A stretch of 64,000 nucleotides of DNA from Candidatus Didemnitutus mandela (lineage in GTDB: Bacteria; Verrucomicrobiota; Verrucomicrobiia; Opitutales; Opitutaceae): positions 1 through 64,000 of the forward strand of contig NJAL01000005.1 in the NCBI GenBank assembly GCA_002591725.1, in the 5' to 3' direction. Both the position numbers and the translations under genes were made by a program. Positions 1-64,000 of the stretch are shown here, piece by piece. How positions within the stretch are numbered: the first letter of the stretch is position 1; each line of letters begins with the position of its first letter. Under the pieces are notes generated by a model that saw nothing but the letters and a program-made list of their open reading frames with translations, was not told the origin of the DNA and did not search any database.

Positions 1-45
1 GGGGCGGGGGGGCGCCGGGGCGGGGGGCGCCGGGCCCACCGCGGC
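1..45. repeat. GC-extreme low-complexity start of window
   Basis: The first 45 bases are almost pure G and C, with a 15-16 base unit (GGGGCGGGGGG plus CGCC) present nearly twice. Base composition switches abruptly to ordinary sequence after about position 46. Nothing else in the window looks like this. It may be a contig-edge or sequencing artefact, or a genuine G-rich simple repeat; the sequence alone cannot decide. Confidence 0.5.
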
Positions 46-1371
46 GTTTTTGAGCAAGCAAAGACCGTGCAACAGACTCGTCAGATATTCTTGTTGCGCG
101 CTTCGACATGGAAGTTGTCCGTTTATCGAAGCCTTTTCGCGGCGAACGGCATGACAATGACAATATCGGCGGCAACGTTCGCGCACAATTGCTCTTCGAT
201 GCCGAGAATGGAAACTTTTGTGAGTGCGGCTGGTTCGACTACCTGAAGAGGCATCCTTCTTCAAAACTGATGCGAAGTTGCTCCGATCTTCGCGAACTGC
301 TTGAACAGCGCTGATGAGGAGACAATTACTAGCGGATGTAAAAAAGCACAACTTGAGCAAATGAGCCCTGAGATCATCAAAGGCCGAGTAGAAAAGCGGT
401 CTTGTTGCCCAACAGCGGTCGCCTTCCGATCGCTTAGCCTGCTTTCCAATAAGACAAAGTTGGTGTGACGTTGCAGGGGCAGGGCAAGAGACGAAGCTCA
501 AATCTGAAAAGTTATGGCGAAAAACTGGCTAGTCGATAGCTATCACGAACTCGGTGCAAATTCCAGTGGAAAAGCTTTTTCTGCGGAAACCTTTGGTTCC
601 TAATGAGACACTAGGGCTGACGCCGACAAAATGGCGACAGGGAATTTGGTGTTGTTTTATCTATTTGCTGGACGAATTTTCTGACTAGACATAGACAACA
701 GACTGAGCTGGCCGAGAAGCGGCTGAAATCTGGAACGATCGGGAGTAAACGAGCTATGTGAAATGCAGGAAAACGATTTTGTAGAGGAAATTATGCGATA
801 TTTCCACCCGGCAGCGACCATAGTGGCAGAAAATTCCGTTTTTCCAGCGATTGGCCGTCCAAACTTTAGCGAGACAAAATCTTTATTTTGAGATGCTTGG
901 TTTTTTGTCGCTAACTGGCTTCTGGCACGGGAAGCGCCAACGGACGTGGGGCGACTTAGCAACCACAGCGCCGGGTGTTGAAAATTGGTGGGGCTTCTTC
1001 CCATTTTCCGACAGGAGCTTCCTCGGCGGCTCGGCCTGCAACGAAACGAAACCCGAGGCTCGAACTCCACCGGCCTTAATAGGTCGGAGAAGGCAAAACA
1101 CTTCACCTGAGAAAATCAAAGCGCTTTTTAACATTAATCTTTTTATGATTGCATTTAATTTAGCACTTTTGATTTACGTGCATTCAGCTTTACGAACGAA
1201 GAAGGACGGACCAACAGGCTTCATGGTTGGCGATCATCAGCGAGGAGCGTGCAAAAGTGGTCGAACTCTGTTCGGAATTCTTCGGCTGAACGCCGCTGGC
1301 CCCTATCACAAACCGGCTGATGGAACCGGCGCAGATTTGGAAGTTTGTCAAATATATCGATATCACACCTG
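46..1371. other. Unassigned, probably decayed DNA upstream of lepA
   Basis: No open frame in this 1.3 kb gives a protein I recognise on either strand. The longest frames (657-1106 minus, 851-1372 plus) overlap each other and lack family-like motifs. Short stretches such as the frame at 108-314 look protein-like but end after fewer than 70 codons. The stretch resembles the pseudogene-derived spacer elsewhere in the window. The promoter of lepA should lie near its right end, but I see no convincing -35/-10 pair. Confidence 0.35.
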
Positions 1372-3174
1372 ATGTTCGCTGCTCCGTTCACTCGTAATTT
1401 CTGCATTATCGCGCACATCGATCACGGAAAAACAACTTTATCCGATCGGCTGCTCGAATACACAAATACTGTTTCGCAGCGGGAGCTGACCGAACAGCAT
1501 CTCGATGTGATGGATCTCGAAAAAGAGCGGGGCATCACGATCAAGATGCACCCGGTCGTGATGCACTACAACGCCAAAGACGGTCAGACCTACAAGCTAC
1601 ACCTGACCGATACGCCCGGCCACGTGGATTTTTCCTATGAAGTCTCGCGTTCGCTCGCGGCGTGCGAGGGAGCGCTGCTGCTCATCGACGCCGCCCAAGG
1701 CGTCGAGGCGCAAACAGTCGCGAACGCCTGCCTGGCTTTCGGGCAGGATCTGCGAGTCATCCCGGTGATCAATAAAGTCGATCTCCCGAGCGCGAATTTG
1801 GATCTGTGCATGAAACAGCTCGAAGATATTCTCGCGATTCCGGCGGAAGAAGCAATCCTCGCCAGCGGCAAAGCCGGCATCGGAATCGAGGATATTTTGG
1901 AAGCTGTCGTGACGCGCATCCCACCGCCGCGTTGGACGGATTATCCAACAACGCGCATTCTAGTTTTCGATTCGAAATACAGTGCCTATAGCGGGGTCAT
2001 TTCTTATGGGCGTGTTTTTTCCGGTTCGATTCGTGCCGACGAAATGATGCTGCTGATGAGCACTGGCCAACGCTCGGAGGTGAAGGAGGTTGGCGTTTTT
2101 AAGCCAAACATGGAAAAAGTTGCCGAACTCGGTCCGGGCGATGTCGGCTACATTGTTTGCAACATAAAGAACACCGACGAAATCAAAATCGGTGACACCA
2201 TCACGCTCGTGAACAAGCCGGCCGCGGACAAGTTACCCGGTTATAAGGAAGTGCGTCCGATGGTGTATTGCGGCTTGTATCCGCTTGAGTCGTCGGATTA
2301 CGAGAAACTCAAAATTGCACTCGGGAAACTTCGGCTCAATGACTCTGCCTTGATTTACTCATTGGAGACATCGGTAGCGCTCGGTTTCGGATTCCGATGT
2401 GGTTTCCTCGGACTACTGCACATGGAAGTCATCCAGGAGCGGATCCGGCGTGAATATGCTGTGGAGATCATCTCTACTTATCCGAGCGTTGTCTACAAAG
2501 TGAAATTGCACTGCGGTGCGATTGACGAGATCGACAATCCGATAAACATGCCCGATCCGGCATCCATCGAGGAAATTCTCGAACCGACGATTAAGTCTTC
2601 AATCCACATCCCGAATGAATCCATTGGCGGCATCCTAACCCTTGTGATGGAAAAGCGCGGTACATGTGATCATACGCATACACTCGATGGTGCGCGCATC
2701 ATGCTGACTTGCACGCTCCCGCTTAACGAAATCCTCGTCGATTTTAACGACCGTTTGAAGAGTATTACACGTGGCTATGGCTCAATGGACTACGAACTCG
2801 GCGAATATCGTGCTTCCGATCTCGTGAAGATGGAAGTTCTAGTCAACAACAACCAGGTCGATGCTTTCGCGAGCATCGTGCACCGCACCAAGGCGGAACC
2901 TCAAGGGCGTGCCCTTTGCAAAAAACTAGCACATATCATTCCACCGCAGATGTTCAAAATCGCGGTGCAGGCAGCCATTGGCGGAAAAATTATTGCTCGC
3001 GACAACGTTCGCCAAATACGTAAGGACGTGACAGCAAAGTGCTACGGTGGGGACATTTCCCGCAAACGCAAACTGCTCGATAAGCAAAAAGAGGGCAAAA
3101 AGAAAATGAAACAGATCGGCCGTGTTTCGATCCCGCCCGACGCCTTCATCCAAGTGCTCAAATCCAGCAACTAA
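1372..3174 (+). CDS. lepA: Elongation factor 4 (LepA), ribosome back-translocation GTPase
   Basis: This 600-residue protein is full length for LepA, a translational GTPase related to EF-G that acts on stalled or mistranslocated ribosomes. The G1 loop AHIDHGKTT lies near residues 14-22, with the switch region DLEKERGITIK, G3 DTPGHVDF and G4 NKVDLP following. The C-terminal LepA domain ends in the usual basic tail (ISRKRKLLDKQKEGKKKMKQ). The ORF track opens at a TTG at 1345, but the ATG at 1372 puts the start right before the conserved N-terminus (FTRNFCIIAHIDHGK), so I use it. The signal peptidase gene follows after about 50 bases without a terminator, so the two are probably cotranscribed. 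Confidence 0.96.
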   Translation: MFAAPFTRNFCIIAHIDHGKTTLSDRLLEYTNTVSQRELTEQHLDVMDLEKERGITIKMHPVVMHYNAKDGQTYKLHLTDTPGHVDFSYEVSRSLAACEGALLLIDAAQGVEAQTVANACLAFGQDLRVIPVINKVDLPSANLDLCMKQLEDILAIPAEEAILASGKAGIGIEDILEAVVTRIPPPRWTDYPTTRILVFDSKYSAYSGVISYGRVFSGSIRADEMMLLMSTGQRSEVKEVGVFKPNMEKVAELGPGDVGYIVCNIKNTDEIKIGDTITLVNKPAADKLPGYKEVRPMVYCGLYPLESSDYEKLKIALGKLRLNDSALIYSLETSVALGFGFRCGFLGLLHMEVIQERIRREYAVEIISTYPSVVYKVKLHCGAIDEIDNPINMPDPASIEEILEPTIKSSIHIPNESIGGILTLVMEKRGTCDHTHTLDGARIMLTCTLPLNEILVDFNDRLKSITRGYGSMDYELGEYRASDLVKMEVLVNNNQVDAFASIVHRTKAEPQGRALCKKLAHIIPPQMFKIAVQAAIGGKIIARDNVRQIRKDVTAKCYGGDISRKRKLLDKQKEGKKKMKQIGRVSIPPDAFIQVLKSSN

Positions 3175-3223
3175 ACGAAAGCTGACGCGTGTGTTTTACT
3201 TTTTTTTCTCCGAACAAGGCAAG

Positions 3224-4501
3224 ATGCGCAAACACGCGGCCAACTTCCTCGCGGTGTCCAGTCGTGTGTACAAATTTCGGCGCGATCGGTTGAACGATAT
3301 ACAAAAACAACGGTTGCAGGCGGCGATTGGCGAACTCAAAACGCTACTCAAGGAACGCGCCGCCGCGAACAAGCTGAAGACGGGGATCGAGAAACTGGAA
3401 ACGTTGTTGTGCGAGGTTGGTGGGCGGCACTATCCGATGGATGCTATCGTTGGGAACGTCGAATTTTTCCTTGTGGCGGCAATCGTTATCCTTGGACTAC
3501 GTGCCTATTTTGTGCAGCCGTTCAAGATTCCGACGAACTCAATGTGGCCGACCTATTACGGCATAACGTACGAGCTTTTTACGCCTGCGACTGAACCGGG
3601 ACTGTTGGAAAAAGTGGGGAGGCTGGCGGCTTTTGGAGCCATCCACCACGAAGCCGTTGCGCCGTGTAATGGCGAAGTGTGGCTTCCAGTTTTGATTTAC
3701 GGCAGCTACAACACGGCTACTCTCTACCGTACTGAGAAATCCGGTCGGATTTTCGGTGTGTTTCCGACAACGCGGCGGGAATACCTTGTTTCTGTCGGCA
3801 GCGATTACGCGCATATCGAGGTTCCGATTGATTTCAACTTCGATAAGGTTTTGCAAGAAAAATACGGGAAAAGCGTCGAGGAAATCGTGCAGGATTACAT
3901 ATGCCGGGGTAAGATACCTGAGACATCTATGATGCCGTTCGCGATGGACGGCGTATCGAAGAACGTCCTAGTTTACTGGATTCCAACCGGTCAGCAGGTG
4001 AAACTTGGGGAAAAGGTTGTGTCGTTCGACATCCTGGCCGGCGATTTGCTGTTCGTGGACCGGATAACATATAATTTTTTCAGGCCGAAGGTCGGACAAG
4101 GTTTCGTTTTTAAGACCGAAAATATCCACAGCCCGGAAATGGAAAATTTCAACGGTATGCAAATCCGCCAATATTATATCAAGCGGCTAGTTGGAACCCC
4201 TGGGGACACGCTCGAAGTCAAGGCGCCAGAGCTATGGCACAATGGTGCGCCAATTACGGGAGCGGCGGCATTTCGAAAGAATGCCATGCAGGGAGAAAAA
4301 TATCCTGGTTATACCGCTGTACGTTTGTTGATTCCCGGACATCAGGTCGCGGTCCCGGAACATAACTATTTCGTGATGGGAGATAACTCGCCGGAGAGTG
4401 CCGATAGCCGCTACTGGGGTTTCGTTCCGGAGAAGGACGTCGTCGGTCGACCTCTGTTTATCTATTATCCGCTGACGAGTCGTTGGGGTCCAGCGCGATA
4501 A
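3224..4501 (+). CDS. lepB: Signal peptidase I, large form with N-terminal coiled-coil extension
   Basis: The enzyme removes signal peptides from exported preproteins at the inner membrane using a Ser/Lys dyad. The start at 3224 (MRKHAANF) gives 425 residues, longer than typical LepB. Residues 15-65 are charged and predicted helical, followed by one hydrophobic segment at about 79-96. The nucleophile is the Ser in FKIPTNSMWPTY (about residue 106). The general-base Lys lies in YYIKRLVGTPGDTLE, and box E reads GDNSPESADSRYWGFVP. A long insert separates the serine and lysine boxes, as I recall for verrucomicrobial homologues. It follows lepA on the same strand, the pairing seen in many bacteria. 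The upstream start at 3122 would overlap lepA by 50 bases and is less likely. Confidence 0.94.
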   Translation: MRKHAANFLAVSSRVYKFRRDRLNDIQKQRLQAAIGELKTLLKERAAANKLKTGIEKLETLLCEVGGRHYPMDAIVGNVEFFLVAAIVILGLRAYFVQPFKIPTNSMWPTYYGITYELFTPATEPGLLEKVGRLAAFGAIHHEAVAPCNGEVWLPVLIYGSYNTATLYRTEKSGRIFGVFPTTRREYLVSVGSDYAHIEVPIDFNFDKVLQEKYGKSVEEIVQDYICRGKIPETSMMPFAMDGVSKNVLVYWIPTGQQVKLGEKVVSFDILAGDLLFVDRITYNFFRPKVGQGFVFKTENIHSPEMENFNGMQIRQYYIKRLVGTPGDTLEVKAPELWHNGAPITGAAAFRKNAMQGEKYPGYTAVRLLIPGHQVAVPEHNYFVMGDNSPESADSRYWGFVPEKDVVGRPLFIYYPLTSRWGPAR

Positions 4502-4503
4502 CA

Positions 4504-4536
4504 GTTTAAACCAATCCGAGTATTGGAATTTTAAAC
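4504..4536. terminator. Hairpin between convergent lepB and ole operon
   Basis: GTTTAAA-CCAAT-CCGAGT-ATTGG-AAT-TTTAAAC forms an almost perfect inverted repeat of twelve paired bases. It sits directly after lepB (+) and about 50 bases beyond the end of oleB (-). A- and T-rich flanks on both sides would suit bidirectional intrinsic termination. There is no long uninterrupted T run, so the call is moderate. Confidence 0.5.
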
Positions 4537-4582
4537 GCACAATCAATATTATGTCTAATCTATTATTCTATTATTTACTTAG

Positions 4583-5476
4583 TTAGGAATCTGGCTTTGT
4601 AAAGTGTCGTTCGATCAGTCGGACGATGCTAGGATCGTCCTCTATCAGGTAGTGCCCTGCTTGGGGAAACAAGTTGGCCTCAGCCTCGGGTAGTAGCTCG
4701 AGCCAACGTTCGTAATAGCGTTTTCTGAAACAGAAATCGGCTCCGCCCCAGAGAATCAGTACATCCTTTTTCCGCAGGTTCAGCAACTGGCTTTCAATTT
4801 GTGCTAGTGCGGTGTCGCTTGGCGTGCCTTTCCCTGTCGGGATGTCGGCGACGAAGCGGTGGGTCGCAATGCGATTCGTCCATGAATCATATGGAAAAAG
4901 AAAACCGCGTTTCACGTCGCGCGGCAGCGGGCGAGTTACTGCCATCCACGTTGCTGACCAGGAGAAACTATTTAAACCGCGGACCAGCAGCTCGCCGAGA
5001 ATTGGAGCCCGGCAAAGTCGAATCCGAGCCGGGATGTGCGTGTCTGCAAATGCTGCTGTATTCATAATCACCACGCGACCGAGCTTTTCCGGCTGTGGCA
5101 ACAGCGCACCTAGGCCGATTGGCCCACCCCAATCGTGGAGAATCAGATGGATCTTTTTCAACGGAAAACGTTCGAGCAGCAAAGAAAGGTTCGCGATGTG
5201 GTTCGGAAGTGTGTAGGCGTAATCTTGGGGTTTGTCCGACAGGCCGCAGCCGAGATGATCCGGAATGATGCAGCGGAATTTTTGGCGCAGAGCTAGCGCG
5301 ACATTGCGATAGAAAAACGACCATGTGGGGTTCCCGTGCGCCATCAACACGGCTTTGTCGCTCTTGCCTTCGTCCAGGTAACTCATTCGGCCCGCGCCGA
5401 CATCGATCGTTTTTGGTGTGAACGGATATAACTGTTTCAGCCAGTCCGGAAGTTTCTTGGCCACGATTATTACCAC
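4583..5476 (-). CDS. oleB: OleB-type alpha/beta hydrolase (beta-lactone decarboxylase family)
   Basis: This 297-residue protein is related to haloalkane dehalogenases. The oxyanion-hole motif HGNPTWSFFYRN lies near residues 48-57. The nucleophile Asp is in LHDWGGPIG (about D115), and the catalytic His is in AGHYLIEDD (about H275). In Ole pathways OleB converts a cis-beta-lactone into an olefin with loss of CO2. The gene overlaps the end of the upstream oleA by 7 bases and starts with GTG, so translation is probably coupled. Lying next to an OleA favours OleB over a true dehalogenase, although family motifs alone cannot exclude the latter. OleC (lactone synthetase) and OleD (reductase), the usual neighbours, are missing downstream, where the convergent lepB lies 80 bases away. 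Confidence 0.85.
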   Translation of the reverse strand: MVIIVAKKLPDWLKQLYPFTPKTIDVGAGRMSYLDEGKSDKAVLMAHGNPTWSFFYRNVALALRQKFRCIIPDHLGCGLSDKPQDYAYTLPNHIANLSLLLERFPLKKIHLILHDWGGPIGLGALLPQPEKLGRVVIMNTAAFADTHIPARIRLCRAPILGELLVRGLNSFSWSATWMAVTRPLPRDVKRGFLFPYDSWTNRIATHRFVADIPTGKGTPSDTALAQIESQLLNLRKKDVLILWGGADFCFRKRYYERWLELLPEAEANLFPQAGHYLIEDDPSIVRLIERHFTKPDS

Positions 5477-6507
5477 TCGACCGCCAACATCAAACTGTTC
5501 AGTCCGCTTCCGATGCCGAGCAGGGCAATCTTATCCCCGACTTTGATCGCACCCTGTTCGTCGGCCAGAGCGAGTGTCGCCGGAAGCGCCGCCGATCCTG
5601 TATTCCCCAGCGTTTCAAAACTTGAAAAATCCTTTTTAAGGTCGAGTCCGAGCTCCTCGTAGAGTTTACTCCGGTGCGTCGACCCGACTTGATGGCAGAT
5701 TACGCGAGATGGCGTTGCTCGGGTCCAACCCGTCTCCTGTTCGAATTCGGCCCATGTGTTTTTGGCCACTTCGACGCCGGCGAGCAAAAGCTGTTCGGAG
5801 TCGGTTTGCATTTCGAGCTCATAACCGATGCTGTTGCCTTGGCAGAGCTCGTTAAATTGCGTAGCTGCTTGGCCGACGCTGCTAATCAGACGATGCCGCG
5901 GCACATTGGTCGGAAGCATGTTCTCATGGCAAACGATCACAGCGGCAGCGGCAGAACCAAGGGTGAGGTTGGCAAAAAATGGTTTGATCGTGTTGCGGCC
6001 CAGCGGTGTGGTGAGCAAATGTACGAGGGTTTTTTCGATGAGCGGCCGTCCATTTTCTCCGGAAGCGACCAAACCGCAGCGGATTTTCCCGGCGTCGATC
6101 ATGGCGGCAAGTATTACGAGGCCATTGAGGAAGCCGAGGCATGCGTTCGACAAATCGAAAACCTGGCAGTGCGGGCCGAGACCGATTTTATGATGGGCGA
6201 ATGAAGCAGTTGCTGGCTCGAGCATATCGCGGCAAACGGCGGAGTGGATAAAGGTTTCTATCTGCTCGGCGGCCAGCCGCGATTTCGCTAGCACAGCCTT
6301 TCCGGCAATGGCACTGGCATCGGATGGTTTGGTTCCGGCAGGCCACATCCGGCGCGCTTTGATGCCCGTCATGAACTCAAGGCGGCCGGCCGGCAGCTTC
6401 AGTCGTTCATAAGTTGGACGGAGCTTTTCCTCGAGCGTGGCCGAACTCCAGCACTCCTTTGGCAGCGCAACCGCGATCGATTCGATGAAAGCATGACGGA
6501 ATCGCAT
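5470..6507 (-). CDS. oleA: OleA-like thiolase (KAS III fold), head-to-head acyl condensation
   Basis: A 345-residue protein of the FabH/OleA superfamily. The signature MTGIKARRMWPAGTKPSDAS (about residues 46-65) and the block VCRDMLEPATASFAHHKIGL are typical of OleA rather than FabH. The latter block carries a glutamate, about E97, like the OleA base. The nucleophile Cys is in FDLSNACLGFLNG (about C123), His in ICHQVGSTHRSKL, and Asn in LGNTGSAALP. OleA condenses two fatty acyl thioesters to a beta-keto product in long-chain olefin and ketone synthesis. Here it sits 3 bases downstream of an enoyl-ACP reductase and overlaps oleB, so its substrates may come from the ACP-linked chain made by the same operon. 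That link is inference. Confidence 0.88.
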   Translation of the reverse strand: MRFRHAFIESIAVALPKECWSSATLEEKLRPTYERLKLPAGRLEFMTGIKARRMWPAGTKPSDASAIAGKAVLAKSRLAAEQIETFIHSAVCRDMLEPATASFAHHKIGLGPHCQVFDLSNACLGFLNGLVILAAMIDAGKIRCGLVASGENGRPLIEKTLVHLLTTPLGRNTIKPFFANLTLGSAAAAVIVCHENMLPTNVPRHRLISSVGQAATQFNELCQGNSIGYELEMQTDSEQLLLAGVEVAKNTWAEFEQETGWTRATPSRVICHQVGSTHRSKLYEELGLDLKKDFSSFETLGNTGSAALPATLALADEQGAIKVGDKIALLGIGSGLNSLMLAVEW

Positions 6508-6510
6508 GGA

Positions 6511-7323
6511 TTATTTTTCTGGCCGCATGGTGAGACGTATGACTTCTTTGTCGAAGTAGTTGCTGCCAAGTCCGGCGTCGACGATCACGGTGCTACCGTT
6601 AATGCCACTACTGCGTTCGCTGAGTAGGAAGACAGCGACACTGGCTACTTCCTGTGTTTCGAGATTCCTTTTCCGAAATGTAAGCTTTTCGGAAAAAAGA
6701 TAACTTTCCAAATACCCGGGAATGCCGGCGGAGGCGCTAGTTTTTAGCGGGCCAGAGCCGACGATATTGAAGCGCACGCCGGTGTCGGAACTGGAGGATT
6801 TTGCTAGAAACCGTGCACAGGAATCGAGCGCGGCCTTGATCGGTCCCATGTAACCGTAGTTGTCCGGAGTCGCGAGCAGCGAAGAAATGCCGATGCTGAT
6901 CACTGAGGCGTTTGGTACCAGATGTGGTTTAAAAGCGCGCGCAAGCTCCACGAGGGAAAACGCCGAAATGGCGGTTGACTGCAGAAAATCCTTTCGTTTG
7001 GTTTCTGTGAATGGTTTGAATCCCTCATTGTAGTTCGCGAAGGCGATCGAGTGCACAAGTCCGTGCAAGGGCACAAGGCCGGCGGCGGTGACGTTAGCTG
7101 CAAGCTGCTCGGTGGCAGACTCGTCTTCTGCGTCGCAGATAAAAACCGGCTTTCCTGCGAGCAGGGCTTCGAGAAAGTTTTTCCGCTTGGCTGAGCGCAC
7201 GGAGTAAACGACGCGGGCGCCCTGCTCTTCGAGGGTTTTAGCAATCAGCCAGGCGACGCTTTTGCGGTTTGCGACCCCTTGCACGAGGAAAGTTTTCCCC
7301 CTAAGTTGGAGAAAATCGGTCAT
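6511..7323 (-). CDS. fabI: FabI-type enoyl-ACP reductase (divergent SDR)
   Basis: The 270-residue short-chain dehydrogenase/reductase has the atypical cofactor loop of FabI (GVANRKSVAWLIAKTL) and the Tyr-X6-Lys pair in NYGYMGPIKAALD (Y156 and K163 from this start). It would reduce trans-2-enoyl-ACP, or a polyene variant of it. The ORF track starts at 7368, but the ATG at 7323 overlaps the fabZ stop by four bases (ATGA) and gives the expected N-terminus (FLQLRGKTFLVQGVANRKS). The region after the catalytic pair reads GPLKTSASAGIPGYLESYLF, as in FabI. Because it is embedded in the operon it may be specialised rather than the housekeeping enzyme. If no other fabI exists in the genome, it could serve both roles. 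Confidence 0.85.
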   Translation of the reverse strand: MTDFLQLRGKTFLVQGVANRKSVAWLIAKTLEEQGARVVYSVRSAKRKNFLEALLAGKPVFICDAEDESATEQLAANVTAAGLVPLHGLVHSIAFANYNEGFKPFTETKRKDFLQSTAISAFSLVELARAFKPHLVPNASVISIGISSLLATPDNYGYMGPIKAALDSCARFLAKSSSSDTGVRFNIVGSGPLKTSASAGIPGYLESYLFSEKLTFRKRNLETQEVASVAVFLLSERSSGINGSTVIVDAGLGSNYFDKEVIRLTMRPEK

Positions 7324-7781
7324 GCCGTCGGCATCGCTATTGTGACCTGGCCTTCCGGCATTTTCCACGCTACGGAGAAATCGGCGTTGATCACGCGTTT
7401 TTCTCCATTTTTCACGGCTCCGGACATCAAATAAAGGCCGTTAATTGTCTGATTGATTTTTACCTCGATCGTCGTCGTGTTGCCGGGATAAACAGGGCTA
7501 CGGAAACGGACGTTTTCTATCTTGGCGAGCAGCGGCACGCCACTGGTTTTTCCGCCTTGGGCGGAGAGCTTGCCGGAAAGCAGTAGCGCTCCGGTTTGGA
7601 AAACCGATTCGCATAGCAATACGCCGGGCGTGATGGGTGTGCAGGGGTAGTGCCCCTTGTAGAAATCCTCTTCAGCGCGCCAGGTGCGGCGGGAAACGAG
7701 GGAGTCGTCAGTGCTTGAGAGGATTTCGTCCACGAAAAGAAACGGCGGCCGATGCGGAATTAGCTGTTTAACTTTTTTCAT
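7320..7781 (-). CDS. fabZ: FabZ-like 3-hydroxyacyl-ACP dehydratase
   Basis: A 153-residue single hot-dog protein. The N-terminal [13 protein letters not shown] and the active-site helix [18 protein letters not shown] match FabZ, with catalytic His about H44 and Glu about E58. It dehydrates beta-hydroxyacyl-ACP. It overlaps the upstream flavoprotein gene and the downstream fabI by four bases each, a sign of tightly coupled translation. Family FabZ proteins are usually about 140-155 residues, so it is full length. The neighbouring KS, ACP and ER genes place it in a dedicated chain-building set, but no ketoreductase (FabG) lies in the operon. Confidence 0.88.
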
Positions 7782-9235
7782 GACAAGGGAGAGCTGGCGA
7801 GTGATCCGCGTCTTTTGGTGGCGAGAAATTTATCTACCTGATTGGCAACGATCACCCCGTAGTTGATCGTGCCGAGCCAACCGGACATGATAATACCGAC
7901 GGAGCCGGTATGGTAAAGTCCGGGCAGCTGCTGGGGTAGCTCCATTGAGACTTTGAGCCCTTCGAATTTGGTCCCGAACGAGGTGCCGGACCAGTGCTTT
8001 GTGTAGTGTTCGACGGTGCACGGCGTAGAGGCCTCGGACCAGTCGATCTTTGCGCGGATATCGGGAATAAGTTTTTCCAGCGCCGTGATCGATTCTTCGA
8101 TGAGGCACATTTTTTCCTGCTGATAAATTTCGTCGGACATGGTCTCCCAGTCGGTGTATTTCGCATTAACCGAAACGACGACAGTGTAACGGTTACTACC
8201 CGGCCGCGTGTCTGGGTAATACACCGAAAAGGCGCGGCTTGTCGTGTGCTTACCGACCAGTTTTTCGCTCGCGAATTTGGACTCTTCCGAGGCAAATACC
8301 AAGTCGCCGATGTGAGGAAGGGTTTCCCCTTTCCGAATACCGAGGTAAACTTGGCAGGAGCTTGTGTTTATACGGACCTCTTTCGTTTGGGCCACGAAGT
8401 CGGGAGAAAAGTTTTCTTCCCCTGCGAGACGAAGAATCGTGTTTTTTAGGTTGGCGTTGGACACGATCGCATCGCAGCGAATCAACCGGTCATTGGCGAC
8501 AAGGCCGGTGGCTACGCAGCGTCCATTGCACTCTTTTGTGACGATTTTTTCAACGGTTACGTGCTTGCGCACTTCAGCGCCGTTAGCCTTCAGCTCCAAG
8601 GCCATTTTCTTGATGAGCGTGTCTGTCCCGCCCTGGAAGGTGTAAACGCCCTTGCTCATAAAGTTGGAGAAAACAATACCGAAAGTGATTGCGGGATCCT
8701 CCAGCGTGGAGCCGTTGGCGTAGGCGATCGGCTCCATGAGGAGTCGCTGCACGTCGTCGCGGCCGGGAAAATAGCGTTCGAACATTTCACCGGTGGTTTC
8801 TGGGTTGTTGTCGTAAAAATTCATTGCTCGGAGATCGGTAAAGAAGCGTTCAACCGTTTTTGCGGAGATTTTGAATTTTTCGATAAGAATCCGTGTGAAG
8901 TCTTCGCGGTCGAATGTGGTGTCTATTTGAAACTGGGGGTTGATAAATCGGATGCCTTTGATCTGCACGATTGCATCCGCGATTTCCTGGCTCCAGTACT
9001 TTCGGGCGGATTTGATCATCCAGACTGGGAAGCCGTGGAGAGAAATGTCGAACATGTGGCCCCCTTTGCGGGTAAACCAAGTCGCCAGGCCGCCGAGTTG
9101 GTAGTGGTGTTCGAGAAGCAGCACCTTGTGGCCGCATTTCGCGAGCACATTGGCGCTGGTCAATCCAGCCAAGCCGCTACCGATCACGACAATGTCGTAG
9201 TGATCTTCGATATCTTTGAGCCAGTCGTAAGCCAT
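7778..9235 (-). CDS. Phytoene desaturase/retinol saturase-like FAD oxidoreductase (first copy)
   Basis: A 485-residue flavoprotein with an N-terminal Rossmann dinucleotide motif ([20 protein letters not shown]), the following ERH-like box ([19 protein letters not shown]) and a C-terminal FAD-contact region ([19 protein letters not shown]). This is the CrtI/CrtN-like amine-oxidase superfamily, whose members add, remove or move C=C bonds on long hydrophobic chains. No phytoene synthase or other carotenoid gene is nearby. All neighbours are ACP-dependent fatty-acid enzymes, so the substrate is more likely an acyl chain or its hydrocarbon product. A second, divergent copy lies directly upstream (57-base gap). 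The reaction cannot be predicted from sequence. Confidence 0.8.
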
Positions 9236-9292
9236 TTTATCTTGCGTATATGATAAATTTACGTGTCCGTTTAGGACAACGCCGAATTTGCG

Positions 9293-10732
9293 TTATGTAC
9301 GGCGGGCCTTTTCCGCTTGTAGTACGTGAAGGTTGGCTATGGAGATGCCGCTGAACATGGCGCCGATTATCCCGAATAACCCCTGGTCAGTGCCGCAGAT
9401 GTAGAGGTTTTTTAAGTGCGTGCGTCCATCTCGAACTTTACGAGGTGCGCCGTAGATCGCGCCGTTGAGATGCCCGGTGAATTTTTTTATCGTGCGCGGC
9501 GTAAACATATCGGTGGTTACCTGATTGGCGGGTAGGATCTCATTGGCGACTGGCTGCAGGAACCGCCGAGCGCTCTGCTGCATGCGCTCGAACCAGAGAC
9601 GCTTTGCTTCCTGGTACCTATCGTTGGGTTGATTGGCCCACGCGTTGTAGCTAGCGAGACTAGTTACCCGCATCAGCCCTTCGCCGAGCTTATCTTCCGC
9701 GTAATCGAAATTATTGGGAAAACAGATCACACCGCTGCGCGTGTCCACTGGCTTCCGCGTATGTTCGTAGGAAAAGCGTTCGGAGTCGTTGAAGAAAACG
9801 ATGGTGTCATCGCCCCAGCCCCAGTTTGCTGGCGGCTCGCGATAGACCGCGATCGTTTCCGCGAACGACAGCGCGCTGGTGTTGGCTGCGGCCTCTTCCT
9901 TGTGTGCGGCATCGCAGAGCAGCAGTGTTTCCGGAAAACCAATCGAGGAAATGACGTGGCCGACGGTAATGGCATCGCCGTTGTCGAGTTCGAGCGCGGC
10001 GACTTTTCCTTTCTCTTCCTCGATCCGGGCCACACCGCATTTCATCCAGCGTTCACCGCCGGTCTGGCGAAATCTCTCGAGCAGTACCCGGATGATCACC
10101 CGGACGCCCTCTAGCGGCCGGGCAAAGCCCTCGAGAAAGATGGCTTTGAACATCGTTACGAATTGTCTGAATTCCATATCTCGTTCCTGGGCGCTGCCGT
10201 AATACATAACCGGGCAGAAGATCATGTTAGTCAGTAGCGGATCGGTGAGGTACCGGGCGATGATTTCTCGGGCCGAGATTGGTTTCGCTGCGAGGGAAAC
10301 GTCGTTGTAAGCCCTTATCAATTGCACGAGGGCTCGCCAACCATCCGCTTGGTGGGGAAACTTGGCGGCGACTTCGGCGTCGAGCACGGTGAAGTTGTTT
10401 GTGAAGCGCAGCGTTATTTCCCCTCGAGGGCCGAAAGCGATTCGGGACTGTTTCTGCGGGCACAATGCAAGCTCGTCGCGATCGATACGGAGCTGGCGTA
10501 AGAGTTTGCCGAGCGGCGTGGCTTTCACTCCCGGCGGTACGTAATTTGTTATCGCATGCAAGCCGACGTCGAATTTCCGGCCAGCAATGCTGTAGAAACT
10601 ATTCAGTCCTCCTGGCGTATTGTGACGTTCGAAGATACAGACTTTTTGGCCGAAATGGGCTAGCCGGATCCCTGCGGCGAGACCCGACATGCCAGCACCG
10701 ATAATAGCAACGTCGTAATGGGATTTTTTCAT
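9293..10732 (-). CDS. Phytoene desaturase/retinol saturase-like FAD oxidoreductase (second copy)
   Basis: A 479-residue CrtI-like flavoprotein. The motif AIIGAGMSGLAAGIRLAHFG near residue 8 binds FAD; FERHNTPGGLNSFYSIAGRK follows, and the C-terminus reads YICGTDQGLFGIIGAMFSG. It differs clearly in sequence from the neighbouring copy, so the pair is an old duplication or two separate recruitments rather than a recent tandem copy. Comparable gene sets (KS, ACP, FabZ plus CrtI-like proteins) are known to me from proposed ladderane loci of anammox bacteria and from polyene clusters. That similarity is by gene type only. It sits 43 bases after the acyl carrier protein gene. Confidence 0.8.
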   Translation of the reverse strand: MKKSHYDVAIIGAGMSGLAAGIRLAHFGQKVCIFERHNTPGGLNSFYSIAGRKFDVGLHAITNYVPPGVKATPLGKLLRQLRIDRDELALCPQKQSRIAFGPRGEITLRFTNNFTVLDAEVAAKFPHQADGWRALVQLIRAYNDVSLAAKPISAREIIARYLTDPLLTNMIFCPVMYYGSAQERDMEFRQFVTMFKAIFLEGFARPLEGVRVIIRVLLERFRQTGGERWMKCGVARIEEEKGKVAALELDNGDAITVGHVISSIGFPETLLLCDAAHKEEAAANTSALSFAETIAVYREPPANWGWGDDTIVFFNDSERFSYEHTRKPVDTRSGVICFPNNFDYAEDKLGEGLMRVTSLASYNAWANQPNDRYQEAKRLWFERMQQSARRFLQPVANEILPANQVTTDMFTPRTIKKFTGHLNGAIYGAPRKVRDGRTHLKNLYICGTDQGLFGIIGAMFSGISIANLHVLQAEKARRT

Positions 10733-10775
10733 GGTTGTCGGCGCTCTCTCCCCTTTAAGCCGGATCCCGAACGGC

Positions 10776-11030
10776 TTAAGCTTTGGCCTCGAACTTCGGC
10801 GTTAGGTAATTTGCACAACTTTCGAGCGAAGCCAGCTGTATGTAGTCGGCCTCGGGAACCTCAATGCCATGGCGTTTACGGAGCTCCATCACGATATCGA
10901 GAAAGTCCATCGAATCGAGCTGGAGTTGGTCGCGGAGGCGGAGCTCGGGTTTGATCCTCGAAATATCCTCATCCGGTGCGATGTCGGAAATGATATCAAT
11001 GACGAGCTTTTGGCATTGTTCTTTGGTCAT
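10776..11030 (-). CDS. Acyl carrier protein dedicated to the lipid operon
   Basis: An 84-residue acidic helical protein with the phosphopantetheine attachment motif LQLDSMDFLDIVMEL, Ser at about residue 40, where AcpP usually has DSLD. Helix III reads EVPEADYIQLASLESCANYL. Length and layout are those of a stand-alone ACP. It lies 12 bases after the ketosynthase gene and before the two flavoprotein genes, so it probably carries the chain acted on by the operon's enzymes. It differs from typical housekeeping AcpP in helix II (MELRKRHGIEVPE), which suggests a specialised carrier. Confidence 0.88.
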   Translation of the reverse strand: MTKEQCQKLVIDIISDIAPDEDISRIKPELRLRDQLQLDSMDFLDIVMELRKRHGIEVPEADYIQLASLESCANYLTPKFEAKA

Positions 11031-11042
11031 GAGAAGTGCATT

Positions 11043-12281
11043 TTAAGCATTGTAGCGCTTGATGATAAGTGTCGAGTTAATTCCTAGCATACCAAAAGAA
11101 TTGTTGAGTATAGAGTCAACTTTTTTCAAAGGACGAGGTTGGCTCAAAACCAAGCCGGGAATATCACACTGCGGATCAAGCTCGTCTACGTTGATCGTTG
11201 GGTGTGCTACGAGGTCGTTAAAGCTTGGTAGATTGCCCGCGAGTTCCAGTGCACCCGCGGCGCCCATTGCGTGGCCGATGAAGCTCTTGGTGTTGTTGAT
11301 GGCCGCTGGCTCTTTACGCTCGCGGAATACCGAAGCGATTGCCTGGCATTCCTGGATGTCACCTTGTGGCGTGGACGTCGTGTGTGTGTTGACGATGTCG
11401 ATGTCGTTCACGGTCATGTGCGCATTGGCTAGGGCGTATTGCACACACTCAGCCTGGCGCTTGGAATTGGGCAGCACGTAATCGATCGCGTCCGAATTCA
11501 CACAGTAACCAGCGACTTCGCCGTAAATTTTTGCTCTACGGGCGAGCGCATCATCGAGTCGCTCAAGCGCATAAATGCAGCCGCCTTCGGAAATGACAAT
11601 CCCGTTGCGGGTCTTGTCGAAGGGTCGGCTGGCTTTTTTCGGATCTTCGTGGTAAGCTAGCGCATTCTGGCTCTTGAAGCCGGCGAAGATGCCAAAACTT
11701 TGAGGGCTTTCACTCACGCCACCGGCCAGGGAAAAATCGACCTCCCCTAGCCGCAACATCTGGGTGGCGTGAATCAGGCCGAGATTGCTAGCGGCGCATG
11801 CCGCACCGATCGTGTAGGCTGGGCCGGTGATGCCGAGATTGAGTGAGACTTCTCCTGCCGGGCTGTTGGCAACCGTTCTTGGGTTGTGGTGGTGCGTCCA
11901 GAACTTTGTGTCGTGGTTGAAGAGCGAGATATTATAAACCTCGTTTTCCGTTTCGACGTTTCCGTGTTCGGTAATTCCGAGGTAAATGCCGATGCGGCTG
12001 CGATCGCGCGTATCCAGATTTACCTTTGCGTCTAGCAAGGCTTCCCGGGCGCAATAAATGGCGATGCTGCCGGCACGTGTGCCAATTCGGACGTCTTTCC
12101 TCTTCTGATGTCGATAGGAATCGAATTTGCACAGGCCCGCTGGCCATTTTCCCATGTAGCGTACGTCCATCCAGTCGATGCCAGAAATGCCATTGAGCAG
12201 ATTGTGGCGAAATTCGGCGAGATTATTGCCATTCGGTGCGGTGAGGCCAATACCAGTGATGACGATGCGCGCAAGTTTCAT
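11043..12281 (-). CDS. Beta-ketoacyl-ACP synthase (FabF family), first gene of lipid operon
   Basis: A 412-residue condensing enzyme with the complete KAS I/II triad: Cys in GAACAASNLG (about C162), His in VNTHTTSTPQGD (about H300) and His in KSFIGHAMGAAGALE (about H337). It elongates acyl-ACP with malonyl-ACP. It is first in an eight-gene minus-strand operon reaching oleB, with gaps of 57 bases or less and several overlaps. The nucleophile motif (GAACAAS) and the sequence around it diverge from housekeeping FabF, so it is probably the dedicated elongating synthase. There is no chain-length-factor partner or malonyl transferase next to it, arguing against a type II polyketide system. Confidence 0.87.
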   Translation of the reverse strand: MKLARIVITGIGLTAPNGNNLAEFRHNLLNGISGIDWMDVRYMGKWPAGLCKFDSYRHQKRKDVRIGTRAGSIAIYCAREALLDAKVNLDTRDRSRIGIYLGITEHGNVETENEVYNISLFNHDTKFWTHHHNPRTVANSPAGEVSLNLGITGPAYTIGAACAASNLGLIHATQMLRLGEVDFSLAGGVSESPQSFGIFAGFKSQNALAYHEDPKKASRPFDKTRNGIVISEGGCIYALERLDDALARRAKIYGEVAGYCVNSDAIDYVLPNSKRQAECVQYALANAHMTVNDIDIVNTHTTSTPQGDIQECQAIASVFRERKEPAAINNTKSFIGHAMGAAGALELAGNLPSFNDLVAHPTINVDELDPQCDIPGLVLSQPRPLKKVDSILNNSFGMLGINSTLIIKRYNA

Positions 12282-13129
12282 GTCTTATTATTCCAATATC
12301 GAGAAATCCGAAAGGAGATTTTAGCAGCTAAAGAAAACGCAACCTCAATGGTCTTTCGTCCTAATCACAAGAGTGCTTGTTTGCTGGAGGAGATCGATAA
12401 ACTTGGTAGCTTATTGCGGTGTGCTATGAGCCGGTCGTTCTCGACGTCTCGTCTAGATCCACCAGATAGCTGTCGCGCTGGATATAAATAAGGATATAAA
12501 ACTCCACGATGCGTTGCTTGGCAACAGCGCTGAACTTAGATTGCCTTTTGCGGCGGAGAAAGTCGATCTCGTAGTGCGTTTTGGCCACCTATTTTGTCCT
12601 ATTAACCAATCCCGCTTAAGGTATCTATCAAAAACAACACCGCTTTCACCTTGAGCTCGAGCACGGAGGAGTTTCCGCAGACACGCCCATCAATCCTTAC
12701 AGCCAGACCACATTCGTCGTCGAAAACGTGCTCGAAACTTGATATAAGGGTTTAGCTTCTCTTCTTCCAGCTAATTCGACCCCCCCTGCGGGCGAAGACG
12801 GCTCGATTGGCGAATATCAACAACACCGGAAGTCCATTTAATCTTTAATCCCGTTCGAAATCTTATGTCCGCACAGGGATTCTCCCCTACCCCTGCAGAT
12901 TTTGGCACCGATTTATTTACTGTTCGACGGGACCTCTCAGCGCGACGACATCCATGCTGACTACTTCAGTCAAGGCTAAATCCCGGGTTTCGACAAGTTC
13001 ACGATACCCATAATACCCATACCCAGAGCGAAATTTTTTTGCAATTTCGATACAAGGTATGCCGACTTCCGCTAAGGAAGTTACCACTGCGGTAGAGAAA
13101 TGTTGATTCTCAAGGTGCCGGCTAGCTTT
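12282..13129. other. Decayed spacer between lipid operon and regulator relic
   Basis: No intact gene. On the minus strand about 12425-12590 there is a protein-like stretch (AKTHYEIDFLRRKRQSKFSA) ending at a stop, which I cannot assign. A further interrupted frame lies at 12600-13010 on the plus strand. A perfect 9 bp tandem duplication (ATACCCATA twice) lies at 13004-13021. The promoter of the minus-strand lipid operon should lie just right of 12281, but no clear consensus is visible. Confidence 0.35.
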
Positions 13130-14222
13130 GTCCCTCAGTTGTGCGGGAGATCTGCTGGCGCTTTATGCCCATACGAGCAAATCTAATCGTAGACTCGGTT
13201 GGATTTCGAAGTTCAAAGCCATTGAGCTGATTGTTAAGACCGCGCGGCGGGTGGCACCAAGGTTATCCAGACGGCTAAGGTGGCCAGAAAGTTTAATTCA
13301 AAGCTTAAGTGGTCTTTTTTTGGCCGTTTTAGCGATTTATTTACCAAATTTTCCGAGCAATTCCGGAGATTTTTTTGCTCTCTTGACCGTGAAATTGCTC
13401 GCCAATCGATGGCAAGAAGCCATTGGGCGAAAGGCTGGGCTTGTACCGGCTTGAGTATGTGAGAGTGATCCGCGTTTGCGCTGCCTTCGACGGGAGCGAC
13501 TGCTGGCGTCTCTACGGCAGCTTACACCTCTTCGGGAAAATCCTGAGCGAGAACCTTCCCTTTTGTAGCAATAGCGCTGCCGATAAACGACGTTTTGGAA
13601 TTGCGCACGTTGTTTGGCCAGCGATAACAGCAAAATAGCCCGATAGAATCCCCGGGAAACTTTGCATATGCGAACTTTCTTTGCCTTGGCGAAACTTTAT
13701 AGGAAAAATTCGGCAATTTTCGGCACATCCTCTGTATGCTCGTGCAACAAAGGTAGCTTCATGCGTATGAGCGTGCCGAGGTTTTTCTGCCCGATGGTTT
13801 TGAACACCTACTGCATGGCCGTCGAGCTTGCCGACAATCCCTCCCTTGTGTTCGTCAAAATTGATAGCCGGCTGGGAAACGGTGGCGGCGCGCGCTTTCG
13901 ACCGGGACGAGCAACTTCTCTGGTTGGAAAGGTTTATGATATAATCACAACCACCGCATTTAATCGCTTTGGTCGCTGTCTAAACGGTGCTGCAGGTGGT
14001 CATGAAAATCACGAGCGATTTCGGACTGGCGGTGCGGACGTGTGTGCAGCCTCTCCAGGCTGGTCATGCCGGTCGGTTATCGCAAACACGACGTCGGGGC
14101 GCTTGTTTTTGACGGCTGCGACACTTTCTTCGTCATTCGCTGCTTCTTGGATGCGATTTAGGGGACAGCACACTCCCGCGTTATCATTGACGACCAGGAT
14201 GGTGGAGCGTTGTTCTTGTGGG
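13130..14222 (-). pseudogene. Relic of an NtrC-family sigma-54 response regulator
   Basis: Reading the minus strand across several frames recovers a receiver domain: start STILVVNDNAGVC, middle KNKRPDVVFA, then VKTATKAIKCGGCDYI and a KPFQPEKLLVPVESA-like end. After a gap come LLHEHTEDVPKIAEFFL and YRWPNNVRNSKTS, the C-terminal parts of a sigma-54 AAA+ domain, followed by AIATKGKVLAQDFPEEV. The central ATPase part with the Walker A and GAFTGA regions is missing, so a large internal deletion occurred as well as frameshifts. A degenerate Fis-like HTH may follow near 13130-13230. The gene pointed away from the site-2 protease gene. It cannot make a working regulator. Confidence 0.68.
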
Positions 14223-14254
14223 TAAACTTATATAAATAGTTAGCGTTTTGTGTT

Positions 14255-15106
14255 ATGTACTTGCGCGATATGCTCGGGTGGTCGATTAACTTGTTTCGCG
14301 TCTTTGGTATTCAGCTTGCCGTCCACGCGAGCTTTTTACTTCTTCTGGCGTATGTTGGCACGAAGGGATGGAACGATGGGGGCTGGTTCGGAATGTGGTT
14401 CAACATGGGCTTGGTGTCGTTGCTTTTCGTTTGCATTGTGCTGCACGAGCTCGGACATTCTCTCGCAGCCCGATGCTATGGCGTGCATGTGTCACGCATT
14501 CTTCTGATGCCGATCGGTGGTATGGCGGAATTTGACTGTATTCCCCAACAACCGTGCGTGGAGTTGTGGATCACGATCGCCGGCCCGGCTGTGAATTGCG
14601 TGATCGTGGCTATCGGCCTGCTGTTTTTCTGGAGCTTTCTTTTTGACAACGAGGTGGTGGTGCGTTTGGGATGGAGGAATTTGATCAGGCAACTGGTGTT
14701 GGCTAACGGCCTTATGGGTGTTTTTAACCTTCTACCAATTTTCCCGATGGATGGTGGCCGGATTTTCCGTGCGTTGCTGGCTATGAGACTGCCCTATTTG
14801 CAAGCGACGTGGTGGGCGGCGACAATCGGAAAAGTGTTCGCGCTTACTTTTTCCGGGCTGGCGGCGTTCTATTTTCATACCTATCTAACCGCGGCCTTGT
14901 TCCTTTTCATCTTTTTCGCTGGCGGCATTGAATACAAAACTCTCCTTCGCCGTGAACGAGAAGCGGTTTATTGGCGGGAGGTTGCTCTGCGGATCAAATC
15001 GGATCAGCAAACCACCGCCAACAGAGCCGCCGCTGCTGGGCCTCGGGCCAAATTAAAGAGTTTTGCTGGTCTTCCAAAAGGTTCTTGCATTCACCGCTCA
15101 AAATAA
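14255..15106 (+). CDS. Site-2 protease family intramembrane metalloprotease (M50)
   Basis: A 283-residue multi-spanning membrane protein. Zinc ligands are in HELGHSLAARCYG (about residue 70) and in NLLPIFPMDGGRIFRALL (about 155-170), the two hallmark M50 motifs. Several hydrophobic segments surround them. There is no PDZ or CBS domain, so it resembles the small SpoIVFB-like group rather than RseP. The native substrate is unknown; family members cleave membrane-bound regulators or clear signal peptides. The start at 14255 has a second ATG five codons later as an alternative. The C-terminal tail after about residue 245 is low in conservation and ends 19 bases before a tRNA gene. Confidence 0.85.
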   Translation: MYLRDMLGWSINLFRVFGIQLAVHASFLLLLAYVGTKGWNDGGWFGMWFNMGLVSLLFVCIVLHELGHSLAARCYGVHVSRILLMPIGGMAEFDCIPQQPCVELWITIAGPAVNCVIVAIGLLFFWSFLFDNEVVVRLGWRNLIRQLVLANGLMGVFNLLPIFPMDGGRIFRALLAMRLPYLQATWWAATIGKVFALTFSGLAAFYFHTYLTAALFLFIFFAGGIEYKTLLRREREAVYWREVALRIKSDQQTTANRAAAAGPRAKLKSFAGLPKGSCIHRSK

Positions 15107-15125
15107 TCTTTTAGAATTCTATTTC

Positions 15126-15201
15126 GGGCTCGTAGCTCAGCTGGAAGAGCGCCTCAATGGCATTGAGGAGGTCGTCAGTTCGAATCTGATCGGGTCCACC
15201 A
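15126..15201 (+). tRNA. tRNA-Ala (anticodon GGC)
   Basis: A complete cloverleaf can be drawn. The acceptor stem GGGCTCG pairs with CGGGTCC (five Watson-Crick and two wobble pairs). The D arm lies in GCTCAGCTGGAAGAGC. The anticodon stem CCTCA/TGAGG holds the loop ATGGCAT with anticodon GGC. The T arm GTCAG-TTCGAAT-CTGAT contains the usual TTCGA. Discriminator A and CCA are encoded (15198-15201). GGC reads GCC and GCT-type alanine codons. It lies directly after the site-2 protease gene with no other gene until the Tol operon. Confidence 0.93.
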
Positions 15202-16273
15202 TTTCGAGAGTAATGGGTTTTTATACATTTTCTACAGGGAGGTTGGTAAATTAAATGGCGAGAAATTCTAGCACGTTTTCTGGATATCCTGATTTTTCTG
15301 ACTGCGCTGAGAGATGGCTTTTATGCATTAGAAAAATTGAGGCTAAAAAACATCGGCTTTCTATATCAGGTCTCCGCTGCCAAAACTTTTTCGCGTACAT
15401 TTGGCACGAATCTAAAGTTTTAATTGCTTATGAATAGGTTTTTTTGAAATGGGTTTTCGGTCTATTACAAGCACTCCTTGGAAAGGAGTGCATCTGATCA
15501 TCCGGCAACATTTGTTCAAAAACTTTTACTTGAATTAGCGATTGGCTTGAATCCTTAAAATTTTAGCTGACTTGGTGTCTAATGCGAGGACTCCCCTAGG
15601 GAGTTAGTTTGTACTGTCCTTTCAGATTGAGATGAACAATATCGTGATTGCTTCTAGTTACAGAACTAGAACTGGGAAAAACAGTCCACCTTCCTCGAAG
15701 GGGGGAAACAAAATTAAGTAATTTTATCAATATTCGGATCGATGGCGCCGGTCTCACAACCAAAACTAATTCTTCATAGTCTTCATGATTTTCGTTTCTG
15801 AGATATATTATATTATTATTTTATATATTCGAATGACTCCATTACCCTTACTTTGAGGGTAATTCGATGGTCGTTTGAACAACCGCTTCCGTAGTTCCTG
15901 AAATTGAAGTCGCACTATCCACTACTATCCACTACTATCCACTACTATCCACTAAGAAATAAACAGTAAAACTGATCGTTACTACTAGTTCCGCTCTGCC
16001 GGCAGCGTGAAGTAGCCATAGAAAAGCATTGTTTTCTGAAGTAGTTAGCGGTTGGATTTGACTTATGACTGGTTTGGCGGAATTTGATGCAGCGTATTTT
16101 CAGTATTAGTTCAAACATACGTCCGCATCATTGGTTGATCGATTTAGCGGAAAATATGGCTGAAAAGAACACCTCTTTTTTCTAATTTAGATTTACAGAG
16201 AAAAATTTAGAGCTTTACTAGGTTCATTAATTTAAGTCAGTTTTCTGGCTGTTTTCTTTTGAAGCCTAACAAC
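15202..16273. other. Non-coding, hairpin-dense intergenic region
   Basis: No gene is visible in about 1.07 kb between tRNA-Ala and the TolA-like gene. Perfect short inverted repeats cluster here: GCACTCCTT-GGA-AAGGAGTGC (15471-15491), GACTCCC-CTA-GGGAGTT (15591-15607), CTAGTT-ACAG-AACTAG (15654-15669), CCTTC-CTC-GAAGG (15689-15701) and ATTACCCT-TACTTTG-AGGGTAAT (15841-15863). A four-copy tandem repeat follows. The region is A/T-rich apart from the stems. It could hold a structured RNA or be decayed DNA; I see no family signature. Confidence 0.5.
15914..15953. repeat. Four perfect copies of a 10 bp tandem repeat (ACTATCCACT)
   Basis: Four head-to-tail identical copies of ACTATCCACT. There are no spacers, so this is not CRISPR. 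It is the largest member of a series of short perfect tandem duplications found in the non-coding and decayed parts of this window. Confidence 0.9.
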
Positions 16274-17209
16274 TTAGTTGTCGTCGACCATCTCGAAGGT
16301 GACTGTGATGGTGTCGCCTTTCCCGCTGGGCGTAGGACCGATCGGCTGCACCCTGCGGAAAACTTGCAGTGCGAAACTATCGAAGTCGGAATTGCAGGAG
16401 GAACGAGCAATGTGCGGGTTCAAAATGCACCCGCTGGCGGTAAGCTCGAAAGTAATCTGCGCTTTCAGCCGATCACTGACAGCTGGCTTATCGAATTTGT
16501 CGCGGGCGGAACGAATTTCCTGAATAAGCAAGGAAAAATAAGTATCTTCCTGAGATTGAAGTTTGTGCGAAAAGCCTTTGCCACTGCCGCGAGTGTTGGC
16601 AGACGAGATACTTTTTACCCCACCCGCAATTCCGATCATGTCGACTTTTTTTAGTTTTACTTTGGGAATTGGAGCCTTGCTGCTGGCGGGCAGAGTTTTT
16701 TGCGCTGGGTGGGCGCGAAGGTAATCGTTATACGATATCTTGGCGCTTTTTTTTACGGAGCTTTTGAAGGCATTTCTAGGAGACGCTTTCTTTTTTACGG
16801 GCTTCCGTTTCTTATTGGGCTTTCCCACGACCTTTTTGGCCGGCGAAGGTATCGTTTTCTTCTTTGCCTTGGGTTGTAACACAGGATTGGCTTTAACTGC
16901 GGGAAACGCATCGACTGAACTCGGCGGCAGCTCGGCGTGTGGCACGTTGAACTGGAATGTCGTGTTGCCCAAGGATGGTACCGCCAATTTGTCCAGGGCC
17001 ATCGGTGGACCGGCGACTAGTTCGAAGACTACAGGAACTTTTTCATGTCTAAGGTTGGCGAAATAAGTCAGGAAAGTGATCAAGCCGACCGCGCCGACGT
17101 GCAGCGCTACCGAACAGAAAAAAGCCTGCGAAAAGCAACCGTTGTTCCGGGCTTGCGGCGACGATTCGGAGAAGTAGACTGGATGGCTACTTGCCAATTT
17201 TTGTTGCAA
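16274..17209 (-). CDS. TolA/TonB-like periplasm-spanning energy transducer
   Basis: A 311-residue protein with one membrane segment (about residues 32-52). A long Lys/Pro/Ala-rich linker follows (PKAKKKTIPSPAKKVVGKPN, repeated KK and KP runs to about residue 165). The C-terminal domain of about 90 residues resembles TonB/TolA domains (AQITFELTASGCILNPHIAR ending DTITVTFEMVDDN). It is last in a three-gene minus-strand operon after TolQ/ExbB- and TolR/ExbD-like genes, overlapping the latter by 23 bases. The layout supports envelope energisation (Tol-Pal or Ton type). Which of the two cannot be settled because no tolB/pal or receptor gene lies nearby. Confidence 0.75.
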   Translation of the reverse strand: MQQKLASSHPVYFSESSPQARNNGCFSQAFFCSVALHVGAVGLITFLTYFANLRHEKVPVVFELVAGPPMALDKLAVPSLGNTTFQFNVPHAELPPSSVDAFPAVKANPVLQPKAKKKTIPSPAKKVVGKPNKKRKPVKKKASPRNAFKSSVKKSAKISYNDYLRAHPAQKTLPASSKAPIPKVKLKKVDMIGIAGGVKSISSANTRGSGKGFSHKLQSQEDTYFSLLIQEIRSARDKFDKPAVSDRLKAQITFELTASGCILNPHIARSSCNSDFDSFALQVFRRVQPIGPTPSGKGDTITVTFEMVDDN

Positions 17210-17615
17210 AGGTGATTTTTGACAGGTTATTTACCTTCAGTGCGTCCATTACCGAGACGAATTGTTGTGCGGTGGAGTTCGTATCCATGCGAATCGTGAA
17301 AACGATCTGTTTGCTCTGCGCGGCATAGGGCGCGAGAGCCTCCTTCATGTCGGCGAGCGCCACGGGTTGCGAACTGAGACGGCAGGTGCCGTTGGCTTGG
17401 ATCGTGATAGTTTCAAACTTGGTGTCGAGATCGAGCTTGCTCTGTTCGCTTTTTGATTCCTTTGGCAGCCGTACCGGGATTGACTGCTCATTCTGGATGA
17501 GGGGCGTTGCGATCATAAAGATGACGAGGAGCGTAAACGCCAAATCAATCAGGTTGGTGACGTTCAGCTCGGAAATTGGATAGCTCGCGCGGGGTCGGTG
17601 GAAAGTTCGGGCCAT
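17187..17615 (-). CDS. TolR/ExbD-family biopolymer transport protein
   Basis: A 142-residue protein with a short cytoplasmic N-terminus, a single membrane helix (NVTNLIDLAFTLLVIFMIATPL) and a periplasmic domain. The Asp in the helix (LIDLAFTLL) is the proton-pathway residue conserved in TolR and ExbD. It would form a proton-driven motor with the TolQ-like protein encoded 6 bases upstream. It overlaps the start of the TolA-like gene. Length matches the family (about 140). Confidence 0.88.
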   Translation of the reverse strand: MARTFHRPRASYPISELNVTNLIDLAFTLLVIFMIATPLIQNEQSIPVRLPKESKSEQSKLDLDTKFETITIQANGTCRLSSQPVALADMKEALAPYAAQSKQIVFTIRMDTNSTAQQFVSVMDALKVNNLSKITFATKIGK

Positions 17616-17621
17616 GATGGT

Positions 17622-18404
17622 TTATTTCTGCATCTCGAGTTCAATACGGTCGGCCAGCGTGCTGGCGTAGTTTTCGATCTCCGTCGTGAGCGTTTTGGTT
17701 TTGTTTAACATGATGTTGTAGCCGACGACGGATGGGATCGCAACGATGAGTCCGGAGATGGTGGTGAGCAGCGCGGCGGAGACGCCGGGCGCAAGCGTTT
17801 GGATGCTTGCGGTGGCTTGAAGCGAGACGGAGCTAAAGGCTTCCATTACACCCCAGACAGTTCCGAGTAGGCCCATGAACGGCGCGATTGTGACCATCGT
17901 GGCGAGCCAGATCATGTTTTTTTCATAGCGCAAGACCTGGCCGGCAAGCGCGCGGGCAATGGCGTTTTCTGCGTGCTCGAGGCGCGCGCTTAGGCTGTCT
18001 TCGCCTTTTTCCTGACCGATGGCAGCTGCACGCCAATAGGCGTCGATGGCCTCGGCTAAGAGATCGGCATAGGGAATCGAACGCATGTTGTGGAACGGCT
18101 CCGACAAACTGAGAAGCCGACGCTCTTCGCGGAGGCGACGCTCAAAGTTATGGTTGATGCGGCGAAAGTTTTTTAGTTCCCCATTTTTCCCGATCATCAC
18201 CGACCATGCAATGACGGAAAAAATCATCAACAGGACGGTAATAACTTGTCCGACAGGATCGCAGTGGGCGAAAATCTGCATAATATTGACTGTGGAAAGA
18301 AAATACGGAGCAAAACCAAACATATCGTGAGCATTGAGAAATTTTTCCAGCGTGATCAATGGAGAATTGGTGACGGCGGAACAAATCTGGTTGCTCTCAG
18401 ACAC
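17622..18404 (-). CDS. TolQ/ExbB/MotA-family proton channel protein
   Basis: A 260-residue protein with three membrane helices: about residues 48-68, a pair from about 165-185 in ATMVTIAPFMGLLGTVWGVM, and about 205-225 in GVSAALLTTISGLIVAIPSV. The GLLGTVWGV motif and the Thr/Pro-rich third helix are diagnostic. The start is uncertain: ATG at 18404 gives the full ORF, while ATG at 18323 (MFGFAPYF) gives 233 residues, close to family length. The upstream region is shared with the divergent tmk gene, whose start at 18442 leaves only 38-119 bases for both promoters. First gene of the Tol-like operon. Confidence 0.87.
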   Translation of the reverse strand: MSESNQICSAVTNSPLITLEKFLNAHDMFGFAPYFLSTVNIMQIFAHCDPVGQVITVLLMIFSVIAWSVMIGKNGELKNFRRINHNFERRLREERRLLSLSEPFHNMRSIPYADLLAEAIDAYWRAAAIGQEKGEDSLSARLEHAENAIARALAGQVLRYEKNMIWLATMVTIAPFMGLLGTVWGVMEAFSSVSLQATASIQTLAPGVSAALLTTISGLIVAIPSVVGYNIMLNKTKTLTTEIENYASTLADRIELEMQK

Positions 18405-18441
18405 CTTCGGTCCTGTTTGGTTGGCGGATAGCGGCCTTCTT

Positions 18442-19116
18442 ATGCATCATAAACTCCAATCCGTCGGCAAATTTATTTCGTTCGAAGGTTCCGAAGGCAG
18501 CGGCAAGTCGAGTCAGATCGCCCGGCTCGCTGAGCGTCTCCAGAAAATGGGCCGGGAGGTGGTCGCGACACGCGAGCCGGGCGGCACGGAAATTGGTGAA
18601 CAGATCCGAAAAATCATTGTTAATAACTCCAAGGGCAACGAAATATGTCCAGAGACGGAGCTGCTGCTCTTCAATGCGGCCCGCGCCCAGGTTGTTCGCG
18701 AAGTGATAGCCCCTACTCTTGCCCGCGGTGTGATTGTGCTCAGTGATCGGTTTTATGACTCTTCGACGGTTTATCAGGGCATCGCCCGGAATCTTGCATC
18801 CGGCTCGGTGAGCGAAATCAATCGTTTCGCCGTGGGCAATGTAATGCCCGACATCACCATCGTGATCGATGTCCCAATCGAGGTCAGCTTTCAGCGTATC
18901 CGTCTGCGCGCTTCCAACCTGCCGGACCGCATGGAACGCGAAAACATCGAATTCTACAACAAGGTGCGGGAAGGCTACCTATTGCTCGTGCAACAATGGC
19001 CGGAGCGAGTCGTGATTTTTAATGGTATGCTGGATCCAGAGGTAATTGAAAATAAAATCTGGGCGGAGATCCAAAAGCGTCTCTTAATCAGCACGGAGGG
19101 TGCGGTGCATGGCTGA
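18442..19116 (+). CDS. tmk: Thymidylate kinase
   Basis: A 224-residue P-loop kinase that phosphorylates dTMP to dTDP. The Walker A is FEGSEGSGKSSQ (about residues 13-24), the dTMP-binding motif TREPGGTEIGEQIRK follows, and DRFYDSSTVYQG carries the DR(Y/F) signature. The ORF track begins at 18334, but the ATG at 18442 fits the family N-terminus (GKFISFEGSEG) and avoids extension into the divergent TolQ-like gene. It overlaps the downstream holB start by eight bases. The tmk-holB order is a common bacterial arrangement. Confidence 0.94.
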   Translation: MHHKLQSVGKFISFEGSEGSGKSSQIARLAERLQKMGREVVATREPGGTEIGEQIRKIIVNNSKGNEICPETELLLFNAARAQVVREVIAPTLARGVIVLSDRFYDSSTVYQGIARNLASGSVSEINRFAVGNVMPDITIVIDVPIEVSFQRIRLRASNLPDRMERENIEFYNKVREGYLLLVQQWPERVVIFNGMLDPEVIENKIWAEIQKRLLISTEGAVHG

Positions 19117-20098
19117 TTCGTTGTTCCCTGTCCCGTGGCCTGAAGCAATAGCCGGCATGCTGACCATTGCCGTCATCGAGCGTGCTATCGAGCGGCAGCG
19201 CCTCGCGAACAGCCTGCTTCTGCACGGTGAAAATCTTGCCACGCTTGCCACAGTAGCTCACGGCATCGCCGACCGCTTGCTGAACGATCCGCGGCATCCC
19301 TCGCAGTATTTTGCGCCCAAGCATCACCCTGATTTTTTTGCCCTCCGCCCTGAGGGGAAGATGTACCAGATTTCGGCTGAGGCTATGCGTGGTCTGATCG
19401 ACCGTATTCATGTGTCACCGCGAGTCTCCATCCGCAAGGTTGCGGTTATTTATGAGGCCGACCACATGCATGCTGCGGTCGGGAATATTTTTCTTAAAAC
19501 TCTCGAAGAGCCTCCTGCGAGCACGACAATCCTGCTGCTCACGACGCGTCCGCATTCGCTCCTTGCGACGATCTACAGCCGCTGTCTGCATTTCCGCTTT
19601 ACCGACGCTGGATACGAAGCGCTCAGCGATGCGACTGAAACAGCGCGGGAAGCCTGGAGACGGCTCCGTGCTGACTATTCAAACTGGCTGGCGCGGCTGG
19701 GCGGAGGTTTGAGTGACAAAAAGGTCACCGCTGACCAAGTCATGAGCATTTACGGTTTTGTGACGCGCTTCAGCGCCGTTTTAGCCGCTATTACCGGTCA
19801 GATTTGGAAACAGCAAAAGGGAGAGCTGCTGGATGATCTCCGCGCTGACCAAGTTGACGCGATCCAAAGTGGTATTAGCAACGGTATGCGCCTAAAACTT
19901 TTTGCGGAAATCGAACAGGTAACTCATAGCTACGCGCGTGAACGTCTAGTTGCCGGAGATGAAATTGCACGACGGGCGCTCATTGCCTCAATCGAACAAT
20001 TAGAATATAATATTAGCATGCTCCATCTCAATCTGAATGAGGCGGCCGCGCTCGAAAATTTTTTGCTCGCATCGCTGAGCATTTGGTCTCAGCATTAA
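19109..20098 (+). CDS. holB: DNA polymerase III clamp-loader subunit delta prime
   Basis: A 329-residue AAA+ fold protein. The P-loop position reads LLLHGENLATLATVA, lacking GKT, as expected for the ATP-inactive delta prime subunit. The segments VIYEADHMHAAVGNIFLKTLEEPP and TIYSRCLHFRF (SRC motif) are strongly conserved in HolB. The ATG at 19109 is preceded at 8 bases by GGAGGG, the clearest ribosome binding site in this part of the window, so I prefer it over the GTG at 19100. It overlaps tmk and ends just before a strong terminator. Confidence 0.9.
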   Translation: MADSLFPVPWPEAIAGMLTIAVIERAIERQRLANSLLLHGENLATLATVAHGIADRLLNDPRHPSQYFAPKHHPDFFALRPEGKMYQISAEAMRGLIDRIHVSPRVSIRKVAVIYEADHMHAAVGNIFLKTLEEPPASTTILLLTTRPHSLLATIYSRCLHFRFTDAGYEALSDATETAREAWRRLRADYSNWLARLGGGLSDKKVTADQVMSIYGFVTRFSAVLAAITGQIWKQQKGELLDDLRADQVDAIQSGISNGMRLKLFAEIEQVTHSYARERLVAGDEIARRALIASIEQLEYNISMLHLNLNEAAALENFLLASLSIWSQH

Positions 20099-20119
20099 TT
20101 GATTACAATTACAATTCAA

Positions 20120-20149
20120 CTGGCCGGTTTCGGCCAGGTTGGTTTTTTT
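20120..20149 (+). terminator. Intrinsic terminator of tmk-holB
   Basis: CTGGCCG-GTTT-CGGCCAG forms a seven-base-pair GC-rich stem with a four-base loop, followed after GTTGG by seven T residues and further T-rich sequence. It begins 21 bases after the holB stop. This is the best rho-independent terminator in the window. Confidence 0.85.
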
Positions 20150-20439
20150 GTGTTTTTACCAACCGTTCCGGAAATTGCGATTTACCAAACCGAGCTTCTG
20201 TGCTGCTGAGTCCTCCAGCGACATGAAAACCTCAGAGATCAAAAACCGACGCTTCTCAGTATAGCTTGGTATAGCTTGGCCGATTTTTATCGAGCAGACG
20301 TTCAGCACCTCCTCGACAGATTGGCACTTGACAGATTGGCACTTATTAACTTATTGTAGTCAAGCATGTGTCGGCCGACACGGTTGCCGCATTGGGCGCG
20401 GCCAGCCAGTTCATAGCTTTAGCGTTATTTATTTCGATT
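20150..20439. repeat. Decayed spacer with two short tandem duplications
   Basis: No gene seen. TATAGCTTGG is perfectly duplicated at 20260-20279, and the 15-mer GACAGATTGGCACTT at 20315-20344. The stretch probably held the lost N-terminal half of the MATE transporter whose remains follow. Confidence 0.5.
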
Positions 20440-21430
20440 TCATAAGCATAATCGTGATGAGCACCATGTTGGCTCCAATGATTGTAAAAGCGCAAAAAAA
20501 TGTGCTGCCGCCGGAGCTCATGAAATTATGTGCCAGCTGTTCTTTTTTTGATTATGGACGGTACGCTTTTCATCGAGGCGATAAACATTGCCATCGGTGT
20601 GTTTTTGCGTGCGCACGGCTATCCTTCGGGCCACGGTGGTGGTTACCTTCATTCAAAACGTGTGCAACATCAGCTGGCAGCTCCGTGCTCCTCTTTTAGT
20701 CTGCCGAAAGTGGGCGTTTCTGACGTGGCGTTCGCTAGCGTTTTTAGTTGCGTGGTCGGCGAACATCATTTTGTGGCATTCTTCTCGAACGCCGCCTGAA
20801 CTGATGCTGAAGGCCCCGGGGGCGGACCTGAACCTCGCGCGCAAACACATCCTGCACGTCGGCCTGCCTGCAGTCGGCGAAAATATGAGATACTGGCTCT
20901 CGCTAATGGTTATCACGAGTTTCATCCCCCTGGCTCAGGGGCCGAGGAACTGTCATAAGATGACCTTATGACCTATGTCGAAAGCGCACAGCGGTTGGTA
21001 GTGCTTTTTAGCAATCTAGCCGGTTTTAGCACGGAAATCCTACTGGGTCAGCTCAAGCTCACGGGGGCAAGCCAGTTCGACGAAGCGTATCGCAAGATGA
21101 TGTGCAGCGTTTTGCACGTAGCTGATTAATTACAGCGGGCGCTATTCTTATCGCGGCCCTCCTGCTCGCAGGGCCGCTGTTGGACTTTCCCCCCATGATG
21201 TTCGTCGTGATTATCTTCGGCACGTTTTTGTTACGACTTTCAGTCGTGTACAAGCTAGGGAATATTTTAAATATATTAATCATTAAAATGGTAAGTTACA
21301 TCAACAATTCGGGTTTTTCTGTTCAAATCGTGCTCTTTTCTGAGTGTCTCCCTCTTCTGGCTCCTTGGCATCAAGGCCAGCTGTGACCTTATGGGAATTT
21401 GGGCTGTAATGATGTCTGAGAAGTAGACGT
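20440..21430 (+). pseudogene. Relic of a MATE-family multidrug efflux transporter
   Basis: Pieces in three frames line up in order with the MATE family: IMDGTLFIEAINIAIGVFLRAHGY, then VVVTFIQNVCNI, PKVGVSDVAFASVFS, RKHILHVGLPAVGENMRYWL-SLMVITSF, GASQFDEAYRKMM, and an end like DLMGIWAVMMSEK. At least five frame changes and several stops intervene, and the N-terminal helices are unrecognisable. MATE pumps export cationic drugs by Na+ or H+ antiport. The gene is clearly non-functional. It ends tail to tail with a hydrolase relic. Confidence 0.75.
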
Positions 21431-21479
21431 GTGCTGGAGTCGCGAACAGGCTCTCTCCGATACGCTGCCCACCGTGTGG

Positions 21480-22050
21480 AATGATTAAATGCAAAAATCC
21501 AGCACGGCGTGCTCGAGTTCTGTGTGGCATTCTATGTACAGGCTTTGTTGTGGCGCACGAGATTTGTCGCAAGAAATTTCCTCATGTCCAGGCTGCCAGG
21601 CGGGCTCCGAAGCATATTTCAGCATCAGTATGCGGTTGTAGATTGGCGGTGTCGAGTTCGTTCATCTCCAATGATTTGTAACGATGTGTCTCCCAGCGAT
21701 AATCTTTGGGCGTAACATCTACGATGATCAGCCGCTCCCGACCGCTTAGAATGACGGCAGGCAAATTGCATCGCGGTTTTTCGGCCTATGCTGTGGCTGA
21801 TGGCGATGGTGCGTGGAATTTGCTGATCTTTTATCGAAATGGCGGTGCCCGCCATAATGGTTGGGTAGTCAATCGTCTGACCATGAGGTGGACTGTCGTG
21901 GTTGTGGACGTCGGGGGAAGCATGTAAGGTTGGCCAGCTCTGAGGTCGCGACTGGTCTTCTGTCAGCTGTGCGAGGGCCCCAGAATGATTTTGGAGGACC
22001 AGCATCGGCGGTTTGCCAGCATAACCAAAGCCGACGAAATTCAGTTTCAT
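21480..22050 (-). pseudogene. Relic of a YbfF-type alpha/beta hydrolase
   Basis: The minus strand starts MKLNFVGFGYAGKPPMLVLQ and continues with HNHDSPPHGQTIDYPTIMAG, IKDQQIPRTIAISHSIGRKT and AMQFACRHSKR. After a frame shift comes ERLIIVDVTPKDYRWETHRY. These match YbfF-like esterases (DMRNHGxSP, GHSMGGK, DIAPxDY) block by block. The nucleophile elbow GHSMG has become SHSIG and frames are broken, so it is inactive. It is divergent from mutS, whose start lies 119 bases away; the shared spacer should hold the mutS promoter. Confidence 0.75.
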
Positions 22051-22168
22051 AGTTTAGTCTGCGAAAAGCCGGGAATAGCCGCGCTGACAAATGGCATTTT
22101 GCGGCCAGCCTCGTTATTGGTTTTCTTCGTGCCCCCTTTGCATCAGAATGGTTCAATAAACACCGCTC

Positions 22169-24736
22169 ATGTCCGAAAAACTCACCCCGATGATGCAGCA
22201 GTACTCCGAAATCAGACGCGGCCTGCCCGCGAATACCCTTCTACTCTTTCGCTTGGGCGACTTCTACGAAATGTTCTACGAGGATGCCGAAATCGGTGCG
22301 CGCCTGCTCGGCATCACACTGACGAAACGGCAGGACTATCCGATGGCCGGCATCCCGTTTCATACCGCGGATAATTATGTGTCGAAGCTGCTTGCGGCGG
22401 GGAAAAAGGTCGGGATTTGCGACCAATCCGAACCGGCGAAAGCTGGCAAGCTCGTGCGGCGGCAGCTTACACGCATCCTTTCGTCGGGCACCAAGCTTGC
22501 GGCCAATCAGCTAGATCCGGCGAAAAACCATTACCTAGCCGCACTCGAATTGAGCAAACGTGGCCTGCACGCTGCATGGCTCGATCTTTCCACTGGCGAA
22601 TTTTCGGTCGCGACCGATACCCACCCGAAAAACTTGCTGCCAGTGCTGATCGCGCTCAATCCTGCCGAGATAATCCTGGTCGAGGGCGAACTCGAACGTT
22701 GGAAAGTAGCTTCGCACGAGGATCACGCGTGCCTTGCCTTGCAGCATTTTTGTGCGGAACGTTCGATCTCGGAGCTCCCTGGCTACCACTTCGAGATCGC
22801 CGATGGCGCAAAGATCGTGATGGAGACTCTTGGCGTGCTCAACTTGGAGGGCTTCGGACTCTCTAATGCGCATCCCTCACTCGGTGCTGCTGGTGCGCTG
22901 GTGTATTATGCGACAGAAAATCTTTGTGCGAAGCCGGAAAACCTTCGCTCGGTCCAGGAGTATCGCAGCGCTTCCACTTTGCTCCTTGATCCGGCGACGC
23001 TCCGAAACTTGGAAATTTTCGAATCTGTCCAAGGTACGCGCGACACCGCACTTCTTGGTGCGATCGATCGCTCGACAACGGCTGCTGGTGCGCGAATGCT
23101 CGAACGTTGGCTTGCGGCGCCTGCGCTTGATATCGATAAAATTCAGCGGCGACAGAACGTTGTGGGCGAACTTGTGGCCCAGCCAATGGGTCTTGGTGAA
23201 TTACGTGAGCTCTTGAGTAAGGTACGCGACATCCCGCGTATCCTCAGCCGGCTGCAAAACCGCTTTCGTAACCCGCGCGAACTCGGTGCGGTGCTCGATA
23301 TGCTAGCCCAAATTCCGGCGATTATTACCGTACTTGAACAGCTCGACGCTAGACTCGTTGGCAGCAATCGCGGCGAAGTTTTTCGGCTGCGGGCGCGTCT
23401 GGTCAATCTGCCTGCGCTCCGCGAGCTGCTTGGACGTGCCATCGCTGACGAGTTGCCCAACGATCTTGCCGATGGCGGCTACATTCGAGCCGGTTACGAT
23501 GTGGAGCTAGATCGTTTGCGCAGTCTGATTTCGGATAACAAGGGCTGGCTGGCGGATCTCGAACGACAAGAACAGGAACGCACCGGCATACGGAGCTTAA
23601 AAATCCGGTTTACCTCTGTGTTCGGCTATTACATCGAAGTTACTAAAGCCAATGTCCACCTTGTGCCCGCCGATTATGTGCGAAAGCAGACGACCGTGAA
23701 TGGCGAGCGTTACGTTACGGAAAGCCTCAAATTGAAGGAAAATGAAATTTTCTTGGCTGAGGAGAAATCGTTCGCGCGTGAACAGGAACTTTTCGCTGCC
23801 CTTGTCTCGGCCGTGCTCGACGAATCCATTTCGCTATCGCAAACCGCGGATGCCCTGGCTGAACTTGACGTGCTCGCTGGCTGGGCTGCATTGGCACGCG
23901 AATGGGATTATTGCCGGCCCGATCTCTATGAAGGTGATGTGCTTGCGATCGCTGACGGACGCCACCCGGTTGTTGAGCAGATGATGAAGCAGGAACGACT
24001 CGGATTGGCCGGAAACTATACCTTTGTGCCGAACGACACAACAATCGCGGCGAGCGGTCAGCAGATTCTCCTGCTAACCGGACCGAACATGGCGGGCAAA
24101 TCGACCTACATCCGACAAGTGGCGCTGATTACGTTGATGGCGCAAATCGGTTGTTGGGTCCCGGCGAAGGAGTGTCGCATCGGCTTGGTGGATCGCATTT
24201 TTTCCCGCGTTGGGGCGAGCGACGACCTCGCCCGTGGCAATTCAACATTCATGGTCGAGATGAGCGAAACCGCCAATATTCTCAACAATGCGACAGAACA
24301 CTCGCTGATCATTCTTGACGAAATTGGCCGGGGTACCTCGACCTACGACGGCTTGAGCATCGCTTGGTCCGTGGTCGAATATCTCCAGCGCTCAACGGAG
24401 CGTGGACCACGAACTCTTTTTGCTACTAATTACCAAGAACTTACGAAATTAGATAAGTATTTGTCCCGATTAAAAAATTACTCGGTTGCTGTGAAGGAAT
24501 GGAATGATGAAATTATTTTCCTCCGTCGTGTGGTCGAGGGTGCGACCGATCGCAGTTATGGCATCCAGGTGGCGCGGCTGGCGGGCTTACCGTTGTCGGT
24601 TATCGACCGAGCCAAGGCGATCCTGGCCCAACTCGAGTCCAAAAAAGTGGCCGTGACACTTCCTGCGCTACAGGCAAAGCCGAAGGAAAAGATCAGCGTG
24701 GAGAAAATAGACGAGTCGCAGCTCAGCTTGTTTTGA
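22169..24736 (+). CDS. mutS: DNA mismatch repair protein MutS
   Basis: An 855-residue full-length MutS that recognises mismatches and recruits MutL. The mismatch-reading FxE motif is in LGDFYEMFYEDAE (about residues 31-43). Walker A is TGPNMAGKSTYIRQ (about residue 638), Walker B LIILDEIGRGTSTYDG, and the dimer helix-turn-helix follows near GIQVARLAGLP. One oddity: the normally near-invariant FATHYHEL reads FATNYQEL here, replacing two histidines. Frame and all other motifs are intact. The gene is flanked by pseudogenes on the left and a convergent pseudouridine synthase on the right (28-base gap). Confidence 0.96.
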   Translation: MSEKLTPMMQQYSEIRRGLPANTLLLFRLGDFYEMFYEDAEIGARLLGITLTKRQDYPMAGIPFHTADNYVSKLLAAGKKVGICDQSEPAKAGKLVRRQLTRILSSGTKLAANQLDPAKNHYLAALELSKRGLHAAWLDLSTGEFSVATDTHPKNLLPVLIALNPAEIILVEGELERWKVASHEDHACLALQHFCAERSISELPGYHFEIADGAKIVMETLGVLNLEGFGLSNAHPSLGAAGALVYYATENLCAKPENLRSVQEYRSASTLLLDPATLRNLEIFESVQGTRDTALLGAIDRSTTAAGARMLERWLAAPALDIDKIQRRQNVVGELVAQPMGLGELRELLSKVRDIPRILSRLQNRFRNPRELGAVLDMLAQIPAIITVLEQLDARLVGSNRGEVFRLRARLVNLPALRELLGRAIADELPNDLADGGYIRAGYDVELDRLRSLISDNKGWLADLERQEQERTGIRSLKIRFTSVFGYYIEVTKANVHLVPADYVRKQTTVNGERYVTESLKLKENEIFLAEEKSFAREQELFAALVSAVLDESISLSQTADALAELDVLAGWAALAREWDYCRPDLYEGDVLAIADGRHPVVEQMMKQERLGLAGNYTFVPNDTTIAASGQQILLLTGPNMAGKSTYIRQVALITLMAQIGCWVPAKECRIGLVDRIFSRVGASDDLARGNSTFMVEMSETANILNNATEHSLIILDEIGRGTSTYDGLSIAWSVVEYLQRSTERGPRTLFATNYQELTKLDKYLSRLKNYSVAVKEWNDEIIFLRRVVEGATDRSYGIQVARLAGLPLSVIDRAKAILAQLESKKVAVTLPALQAKPKEKISVEKIDESQLSLF

Positions 24737-24764
24737 ACGTTTTGCTCCCGGTGCGTGGACTGCG

Positions 24765-25523
24765 TCAGTATCTCTTGAAGAAATCCGGAGGCAGTGGTGC
24801 CTTCGCCCTAAAATGTTGGGAGCGGCCGCCGAATTCGTAGCTGAAACTTGTTTCGAGTGAATGGAGAAAAAGCCGCTTCAATCCGGTCGCCTTGGCGAAA
24901 GTGCGGTTGAGCCCGAAATCGCCGTAAGTTTTATCGCCGACGATTGGTAGATGGCGCTTGATGCACTGGACACGGAGCTGGTGGCTGCGCCCCGTGTGTG
25001 GTTCGAGGTGAAGCAGGGATGTCGAAAAAACACCCTGGCTGTGGTGTTGTAGCTGAAATTGTGTGGTGACGGGAATGTTTCCGGAACAAGTGGTCCGCAC
25101 TTGCCTACCCTTTTTCTGTACCGCGAGGAAATCGCACCAGAGTTGTGATTTTTCTGTCGGCTGGCCGAAAACAAGCGCCTGGTAGATTTTGCGGACTTTC
25201 TTTTTCGCAAATTGGATACGCACGGCCTCGGCGAGAGGTTTGCTGGCAGCCGTGAGGATTACACCAGAGGTTGCACCATCGAGCCGGTTTAGAAGCCATA
25301 AACGCAATTCCTGGCTCCTGGTGTCTTTCCAGTGGTAACACTGTTCGACCTCGTCGTAGCGGGCATTGAGAATTGACCGAGCCTGATCTCCCCCTCTGTT
25401 TGGGTGCGAGAGAATGCCGGCGGGTTTGTCGAAGGCGCCGACACCATAGGCGTCCGTTTCAAGCTGCTTCACGCCGTTGCTAAGCGGTAACGCTTCCCAA
25501 AAGTCTACGAGTTTCGCACTCAA
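24765..25523 (-). CDS. RluA-family RNA pseudouridine synthase
   Basis: A 252-residue protein of the RluA/RluD superfamily that isomerises uridine in rRNA or tRNA. The catalytic Asp is in LLNRLDGATSGVIL (about residue 80). Supporting motifs are FDKPAGILSHPN near the N-terminus, RKIYQALVFG, and PHTGRSHQLRVQCIKRHLPI-VGDKTYG. There is no S4 domain at the N-terminus, so a compact RluA- or TruC-like type is likely; target sites cannot be assigned. It runs convergent to mutS. Confidence 0.87.
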   Translation of the reverse strand: MSAKLVDFWEALPLSNGVKQLETDAYGVGAFDKPAGILSHPNRGGDQARSILNARYDEVEQCYHWKDTRSQELRLWLLNRLDGATSGVILTAASKPLAEAVRIQFAKKKVRKIYQALVFGQPTEKSQLWCDFLAVQKKGRQVRTTCSGNIPVTTQFQLQHHSQGVFSTSLLHLEPHTGRSHQLRVQCIKRHLPIVGDKTYGDFGLNRTFAKATGLKRLFLHSLETSFSYEFGGRSQHFRAKAPLPPDFFKRY

Positions 25524-25524
25524 T

Positions 25525-26725
25525 TTAGTAGTAGAAAAAGTTGAGCTCGACCTGTTACTGGTCTCCGAGCACGTTTGTCATTTGCTCCGTCCATTTGAGG
25601 TAGGATTGGCGGTTAGTGATTGATGGCGGCCCCTGGCACTGCCTAGCAGGCAACCTGCACGGCGGTTTGCTTAATGTTAAAAATGGGAATACCATAATAC
25701 CATACATCCTTGTTGATGGTGAACTTCACCTTCAAGTAGCTGTCGGATGAGATGTAGCCGTCGAAGTGATTGACAATGCTGTGCCATTCGGAATCAATGA
25801 TTTCGATGAGTTCGTTGAGATAATCGTTATACTCGTCCCAACAGGCGTCGATGCCGAATACGCAAATATTGGATGTTCCGGCTGGTCGATTACGATCAGA
25901 GAGGATGTTAAGATGCGGGGTAGAAACACGGAGAGACTGGACGCGGTTGTACTCGCTCGGTTTGTTTTTTGGGGGGGAAGTGGTGCTTCCGATCGGACTC
26001 TTGGAGCTTTACGAGGCCCTCGAGGGAAGTAGGGGCGAGACTCAATGGACGCTCGTTTTTGTTTATATTTACATTGGTCTTGATACCGGTCTCTGATTTA
26101 CCCTCGGCTTTCTCCTGATTGCTCAGGGGAATCTGTTTGGCGCGGGCGACCTGCTGGGCCTGAACGGGCGAATCCGTTTTGTCTTGCTGCGGCTGGGTAT
26201 GGTCGCTGGCAGCGAATTGATTATGAAGAAGCATCTTTCATCTTTCCCCCCTTTAAGGTGGGGGGATTTCCGAGATCGATTTCCTTGACCGCTTCTTTCT
26301 GGGTGGAGGACTGCTGGCTGCGATTGTTGATGTTGTGTGTCTTCTTCTGCTCGTTGTCAGGGGCGTTCGGGTTCGTCTTAACGAGCTCCATCGGATTGGC
26401 CTTGTCCGGGCTCGGGTAGCGGTTCGACCTGGAAGTCAAAAGCTTTTATCTTATGTAGCTTGATCGAACCGAGATTGGAGTGTGTGTTGACGAGATTTTT
26501 GATTGGGAGGTGTGGCGCCAGCCAGAAGAACAGCGCGTAAAAAACACCGATCGCTGGGGAGCTTTTTCTCCTTTTGTCGTCGCACATAAATGCGGAAGAA
26601 TATGGTGGCGATGGCTTAGCACCGTGGTGCGTGAAGGAGGCAAATTTAGGATTTGTCGGCACAGTTTTTTCGAAAATCAAACTATTAGATCTGCCTGAGT
26701 TAAAAGGTTGTACCATCTCTTCCAA
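25525..26725 (-). pseudogene. Relic of a second TonB/TolA-like energy transducer
   Basis: Minus-strand pieces in order are: a membrane anchor (GVFYALFFWLAPHLPIKNLV), a PLPEPDKANPMELV-like proline stretch, a Gln/Lys-rich linker, then DACWDEYNDYLNELIEIIDS, EWHSIVNHFDGYISSDSYLK, VKFTINKD and a terminal AITNRQSYLKWTEQM with VELNFFYY. This is the layout of a TonB-family protein with a C-terminal domain that gives beta-strand VxFTI. At least four frame changes and internal stops inactivate it. It contains a perfect 8 bp tandem duplication (ATACCATA, 25689-25704). The intact TolA-like gene at 16.3 kb may be its surviving functional relative. Confidence 0.65.
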
Positions 26726-26884
26726 AGGAAATCCTAAGATATTACCTACTTAGCGAACCTATTAAAATAAAATGCGCGACGATAAACTAGCTATGCTTCT
26801 AGATTTCATAGCTGCCAGCTTTATCGAATATACAAGGTGTTCTTCGATGCTGGTCGCTAGTCTAGTCAATAGTTTAAAAAGTTA

Positions 26885-27275
26885 CTAAAAGGTTACTTTG
26901 CTGGCCGCTCCGCTATCGACTTTGAAATAGCCCCGGAGCCCGCGCAACGCTAGACCGGTAAATACCGTGTACGTGAGCCCGCTAAACAGACGAAACATCG
27001 TCCGGACATCGCGCGGTTTATTGAGTCCTGTGCGGTCGATAAATACAGTGGTAGTGGTATCGGAATCCAGCACTGTCGCGTTCGGGTGGCCGCTGTGCAA
27101 CTCAATCCGCTTTCAATGCCGCATTATGTGCGACCACATGTCGGCGATCTGTCTCGTGCCTATCAAACGCCGATGACCTGGACCACCTTGGCTTCGAAGC
27201 TTCTCACACTGACCTGGACTCGCGGCGGTGTGGTGAAACTGAGGCGAGAATGAGGTGCGGCGGAAAATCGACGGA
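26885..27275 (-). pseudogene. maf: Relic of Maf-type nucleotide pyrophosphatase
   Basis: The minus strand carries a broken N-terminus (PHLILASVSPHRRES, then HVVAHNAALKAD in another frame). A 71-codon open piece follows with HPNATVLDSDTTTTVFIDRT, LNKPRDVRTMFRLFSGLTYT and VFTGLALRG. Maf hydrolyses non-canonical nucleotides and has SASPRR, an Asp-based centre (GADTVV) and SGRTHxVxTGV in this order. The C-terminal third is missing and the N-terminal frame is broken, so it is a pseudogene. Confidence 0.72.
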
Positions 27276-28980
27276 GGGGAAACATCAGCGGCTTGAAAGT
27301 TTTAGCTGCGTCAAGCTGTCGCGAGTTTTGTTACTTTACATGCGTATTGATCTTGTTCAGCAAAATCATCGTTGGCTACCTTGCTGGTAATCGTATCTGT
27401 ATTGTCGATGTTTGCCGGGCTTTAGTGATGTAGGGGGTGTCGAGGTGGTTTTGTGTCTTGAACTTATCGTCTTTGGCCACCCCCGCCCCGATACGCAATT
27501 TGCTCTTTCGGGCGAAGTTTGTTGCCGGTGTGAAAGAGACAATTTGTGCAATCGCGGTGGAAAACGGTAAGGCTCCGACAATCCTCGGTGGTTTCACCGA
27601 AGAAAATTTGGAAAAAAGGAGAACAAGCACTGCCTTTGATTACGCCGCCGCTTGCCGGAATGGTAAAATAGTTGCCGGTGCTAGCAAATGGCCTGTTGCC
27701 GATTTAAGACGTATTCTATTAGGCTTGTTGTTTCGAGCCGGCTGACGTCCTGTTCATTTGACAGTTTTGTGGCAAGCGTGCTGGTCTAAAGATCTGCGAG
27801 AGAATATGCTCCAACCGACGGCTTCCACCTGCTGGCTTTGTCACGGGCTTGATCCAGTGAAACAGCTGGCTGCTCAAAGGACCGGGCGCGCTGTTGAATC
27901 TCTCGGCCAGCCCTTCGAATGGTGGCAAGAACGGCGTGAAAGAAATGTTGGTGCAGGGATTGCCGCACGGGCCTGGCAAGTTGCCTGGGGGGAATGCCAT
28001 CGGCGGGAACAACGAGCCGCTTCTTCTATGGGTGCAGCGTCATTTGTGGTGCATAAGGCGAAGTTGTCTTTTGTCTTGCACCGTTTCGCGAAGGAGCTAC
28101 ACGCTGTCTGATACTGTGACATCAATCTGATGCGATAAGCGTGACTTATGGAGGTGCGGTGCAGCATCCGACTGTACGGCCAGACCGAATAGACTGGCAT
28201 CTTTGATACACTATACACTTGCGCTCGGAACGTGCATAACCCCACAAGATCGGTTCCAAAAAAGTGGCTCTTGTGGTCTTTCCGGTGGCATTGGTTCGGT
28301 GTTTACGGCGGTGATTGTTGCGCGCGGCCCCCGGACATAAAACGCCATCAGTGTCAGTCTGTCTTCGATACTTTCCAGCTAGCGTTTGCGAGACGATTCC
28401 TCTGTGGCCGCGCGCAACCTCGGCGCAAAATATTACAGCCTATCTGTCGCCAACATTGGTGAGTGTCGCCAAGGCGACGCTGGCTCCGATTTTTGCTGGC
28501 CGAAACCGGAATATTGCCGAGGAAAATATCCAAGCCCTCATCCGTGATGCCATTGCTAATGGCGATTCCAAAAAAACTTAAAGCACTGCTGCTAACGATG
28601 GGCAACCTGAGCGCTTTATGGCAACATAAGCGGCGGCTTTTTCGGCTACCAGCGATGTTTTTAAAACACAGGCTTGTACCTTTCTCCTGTTGGACCGACG
28701 GCGAGCGAGAGGTCATTCCTGCTAATTCCATAATGAAGCCACCGAGCGCGGAGTTGCGATCCGACTAGACCAGACCGACAAGGACATCCTGTTATTCTAC
28801 AATTTGCTCGATGCGATTTTTACAGCTACATAGATGATAGACATTCGTTGTTACAATTTGATAGTGCGTGGCTTTGGAACAATAATGTTAAATGATATCG
28901 CTCGATAAGGTCGATTTGAACGAATACAAACGCAAGCAGGCTGTGCATCACTCCCACTTTGCTTTCGGTGTTGGCTTGCG
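27276..28980 (+). pseudogene. Unassigned decayed gene(s) on plus strand
   Basis: The plus strand shows protein-like pieces over several frames: a membrane-like segment (LLATLLVIVSVLSMFAGL) near 27390, GLPHGPGKLPGGNAIGGNNE near 27950, VAKATLAPIFAGRNRNIAEE near 28470, AIANGDSKKLKALLLTMGNL near 28560 and RLDQTDKDILLFYNLLDAIF near 28790. They read in a consistent direction, as expected of one or two former genes, but I cannot name the family. Stops and frameshifts are frequent. Confidence 0.4.
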
Positions 28981-29006
28981 GATTTAGTAAAAAGTGTCAG
29001 CACCCC

Positions 29007-30292
29007 ATGCCTGTTTCTTCCGATCTTTTCGAATTTGCCAAGAAACTCATCCCAGGTGGGGTTAATTCTCCAGTACCCGCATTCAGTTTCGTGAAATGCT
29101 CGCCTTTCTTCATCAAGCTAGCGCAAGGCGCGACCACTGACGACCGTTGACGGCTGCGAATTGGTTAAATTGTGTACACGTGGGGGCTTGGCGACCCATG
29201 GGCTAACAACCACCTGCGGATCAAAGCCTCGAGTGCTCAGGCGCTCGAGGCTGACACGTCATTCGGGACGCCGAATCCCTATGAGGTTGAGGTGGAAGTG
29301 TCCGAGCTGATCGTAAGGTTCTTTTCGTCGATTTAAAAAGTTCGCATGTGCAACATGCGGCACCAAAGTACAACGGATGTTGGCGGTCCGGCTAGCACGT
29401 GGGTTTACGCAACGCGACAAAATCATCAAATTTTCCGGCTATTATCATGTGTTACAGCGATTTGCTCCTGGTTAAGGCGGCGGAAACTCCGGAGCGCTCG
29501 TATACGACAGTCCGGACAGCGCCTGTGTGTAGACTTCTTTTGCATAGGATACTGCCTTAGAACGACGTAGGGGGTAATGGCTGGTTCCATGGCGAACCCT
29601 GGGCAGATCGCGTGCGTTATCTTCGAATCTTATATCGGCAACCAAACCCGATTCCGATTATCTGCAGATGCTCCGGCGCTTGTATCCCGAGTTGTGGTAC
29701 CCTGTTGATTTTTGATGAGGTAATGACCGGTTTTTGACTTGCGCGTGAGGTCGTGCAGAAGCTGGTAAAGAGCACGCGTGACCTTACCGCATTAGGCAAA
29801 ATAATCGATAATAAACTGTTGTAGATAAATTATTTAAATCGGAAAACCAGAGACTGTGCATCGGCTCGGTCCAATCGGATCAGTTTATCAGGCGGGCAGG
29901 TTGAGTGGTAACTCGTTGGCGATGGCGGCGGGTATCGAATCGCTGAAGATACTCGATAAACTTAATTCTTATGCCAAACTTCGAGGCGTTGAGCGCGCTG
30001 ATTTTCGATACAGTGCTCGTGGTGGCGCAAGAGAAAGGAATCTCGCTTCAGTCGTTGTGTTTCGGGTCGATGTTTAGTCTATTTTTCACGCTTCATGTTG
30101 CCCGCGATTACCAGGTTGCGCTTACTTCAGACACAAAAAAATTGGCCATTTCTTCAATGCTTGTCTTCAAAACGGCGTCGGTGTCTACCTACCTCCCAGC
30201 GTTTGCGAAGCGTGGCTTTTAAACACTGTTCATAACGGGCCGGCCATCGAGCGGGCGGTTGGAATCATCCAAAGGACGATTTGTCACCTCTG
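29007..30292 (+). pseudogene. hemL: Relic of glutamate-1-semialdehyde aminotransferase
   Basis: The whole length of HemL can be followed across frames: [56 protein letters not shown] directly followed by a stop, LTALGKII where the PLP-lysine loop should continue GGG, SVYQAGRLSGNSLAMAAGIE, FGSMFSLFFT, SDTKK, and a final EAWLLNTVHNGPAIERAV-like tail. HemL makes 5-aminolevulinate, the first tetrapyrrole precursor, in the C5 pathway. At least eight disruptions make this copy dead. Unless another copy exists, heme would have to be imported. Confidence 0.88.
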
Positions 30293-30299
30293 AAAGCGG

Positions 30300-31960
30300 A
30301 GCGGTCCATGCTGATTCTTGCCCTCAGAAAACGATGACTATTCCCAACTTCGGACTTATTTTCTCTCTCAGCCTCTAGCTCAGCAGGTGGGTGCTCTCGT
30401 CGTCACCCACCGTAAGTGTGAGCTATATCTAGAGGGAAAGAGAAGTTTGGACGATCTTTATGGGCGAAAAAGTGGAAAAATTTTCCGCCGAGGTCAGCGG
30501 TATGACCCAAAGCATCCCTTTCGGATGCCTGGGCAAGGATATGATATTTTGCGAGCTAACCCACTTTCAGGTGCGACGGCTGGAATGAGCGGCAGTCTGT
30601 TTTACATCGACGGCAGGGTTGGGAGCGTTCTATCCTACCAGATTCAGCGTTTCGAGCCTGTGTGTTTATGCGGGTTTTCACGCCGATCAAGGGCACACTC
30701 GAGATCAGCTTGTTGCTGAACAGCCTGTCCAAAAGGTCAGGCGCGACCTGGCGGTTCTACCCGCGCCAACTCCTGTCAACGGCAGCACACGCAGCTCGCC
30801 GCAGACCGTATCATTTTTTAATCGCAATTTTATCTTTTCCGCCTGTATGGAAACAAATCTCCCAAGCTGGGCTACCTACGTCGTGGCCGCGGTTCTTTCG
30901 GTTGGCGATATCACCATGGCCGCAACTTGCACCGTTTCCTACGTCGAAGGGAAGTGTACTTCTCGCCTTCGGCCATCGGAAGGCTCTCGCTCAATGTTAC
31001 CGAATTGCCGATGGCCAAGCGCCAAGGTTGTGTCGATTCTAACGGGCTAGCTTAATTCCATTAAAGCCAGCAACAAGCAACACCGGCCAGACTATCGGCC
31101 CTTTCCAGTCAGGATCGCTTTTGGTTTTTACGGCGAAATTGGACGAGCTTGGAAACTAGTGTCGGTCAGCGCTGAATTGCCGGCGCGGCTAGTCGAAAGG
31201 GCCTGCATTTCCCTGTAGTTCCGCAGGGGCACTTCCTGCCGGTGACTGCCGCTGCCGGTTCCGTGCAAGCTGTGACAGGATCGAATAAGTCCGACTTCAC
31301 CCGTTGGTTCCGTTTGGCTACGGCCGTGGAATTCCCGGGCGAACAATCCCCCTCCCCTCATGTTTCACCGCATTTTATACTAGCGTCCAATGGCCTCTAA
31401 CCCAGAATTTTAGCGAATTTGCCACCAATCTTGAGCAGTGGCTCTGTGAACCCTTATGAGCGTATCTTTCGTGATCACATCACATTAATTTCTCTTGTCG
31501 AGACAATTCTGCCATCACTTCCGTTGGCTATGTCGATATGGTGCAGCTTCCCCGATAGGAAGTGGAACTAGGCGCGACGGGTCCATGGCGATATTGAACA
31601 GACATTGCGTTCCAAACCGGATCATCCACCGAGATAATTAAGATTTCTGTCGATCCGGCTTGGGTTGGCGAGGGTGTAGATGTCATACTTCTGCCAGGTT
31701 CGGCCTTGGACGAGCTGACCGGACGGTTGACAAATATGCCGATCGCCTACTTCCGAGGTATTCTACGAATATATCGGCCTTTTTCGAAAATTGGTCTGAG
31801 CGGTTGGTTAGGCATTGTTGGTCGCTATTCCCAGAAATATTGTCGAAGCTTAGCTTTCCGACTATTTTTCATGCCATGCAATTTCGGGATTCCTACACTT
31901 CTTTCTTCTGGCGATATTCACAGCTTCTTTTGCCATGACCGCCTTCGCGGCGGCCGCAGA
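30300..31960 (+). pseudogene. Relic of a SpoIVB-type S55 peptidase-domain protein
   Basis: Key blocks are ATAGMSGSLFYIDGRVGSVL near 30570 (the GMSGSPVY(I/L)DG serine motif of S55 peptidases, here P to L) and VAAVLSVGDITMAATCTVSYVEGK near 30880. A LAFGHP-like stretch (FGHRKALAQ) and LPMAKAKVVSILT-like sequence follow. A later stretch (VDVILLPGSALDELTGRLTN, 31675-31800) may be the C-terminal half of the same gene. Opitutaceae-type bacteria carry such proteins outside sporulation. Several frame changes and stops inactivate it; the right boundary is a guess. Confidence 0.6.
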
Positions 31961-34900
31961 AAGTAAATCAGCATAGCAGCATAGACTTCACGCGCAATGC
32001 GGCGAGCTGGAATCTATAAGGCTTCGCCGCTCGTTCTGGTGGTCGAACGCTTGCAAGGGGCCGGTTTTCGCTGATTTTGACGGTGCATCGCTGCGGGGAT
32101 TTGGTGGGTGTTGCGTTCGGCGGGTAATAATACTTTTTCGTTAAAACCGGACCTGACGGAAAGTGATGGAAGTAACGCTTGAGATCGACGGAGAAAAATA
32201 TCGTGTGAAAGAAGTCGCCGATGTAAAAGGATCCCAAGTCGCTGCTATTTGTCCGCTGTCCGATTGTCTCTTTCTTGATTGGCATGTTACCCATGGCGGC
32301 AGTACTACCTGGTACGTGATGGCAAGCTTCTCGTGCGAGTGGAAAATGCCCTTGTATTCGGTGTCCGACTTTTTCCGTTGCCCTGCGGCACGGTGCTTGC
32401 TCCGGTGGAAAACGAAAGGAAAATCTATTGGTTCGACCTAAAGAAATTTTCGGCGCGATGGGGTTCGGTAACGGTACCAAGCCGGCCCTGGTGAAAAGGT
32501 GTTTACGGCAGCGAGAGCGCGGGGTTTTCGAAAACTTGCGATCGTAACGTGTTGCAGCTGGCGGCGCTGCAGAGTGGCAGAGTCGTCGCCGATTCTTCGG
32601 AAAAAGGAAATAAGAACAACACTCCCAGACCCGGTTCGTTGTATTTATTCCCGCGAAGATCAGGTCGATTCAAACGCGCAACGTTGATCTCGGCATGTCG
32701 GTAAAGATCAGTGTCGTGCGGTTTGGTTGTCTTCGCAGGCGTGATCCGTCGGGAATGAAGGTGCGAAGTCTGCACTAACTTTGGCCCTACCCTAGCTCCA
32801 TCGAGGGGCTCGTCGGTCTTGGGGACTACCTTGAAGCTGAAGTCGGAAGATGGCTTTATTGGGTTTGGAGAGTTTGCGGGACCATTTGTACGCGATTGCA
32901 CGTGGCGCTTCCAGAAAAACCCGATACACAGATCGACAAAGTCGACGGTGTTTTCCCTGCCGCAAAATTGGCAGCCGCAATTAAACGATTTTTAGAATTT
33001 TTCTACACAATCTTGGCTTGGCCACCGTGCCCAATCGGATTGGAATAGAGTTTGACGATCGGGTAGGTGCTTTCCCAAGTTAGTTTATAAAAGACGATCC
33101 CGCCGGCAAATGCAAATCGATCTTTCCTTAAGAGTTAAGTAGTTCCCCAAGCGGGCACACAATTCGTTTGTCGGCCGGTTTCCGATCCAGACGGCGGTTC
33201 ACCTAAGCCTTCTCGCTGCGTCCCGAAGGCAGCGACAGATGGACCGACCTTGCAGTGCGAACGTGCTGATATTCACGTGTAATTTGAGGCCGGTGCATTG
33301 GCTGGGAAAGGGTCTATTTATCTGCCTGAAGGTCAACGAACAGGTAGCCACGCCTGGCGAAGGACCGCCTCTCCTATATGTTTGCAACCGACCATCTCAC
33401 TGTCGATCGGACGCCTTCGATCATCGATTCTTCCTCAGCGGAACAACGGGACGACGAATCGGCATTGACCCTTGCTAGGCACAACTGGCTCAGCCTGCTC
33501 GGTCGCTCCGAGTTTGTACTTAACAACGGTATGGACAAGCATACCCGGTTTCTGATGGAAACATTTTTGACGGGAAAAGCGAGCGGTTTCAGATCGAGCC
33601 CCCCTCCCGTTCCGTTTGCCCCACCTCTAGCGCCATATCTGTCGAAATGCTGCGCTATGATCACAACGACAACTTTGCCTCGTGTCGCATTCCGCTTCAA
33701 TAATCGTGAACGGTCGGCGTCCGACGATCAACTATCTATCGGAAAGAACACGGCGGCAGTTTTATTTACTTGTTGGATGCTAATTAGTTACATTTTTTCA
33801 GCGTCGGAGAATTTTGTGAACCAGCTTGAGACCGAGACTAGCCGCTCATCCTCCACTTTGTTCGCGGCTGGAGACTGGTTCAGACGGGTCTAAGCTATCA
33901 ACAGCTGCTACAGCTGTCATGTCTTGATCATTGTCGATGACGCAGAATTCGAAATGGACTTCACGAACAGGTATCCGGGGCTTAATGGGGTACCGCTTGA
34001 TAAAAAAGCCAAAGCATTTTTCGTAAATTCCTCCCCTACAATTCGGAGTTCGGTAACACTGATCTGCAATGGCGCCCCACCGAACTAAACCTGAAGGTCA
34101 AATGTGTGTTGATGGCGCTCAGTGATGAGAAATGCCCCACGCTCGCTAGAGCTTTCATTACGAGGTTAGGGAAAAGCAACCTGGACGCCTGCTCTTCGGT
34201 TGCCGGCGACTTTCGTCCAGGCGGCGAGGAAGGTATTCCCGCATGCTGCGATGGAGGAGTTATCTGGAATCGCTGATGTCGGCACTGGCTTGGCAGTGCT
34301 TCCCCGGTCGGTATTTGCTTTCGAAGAGTTCGGTCACTCCAACTGGTGCTGGAGGTCGTTTTGAAAAGCTCTTCAGGAAGCGGGATTTGAAAGGAATGTA
34401 GCGATTCATGCAATATGAGCTCCTTTACGGTGTAGCCGATATTGGTGCGCTTCATCCCCGCACGCTGGCGCACGATGCGAACATTGTCAGGGAAAAGATT
34501 TTAGAAGAAAGTTGTCGTTACCTATGTCTATCGCCTGCCGGGAGATGGGCGAAGACAGATTTTTAGGTCATGAACACGAGCGGGCTTATCGGCTAGCCCT
34601 GGATTGGTGCGGAAAACCCTCCGGGAGTCGGTTTCCACTTTTCGGGCATGTTGGTATTTGATATCGCAAAGAATCACATCAGAGATTTTTTTGTATGATT
34701 TCCCAATCAGCCTGGGGAGGCGTGGCGATGATTATTTGGTATCCATGCGGCTGTAGCTCATATACCTACTTTATACCTATAAAAGGTGACGCGGGCAAGA
34801 TTCAGGCTGTCATCAATAATTTCAATTGTACGAGAGGCCAGCCTCCATAGCGCCGGACACGGAAGAACCTGGAGAGGATTTTTTGGTTGTATGAACTCTA

Positions 34901-36680
34901 GGGAAAACAGATTTTGAATTAGCCCGCTCAGACATTGTTCGTGGCGGGACTTTAAAAACGCAAGTCCAATACGCACGCAGCTACCGACACTGAACTCAAA
35001 AGTGAGTCCAATCGCCCAGTTCATGTTACTAGCGAAGTTTCGAACCAGCAGCAGTCCATTTCCGATGGTTGGCGCTCCCCAGGGTTGGTCGTGAATCGAG
35101 CCCGTAAAACTTGTTTTGGGCAACTAACCGGAAGATCGGAACCAGCGGTCTTCGATTTCGAGAAACTCAACCCCATCCCTCGGCATACGATTAGTGTGAA
35201 TGACAATGTCTTTGATCGGCCGTTTGCTTGCATCGCGAGCATTTGACAACTCGATTAAAATGTAAAAATAGTAATTTAAATCGGCTGCAACCCGTGGGCT
35301 GTCGACGGAGTTTTTTCGATACACAGCGGACAGGAAAGAATTCTACCAGTACGCGGGGCATTGGATTCCCACTAAGGCTCTGAGAGGGATCTTGGCCAAT
35401 GATGGAATCGAGTACCACTAGCAGGCGTAGCTTCGCTGCACATTTCCGCAGTAGCCTTCGATGGTTCCAAAGTGGTCACGTGCTTGTTGACGCCTTTTTT
35501 TTTGAGGGCTATTCCGGTGTTAAATGTCGGCACGGCCATCGCGTTGCTGGTCGCGTGAATCGTTCTGGAGGCCAGTTTTCAGTAACGAAATAAGGCTGTT
35601 GTTCGTGCAGTTCTGTTGTGTCGAAAGCCGGTAGCAAGGCGGACGAAACAGGAACAAAGCAAGCTAATCGACTGAACGAACCCGAACTTTTTTCAGGCAT
35701 GAGCTGTGCCCGGGAAGGGATGTATCGATGAAGAAGACACCAAGCCTTTAGGGTGGCGGCGTAAAAGACAAACTGGATCAAGCGGCGGGCGCTGCAGCTC
35801 GTTTTTCTTCATCAGCTGGCTGCGGATTACTGACTAGACAGTATCAACAACTGATGCCGAGCTCGGTGGCTTTTGCCTTGAAAATTAATTTTTTGGCAAG
35901 ATAGCGGAACACAGCTTTCCCAAGTTGCGTCGACGGGCTCTTCCGAACTTGGGCTTTTTTTGAGTCTGGACGACCAGATCTCTTATCTTATGAGTCGATT
36001 CCCACGATTTTCCGACTGAGAGTGAAGTAGGCTGAAGTAGGCTTTTCGGCTGCCGCGAAACACAGCCTGCCTGAATTTGCTGAGTTGGACATCTTGCCAA
36101 CAATAGCTTGCACCCTGGCTGTCAGCGCGTTGTATACGAATGCGAGAGTCAGGTTGCCGGAGAGAAGATGACATCTTTAGCCGATGGGGCATACCTCCGC
36201 GCAGTTTGTCGAGTAACTCGAAGCTCAAGACTTCTGGCAGCACCAGATCTAGAACGGTGATAGTTAGGTTGATGCGCGTATAAAGATTAGCTATATGGCT
36301 CTCATTTTAAACACAAGCCGCTAACCTGGAAACGATAGTTTTTAGCAATAGATTTTCTGATTAATTCGTTAATCACTAAGTGGCAGCGAACGATAGCACT
36401 GCTTTTGAATAGGTTGAATCGGGATCTTCAGTCATACATGATTAGAACGTTGGAAGTAAGCAGATGTCTTGGGAGCAAAGTTGTAAAAAGATACCCATAC
36501 CACTGGAGCTAGTTCTTGTCTGCTCGATACCAGTTCGCCAATGAGAAAACTGAAAAATATGATAAGGAGATTTAAAAAGTTTGTAGGCTGAATCCTTCGA
36601 AAATAGTAAAATCATCTTTTCCGTTTCTGTCCCTTGAGTGCTTTCTAATCGTTGGTGTAGCGTGTTCGGTTGGCACAATG
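31961..36680. other. Long decayed region, no family assigned
   Basis: About 4.7 kb with no intact gene. Coding-like remnants occur on the plus strand at 32160-33010 (RKIYWFDLKKFSARWGSVTV) and 33300-33900. On the minus strand at 34760-35430 there are RPIKDIVIHTNRMPRDGVEF and LPKTSFTGSIHDQPWGAPTI, and at 35880-36250 LPEVLSFELLDKLRG. None could be placed in a family with confidence. Perfect tandem duplications are present: CAGCATAG twice (31969-31984) and TGAAGTAGGC twice (36023-36042). Confidence 0.45.
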
Positions 36681-37230
36681 GCACGAACGATACGAATGAT
36701 TACGCAAATCGTGTTGATGCTTCGACTGAAAGGCTTCGCGTGGGGCTTGGATATTGACTTCCGGCACGGTCGGTGGGCGGAAGCTCTTGGGGGACAAGTC
36801 AGTAAGTGTGTCGGCATCGATTTCAGCGCAGAGCTGTTGTGGCTTGCTAGGGTTGAAAAACTACCCTTCGATCACTTTTGAACGTCTGGAGGTCCAAGCG
36901 GCTGTCCCCGACACACTCGGGGTGTGATCCGGTATTTGATCTCTTCATTTGCAACAGGGTGCTGGGACGTCTAAACGATCTGCATTTGATGTGGCTTACC
37001 AAACTCCATTAACAGCATGGCTGTTCTTATTCTGGGTCCTACGCTGCATCTGCACGACACTTTTTTGCTGGGCGATCACAATCCCCCTTTTCTCCCTTTC
37101 CACGTCCATCAACCGGTCGAGCCGATCCTGCATTTAGGGCAAAAAGCGCTATTCGCTGCTGAGTGCGCCGCTGTGCAATACCGGTTTTTGTCTGCGAGAT
37201 CGAGTAACCGTTGTTTCTCGAAGAGCTCTT
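36681..37230 (+). pseudogene. Relic of a class I SAM-dependent methyltransferase
   Basis: The start GLDIDFRHGRWAEALGGQVS-KCVGIDFSAELLWLARVEKL is motif I and II of a Rossmann methyltransferase, with the glycine-rich loop already altered (expected LDxGxGxGRW). In the next frame VFDLFICNRVL and LNDLHLMWLTKLH follow, matching the motif IV region. Later pieces (FLEELFTLLELR) resemble the C-terminus. At least two frameshifts and stops disrupt it. The substrate is unknown. Confidence 0.6.
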
Positions 37231-37306
37231 CACCTTGCTTGAGCTGAGGAGCCCGAGGAACCTGTGTAGTCTGGCTCTGGGCGACCTGAGCGCAAGGGGA
37301 AGCTCT

Positions 37307-37324
37307 CTCCGGCGATGGCCGGAG
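37307..37324 (-). terminator. GC-rich hairpin immediately after the Xer recombinase gene
   Basis: CTCCGGC-GATG-GCCGGAG is a perfect seven-pair stem with a GATG tetraloop, starting two bases beyond the recombinase stop codon on the minus strand. It extends weakly through AGCT outer bases. There is no T run after it on the minus strand, so it may stabilise the 3' end rather than terminate by itself. Confidence 0.45.
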
Positions 37325-37325
37325 C

Positions 37326-38258
37326 TCAGGCCCGCGGATGGGCTCGCGAGTAGACTTCTTTCAACTTGGCGACGCTGGTGTGCGTATAGACTTGGGTTGT
37401 TGCCAGACTTGCATGGCCCAATAACTCCTGCACGATTCGAAGGTCAGCTCCGGAGTTCAGCAAATGTGTCGCGTAGGAATGCCGCATTTTGTGAGGGGAA
37501 AGATCTAGTGGAAGACCTGCCAAGAAAAGATATTTTTTGAACAGTAACTGCACCGTCCTGATCGGCATTCTCTGGTGTCGATCGGTGATGACCACCGGAT
37601 CGTTGGGAGCGATGTTTCGTGCAAATTGGGTGCGAAACTTTTCCAACATGGCGAGAGCGGTTGACCCGAAAGGACATATGCGTTCTTTTTTGCCCTTGCC
37701 GATTACTCGGGCACTGCCGGCGGCGAAATCGATTGCGCTAAAATTGAGTCTCACGAGCTCGCTTACCCGGAAGCCACCGCCATAAAGCAGCTCGAGGACG
37801 AGCAGATCCCGGCACGCGGCAAATTCACTGATTACCTCGTTTGTTCGCAAACGCTCCGGGCCGGCCAGCAAGGTCAGCATTTGCGACTCTGTAAGAAACT
37901 TCGGCAGTGTCCGATCCAGTTTCGGCAAAGACACGCTGGAAAACGGATTTTGCGCCACCTCCCCGCGGGTTTGCCAATAACGAAAAAAAGCGCGGAGGCC
38001 AGAAACGTGGTTGTGCAGGGTGCGCCGGCCGAAGCGTTGCTGGCTTTCGATCACGAAATTGCGGGCATTCGCTACTGGAAGTGACCGCGTTGCGTTTTTC
38101 GCCCAGCGATAAAAGTCTTCCACCGCCTGTCGGTAGTTCCGCACTGTGTAGATGGAGTAGCGGCGTTCTTTGGCTAAGAAATCCAGAAACGGCTGCAGCC
38201 ATTTGCGCTCGATCTCTGCTGGAAGCGCGTCAGGAGGCGGGGATACGGGCTTCGACAT
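37326..38258 (-). CDS. Tyrosine recombinase XerC/XerD
   Basis: A 310-residue site-specific recombinase with an N-terminal SAM-like core-binding domain (about residues 18-105) and a catalytic domain. Catalytic residues are present: Arg in GGFRVSELVRL (about R164), Lys in GKGKKERICP, His and Arg in HKMRHSYATHLL (about H256, R259), His in LGHASLATTQ (about H282) and nucleophile Tyr in YTHTSV (about Y291). Length and context fit the chromosome dimer resolvase rather than a phage integrase. Whether XerC or XerD cannot be told without alignment. The start lies 29 bases inside the frameshifted mazG reading frame, so it probably belonged to a mazG-xer operon. Confidence 0.9.
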   Translation of the reverse strand: MSKPVSPPPDALPAEIERKWLQPFLDFLAKERRYSIYTVRNYRQAVEDFYRWAKNATRSLPVANARNFVIESQQRFGRRTLHNHVSGLRAFFRYWQTRGEVAQNPFSSVSLPKLDRTLPKFLTESQMLTLLAGPERLRTNEVISEFAACRDLLVLELLYGGGFRVSELVRLNFSAIDFAAGSARVIGKGKKERICPFGSTALAMLEKFRTQFARNIAPNDPVVITDRHQRMPIRTVQLLFKKYLFLAGLPLDLSPHKMRHSYATHLLNSGADLRIVQELLGHASLATTQVYTHTSVAKLKEVYSRAHPRA

Positions 38259-38900
38259 GAGGCATCATATGGTCTGTCTTCCGGCGTAGCGCGGCTTCCG
38301 AATCGAAGCTGCGGGCAGGGCAGGCGGCAACCAGTTCGTAGAACTGTCGCCCGGTGTTTTCTGTAAGTTGGCTCGCCAGCTGCGAGATACGCTTGCGATC
38401 GACGGCGGTGTCGGTCGGAAGCTTTTTCTTTTCGGTCTGTTTGTCGACGGCTTTGGCAAACATTAGCGCAGGCAACCACAGCGGCAGTACTGTAAAAACT
38501 GTGGCGGACGTCTTCCCGGCGGCAGCTTTTTCTTGGGCCTTGGTTTTCTCCCACTGAACCAGGATCTCGGCCGACGTGCCGGGCTTGTTTTTGCCGAAGA
38601 CATGCTGGTGCGGCGGATGGGCTTTTGGTTTATCTTGCGGGCGATATTCTCGAGTTTGAAAAACCCGCTTTCCTTTGCTATCTGCGCTTGGAAAACCACC
38701 TGGACCAACATGTTTCCGAGTTCCTCTTGTATTTGCGGAATGTTGCTGTGATCGACGGCTTCTAGCAGCTCGCTGCATTCGTCGGTCCAACAGGGAGTAC
38801 AGGGAGTGAGACTGGCATGTTTCTCTTCGATGTCCCAAAGATAGCCGTTCGGCGTGCGGAGGCGGGCGGCTGCTTGGTGGAATCCTTCGATGGCTGTCAT
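38230..38900 (-). pseudogene. mazG: MazG nucleotide pyrophosphohydrolase, frameshifted
   Basis: The N-terminal half (TAIEGFHQAAARLRTPNGYL-WDIEEKHASL, DECSELLEAVD, EELGNMLVQVVF) is in one frame and the C-terminal half (HQHVFGKNKPGTSAEILVQW, KAVDKQTEKKKLPTDTAVDR) in another. The shift lies near 38620-38640, and each half is otherwise open. MazG clears (d)NTPs and ppGpp. Two more signs of decay are visible: a perfect 9 bp duplication (ACAGGGAGT, 38790-38807) that inserts three residues before the EExxE motif, and EELGN in place of the metal-binding EELGD. A single sequencing error could explain the shift but not the other two changes. Confidence 0.85.
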
Positions 38901-39003
38901 ATTAGGCGGGAAAAGATGCAAAAACGGTGAAAAGGAAGACTTTAAACGGAGATTACTTCTTGCTCAGGGCGGTGCGCTTTGCGGCTATTGCGGTGGATAG
39001 GAT

Positions 39004-39240
39004 ATGTCCTATAAGCTGGCCGAGATAGTGGCTCATAAGCGAGTAAAAATTGTCCTACTAGTGGCGTTCCGCTTCACCCAAAGAGCTTGCGGTGCTAAAT
39101 GTGCGGCTGTTAGCTCTACCTCTGCTTGCGACGGTCTTGCTCCGGCCTGCTTGGTGGGGGTGGCCGCCATTTCGAAAATCAAACGTCGCTCCCGTCGATT
39201 GGCGCTATAAAGCAAGGGATTTTCTGTGCTCTAATAAAGG
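39004..39240 (+). pseudogene. trpC: Truncated indole-3-glycerol-phosphate synthase remnant
   Basis: The frame from 39004 opens like TrpC (MSYKLAEIVAHKRVKI) and reaches the first catalytic-core strand AAISKIKRRS, where the family has VIAEIKRxSPS. The next frame gives SIGAIKQG. About 80 codons in all remain out of roughly 260; the barrel beyond strand 1 is gone and rsmA follows at once. A deletion therefore removed most of the gene. The conserved Lys of the E-I-K-R-x-S-P motif is still readable. Confidence 0.6.
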
Positions 39241-39269
39241 AGAAGCGCTATCATGTCGGTGAAACCTTG

Positions 39270-40127
39270 ATGAAGACGGAGGATACTGTACGGTTGCTCG
39301 CCAATATGCCGCTTTCCCCGTCTAAGACCCGGGATTTGCTCGGACGGCTGGGTCAACAGCCCAAACGGTTTCTCGGACAGAATTTTTTAGTCGACGGAAA
39401 TATCGTCCATAAATCTCTCGAACTGGCCGAAGTTAAACCCGGTGTTGCAGTCGTTGAGGTTGGACCAGGGCTTGGTACGCTCACCTCGGTTTTGCTGGAA
39501 GCTGGCGCTGAAGTTTGGGCGATTGAAAAGGATCGCAATCTGCACGCCTACCTTGCCGATACGTTGGTACGACAGTTTCCTACGTTGCATCTGCTCGAAG
39601 GCGATGCGCTCGAGCACCCGCGGGCTGGTCTGACGGCGGAGCGTGCTGGCGACTTTAAGGTTGTCGCCAACCTCCCCTATGCGATTTCCACACTATGGAT
39701 GGATGAGATACTCAGTGGCCCGCTCCCGAATCGGATGGTGTTGATGTTGCAACAAGAAACCGCGCAGCGTTGCGTAGCCAAGTGCGGCACAAAACAGTTC
39801 AGTGTCATCTCGATTTTTGTCCAGTCTGCCTATGTGGTCGAACGAGGCCATAAGGTGGGCGCGGCCTGTTTTTATCCAAAACCGGGTATCGAGTCTTACT
39901 TGATTAATCTTGCTCTCCGGCCATTTCCGTTTGTTTTTGAACCGCCGGTAAAACAGATTATCCGTGCGTGTTTTCAGCAGCGCAGGAAACAGATCGGATC
40001 TCTCCTACGGGATCGCCTGCCCAACCATGGGGCCGCCTGGCTCTCCGAATTGACGACTGCCGGATTCGATGCACGAGTGCGCCCGGAAGATATCCCGCCG
40101 CAGCTTTGGCAGCGCTTGTACATCTAA
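39270..40127 (+). CDS. rsmA: 16S rRNA dimethyladenosine transferase (KsgA)
   Basis: The enzyme dimethylates two adjacent adenines in the 3'-terminal helix of 16S rRNA. Visible motifs are FLGQNFLVDGNIV (N-terminal QNFL), VVEVGPGLGTLT (SAM motif I), VWAIEKDRNLHAYL (acidic motif II), EGDALEH (motif III) and VVANLPYAIST (catalytic NLPY). With the ATG at 39270 the protein has 285 residues; the ATG at 39306 (MPLSPSKTRDLLG) is an equally plausible start and matches related N-termini better. The ORF track's longer start at 39126 runs through the trpC remnant and is rejected. No good ribosome binding site marks either start. Confidence 0.93.
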   Translation: MKTEDTVRLLANMPLSPSKTRDLLGRLGQQPKRFLGQNFLVDGNIVHKSLELAEVKPGVAVVEVGPGLGTLTSVLLEAGAEVWAIEKDRNLHAYLADTLVRQFPTLHLLEGDALEHPRAGLTAERAGDFKVVANLPYAISTLWMDEILSGPLPNRMVLMLQQETAQRCVAKCGTKQFSVISIFVQSAYVVERGHKVGAACFYPKPGIESYLINLALRPFPFVFEPPVKQIIRACFQQRRKQIGSLLRDRLPNHGAAWLSELTTAGFDARVRPEDIPPQLWQRLYI

Positions 40128-40198
40128 CCGACGTGGTTGTGTTTAAAAAATGGCCTTTTTTGTCAGCGTAACGTCCTTACGTTTACTGCTCAGGAGGC

Positions 40199-40915
40199 CT
40201 TGTCTTTTCTCTCCTCTTTAGTTTTGGCGGCGGCTGCCTTAGCGCAGGACGCTATGAGCCTCTATGGAACGCCCAAGGGTTCTGTTTATGTCACACGGGT
40301 AGCCTAAGCCTACTATCGCGCACAGGGTCCCCGTGCTCCCGGAGCTGGGCGGTGCGAGGTGCATGATATAGGAGAATGTTCTCATTTTCGACAATTCGCT
40401 CAATACTCTACATAAACTTGGCCAGCTTCCCAATTCGATGTCTCCCCGCGCTGGGAATTGGACAACCGTGGGACGAAGGGATATCTCACCAATTTCGTCC
40501 TACAGAATTTCCAGGTTCGGCTTCCTAGCACCAAGATCGATACCACCGTTTTTTATTTCATTTCGTCCGCGATGAACGGCGTCCTAATCAGCTATGCGTT
40601 ACTGCCGGATTGATCACTTTTCGAGGGAAAGAATCCGGTGTTAGGTGGGCTCGGCGTCGACATTAGCGGTGGCCAAACACAGTGCCTTGGTGCCCGTGTG
40701 TGGTTAATAGGCTTTTGTGTTAAAACTTGCCGAGCGCGTGACCCGAGGTTCTGCCTATAACAGGATATTTGGTGAGGAGAACAAGACCTTGTGCAAGCGG
40801 TTGATCAGTTTGGCGGTCCTCTTAGAGTTTTCCCCGATAGCGAATTCGGTGGCAAAGAAACCGTAGGAGTCGCCGTCCGTATTGACTTCGCCCGCCGGGC
40901 TGCCGAATCTGTGGG
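40199..40915 (+). pseudogene. Relic of a secreted protein, family unknown
   Basis: The frame begins with a signal-peptide-like stretch (LSFLSSLVLAAAALAQDAMS). It runs with three or four stops through ELDNRGTKGYLTNFVLQNFQ, STKIDTTVFYFISSAMNGVL, NPVLGGLGVDISGG and ETVGVAVRIDF. The mostly single-frame reading with stops suggests a young pseudogene of an exported or outer-membrane protein. I cannot name it. It ends about 40 bases before the oligopeptidase B start. Confidence 0.45.
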
Positions 40916-40952
40916 GGGAAATAAAAACGTGTCTATCTTTCGCTTTTTCACC

Positions 40953-43031
40953 ATGTATGCTGCTTCATCCCTTTCCGCTCTTTCTGCTCTTTTCGATCTT
41001 GCCGGCCCTCAGGCTCCGGTGGCAGCCTGCCGGCCCAAGGATGTTTCCTTACATGGCGACCGTCGGATTGACGATTATTTCTGGTTGCGCGAAAAAGATA
41101 ATCCGGAGGTAAAAAGCTACCTCGAACGGGAAAATGCCTATACCGAGGCGGTGATGGCTCCGGTGGCCGATCTTCGCAGCAAACTTTACGCAGAAATGAG
41201 GGCGCGAATTAAAGAGGACGATATCAGCGTGCCGACGCCCTATCTCGGTTGGGCTTACTATATCCGTACCCAAAAGGATAAACAACACCCGATTTATTGT
41301 CGCTCCAAGGGTGGTTCCGCCGGAACTGAGGAAGTCCTTCTCGATCTCAACGAACTGGGGCGCGGAAAACCTTATGCTGCAGTTGGTAGTTACACGATAA
41401 GCGACGACGGCGAGCGGCTAGCCTATTCGATCGACTGGACCGGCTACCGCCAATACGAGGTTTTTGTCATGGACCTTGCTACAAAAAAATCCGTACCGCA
41501 GCAGATCGGCTTCGTTTCTGATCTCGAATGGGATACTGGACACGATGTGCTCTACTATGTGACGGAAAACAAAGCCAAGCGTTCCGACAAAGTGCACCGC
41601 TGGAACCTGAGTACCGCTAGGCACGAATTGGTTTATGAAGATCCCGATACACTTTTTAATGTTGAGGTGCTCAAGTCCAACGACGGCTGCTGGCTCTTTA
41701 TTAATTCGGAGAGCAAAGTCACCTCCGAAGAACTTGCGCTACGGTCCGGCGACACCACAGGGAAGTTTCAATCGCTCGCCGGGCGCGTTGCCGGCCGTAA
41801 ATATTTCCCTGAACATCACGAGGGGAGATTCTACTTCGTTACCAACGCGAGTGCCAAAAACTACAAGGTCGTTTCGGCTTCCGAGTCTTCACCCGCGGTT
41901 TGGACCGATGTCTTGCCGCACGATCCTTTAGTGAAGGTGGAAAGCATTGACGCGTTCGCTTCGACGCTGGTGATTTGGGAGCGAGAGAGAGGACTACCCC
42001 AAATCCGTTTCTACAGTTTTAAAACTGGACAATCGCGGCGGATCGCGATGCCCGACGAGACCTATGAGCTCTTGCCCGGCTGCAACTGGACCTACGACGC
42101 ACTGGAGTTTCGTTTTAATTACCAGTCGCTGGTGCGGCCGGCGTCGGCGTTTGCGGCCAATTTTGCGACGGACGAACGTCGTATGATCAAGCAAGCAGAA
42201 GTGCTTGGTGGTTTCGATGTTAGGAACTATCACACCGAACGGCTTTGGGCTGTGGCGCGCGATGGCACCAAAATTCCGCTTTCTGTCGTCTATCGTGCCG
42301 ACCTGGATCGTTCAAAACCGCAACCCTTATTTCTCTACGGCTATGGTTCCTACGGCATCAGCATGCCGCTTACGTTCAGCTTGAATCGCGTAAGCATGCT
42401 AGATCGTGGCGTCGTTTATGTGACTGCACATATTCGCGGCGGCGGCGAACTGGGCGAGGAATGGCGCGAAGCGGGCCGCATGGAAGAAAAAATGACCACA
42501 TTTACCGACTTCGTGGATTGTGGCCAGTGGCTCGTTGACGAAGGTTGGACGATTCCCTCTAAACTCGTCATTTCTGGCGGCAGCGCCGGCGGCTTGCTTA
42601 TGGGCGCGTGCATCAACCTGCGGCCCGATCTTTTTCGTACGGCGCTTGTGCACGTTCCGTTTGTCGACGTGATTAATACCATGCTCGATGCTTCGTTGCC
42701 GCTAACAACAGAGGAGTACGTTGAATGGGGCAACCCCAACCTACCCGCCGAATATCGGTGGATGCGCGACTACAGTCCTTACGACAATCTTCATCGCGTG
42801 GCCTATCCGCATCTGCTTGTCGACGTTTCCTTTCACGACAGCCAGGTGCCGTATTGGGAGGGCGCGAAGTTCCTAGCCAAAATCAGAACACTCAACACGG
42901 CGCCGGATCGTGTGTTGCTGCTACATACAAATTTTGGTGCCGGCCACAGCGGCGCTTCGGGACGCTTCGATGCGCTGCACGATGTGGCTCGCGATTATGC
43001 CTTTTTTCTTACTGCTCTGGGTCTTAATTAA
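40953..43031 (+). CDS. ptrB: Oligopeptidase B (S9A prolyl oligopeptidase family)
   Basis: A 692-residue serine peptidase with an N-terminal beta-propeller and a C-terminal alpha/beta hydrolase domain. The nucleophile is in VISGGSAGGLLMGACINLRPD (about S543), Asp in FHDSQVPYWEGAKF (about D628) and His in GAGHSGASGRF (about H664). The block VPFVDVINTMLDASLPLTTEEYVEWGNP is characteristic of oligopeptidase B, which cuts short peptides after basic residues. The ATG at 40953 is chosen over 40791 because the earlier stretch belongs to the upstream relic. No signal peptide is convincing, in line with a cytosolic location. Confidence 0.92.
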   Translation: MYAASSLSALSALFDLAGPQAPVAACRPKDVSLHGDRRIDDYFWLREKDNPEVKSYLERENAYTEAVMAPVADLRSKLYAEMRARIKEDDISVPTPYLGWAYYIRTQKDKQHPIYCRSKGGSAGTEEVLLDLNELGRGKPYAAVGSYTISDDGERLAYSIDWTGYRQYEVFVMDLATKKSVPQQIGFVSDLEWDTGHDVLYYVTENKAKRSDKVHRWNLSTARHELVYEDPDTLFNVEVLKSNDGCWLFINSESKVTSEELALRSGDTTGKFQSLAGRVAGRKYFPEHHEGRFYFVTNASAKNYKVVSASESSPAVWTDVLPHDPLVKVESIDAFASTLVIWERERGLPQIRFYSFKTGQSRRIAMPDETYELLPGCNWTYDALEFRFNYQSLVRPASAFAANFATDERRMIKQAEVLGGFDVRNYHTERLWAVARDGTKIPLSVVYRADLDRSKPQPLFLYGYGSYGISMPLTFSLNRVSMLDRGVVYVTAHIRGGGELGEEWREAGRMEEKMTTFTDFVDCGQWLVDEGWTIPSKLVISGGSAGGLLMGACINLRPDLFRTALVHVPFVDVINTMLDASLPLTTEEYVEWGNPNLPAEYRWMRDYSPYDNLHRVAYPHLLVDVSFHDSQVPYWEGAKFLAKIRTLNTAPDRVLLLHTNFGAGHSGASGRFDALHDVARDYAFFLTALGLN

Positions 43032-43129
43032 TCCCCCATTTTTCGCTCAATTTTCGTTTCTGTGTTCCTATTTGGTTCCAGTTTTGTTGCAATCGACATC
43101 CCTGCGCCGATGCCACCCTGAGGGCAGAC

Positions 43130-43264
43130 ATGTCTCCAGAAAAAGAAGCAGCCTATCGAACCAAACTCAATAAAGCGCTCGATGCTGCCCTCGATTCGGT
43201 CACGGCCACTATCCAGATTCTCAAGGAATCTGTCGATCCTATTCAGGAATCGGTGCTGCATTAA
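43130..43264 (+). CDS. Small hypothetical ORF (44 residues)
   Basis: A short frame not in the ORF track reads MSPEKEAAYRTKLNKALDAA followed by LDSVTATIQILKESVDPIQE. The composition is amphipathic-helical and it has a GAGGGCAG purine tract 1-10 bases before the ATG. It follows oligopeptidase B by about 100 bases. It could be a real small protein or the N-terminal stump of a degraded gene; the surroundings favour the latter. Confidence 0.3.
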   Translation: MSPEKEAAYRTKLNKALDAALDSVTATIQILKESVDPIQESVLH

Positions 43265-45170
43265 GCAACGAAATACAGTGCGAACTCGATTAATCGATTA
43301 TAAACAGATCCACGTTCGCTCTCGTAGCGGTTGCCTGCATCTACCATATCAAGCATCCGACCAGCTTCTCGCACATTGTTATGGGAAAGTTACTGCATGT
43401 GATGATAGGTCGCAATGGGGCTGAGAAAGTCGTGCAGAGTTTTGGCTACAAACTCGTGTCTAACGAAGTTTTTTAGCCCGAGTTTTACTGCGATCAGCTT
43501 GAAAAAACAGACCCTGGGGAAAGTGCCTAAAATACCTCGGCGGCCGAAATGAATTTCATTCGTACCTTGCAATACGACACGATAGGCTACTTGGCAGCCC
43601 TGACCAATAGGGCACCTTACATCCTCCGGTACCTCAGCGGGTGGGATTATAAACAAGAAATCCGGCTCTGTAGATGTGGCTCGCCGATCATCAGGGCAGG
43701 CACCTATGCGAATAACGAGGCATGTGGCGTGAGCGCCCGCCGGGTGAGGGTAATTTTTTACTTATGTCAACTGTCGCGTCCGACATATAGGCTTGCATAG
43801 ATTATGCTTACGAACTGTTACAAAAGGCGGCTGCAAACAAAATTATCGCGCATATGAAGGGAAATGGTTAATGATGGCGTTGTTGCAGCGTTGGATCCAA
43901 CGTCGCAATATTGCGACGACCCTCAATTTCCTAGAATATATTGTATTGCGCTTATCCACTTATCCGACGAAAAAAAGTGGTTGCAATTTGCGGCGACGGA
44001 TCACGCTGAGCGACCGAGCTCGGAAGGAACAGCCCCGCCCGGCTTTCTTCCAAGCAAACAAATTTTTTGGGAGTGTAAAAATCCAAGCGTTGTGGCACCA
44101 ACATGTCATTGCTTTTTGGCCTCTCGCAGAGCCGTGAGCCCTTACATTTTGGAGACCCTTCGCAAGCGATACCCCAGGCGAGTCCTAGTTCTCGCCAGCC
44201 TGGGCCAAACTCGGTGTTGCTGTGGCTTCGTTCGCCGATCATATGGCTGGCCGTTGGCACGGCGGTCACAGAATGCTTGCGTCAAAAATTAGAACCGGTA
44301 AAGCTACTTGGTGTGGAAGGTTATGTTGTGTCGCAGAGAGGACTTTTTTCGACGGTGGAGCTCACGTTGAATCCCTCGAGAAAACTTCTTTTGCGGACAT
44401 ACTGACGACAATCGCACTGCAATCTATCCTGCTGAGAACCTCGCCTTGGCTAGTCTTACGATTACACATATCGTGGAAAATTATGGCACACGATCCTTGG
44501 GGATTTTTCCAAGGAGATGCAGGCGATTACTGCCATGGATTTCCAACCCAGACACCACGATCCGAGAAAAGATAAAGGAGCTTCCCCTGGAACAAAGTGA
44601 TCCTATCGGTGCGTATGCCCTCGCAAATCGCGAAGACGGGCTTCTGACTTAATCAGCTAGATGCAATCAGTTAGATGGATGGAAAGGCCGATGGCGCATA
44701 ATACCCAGCTGAATTGTGGGCAAAGTTTGCGCTTTTTGGGGCTACACTCACGGCTTTAAAAAGATGGGGGCGCTTTTCCATCTCTGACACGCTCGGAAAA
44801 GTCTATTTTGCTGAGCTCGATGAAGGTTGCTTTGCTATCCCTTGATCCTTGTTGCTTACAGCCCCAAAAGACAACCCGACTTCGAAATTCTAGTGTGGGG
44901 GGCACTGTTCGACATTATACTATATCTCAGCGTGAAAAAGGGTGGCGCGGTATCCAATTTTTCCGAGGCAATGAGAGCCATTCCCACATTTGTTGTAACC
45001 TATACCGACTCAATTCAAAAAGTGCGTGTAGACGTGTCTGAAGGAGGAGCCAAATTTTCGCTATCAATCACCCCTGACACCCAGGACCGGTAAGGCAGTA
45101 CGGGCGGTACGAACCGCCAAACCGAAAAGGCTAGGATTCTTGCTGGCTTTTGGGGCGATTCTTCTTTGAT
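43265..45170. other. Decayed region, no family assigned
   Basis: No intact gene. Coding-like pieces on the plus strand include NFIRTLQYDTIGYLAALTNR near 43550, ENLALASLTITHIVENYGTR near 44440, IREKIKELPLEQSDPIGAYA near 44560 and KVRVDVSEGGAKFSLSITPD near 45030. They suggest two or three former plus-strand genes, but none could be identified. Confidence 0.4.
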
Positions 45171-45179
45171 GTTAAGCCG

Positions 45180-47330
45180 GTCGTGTTTACTTCCGCCATT
45201 ACCCGATCCCTTCTCCCTGTCTGTGTCGCCACTCTTTATGCGAGCGCAGCGATGGATCGCTTTCTCGCGGTGATTGTGGCGCGTGGCATAACGCTGTATC
45301 CCGAACAGGAGGATTCCCCGGTCCTAGCTGCTTTTGGATGGGCAAAACGTCATTTTGAACACATCCCCACCGGTTTCGGTAAATTGCTGCTTTGTGGCTG
45401 CGTCGCTACATTCCAAAGAACTGTGTATCGGCCGCCAGTGGGTCCAGTGGGTTTACACCTGTCCTATCAAGGCGTTGGTGAACGAAAAATTCCTCAACCT
45501 CTGTTGCGACTTTGGCCCGGAAAACGTCGATCTGATGATAGACGATGCATCTATGAATCCGCATGCGCTGGCGCTTTGTTGCACGGCGGAAATTTTCGAC
45601 AATATCGCTCTTGCTCATGGCGACCGTGCATCAATTTTTACGCGATAATCATGGACGAGTTTTACTATTACTCCGATGCCGAAGCGCCACTACGTCTCGC
45701 AAGTCCCGCTGCTCACGTTTCCGAAAACGCGCTTTTTTTTGGTGTCCGCGACGTTGGAGTTTGACGGAATTTTTCGAAAAAGATCTTACACGGGGCTGAC
45801 AGGGGCGTGGGCAATTACTGTGCATTACTGTGCGTAGTAACCTAACCGCCGTCCGGTGCCGCTTAGTTTTGAATATTCGGAGACGCCCTTCTGGGAAAGC
45901 TGGGAGAGTTGCTTGCGATGAATCGCGAGCTGGGTCTACCTGGTGCATTTTACGCAACGCGCCGCGTCGAAGGTAGCTCAGGCTCTGGTGAACCTGAGCA
46001 TCTGCTTGAGAGAGGGAAAGGCTGCGCTCGCCGCGGACCTTGAGCTGTTGAAATTCAACAGCCATTACGGGAAAGACATGAAATGCTGGTTGCGCCACGA
46101 CATTGGTTTGCGCCACGGCGGGCCTGTTGCCGAAATATCGCATTTTCGTCGAGCAGCTTGCGCAAAAAGGCCGGCTAAAAATTATCTGTGGCACCGATAC
46201 ACTGGGCGCTGACATTAACGCTCCGATTCACACCGTGGCTTTTACATAATTCTGGAAATACGACGGCAATAAAGACTCCGATGCTGAATGTGCGCGATTT
46301 CCGTTTAGACTGTGGGCCGAGCTGTGGGCGCGTGGGCTACGATGCGACGGGTTATGTGGTCGTTTAGGCTTCCGGAATACATCATTGCTAATAATGTGGC
46401 TGAGGTTAAGTCGGCTTCCGGGCCGGCCCGGAAGAAATAATTCGTGAAGAAGTCTGCCACCCGAAGATCGGTTGGCTGGGATGCGAAGATGCTCGAAAAG
46501 CTTGTTTCGCGCTTTGGTGTCTCGCATGGCATAGGCATACTGTTGTTTGTGCTTTGACACGATGCCGATGGTTGTCGCGCGATGCAGAAAATCATTTGCG
46601 ATAGCCATGAAAAACCAGTTAAGAAAAAAGCATCGCGTTGCCGTTCTTGGCAGCTGTTCTGCGCCCTGCTCGAGTGGAAGGTTGTTGAAATTGTCCCGCG
46701 ACAGCCAATCGGCCGGGTACTTTTGGGTGAACATTTAGTTTTAGGACAATTCTTCGCTGCACCAGGCGTTTTCGCTCTATCTAATCGATACGTTGTCGAA
46801 ACTCGACTGCACTAGTCTGGGGTATTCGTTCGAGTTGTTGACGCTTTGCTAGGCGATTGTCGAAGATCTCGAGCAGACTCTCTGGCCGTCAGATCGACCG
46901 CCCTGAAAACCGAAGAACTCAGCCGAGCTGAAGGCTGCGGGCATGCCTTACGGTGAACAGAGGGAGAAGTTCTAGGAAATCATCGAACATCCCGAAGCGA
47001 TGCGCGAGTTTCTCTATGAAACATTCAATGCTTTTGCGATAGCGTATCCGTGGATCGTTGGGGAAAGCGCGCGGCTAGAATCGATTGCGCGCGAAATGGC
47101 GGAATGCTATGCTGAATTACATCTGCTGGTATGAACTAAAGCGCAGCAAGAGCCTGTTTACTGTGCCACCTGATGCAGAATGATGCAGACTTTTAAGGTG
47201 CTGTTGCAGGCGGTTTCGGAACCCTTCAAGGCCGAACTGGTGTTGGAATTGAGGACTATTTTTACGAACTTATCTGCAATGAAGATTCCAGTATTGCTCG
47301 AGGAGTGGGAAGCCATTGCGCAATCCTAAT
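45180..47330 (+). pseudogene. Relic of a large DEAD/DEAH-box RNA helicase (DUF3516-type)
   Basis: Ordered pieces span 2.1 kb: a damaged Walker A (IPTGFGK where PTGSGKS is expected), [65 protein letters not shown] (DExH), an altered SAT region, [20 protein letters not shown] with [33 protein letters not shown] (in place of the RxGRxG motif), SHGIGILLFVL, REFLYETFNAFAIAYPWI and FKAELVLELRTIFTNLSAMK. More than ten frameshifts or stops are present. It is a clear superfamily 2 helicase relic, close in layout to bacterial DEAD-box proteins with a C-terminal DUF3516. Confidence 0.78.
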
Positions 47331-50591
<3,261 letters not shown>

Positions 50592-50800
50592 GCGAGTCCC
50601 CCCCCCGACCTTCCCATCCCGCAGCGCTTCCCGTCGGTGAGATTTTTGTTGGGGATGGCCCGGTTGACATTGTAGAGCGGCGGCGGAGTGACTGTTTACT
50701 ATTAGAAAAAGAATAGTTATACCGTTTTTTTTGAGTGACGATGCTAAGCGATGTTTTTAAAAAGTTTTTGTATAATAAGTTATATAGTTTTCTACTGGTC
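50592..50800. other. Short spacer after icd
   Basis: Contains a run of nine C residues at about 50598-50606 right after the icd stop. There is also a loose inverted pair (CCATCCC near 50615 and GGGATGG near 50653) too far apart for a normal terminator. No gene seen. Confidence 0.4.
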
Positions 50801-51760
50801 TGCCGGTAGAGTTGGCGCTTTCGCCGCGGAGCCGCCAGGAGGTTCCCGATTTGTGGTGGGCCGACTACGCTATAAGCATAGAGTGCAAGTTTACGTTAGC
50901 TGGAGCCTTGACCCTGATTTATCGAGCAGCGAATTTTCTCCAGATTTCCGATGCTCGGCGTTCGGCGTGGGCGACCGTATCTTCGTGATGCTGCCCTACC
51001 TACCCTAATGGTGAACGGCGATATTCGGTCCCTCTCCTGTGCCGTGCTCGCACTTGCTCCACTCCTGCTTTTTGCTTTGGAAGTTCTCTACCTCGTTACC
51101 ACCGGGGAGGTTTCGGCCTTTAATTACGACTGATGATTGGTATTGGAAAGATCGACAATTACGGCGGCGGGCGGTATCCTTGCCGAGAAATCGTTGTAGG
51201 GTTGAATCGACTATGACGAAGGTCCTGCGGAGCGCTTTATGAAATTTTGTGGATGAGTCGATCAGCAGCGACGATCCGGACATCATCTACTTTGCTAGTT
51301 CCACGACGGGCGAGCCAAAGGTGGTTTTACACGCAGGCCAGTTATACGCTGTAACATCGCTTTGCGGGTGACCTGTGGTCCGCGATGCCGGACAATCTGT
51401 ATTGGTTGGTACATCCCGGATCTCGGTTGGAGAAAAGCTGCGCTGTCCAGTTTATACGGTTCCTGACAGATAGGCGCTGGTATCTTTGCGTATACCTATT
51501 CGGTGATTTTAACCCCTCGGTTGCCCTTCATGTGCTGGAGATATATCCAACGTGGTGTGCTCCCGGCATGGCGCTTCGCGGATCATGCGCGAAGATCTAT
51601 CCAGTTGCCGCTTTACTCGACTGCGACATTGTGTGACAGCGGACGAGGTGCTAAACTAGGAGATGATTGCACGCTATCACAAGGCGACAGGGTTGACGTT
51701 GTACGAAGCCTGCTTCCAGATGGAAAGCAGTAGTGCTGGGCAAAGGCCAGGACCCTAAGA
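50801..51760 (+). pseudogene. Relic of an acyl-CoA synthetase (AMP-forming ligase)
   Basis: The pieces follow the medium-chain acyl-CoA/acetyl-CoA ligase family in order: FGVGDRIFVMLP with a WWTAIFG-like continuation, PDIIYFASSTTGEPKVVLHA (the P-loop YTSGTTGxPKxVxH, G lost), a WxV-like block, MREDLSSCRFTRLRHCVTAD and LN followed by a stop, then MIARYHKATGLTLYEACFQM (core GxTxxxxYGxTE, broken). The C-terminal domain is not recognisable. Frames change at least five times. It probably activated short- or medium-chain fatty acids; it is not an OleC by motif. Confidence 0.78.
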
Positions 51761-54700
51761 ATGACCAAACGTATTAGGCAATCGCTGCGATTTTCGCTGT
51801 CGCCTTCGACATAGCGTTGACCACCGCTTGGGCAAGGCGCCCCCAAGTGGGCTGCGAGTCATCCGCGTGTTGTAGCTATTTGTCGCATTTAATAATGTGT
51901 CTGCTCGGATTCATAAAACTGCGTGATGTGTGCTCGTTCACCATAGGCTTTGTGCGATACAATTTGGTTGCCTAGCGCTAAGGCGCTTTGCTCCTACGTT
52001 TTCCTTAGTCAAGACAGTCGGTAGACGATCCTCATGATTTCTAGCATCGCTACCTAGATCGTGGCACCAGCCGTGCTTGTCTTCAGTACCGTCAGCGCAA
52101 CTTCCGCGTTTAAGCTAGTTTACCTAGAAATACGTGACTTGAAATGCCCCTGTGTAGGGGTGTGGACAGCAACGTGCAGCTCGTCTTCGTCTCGCTTATA
52201 GAAAGCTTAACGATGGTGATACCAATTTGGATAATGGCCGATTCGCGACAGATTTGGCTGACACCGTTCTCTCCGAAACCCTATGCATGTGCGGTTTTCT
52301 TGTCGCGATTCTTCGATCTGATTCCGGATCAAAGCAATGCGCAAGGGTAGATCCGTCCCCGACCACAGCCTTGCGACAAATTTGAAAATCCCCCCGGGGG
52401 AAAAGTGCGGCCACCCGTTTATGCTCTGCAATTCGTCCGCTACGGGGTCATCGTAGTTAGTCGAGGAAGGTGGGCCTCTGTCATCGGACAATGTGCTGTA
52501 GAGCTTGAACCGGGCGACCAATGGATAGCCGTGAAAACCGAGTGCCAAGTCCCAAGTTCCACGACTGGAAGGACGCGATTTCTATTCCTCCAGCGGCGAA
52601 CTCTGCTTTGTTGCCGCGTCAGACGCGAGCTACAAGATCGCGAGGGCGCGCCAGAAAAATTTAAATCAGGCTCAGTATTTTACTGATTTCAGCAAGGGAA
52701 AACTAGATTTCAGCGAGAGCTCCGGAACTCCGAAGCAGCCAATTCTATTGTCTACTGCGCCCGCAACGCCAGGAAGAAGGGTGAAACCTGCCTCGTTTAC
52801 CAGCCGGCGTGTTCCGGAGTTTTTCCCTAAAAAAAGGTCTATCTTTGGGTTTTGGACAAAACGTAGACAAACCAATGAGCTTTTGTTGTCGCCCCATGCT
52901 GCGGTGAAACATTGGCAAACACATAGTTTAAGTTTAGCGCGCCACGTTTTGCCATTTGGTAGCTTTGGAGAGATTTTCCACGAACTCGATCTTACACAAA
53001 CATTTAAAAGGGTCGTTGCGCTTGCAGCGTAATTGAATATTCCGGTGATAGTTGTTGTCGGAGACGTAATTAAGACAGAGGACGGCGAAGACCTTCACAA
53101 TGTGTTGGTGAGCCGGGCTGGGTTTGTCCACCACCAGAACGCTCTGCACCGTCGGATGAAAAATGAGAATGCTTCCCACTTCGAACGAAGCCTATACGAG
53201 GGCATCCTGAACTTTTAATTACATCGTTGTAGGTGCCCGACAAACTACGAACCAATAATAGTCATTCCGCGGTGCAAACCGCCACTGTTGCCGGTGATGA
53301 AACACAGTGTCGCCCAAAACCTGTCCGCTATCGGCCATTATTCATAAAACAAACTAACGGACGCTGCGGCCTGACACGGATCGCGGTCTTGCTCTTGGAG
53401 CTGATCAGGGCTACGTTCATACTCATGGTGGTGCGAGCTCATCGAACCTGGGACGCCCGGGCACGCCGAGCGAGGGGGATTTGACAATAAGCAGCTTCCG
53501 TAAATCGCCATAGCTCTCCAGATGCTTATCTTTTATCAAGATCTTGCGGTGTCTCGCTACTAGTTTTTGCTTTCTAGTCCGTGTTGATCTTCATCGCTTT
53601 TAGGTGGTGATGCTCAATTTTGTGGCCGTTGCGGCTGAGAAGTTTTGAAGCCTCTAACGCTTCATTGGTTTGGTGTTAGCATACGATAAAGTAGTCACTT
53701 TCTTGTTCATAGGCTCGGCAGTCTACTCTGCTCCGATGCGAATTCCCCATCGGCGCATACTTGGTTGCAGTACTAGGATCATTCTCTTTTCCGGATGAGT
53801 TTCTTGCATGGTCCGATCGAGTGGAAAATGCAAGCGACGGCTTTGGCCCAAAGGGTAGCTTCGCCCCCTCAATCGAACCCAGCACGAACGAGCCGATAAT
53901 CACCTTTATCTGCTTTGTGCGAAAAATCTCCCTGTCTCTACCTTTTGTTTTTGATCTCGTCGGCGGTCTTTGGCGAAGCGCTCCGAGGTCAAGATTTAGT
54001 GTGTTGGCGCGGTTTCCATTGACCCATATTAGTATGTAAAATAGTATGTAAAATTTTCCAGACTAGTATGAACGAAGCTCGATTTCAAAACGAAACAAGT
54101 CGAAGCGGCTATTACTGCAAGATCAACACCACGGCGAGTTGCTTGGTCTTCGGTTCACACTCGACGGAGGCGAATGCTACAGAGAAATCCTTCGGCGAAC
54201 GTTGCTATCTTGCTCCGTGTGTAACAATTTTAGTATCGCGCTGGCGGCACTTGGAGAAAGAAAGAATTACGCTTCCGATGGCAACAAGATTCCCCTTTTG
54301 GACAGCTAAACGCGCGCTGATTCGCGATTGCGGTGTGACGCGGTCAGGAGACCCCTTGAGCGCTGTAACAAATCAACGTCCGGGGGTGGTGTGGATAAGC
54401 TCCTTGGCCCTTGCGGCGACCGAGGAAGCAGATGCCAGGTGCCGAATTTTTCGTTGCTGGGTCTTTTCGATTGTCGAGCTGCTAGGCAATCGGCCCAGCT
54501 TTGCACTAAAGGCCGAAAAGAGCTGCGCCAGTCAGCCGGACAATGTGCGCGTGCTGACTGAGACCGGCTTGCCTCTACTTCCAGTTTCTCCCATAGTAGG
54601 TTCTTGGTTTGTGGGAACAAGAGGACCGTGCTGGCGGCCAGAAAACGGTAACCGGCTGCGATCGGGCTCGTTGTCGCGCGAAGGTGCAAATCTGCGATAT

Positions 54701-56815
54701 CACGCACATCGACGCGACGATGCCCAGATCGATTTTCGGGCAGTCTTTGATGCGCTTTATTGTTGTCCTGCAGCTTTTGCTGTGATTCAGGGGCTGGTGG
54801 TGTTTGCCGACGACAGAAAGGTCGACGGGCAACCGTTCGAGGAAATTGTCAAAGAAGTTATAGCGCGAATTTTATGAGTCTGCGGTTGCGGTGATGACTT
54901 TCTCTTAACTTGGCAGCTGACGTGCCTACGAAACGGAACTGACATGGATCCAAATATCGACACAATAATTTAAAGACTTGTGCCTCGAAGACGACGTGAC
55001 TCTATAGTTCCGCATTAGAGTCAAAAACTACTCTATTGCATCGATTCTTCTTGCGGTTTCCTCGCCATCTTTTTATTTTCTATATTGTTGGTATTTGTTC
55101 ACTATAACTTTGAAGCTGTGCGCAGATAGTCCGGAACTCAGACGATGAATTCATTTTGTTGACCAACCTGCTCTAGCCCGCATAGCTGCGAGTGCGAAAC
55201 GAATCTCATGGTCGATTTCTACGCAGCCGTGTGGATCTTTTGTTTTGACCCTGTGACGCTGCTGCTGGCGGTTCCCACGCGTTTACCACCTCTTTAAACG
55301 GAAAATTCGTGACTGAAGGACCTTTGCGTTGGTTGCTAATGGTTTTTTTATAGTGCGGACGAGCTCGATCTCACTAAATACTTGCTTTTCATATACAACG
55401 TGATCACAATGCAAAACACTATCTACAAGGGGAAAGCTTATTACTCGCTCGATCAGTCGGCCTTTCTCCAAGAGAAGGTCGTGGCGGGGTGATAGCGTGC
55501 TCCTGCCCGCAGCGGACACCGAAAAACTTTTTGCGGCAACGATTGCGAGGAAACACGTACAGAAGATGCATCGCTACAGCTTTCAACAACCCTTGTCGGC
55601 TGTTTGACTTCTGACGCCCGGATGGGATGGCTAATGCCCAAAGAGAAGTTTTAACTAAAAAACCATTTTGCTAGACGGGTCGCACTTTGTCAATGTTTTG
55701 CTGCTGTGCGGCTTTCACTACTATTACTTCCTCTTCGAGCTAAAGTCATCGGTAAAATAGCTCGGTGTAGGCCGGTTGGAGATGACGCCGCTACCAGAGA
55801 AATTTTGGGAGGATCACTCGTTGACAATGTTCGGGCCCAAACTCGAAGGCTGTCCGGAAGCGGAGCTGGGACAATTTTTAGTGTCGAGCTTCAGTCGGTG
55901 TGTACGATAGCTGAGGATACGGTGACTCCAGTATCCGTACCAACGGCAGCATGTCCGGCTCCTCGACAAAGCGTGGCTTATTTTCGGCTTTGGAGTCGAT
56001 TCCAAGGAGTTTATCAGTACGCGGATAAAAATTGGAAGCAACCTGTACGTGCTCTTTTTTACTTTCGAGGGATCCTCGGATCTTCACGTACGGTGATGTA
56101 AATTTAAAACAGAATGACATAGTCAACGTCGTTGCTTCCGAACTGCAACCTAAAAATTACGACGTCGAGCTGTTTGAACCCTACGTTTCCCGATACCCGG
56201 AGCTGATAGTGCTGGAGGGCGAGTGCTCGGTGTCACGCTGCTGTTCTGGAGAAGGCAACTTATAAACTTCCGGACCGGTACTGCAGAAGAAAGTGAAACG
56301 ACGACTGGTTGGTGAGTTGGTGGGTGTTTTCATAAAATTGAGTACGTTTCCTTCTCAAAGTTTTTGTGGCGAGGCCGGTAGAAAATCGAATCATGAAACG
56401 TCTGGTGGAAAATTTACGACGGTTTGTCGAGCGAGAGACAAGACGTTCCGTCGAAGCACTGGCAGATGAAGCGTGGTTCCGTTTTTTATGAACTATTCAC
56501 TTCTTCCATCGATTTGAGCCCTGTTTTTTGGCTGCTGCTGAAAATTTTGTGCCCTTTCTTATGAGAAAAGTTTGAAAAAACTTTAGTATGAACTGGTCGA
56601 TCTGGCTTATCAGTTCGATTCCGGCGGAGATCCAGTCGATACCGACGTACCCATTGCGAGGACAGTCAGACTGTGAAAATTTTGCCTTCACCATCGAAGG
56701 CCGTAACTTACTGCAATCGCGATGATTGCTGCGGTGTTCGTCCTTCTCGCGTTGGTGGCGCTGATGGCCTTTGACAACGGGCAGCGACTAGGCGCTGTCG
56801 TACAGCAGGCGGTGG
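51761..56815. other. Five-kilobase decayed region
   Basis: No intact gene supported. Coding-like remnants on the plus strand include FYSSSGELCFVAASDASYKI (about 52575), HVLPFGSFGEIFHELDLTQT then VVVGDVIKTEDGEDLHNVLV (52930-53120), and AYQFDSGGDPVDTDVPIART (about 56600). The 269-codon frame at 54068-54877 is the longest open frame, yet it has no clear domain and competes with other protein-like frames inside it. TAGTATGTAAAA is perfectly duplicated at 54030-54053. The last stretch before the aminotransferase has a membrane-like LLRC/VFVLLALVALMAF segment. Confidence 0.45.
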
Positions 56816-58006
56816 TTACTTGTGGAGCGAGGCGCAAAAGCGCGCAAGGCGTTCCATGCCTTTTTTAATGATTTCGTCGGATGTCGCATAGCTCAGACGC
56901 AAATAGCCCTCGGCGCCGAAGGCCGAGCCCGGAACTGCGGCCACTTTTTCTTGGCCGAGCAGGCGCGCACAGAAATCCTGATCATTGAGACCGAAACTTG
57001 AGATGTTGGGAAAGAGATAAAAAGCACCACCAGCCAGCAGACAGTTCACGCTGAAAATTTTGTTTAATTCGGCATGGAGGAATTTGCGCCGACGATCGAA
57101 GGCGGCTTTCATCTCGGCGAGTGCGACTTCCGCCTTCGCCTTCTCCTTCAACGCGGCGAGGGCGCCGTATTGGGCAAAGGTAGTGGCGTTCGAGGACGTC
57201 TGGCTTTGCAGTTCGATGCAGGCCTTGGCGATCGGGGCCGGAGCGACGAGTGTGCCGAGGCGCCAGCCGGTCATCGCATAGGTTTTGGAAAAACCGGCGA
57301 CGGTAATTGTGCGTTTCTCAATTTCGGGGCCGAGGGTGGCGAAATTACAAGGCGACTTGCCGTCGTAAATGAGGTGCTCATATATCTCGTCTGCGAGTAC
57401 GTAGAGATTATGCTTTACGCAGATGTTGGCGAGAGCCGCTAGCTCCTCGCGGGAATAGATGGCACCGGTGGGGTTTGACGGCGAATTGAGTACCAGCAGT
57501 TTGGTTTTGGGCGTGATAGAGCTCTCGAACAGCGCAGGCGTTAGCTTGAAGCCGGTCTTGTCACCGCAGAAGACGATCTTGGGCGTGGTGCCGGCGAGTT
57601 TTACCATCTCAGGGTAGCTGACCCAGAAAGGAGCCGGAATGATGGCTTCGTCACCGGGATTGCAGATGGCTAGGATGCCAAGATAACAGGAGTATTTTCC
57701 ACCCGGAGAAACCACGACCTGGCTGGGTGCGATCTTGTAGCCGTATTCGTCCGCGTAACGTTCGGCGATGGCTATGCGTAGCGGCTCAAGGCCAGGCGTG
57801 GAAGCATACTTGGTTTTACCGTCTTTGATGGCGGCGATGCACGCCTCTTTGATAAACTCTGGTGTGTCGAAATCCGGCTCGCCAGCGGCGAAACTGCATA
57901 CGTCCTCGCCCGCGGCGAGCATGGTTTTGGCTTTTGCGTCGATGCTAAGGGTGGGCGATGGTGAGATGTTGCGGGCCCAAACTGAGAGCGGGTGTAGTGC
58001 GGCCAT
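56816..58006 (-). CDS. Class I PLP-dependent aminotransferase (aspartate aminotransferase type)
   Basis: A 396-residue fold-type I aminotransferase. The N-terminus [20 protein letters not shown] and [16 protein letters not shown] match the subgroup I-gamma aspartate aminotransferases. NSPSNPTG carries the carboxylate-binding Asn, [15 protein letters not shown] the PLP-ring Asp and Tyr, and [16 protein letters not shown] the Schiff-base Lys (about residue 240); the final Arg lies in GYLRLSYA. The ATG at 58006 (MAALHPLS) fits the family; the longer start at 58054 adds an unrelated 16 residues. Aspartate or prephenate use cannot be separated by eye. Confidence 0.9.
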
Positions 58007-58534
58007 GAAGGCACAGATATAATGCTCGGAGCTTTCTGAAAGCAAGCTTTGCACTTGCTACAACCTAGGCGACGAAGCGGTTCCAGGAAGTTATGATTTA
58101 CGAGAGGAAACCCGACTTGTTTGACTTTCCCGGGGCCGCTTTGTCCGCCTTTGTTGGCTGGCTTTCCAGTTTTCTGGCCTTTGTTCCTTGGGAAGAGGCT
58201 TTTTCTCCCTATTCCAGATGCGGCAGGTAGTTCTCTACTGTGCTGTGGACGAATTGTTCGATTCTGGGTTCTGATGTGGTTTGTGTGGGGGATTTTTAAA
58301 CAATTTTCCTGATTTCCTGCGGCAGCCGCACTAAGATTGGGGCGTAGGCTGGGTGCAGGATCACGATGTTGTTGAAGCTGCATTTTTCCAGTGCAGCACA
58401 CACCAACTTCCCGACGGATTTGATTCACTTTTTCCCCACCGGCTTGTTGATCAAATCGAAAAAGGAAATTTCTGGATAAATTATAAATATATAATATTAT
58501 GGATAATAATTTTATGAATATATGGGATCATAGA
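58007..58534. other. Spacer with A/T-rich end, no gene
   Basis: No gene seen on either strand; the minus-strand frame at 57772-58428 is mainly a shadow of the aminotransferase. At 58460-58545 there is a strongly A/T-rich tract with a perfect GATCATA duplication (58526-58539) directly beyond the stop of the LolA-like gene. Confidence 0.45.
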
Positions 58535-59404
58535 TCATAGATATTGAATCTGGCTGGCTGGCGGCGGAGGCAGGGCTCCGGTCAGACTCTCAGGCGTAAA
58601 AACACTTGCGGAAAGCTCCAACTGGAGCGCAACAGCGGTAAAACTGAGGCGAGTTTTGTCTCGTGTCATGAGGTTGCGGAGGTCGATCGATTTCACCAGC
58701 CACTGACCTCCTACTTCCTTCAGGCTGAGAACTCCGATGCTTTGGACTGGTTCGCCTTTGGGGCCAAGCGCTTCTGCTTGCAGCAGAACTTGAAATTGCG
58801 AATCAAACGCCACCCGCATCCCTGTGAGATCCGGATGCACTGCTGCCAGATCGGCTGGCGGATAAATTAAAAAATGGCAAGCCTGTCGCCCCCGAATCTT
58901 GGAGATCCCTTCGTAGGCGAAGTCTTCCCAATAGAGAAACGGCATTTGTAAGGCGAACAAAGTCAAGTTTGTGCCCTCAATAGGTTGAAGGGATTCGGCC
59001 TCGCTCAATTTTCTTACTTGGCCTCCGGCAACGGTCCATGCCTGGAGATGCGATCCGCTTCGGACGAGCCAGGTGTGCTCCCCGATTTGGATGCGAGTTA
59101 GCGGGCCTGCTGTGTCGGGTATGTAGAAAAGCTGACCGTGGAGCGTGCGCTCTTCGCCATGGTGCGGCATCACGTGCAATTCAAATTGGAGCCAACAATT
59201 ATCGGTGGCGCCGGCGGCCTCGAAGGCTTTCAGCACTGAACGGACTTCTTCCTGCGACGCTTTATTTCTTGCTAACGAACGTGGCTTGGGATGAAATGCT
59301 GCGAAACAGACGGGTGCAACCAGTTTGAGTAAGAGAGCAATGCCTAGAAGAAAAAGAGCCCAGCAGCGGGCTGGATTCGTGAACTTAGGTTTTTTTTTGA
59401 TCAC
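58535..59404 (-). CDS. LolA-like outer-membrane lipoprotein-sorting family protein
   Basis: A 289-residue exported protein. Residues 12-36 form a signal peptide or anchor (RCWALFLLGIALLLKLVAPV). The body is beta-rich, with WLQFELHVMPHHGEERTLHG, WEDFAYEGISKIRGRQACHF and a final RLSFTAVALQLELSASVFTPE. This is the half-barrel pattern of the LolA/LppX/RseB-like sorting family, as in 'outer membrane lipoprotein-sorting' proteins of Verrucomicrobia. Ligand and partner are unknown. It lies 17 bases downstream of secG on the same strand and is likely cotranscribed with it. Confidence 0.7.
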   Translation of the reverse strand: MIKKKPKFTNPARCWALFLLGIALLLKLVAPVCFAAFHPKPRSLARNKASQEEVRSVLKAFEAAGATDNCWLQFELHVMPHHGEERTLHGQLFYIPDTAGPLTRIQIGEHTWLVRSGSHLQAWTVAGGQVRKLSEAESLQPIEGTNLTLFALQMPFLYWEDFAYEGISKIRGRQACHFLIYPPADLAAVHPDLTGMRVAFDSQFQVLLQAEALGPKGEPVQSIGVLSLKEVGGQWLVKSIDLRNLMTRDKTRLSFTAVALQLELSASVFTPESLTGALPPPPASQIQYL

Positions 59405-59421
59405 CCGCTGGCGAAGTGGAT

Positions 59422-59742
59422 TTATGGTGTCGCTGCAGTTGCCGTGATGGCGGGTGTAGCTATGACGGCAGGAAGCTTGGGGTCGTTCGGGCCGTGGTGT
59501 TTTGCCTGATAGATGGTCGCGAGATAAAGTCCGAAGCTGATGAGAAAGAATGCAATCGTGGCGTTGATCGTTGCTTTGCTTAACATATTTCCGGTTTCGA
59601 TGCCGAAAGTGGATTCAACTATACTGATGCCCATGGCCGTTACCCCCCCACCGGGTTTGGCCTTTTGCATCAGCACGACCAAAATCAGGAATACGGATAC
59701 AAGGATTAGAACAAAGGTAAAAACACTGATTAACAGACTCAT
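59422..59742 (-). CDS. secG: Protein translocase subunit SecG
   Basis: A 106-residue inner-membrane protein with two hydrophobic helices (about residues 5-25 and 55-77). The family signature LVVLMQKAKPGGGVTAMG is followed by VESTFGIETGNMLSKATINA. SecG assists SecYEG in preprotein export. The C-terminal Ala/Thr/Pro tail is longer than average but common in this phylum. A promoter-like sequence lies just upstream. Together with lepB at 3.2 kb the window keeps two core export genes. Confidence 0.9.
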   Translation of the reverse strand: MSLLISVFTFVLILVSVFLILVVLMQKAKPGGGVTAMGISIVESTFGIETGNMLSKATINATIAFFLISFGLYLATIYQAKHHGPNDPKLPAVIATPAITATAATP

Positions 59743-59755
59743 AAAATATAAAATA

Positions 59756-59785
59756 AATATAATGCTTTTTACAAGGAATTGTCAA
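59756..59785 (-). promoter_or_regulatory. Sigma-70-like promoter of secG
   Basis: On the minus strand TTGACA (59780-59785) is followed after 18 bases by TATATT (59756-59761), a near-consensus pair. The expected start would lie only about 8 bases before the secG ATG, so the leader is short. It is the best promoter match I found. Confidence 0.5.
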
Positions 59786-61396
59786 TCTTGCTTCTACCCT
59801 CGTTTGCAACCGAGTTCGCTGCTCCGTGTCGCTGCCACGTTTTTAAATCGCTAATCCTGAATGTATATGAAAGTGTTCCCATTCATTTTCCGTCCGATCA
59901 GCTTAGTTCTTTTGGCGGTTCATACCGCCGATCCACGTGAGTGTAGCGCAACATTTCATTTCCTGAGGAATCCAACAAAACTCCCTGTTGCGCCATTCCC
60001 ACGACAACCCACAACCCCATTGCTCGTGAGAATTTGCGGGGCCCAAAAGTTCGGTTTGGCAACCCCGCGCGAAATTACCGCGCACAACAACCTCCACGCG
60101 GTGCTGTTTCAAACCAGTGTCGAATATGTCCTCGTCTGTCTCCAAATTTATCAGCTCGCTCGGCACGTGCTAAAACAGCGCCTGGACATCCAGCATGTTT
60201 TTCCAATAGGCCGTGATCTTTGACCTAAACCAGGCTGTCCTTAACAACTTTGCCTATACCACTATACCACTATACCACTATACCATCTACCAGATAAAGA
60301 CCGGTACTAGTTACTACCAGTTACTACAACAAACTACGACGACTCCTGAAATTGTTGGGACAACGCCGCCCAGACAGAAGCAATACCAAGCGAAATCGAG
60401 TTCATCCGTTTCGTCAAATAGGCGAGCGTTATACCCACTTTTTTGTGACAAGCAGCGCTAACGTTATCTGCGAAAGGACCCTCAACCAACTTTGCTGCGC
60501 TCGGCGGGGCTGTCCGCCAAAGAACTTGCGAGCGAATTATAGTGTGCTGACGATCCCGCCCCTACCATCCTCAGTCAGAAGCTTATCTGTTTATAAAAAA
60601 TATGTTTACAGACGAAGAGGTCAACCCCATCACGTCCCAAATGCCGCGCCTTCGCGGGCAGATTTGGCTGACCGCTCGCCAATTAAATCGTGGGTTCTCT
60701 AGCTGGCGTGACTTTGAGATCATCTTTAGCGTGGACAGCAACTTCGGCGATTATGCCGAATACTACAACACTACAATCCCGTCTTCGATCCCGAAGTCGG
60801 CTAACAACCAATTCTATTTCGCCAAAGACAAAAGATTGCTGGCAAGCTCCATTGGAGCTTGCTGTTCAGAGTTTTGGCCTCTTTGGACGCGACTTGCATT
60901 CTTCTCCCCCCCTCTACCTAGGCAGCTGGTTCCGCGCTTTCGAGGGCAATAAAACTTAGCCAGATGGGCTAGCAATACTTTACGTCCTTCCACGTTCGCG
61001 ACCTGCTGACCGAGAACTAGCGGAAATTTACCGTTACCAACTCGAAGAGCCCGGCCAGCCAGTCCCCCGCGGAGAAGGCCCTAAAAACCGTGTCCCGGAA
61101 GCTCTCCATCAGAAAACCTTCCGTTGGCGGGACGGCAAATAGCCTTGATGTCTGCTTTTGTCGCGCTCCGAAAACCGTTTTTCCTCTCGCTAAAAAAAAT
61201 TTTAAATCTGTTTCTAGGTTTTAAATTAATATCGATGGAAATATGGACTATATAGGAACTTAATAAAGGCTATTAGCCTTAAATACGGAGGAAAATTTTT
61301 CGAGATCACCTATTACTACACAAATCTACAGCGGCTTACTACCCTTCTTCTCAGAGTTGCTTTCTCGCATCCATTTCTGCTGTTTATACCCTCGTA
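59786..61396. other. Decayed region with repeats
   Basis: No intact gene. CTATACCA occurs four times in perfect tandem at 60254-60285, and AGTTACTAC twice nearby (60309-60327). A plus-strand remnant at 60600-61140 reads FTDEEVNPITSQMPRLRGQI, WLTARQLNRGFSSWRDFEII, FGLFGRDLHSS and LAEIYRYQLEEPGQPVPRGE across two to three frames, clearly one former gene, but I cannot identify it. The 61180-61300 stretch is A/T-rich. Confidence 0.45.
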
Positions 61397-62100
61397 TTGA
61401 AGCTTCAAGTCCCCCTCTCTCCTCTTCCTCTCTTACGCTACGCTATCGCGAAGTCTATTCTTTTGTTGAGCAGACGCACGTTGCTCGTCGCGGTGCTCCT
61501 CCCCTGTCTCCAATTTTCTCCTGCCGCCGAAAAAGACACTGCTGAAGTTCAAGAATCTCTAGAAGTGGTGCTCAAACAACCAGCAAAGGGAGGAGACGTA
61601 AACAAGGCAATCGACGCGATCAGCTTCGATTTCATCTCCCAGCCATTCGTAGAGCGGAAAGTCAAATACGTTATGCATGGAGGACGGCTCTTTGCGCAAA
61701 AAGAGCATGTTTTGGAGATCTTGGGATTCGGCGCCTACTCCTCTCGAGATTGGTCTCGAAGATTTTAAAAACTTCGAGATTTTTTATGGCCATGTTCGGA
61801 GCCGGTTACGACGGTGGCTTGCTTCAGCTAAATTTTGTGCTCTGAGGAGAGAAATTGAATAAGCGCGGCGGGCGGGCTGGAAAACAGAATGATTGGAAAC
61901 TTGTATTCCTAAGGCTGATTTTACCAGTGAGCAGATGATGGTCATCCCCTACGGCTGCTACAGAAACGAGAGCAAGTCACTCAATAACTAGAGAAAATCA
62001 ATTCCAAAAGTACAGCCAAAGCTTCCTCAAAGGCCGCTGAGTCTCAAGCCAAGAAGGAAGGGGAAAGCCAAACAAGCCTGCAATTTTGCAGGCACTAACC
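61397..62100 (+). pseudogene. Relic of an exported protein, family unknown
   Basis: The piece begins with a signal-like stretch (RRTLLVAVLLPCLQFSPAAE) and continues SLEVVLKQPAKGGDVNKAID, AISFDFISQPFVERKVKYVM and HGGRLFAQKEHVLEILGFG. After a frame shift come PLEIGLEDFKNFEIFYGHVR and a Lys/Ser/Ala-rich tail (SSKAAESQAKKE). Only two or three lesions separate long readable parts, so decay is recent. No family name can be given. Confidence 0.45.
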
Positions 62101-62195
62101 AGATCCTAAAGATTGATAACAAACGTGACACCGTCCAAGTGATTGCACAGAAATATGACGTATTCTTTAACTCATACTCTGCGCAGACCGTTACG

Positions 62196-62227
62196 TATTC
62201 TAGCGCGAAGCTATTCTAGCGCGAAGC
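62196..62227. repeat. Perfect 16 bp tandem duplication
   Basis: TATTCTAGCGCGAAGC occurs twice head to tail without mismatch. It is the longest perfect duplication unit in the window and lies at the left edge of a helicase relic. Confidence 0.9.
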
Positions 62228-63460
62228 CGTGTTCGAAACGCTGCACTGCTTGGTTTCCGAAAAATATCCGGATCTCGAAAAGCTGGTCTGGGAAAACTGG
62301 AGTTGTCTCGAGGCGATCCGCCAGCTGTACAAAAGCTTGGAGGCCTATCTCGCCAGCCAAGATGCCGCCCAAAGCAATCAAGGCCACGTTGCTGGATCTC
62401 GCTACGGGCACAGGCAAGAAGCTTTGATGTATGTGCCCAGCACAATCGCCTTGGCTGAAGGTTCGGTCGACTGCGTGCTGGTGCTCTGTCTACCTCTGAC
62501 AATTGAGGAGGGATTGTTCGCTTAGTCCACGTTTATGTAAGGCAATAGTGAGTCGACAGACATCACAAAGAAATTGGGTGCAGCAGTATCCATACTCGCC
62601 ATAAAGCGAAGCAACGAAACTGTTCATGCTGTGATATGTGCGTAGAAAACATCTATGCTGTTTACAGAGGACAGCAGCTCGTCTATCCGAAACAGTTTTT
62701 AAGAATAACGACGCGTACTACACTGATTCTAAACGGTAAAGCTTATTAAGCTCGCTCGACAAATGGCTGAAGGAGCGGATGAGGTTTGTGCAGCATGCTA
62801 ATTTGGTTTTCGTTTAACCACCGACGTAACTGGCATATCCTACATTCAGAACGACTACTTTCCAGACGTGGTTTATCTTTATGGATTTTAAAAATAGGCG
62901 ATTTCCGGAAAGGTCGTCAAAAAGCCGAGCTACAAGATCGAGGGCACCTACAAAGCACATGGCTGGCAGAAACCCTATGTTATTCACCAGAAGAACAGAG
63001 AAGACTACCAGCTGCTAAGTAAACTCCGTTCATATCCATTCATCATCACCTAGAAGATCGTGGCTTGCGTCGAAGTAAGGAATGAACTGATCGACTATTT
63101 GGTTAAAACTAAAAAACTACAACTGCGGAAGTAGATAAAAAGCTATCTGGGTAACCTCCGCTGTCACATCAAGCGAAGGTAAAAAGCGTGTCGAAGTTGT
63201 TTGCGGCTACTAGTAGTGATAAAAACTTCCCGGAGGAACGCTGCTCCGAAAATATGCTACCGTTAATAAACACGAATCATGGTCGGTGGAAATTCGCAGT
63301 CTGGTCTGTTAGCGGGAATTTTCGAAGTCGAAGATTATCCCCGTGGGAATATGACCCATGCTGCAGCCAATATGTTTTCCCGCTTTATAAGCTGCGATGC
63401 AATGCCGAAGGAAAATGGATCAAGAAAAACGTGAACAAACCAAGGAGTCTGACATGAAAA
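62228..63460 (+). pseudogene. Relic of a superfamily II helicase, possibly type III restriction subunit
   Basis: Ordered pieces are VFETLHCLVSEKYPDLEKLV, IRQLYKSLEAYLASQDAAQ, KAIKATLLDLATGTGKKL (Walker A TGTGK), STIALAEGSVDCVLVLCLPL with TIEEGLFA, a TTDVTGISYIQNDYF-like block, then VKKPSYKIEGTYKAHGWQKP with YVIHQKNREDYQLL, and KIVACVEVRNELIDYLVKTK near 63060. This order resembles DEAD/DEAH helicases of the type III restriction (res) kind. Many stops and frame changes are present, and no methyltransferase partner is visible in the window. The identification beyond 'SF2 helicase' is tentative. Confidence 0.45.
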
Positions 63461-64000
63461 AACTCATTTTGCATGACCGAAAGACCACGAAACGCTCTAT
63501 TTTTCAGATACCAGGATCCTTGCGGTGAAAATGGTGCACCACAGTTTTTTCGCGATTAAGGAGGCTGCTTCGATGATGCGCTTAGTTCATCCTGTGAGAA
63601 GGATGAAGAAAATCGCGATTTTTTGGACCCAAAAGCGCTTGCGTGAATTTATAACCAAAGAGGCTAAGTAAGGCGGCCAAGACCAAATATTTCAGCAAAG
63701 AGAACTTATTCCGAATCTAGCAAAGCTTCGTCTCATGTTCCGTGAGCTGAGATGCACGAAGAACATTTGCGCATGAGCTAAACGGAGGAAGATTTTCATC
63801 AAGCGTGGACTTACTCCAGTTTTCTAGCAATCCTTTACGAAGAGCAGCCTGAAAGACTGCGGCTCAATGTATATCGTAGCTAAGGATCAAGCTCCATTCT
63901 GGGGTCAAAAGACTTACCTGTGGACAACAAAGTATCAGAAATTCGGGAAGATGATCACCTGGCTTGCGGCAGCGAGGCTAAACGCGTCTTCGCCGCGGTT
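63461..64000. other. Window end, decayed DNA
   Basis: No gene seen. One protein-like stretch near 63750-63870 on the plus strand (EEDFHQAWTYSSFLAILYEE) is interrupted and not identifiable. A gene may continue beyond the window. Confidence 0.35.

Follow-up and report, generated by a model that had tools for sequence, protein, structure and literature searches.

A complete OleABCD olefin pathway, very probably encoded at two loci in Candidatus Didemnitutus mandela

The question raised by this locus is what an apparently intact oleB can be doing beside oleA where the genes for the two other enzymes of head-to-head olefin synthesis, oleC and oleD, are not to be seen. The window, i.e. the whole stretch of 64,000 nucleotides analysed here, belongs to Candidatus Didemnitutus mandela, a symbiont of tunicates whose reduced genome contains many pseudogenes (PMC5698493), and its relevant features are these:

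4502..4582, no strand: intergenic region between the convergent lepB and oleB, 81 bp, with a weak CCAAT/ATTGG stem
4583..5476, minus strand: oleB, the gene that closes the operon; beta-lactone decarboxylase-like (similar to haloalkane dehalogenase subfamily III)
5470..6507, minus strand: oleA, head-to-head Claisen condensing thiolase
6511..7323, minus strand: FabI-like enoyl reductase (SDR); the ORF opens at 7368, with the likely start at 7323
7320..7781, minus strand: FabZ-like 3-hydroxyacyl-ACP dehydratase, with a FabA/FabZ domain and a 16-residue motif
7778..9235, minus strand: fad2, CrtI/CrtISO-like FAD oxidoreductase by model matches
9293..10732, minus strand: fad1, second CrtI/CrtISO-like FAD oxidoreductase by model matches
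10776..11030, minus strand: acyl carrier protein (PP-binding, 36.1 bits; DSM motif)
11043..12281, minus strand: ks, FabF-like ketosynthase, a discrete 412-aa protein

These eight genes form an operon that starts at 12281 in the order ks-acp-fad1-fad2-fabZ-fabI-oleA-oleB, with intergenic gaps of -7 to 57 bp. Its last two genes overlap by 7 bp, and oleB is an intact ORF of 297 aa, the stop of which lies 46 bp from position 4537, the lower bound of the examined interval. As the initial annotation had noticed, no oleC or oleD follows; the convergent lepB comes next and then lepA, and no homologue of either ole gene is present at this locus. The only other AMP-binding homologue on the same contig (C6) is divergent and about 130 kb away (C6:137070). 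The gap between oleB and lepB is real, measuring 81 bp from stop to stop rather than the 80 bases first given, and the hairpin placed there does contain a perfect 5-bp stem (CCAAT/ATTGG), which is weak, however, and was not called as a terminator when the intergenic region was scanned.

The missing genes were found elsewhere in the genome (2,171,216 bases in 10 contigs, 51.9% GC, estimated as 74.5% complete with 0.14% contamination). Both lie together on the minus strand of contig C3, at about 435055-438944, so that oleAB and oleCD occupy different contigs and do not make up a contiguous oleABCD set. OleC is a single match (C3:436158-437780) that reaches 624.7 bits to NF006754 (PRK09274; cut-off 478) in a frame free of internal stops. 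Against two narrow olefin beta-lactone synthetase models, which are tuned to Xanthomonas and Shewanella, it scores 537.6 bits (the Xanthomonas-type model, with a tight cut-off of 900) and 440.9 bits (cut-off 850). OleD, a 335-aa ORF located 44 bp beyond oleC, is also present in single copy; its score of 339 bits to the 2-alkyl-3-oxoalkanoate reductase model NF042422 stays below the cut-off of 580, yet this is by far its best model and is matched over its full length. Both proteins nevertheless align with the narrow models over their entire length, and models for other functions score far lower. Of the possibilities that had been offered for this locus, 'C and D elsewhere' was thus the correct one: intact oleC and oleD in another part of the genome are precisely what the initial annotation had named as speaking against its own reading, and the supposed chemical oddity of an OleB retained without OleC disappears.

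Is this division of the pathway a product of the symbiotic lifestyle? OleB occurs in 71 and OleC in 69 of 76 genomes (the symbiont and its relatives), and in the relatives the two are nearly always at distant places. On the closed or near-closed chromosomes of G015, G016, G025, G032 and G067 they are at least 1.8 Mb apart, and in G017 the distance is 28 kb. The full eight-gene operon appears in the same order in the fetched neighbourhoods of twelve other Opitutaceae genomes; the Opitutaceae relatives examined have either all of it or only its fabZ-fabI-oleA-oleB half at one place, and rnd-oleC-oleD forms another conserved locus. In more distant members of the order, fabZ-fabI-oleA-oleB remains joined, while fad2 is found elsewhere in several genomes. 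The comparison with the closest relatives that had been proposed for this locus therefore shows the same two-locus layout and indicates that the symbiont has lost nothing; the split between AB and CD is ancestral and not a sign of decay. A loss of oleC and oleD by symbiont genome reduction was considered and rejected, since the symbiont still has both genes and the layout is no different in relatives with large genomes. As a separate observation, six genomes of family f52 in the phylum-wide sample (G241, G269, G287, G293, G307 and G327) contain OleA and fad2, whereas no OleC match in them exceeds the cut-off, reflecting either incomplete assemblies or real absence.

In a genome undergoing reduction (PMC5698493), the pathway might nevertheless go no further than a beta-keto acid or ketone, which would make OleB a relic. 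The peculiar state of oleC lends this reading some weight. In the symbiont, rnd and oleC constitute one in-frame ORF of 945 aa (L006:9108-11945, minus strand, contig C3) which encodes an RNase D exonuclease, HRDC domains and then OleC; this fusion was seen in the symbiont only, the two genes being separate in all 14 relatives checked. The old end of rnd can still be read in another frame (..SAPAWQT and a stop, where relatives have ..PAWK(S/T) and a stop), which points to a minor shift of frame close to the 3' end of this gene that carries reading past the former stop. As there is no in-frame ATG at the former oleC start, it is the fused frame alone that spans the whole of OleC from one of the usual starts close to its beginning. 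The junction contains a run of nine C, and an assembly indel is a less likely but possible origin of the fusion. In addition, in the P-loop TSGSTSSPKG (OleC at L006:9111-10790, minus strand) the first Ser after TSGST replaces a Gly that is found at this position in all 22 other aligned sequences. Together, P-loop Ser and RNase D fusion could reduce OleC activity, and they are the sole hints of altered OleC function.

Rates and constraints, however, speak against a relic. The ratio of the symbiont's distance to the outgroup over that of its sisters is 1.01 for oleA, 1.10 for oleB, 1.25 for oleC and 1.00 for oleD, compared with 1.29 for lepA. The ole genes are not decaying, and they show no acceleration in excess of that of lepA. 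OleB, OleC and OleD are open and conserved; departures at otherwise invariant columns number seven in OleC, three in OleD and one in OleA, and in OleB, the very protein that would be the relic, there are none. With catalytic residues kept and no speed-up over lepA, OleB should normally receive its predicted beta-lactone. We thus consider a truncated pathway with a relic OleB unlikely, and its original motive has gone, as the genome has one OleA, one OleB, one OleC and one OleD. Elsewhere in the window, between 24000 and 64000, ORFs of at least 150 aa cover a fraction of 0.19-0.44 of each 8-kb slice, compared with 0.88 for the initial 8 kb, which is consistent with the low coding density reported for this symbiont.

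The same one-of-each inventory removes the reason for assigning OleB another substrate, as an ordinary haloalkane dehalogenase-like hydrolase, although its sequence does match haloalkane dehalogenase-like models and haloalkane dehalogenase structures, as well as the alpha/beta hydrolase fold. This is what a genuine OleB should look like, since OleB of X. campestris itself belongs to the dehalogenase-like subfamily III (PMC10503415). The residues N49, D115, W116, D247 and H275, which correspond to the pentad given for this subfamily (PMC10503415), are invariant in 20 aligned sequences and shared by OleB of the canonical, contiguous oleABCD set of genome G040. Furthermore, besides overlapping oleA in the symbiont, oleB adjoins it, with a single exception, in every oleB locus fetched from the relatives. 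OleA, in turn, is recognised by several features: it reaches 427.5 bits to PRK09258/NF006720 (cut-off 285), its closest PDB sequences are the OleA-type entries 3row/3s21, and from residue 97 onward it carries the motif EPxx[AS]x(14,18)DxxNACL, which was taken from PMC7158056. Its catalytic C123, E97, H272 and N302, like Y143 and K147 of OleD, are invariant, with the G040 set included. It is the one copy over the cut-off, and no second OleA or OleB over the cut-off was found elsewhere in the genome. A different substrate for OleB thus appears even less probable than a relic. Least probable of all is that OleC and OleD on C3 represent contamination or a separate beta-lactone pathway: apart from their lying on a different contig from oleAB, the same rnd-oleC-oleD synteny exists in same-genus relatives (56-66% identity), no second OleA over the cut-off is there to feed such a pathway, and the estimated contamination is 0.14%.

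With all four genes present, intact and in single copy, catalytic residues conserved and the same split in relatives, the genome very probably encodes a complete OleABCD head-to-head olefin pathway at two loci. By analogy to the known pathway, a beta-keto acid would arise from two acyl chains condensed by OleA and would be reduced by OleD; OleC would then close the beta-lactone, from which OleB would remove CO2 to yield a cis internal olefin.

Which acyl chains enter this pathway may be a matter for the upstream genes. The ketosynthase of the operon scores 300 bits against the fabF model, below the cut-off of 493.75, and has the Cys-His-His and Lys motifs; two other loci in the genome exceed this cut-off and represent housekeeping FabF. 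The operon therefore looks like a dedicated set with an extra, divergent FabF paralogue. The FabI-like protein (adh_short_C2, 179.8 bits) has FabI models as its best NCBIfam matches and contains Y-x6-K. The solved sequence closest to fad2 is the gamma-carotene desaturase 4rep (E=2e-9), which is also the top Foldseek match of its AlphaFold model; with a mean pLDDT of 68.7 and TM-scores of 0.25-0.44, this model is too poor to be read for mechanism. As to function, isomerase, desaturase or reductase activity is conceivable for the two flavoproteins.

A further line of information is the distribution of fad2. Of 289 evenly sampled Verrucomicrobiota genomes, counted without correction for shared ancestry, 73 have both fad2 and OleA, 4 have fad2 without OleA, 5 have OleA without fad2, and the remaining 207 lack both; thus, 73 of the 77 genomes with fad2 also contain OleA, and the other four all possess OleC. 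Outside the order, in distant classes too, OleA accompanies fad2 in 31 of 34 genomes, with fad2 located away from the ole genes in all eight loci read. A scan with a fad2 alignment profile gave at least 80 loci, and the matches listed were all from Opitutia/Verrucomicrobia. A Pfa-type synthase (a multidomain, KS-containing PfaA/PfaC) was not found in the symbiont genome, where all large KS ORFs fall within 20-87 kb of contig C1. Three giant KS-rich frames of 6379-9403 aa are situated there (C1:20981-87283), presumably those of the mandelalide trans-AT PKS, the mandelalide PKS of this symbiont having been described (PMC5698493).

That oleA and oleB are coupled to a type II fatty-acid module with two flavoproteins, and that fad2 and OleA co-occur even where they are unlinked, suggests a polyunsaturated hydrocarbon made without Pfa. 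With less confidence than for the Ole pathway itself, we infer that ketosynthase, ACP, dehydratase, enoyl reductase and flavoproteins build a special, probably polyunsaturated, chain and supply it to OleA. A broader proposal would be that in Opitutaceae a type II polyene synthase made of separate proteins, independent of Pfa, is dedicated to feeding OleABCD, i.e. that KS, ACP, FabZ and FabI together with the two CrtI/CrtISO-like flavoproteins, acting on acyl-ACP, make polyunsaturated chains which OleABCD joins head to head, and that fad2 is a phylum-wide, hitherto unassigned partner of Ole; this we put forward tentatively, as a plausible idea that may well prove wrong. No description of the Opitutaceae ks-to-oleB operon was found in the literature searched. 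Hydrocarbons from an Opitutaceae strain were reportedly described by Sukovich in 2010.

Overall, finding oleC and oleD elsewhere removes a false metabolic puzzle. The arrangement first noticed amounts to a known pathway that is split, and what makes the case interesting is the conserved operon together with the fusion of RNase D to OleC. Surveys designed like that of PMC7158056, in which oleBCD were required within 5 kb of oleA, would miss the Opitutaceae layout. Moreover, that a genome-reduced defensive symbiont retains the whole pathway suggests that the hydrocarbon is useful to it.

Compared with oleABCD of Xanthomonas campestris, Shewanella oneidensis and Micrococcus luteus, the symbiont has the same four enzyme families with one copy each and, where checked, the same catalytic residues. 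In contrast to the single cluster of these bacteria, however, AB and CD lie at two loci, and the fusion of oleC to RNase D is peculiar to the symbiont. A physical link between ole genes and a dedicated acyl-chain synthase, as probably present here, is also known from the tandem pfaDABC-oleABCD-pfaE of Geobacter bemidjiensis (PMC4882568), where it involves a multidomain Pfa PUFA synthase instead of dissociated type II KS, ACP, FabZ and FabI plus two flavoproteins. The Geobacter arrangement (PMC4882568) is resembled by one in G040 (L086:6650-18546), in which the canonical contiguous oleABCD lies next to the gene for a PfaC-like multidomain protein that matches two ketosynthase domains, an acyltransferase domain (weakly) and three FabA-like domains; the same genome also carries fabZ-fabI-oleA-oleB of the Opitutaceae type. 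Similar in parts to the operon described here are the FASII clusters with phytoene-dehydrogenase-like genes of Desulfotalea psychrophila and Kuenenia stuttgartiensis (Rattray 2009, PMC2649909), D. psychrophila being a producer of C31:8 and C31:9 hydrocarbons with no known PUFA synthase (PMC2649909). Judged by description, these clusters share FabF, ACP, FabZ and CrtI-like flavoproteins with the symbiont operon; a difference is that the latter has no radical SAM gene. Through the conserved Opitutaceae operon, polyunsaturated hydrocarbons might be made with no Pfa synthase involved, and this candidate route relates to the question that Rattray 2009 posed about Desulfotalea and the precursors of ladderanes.
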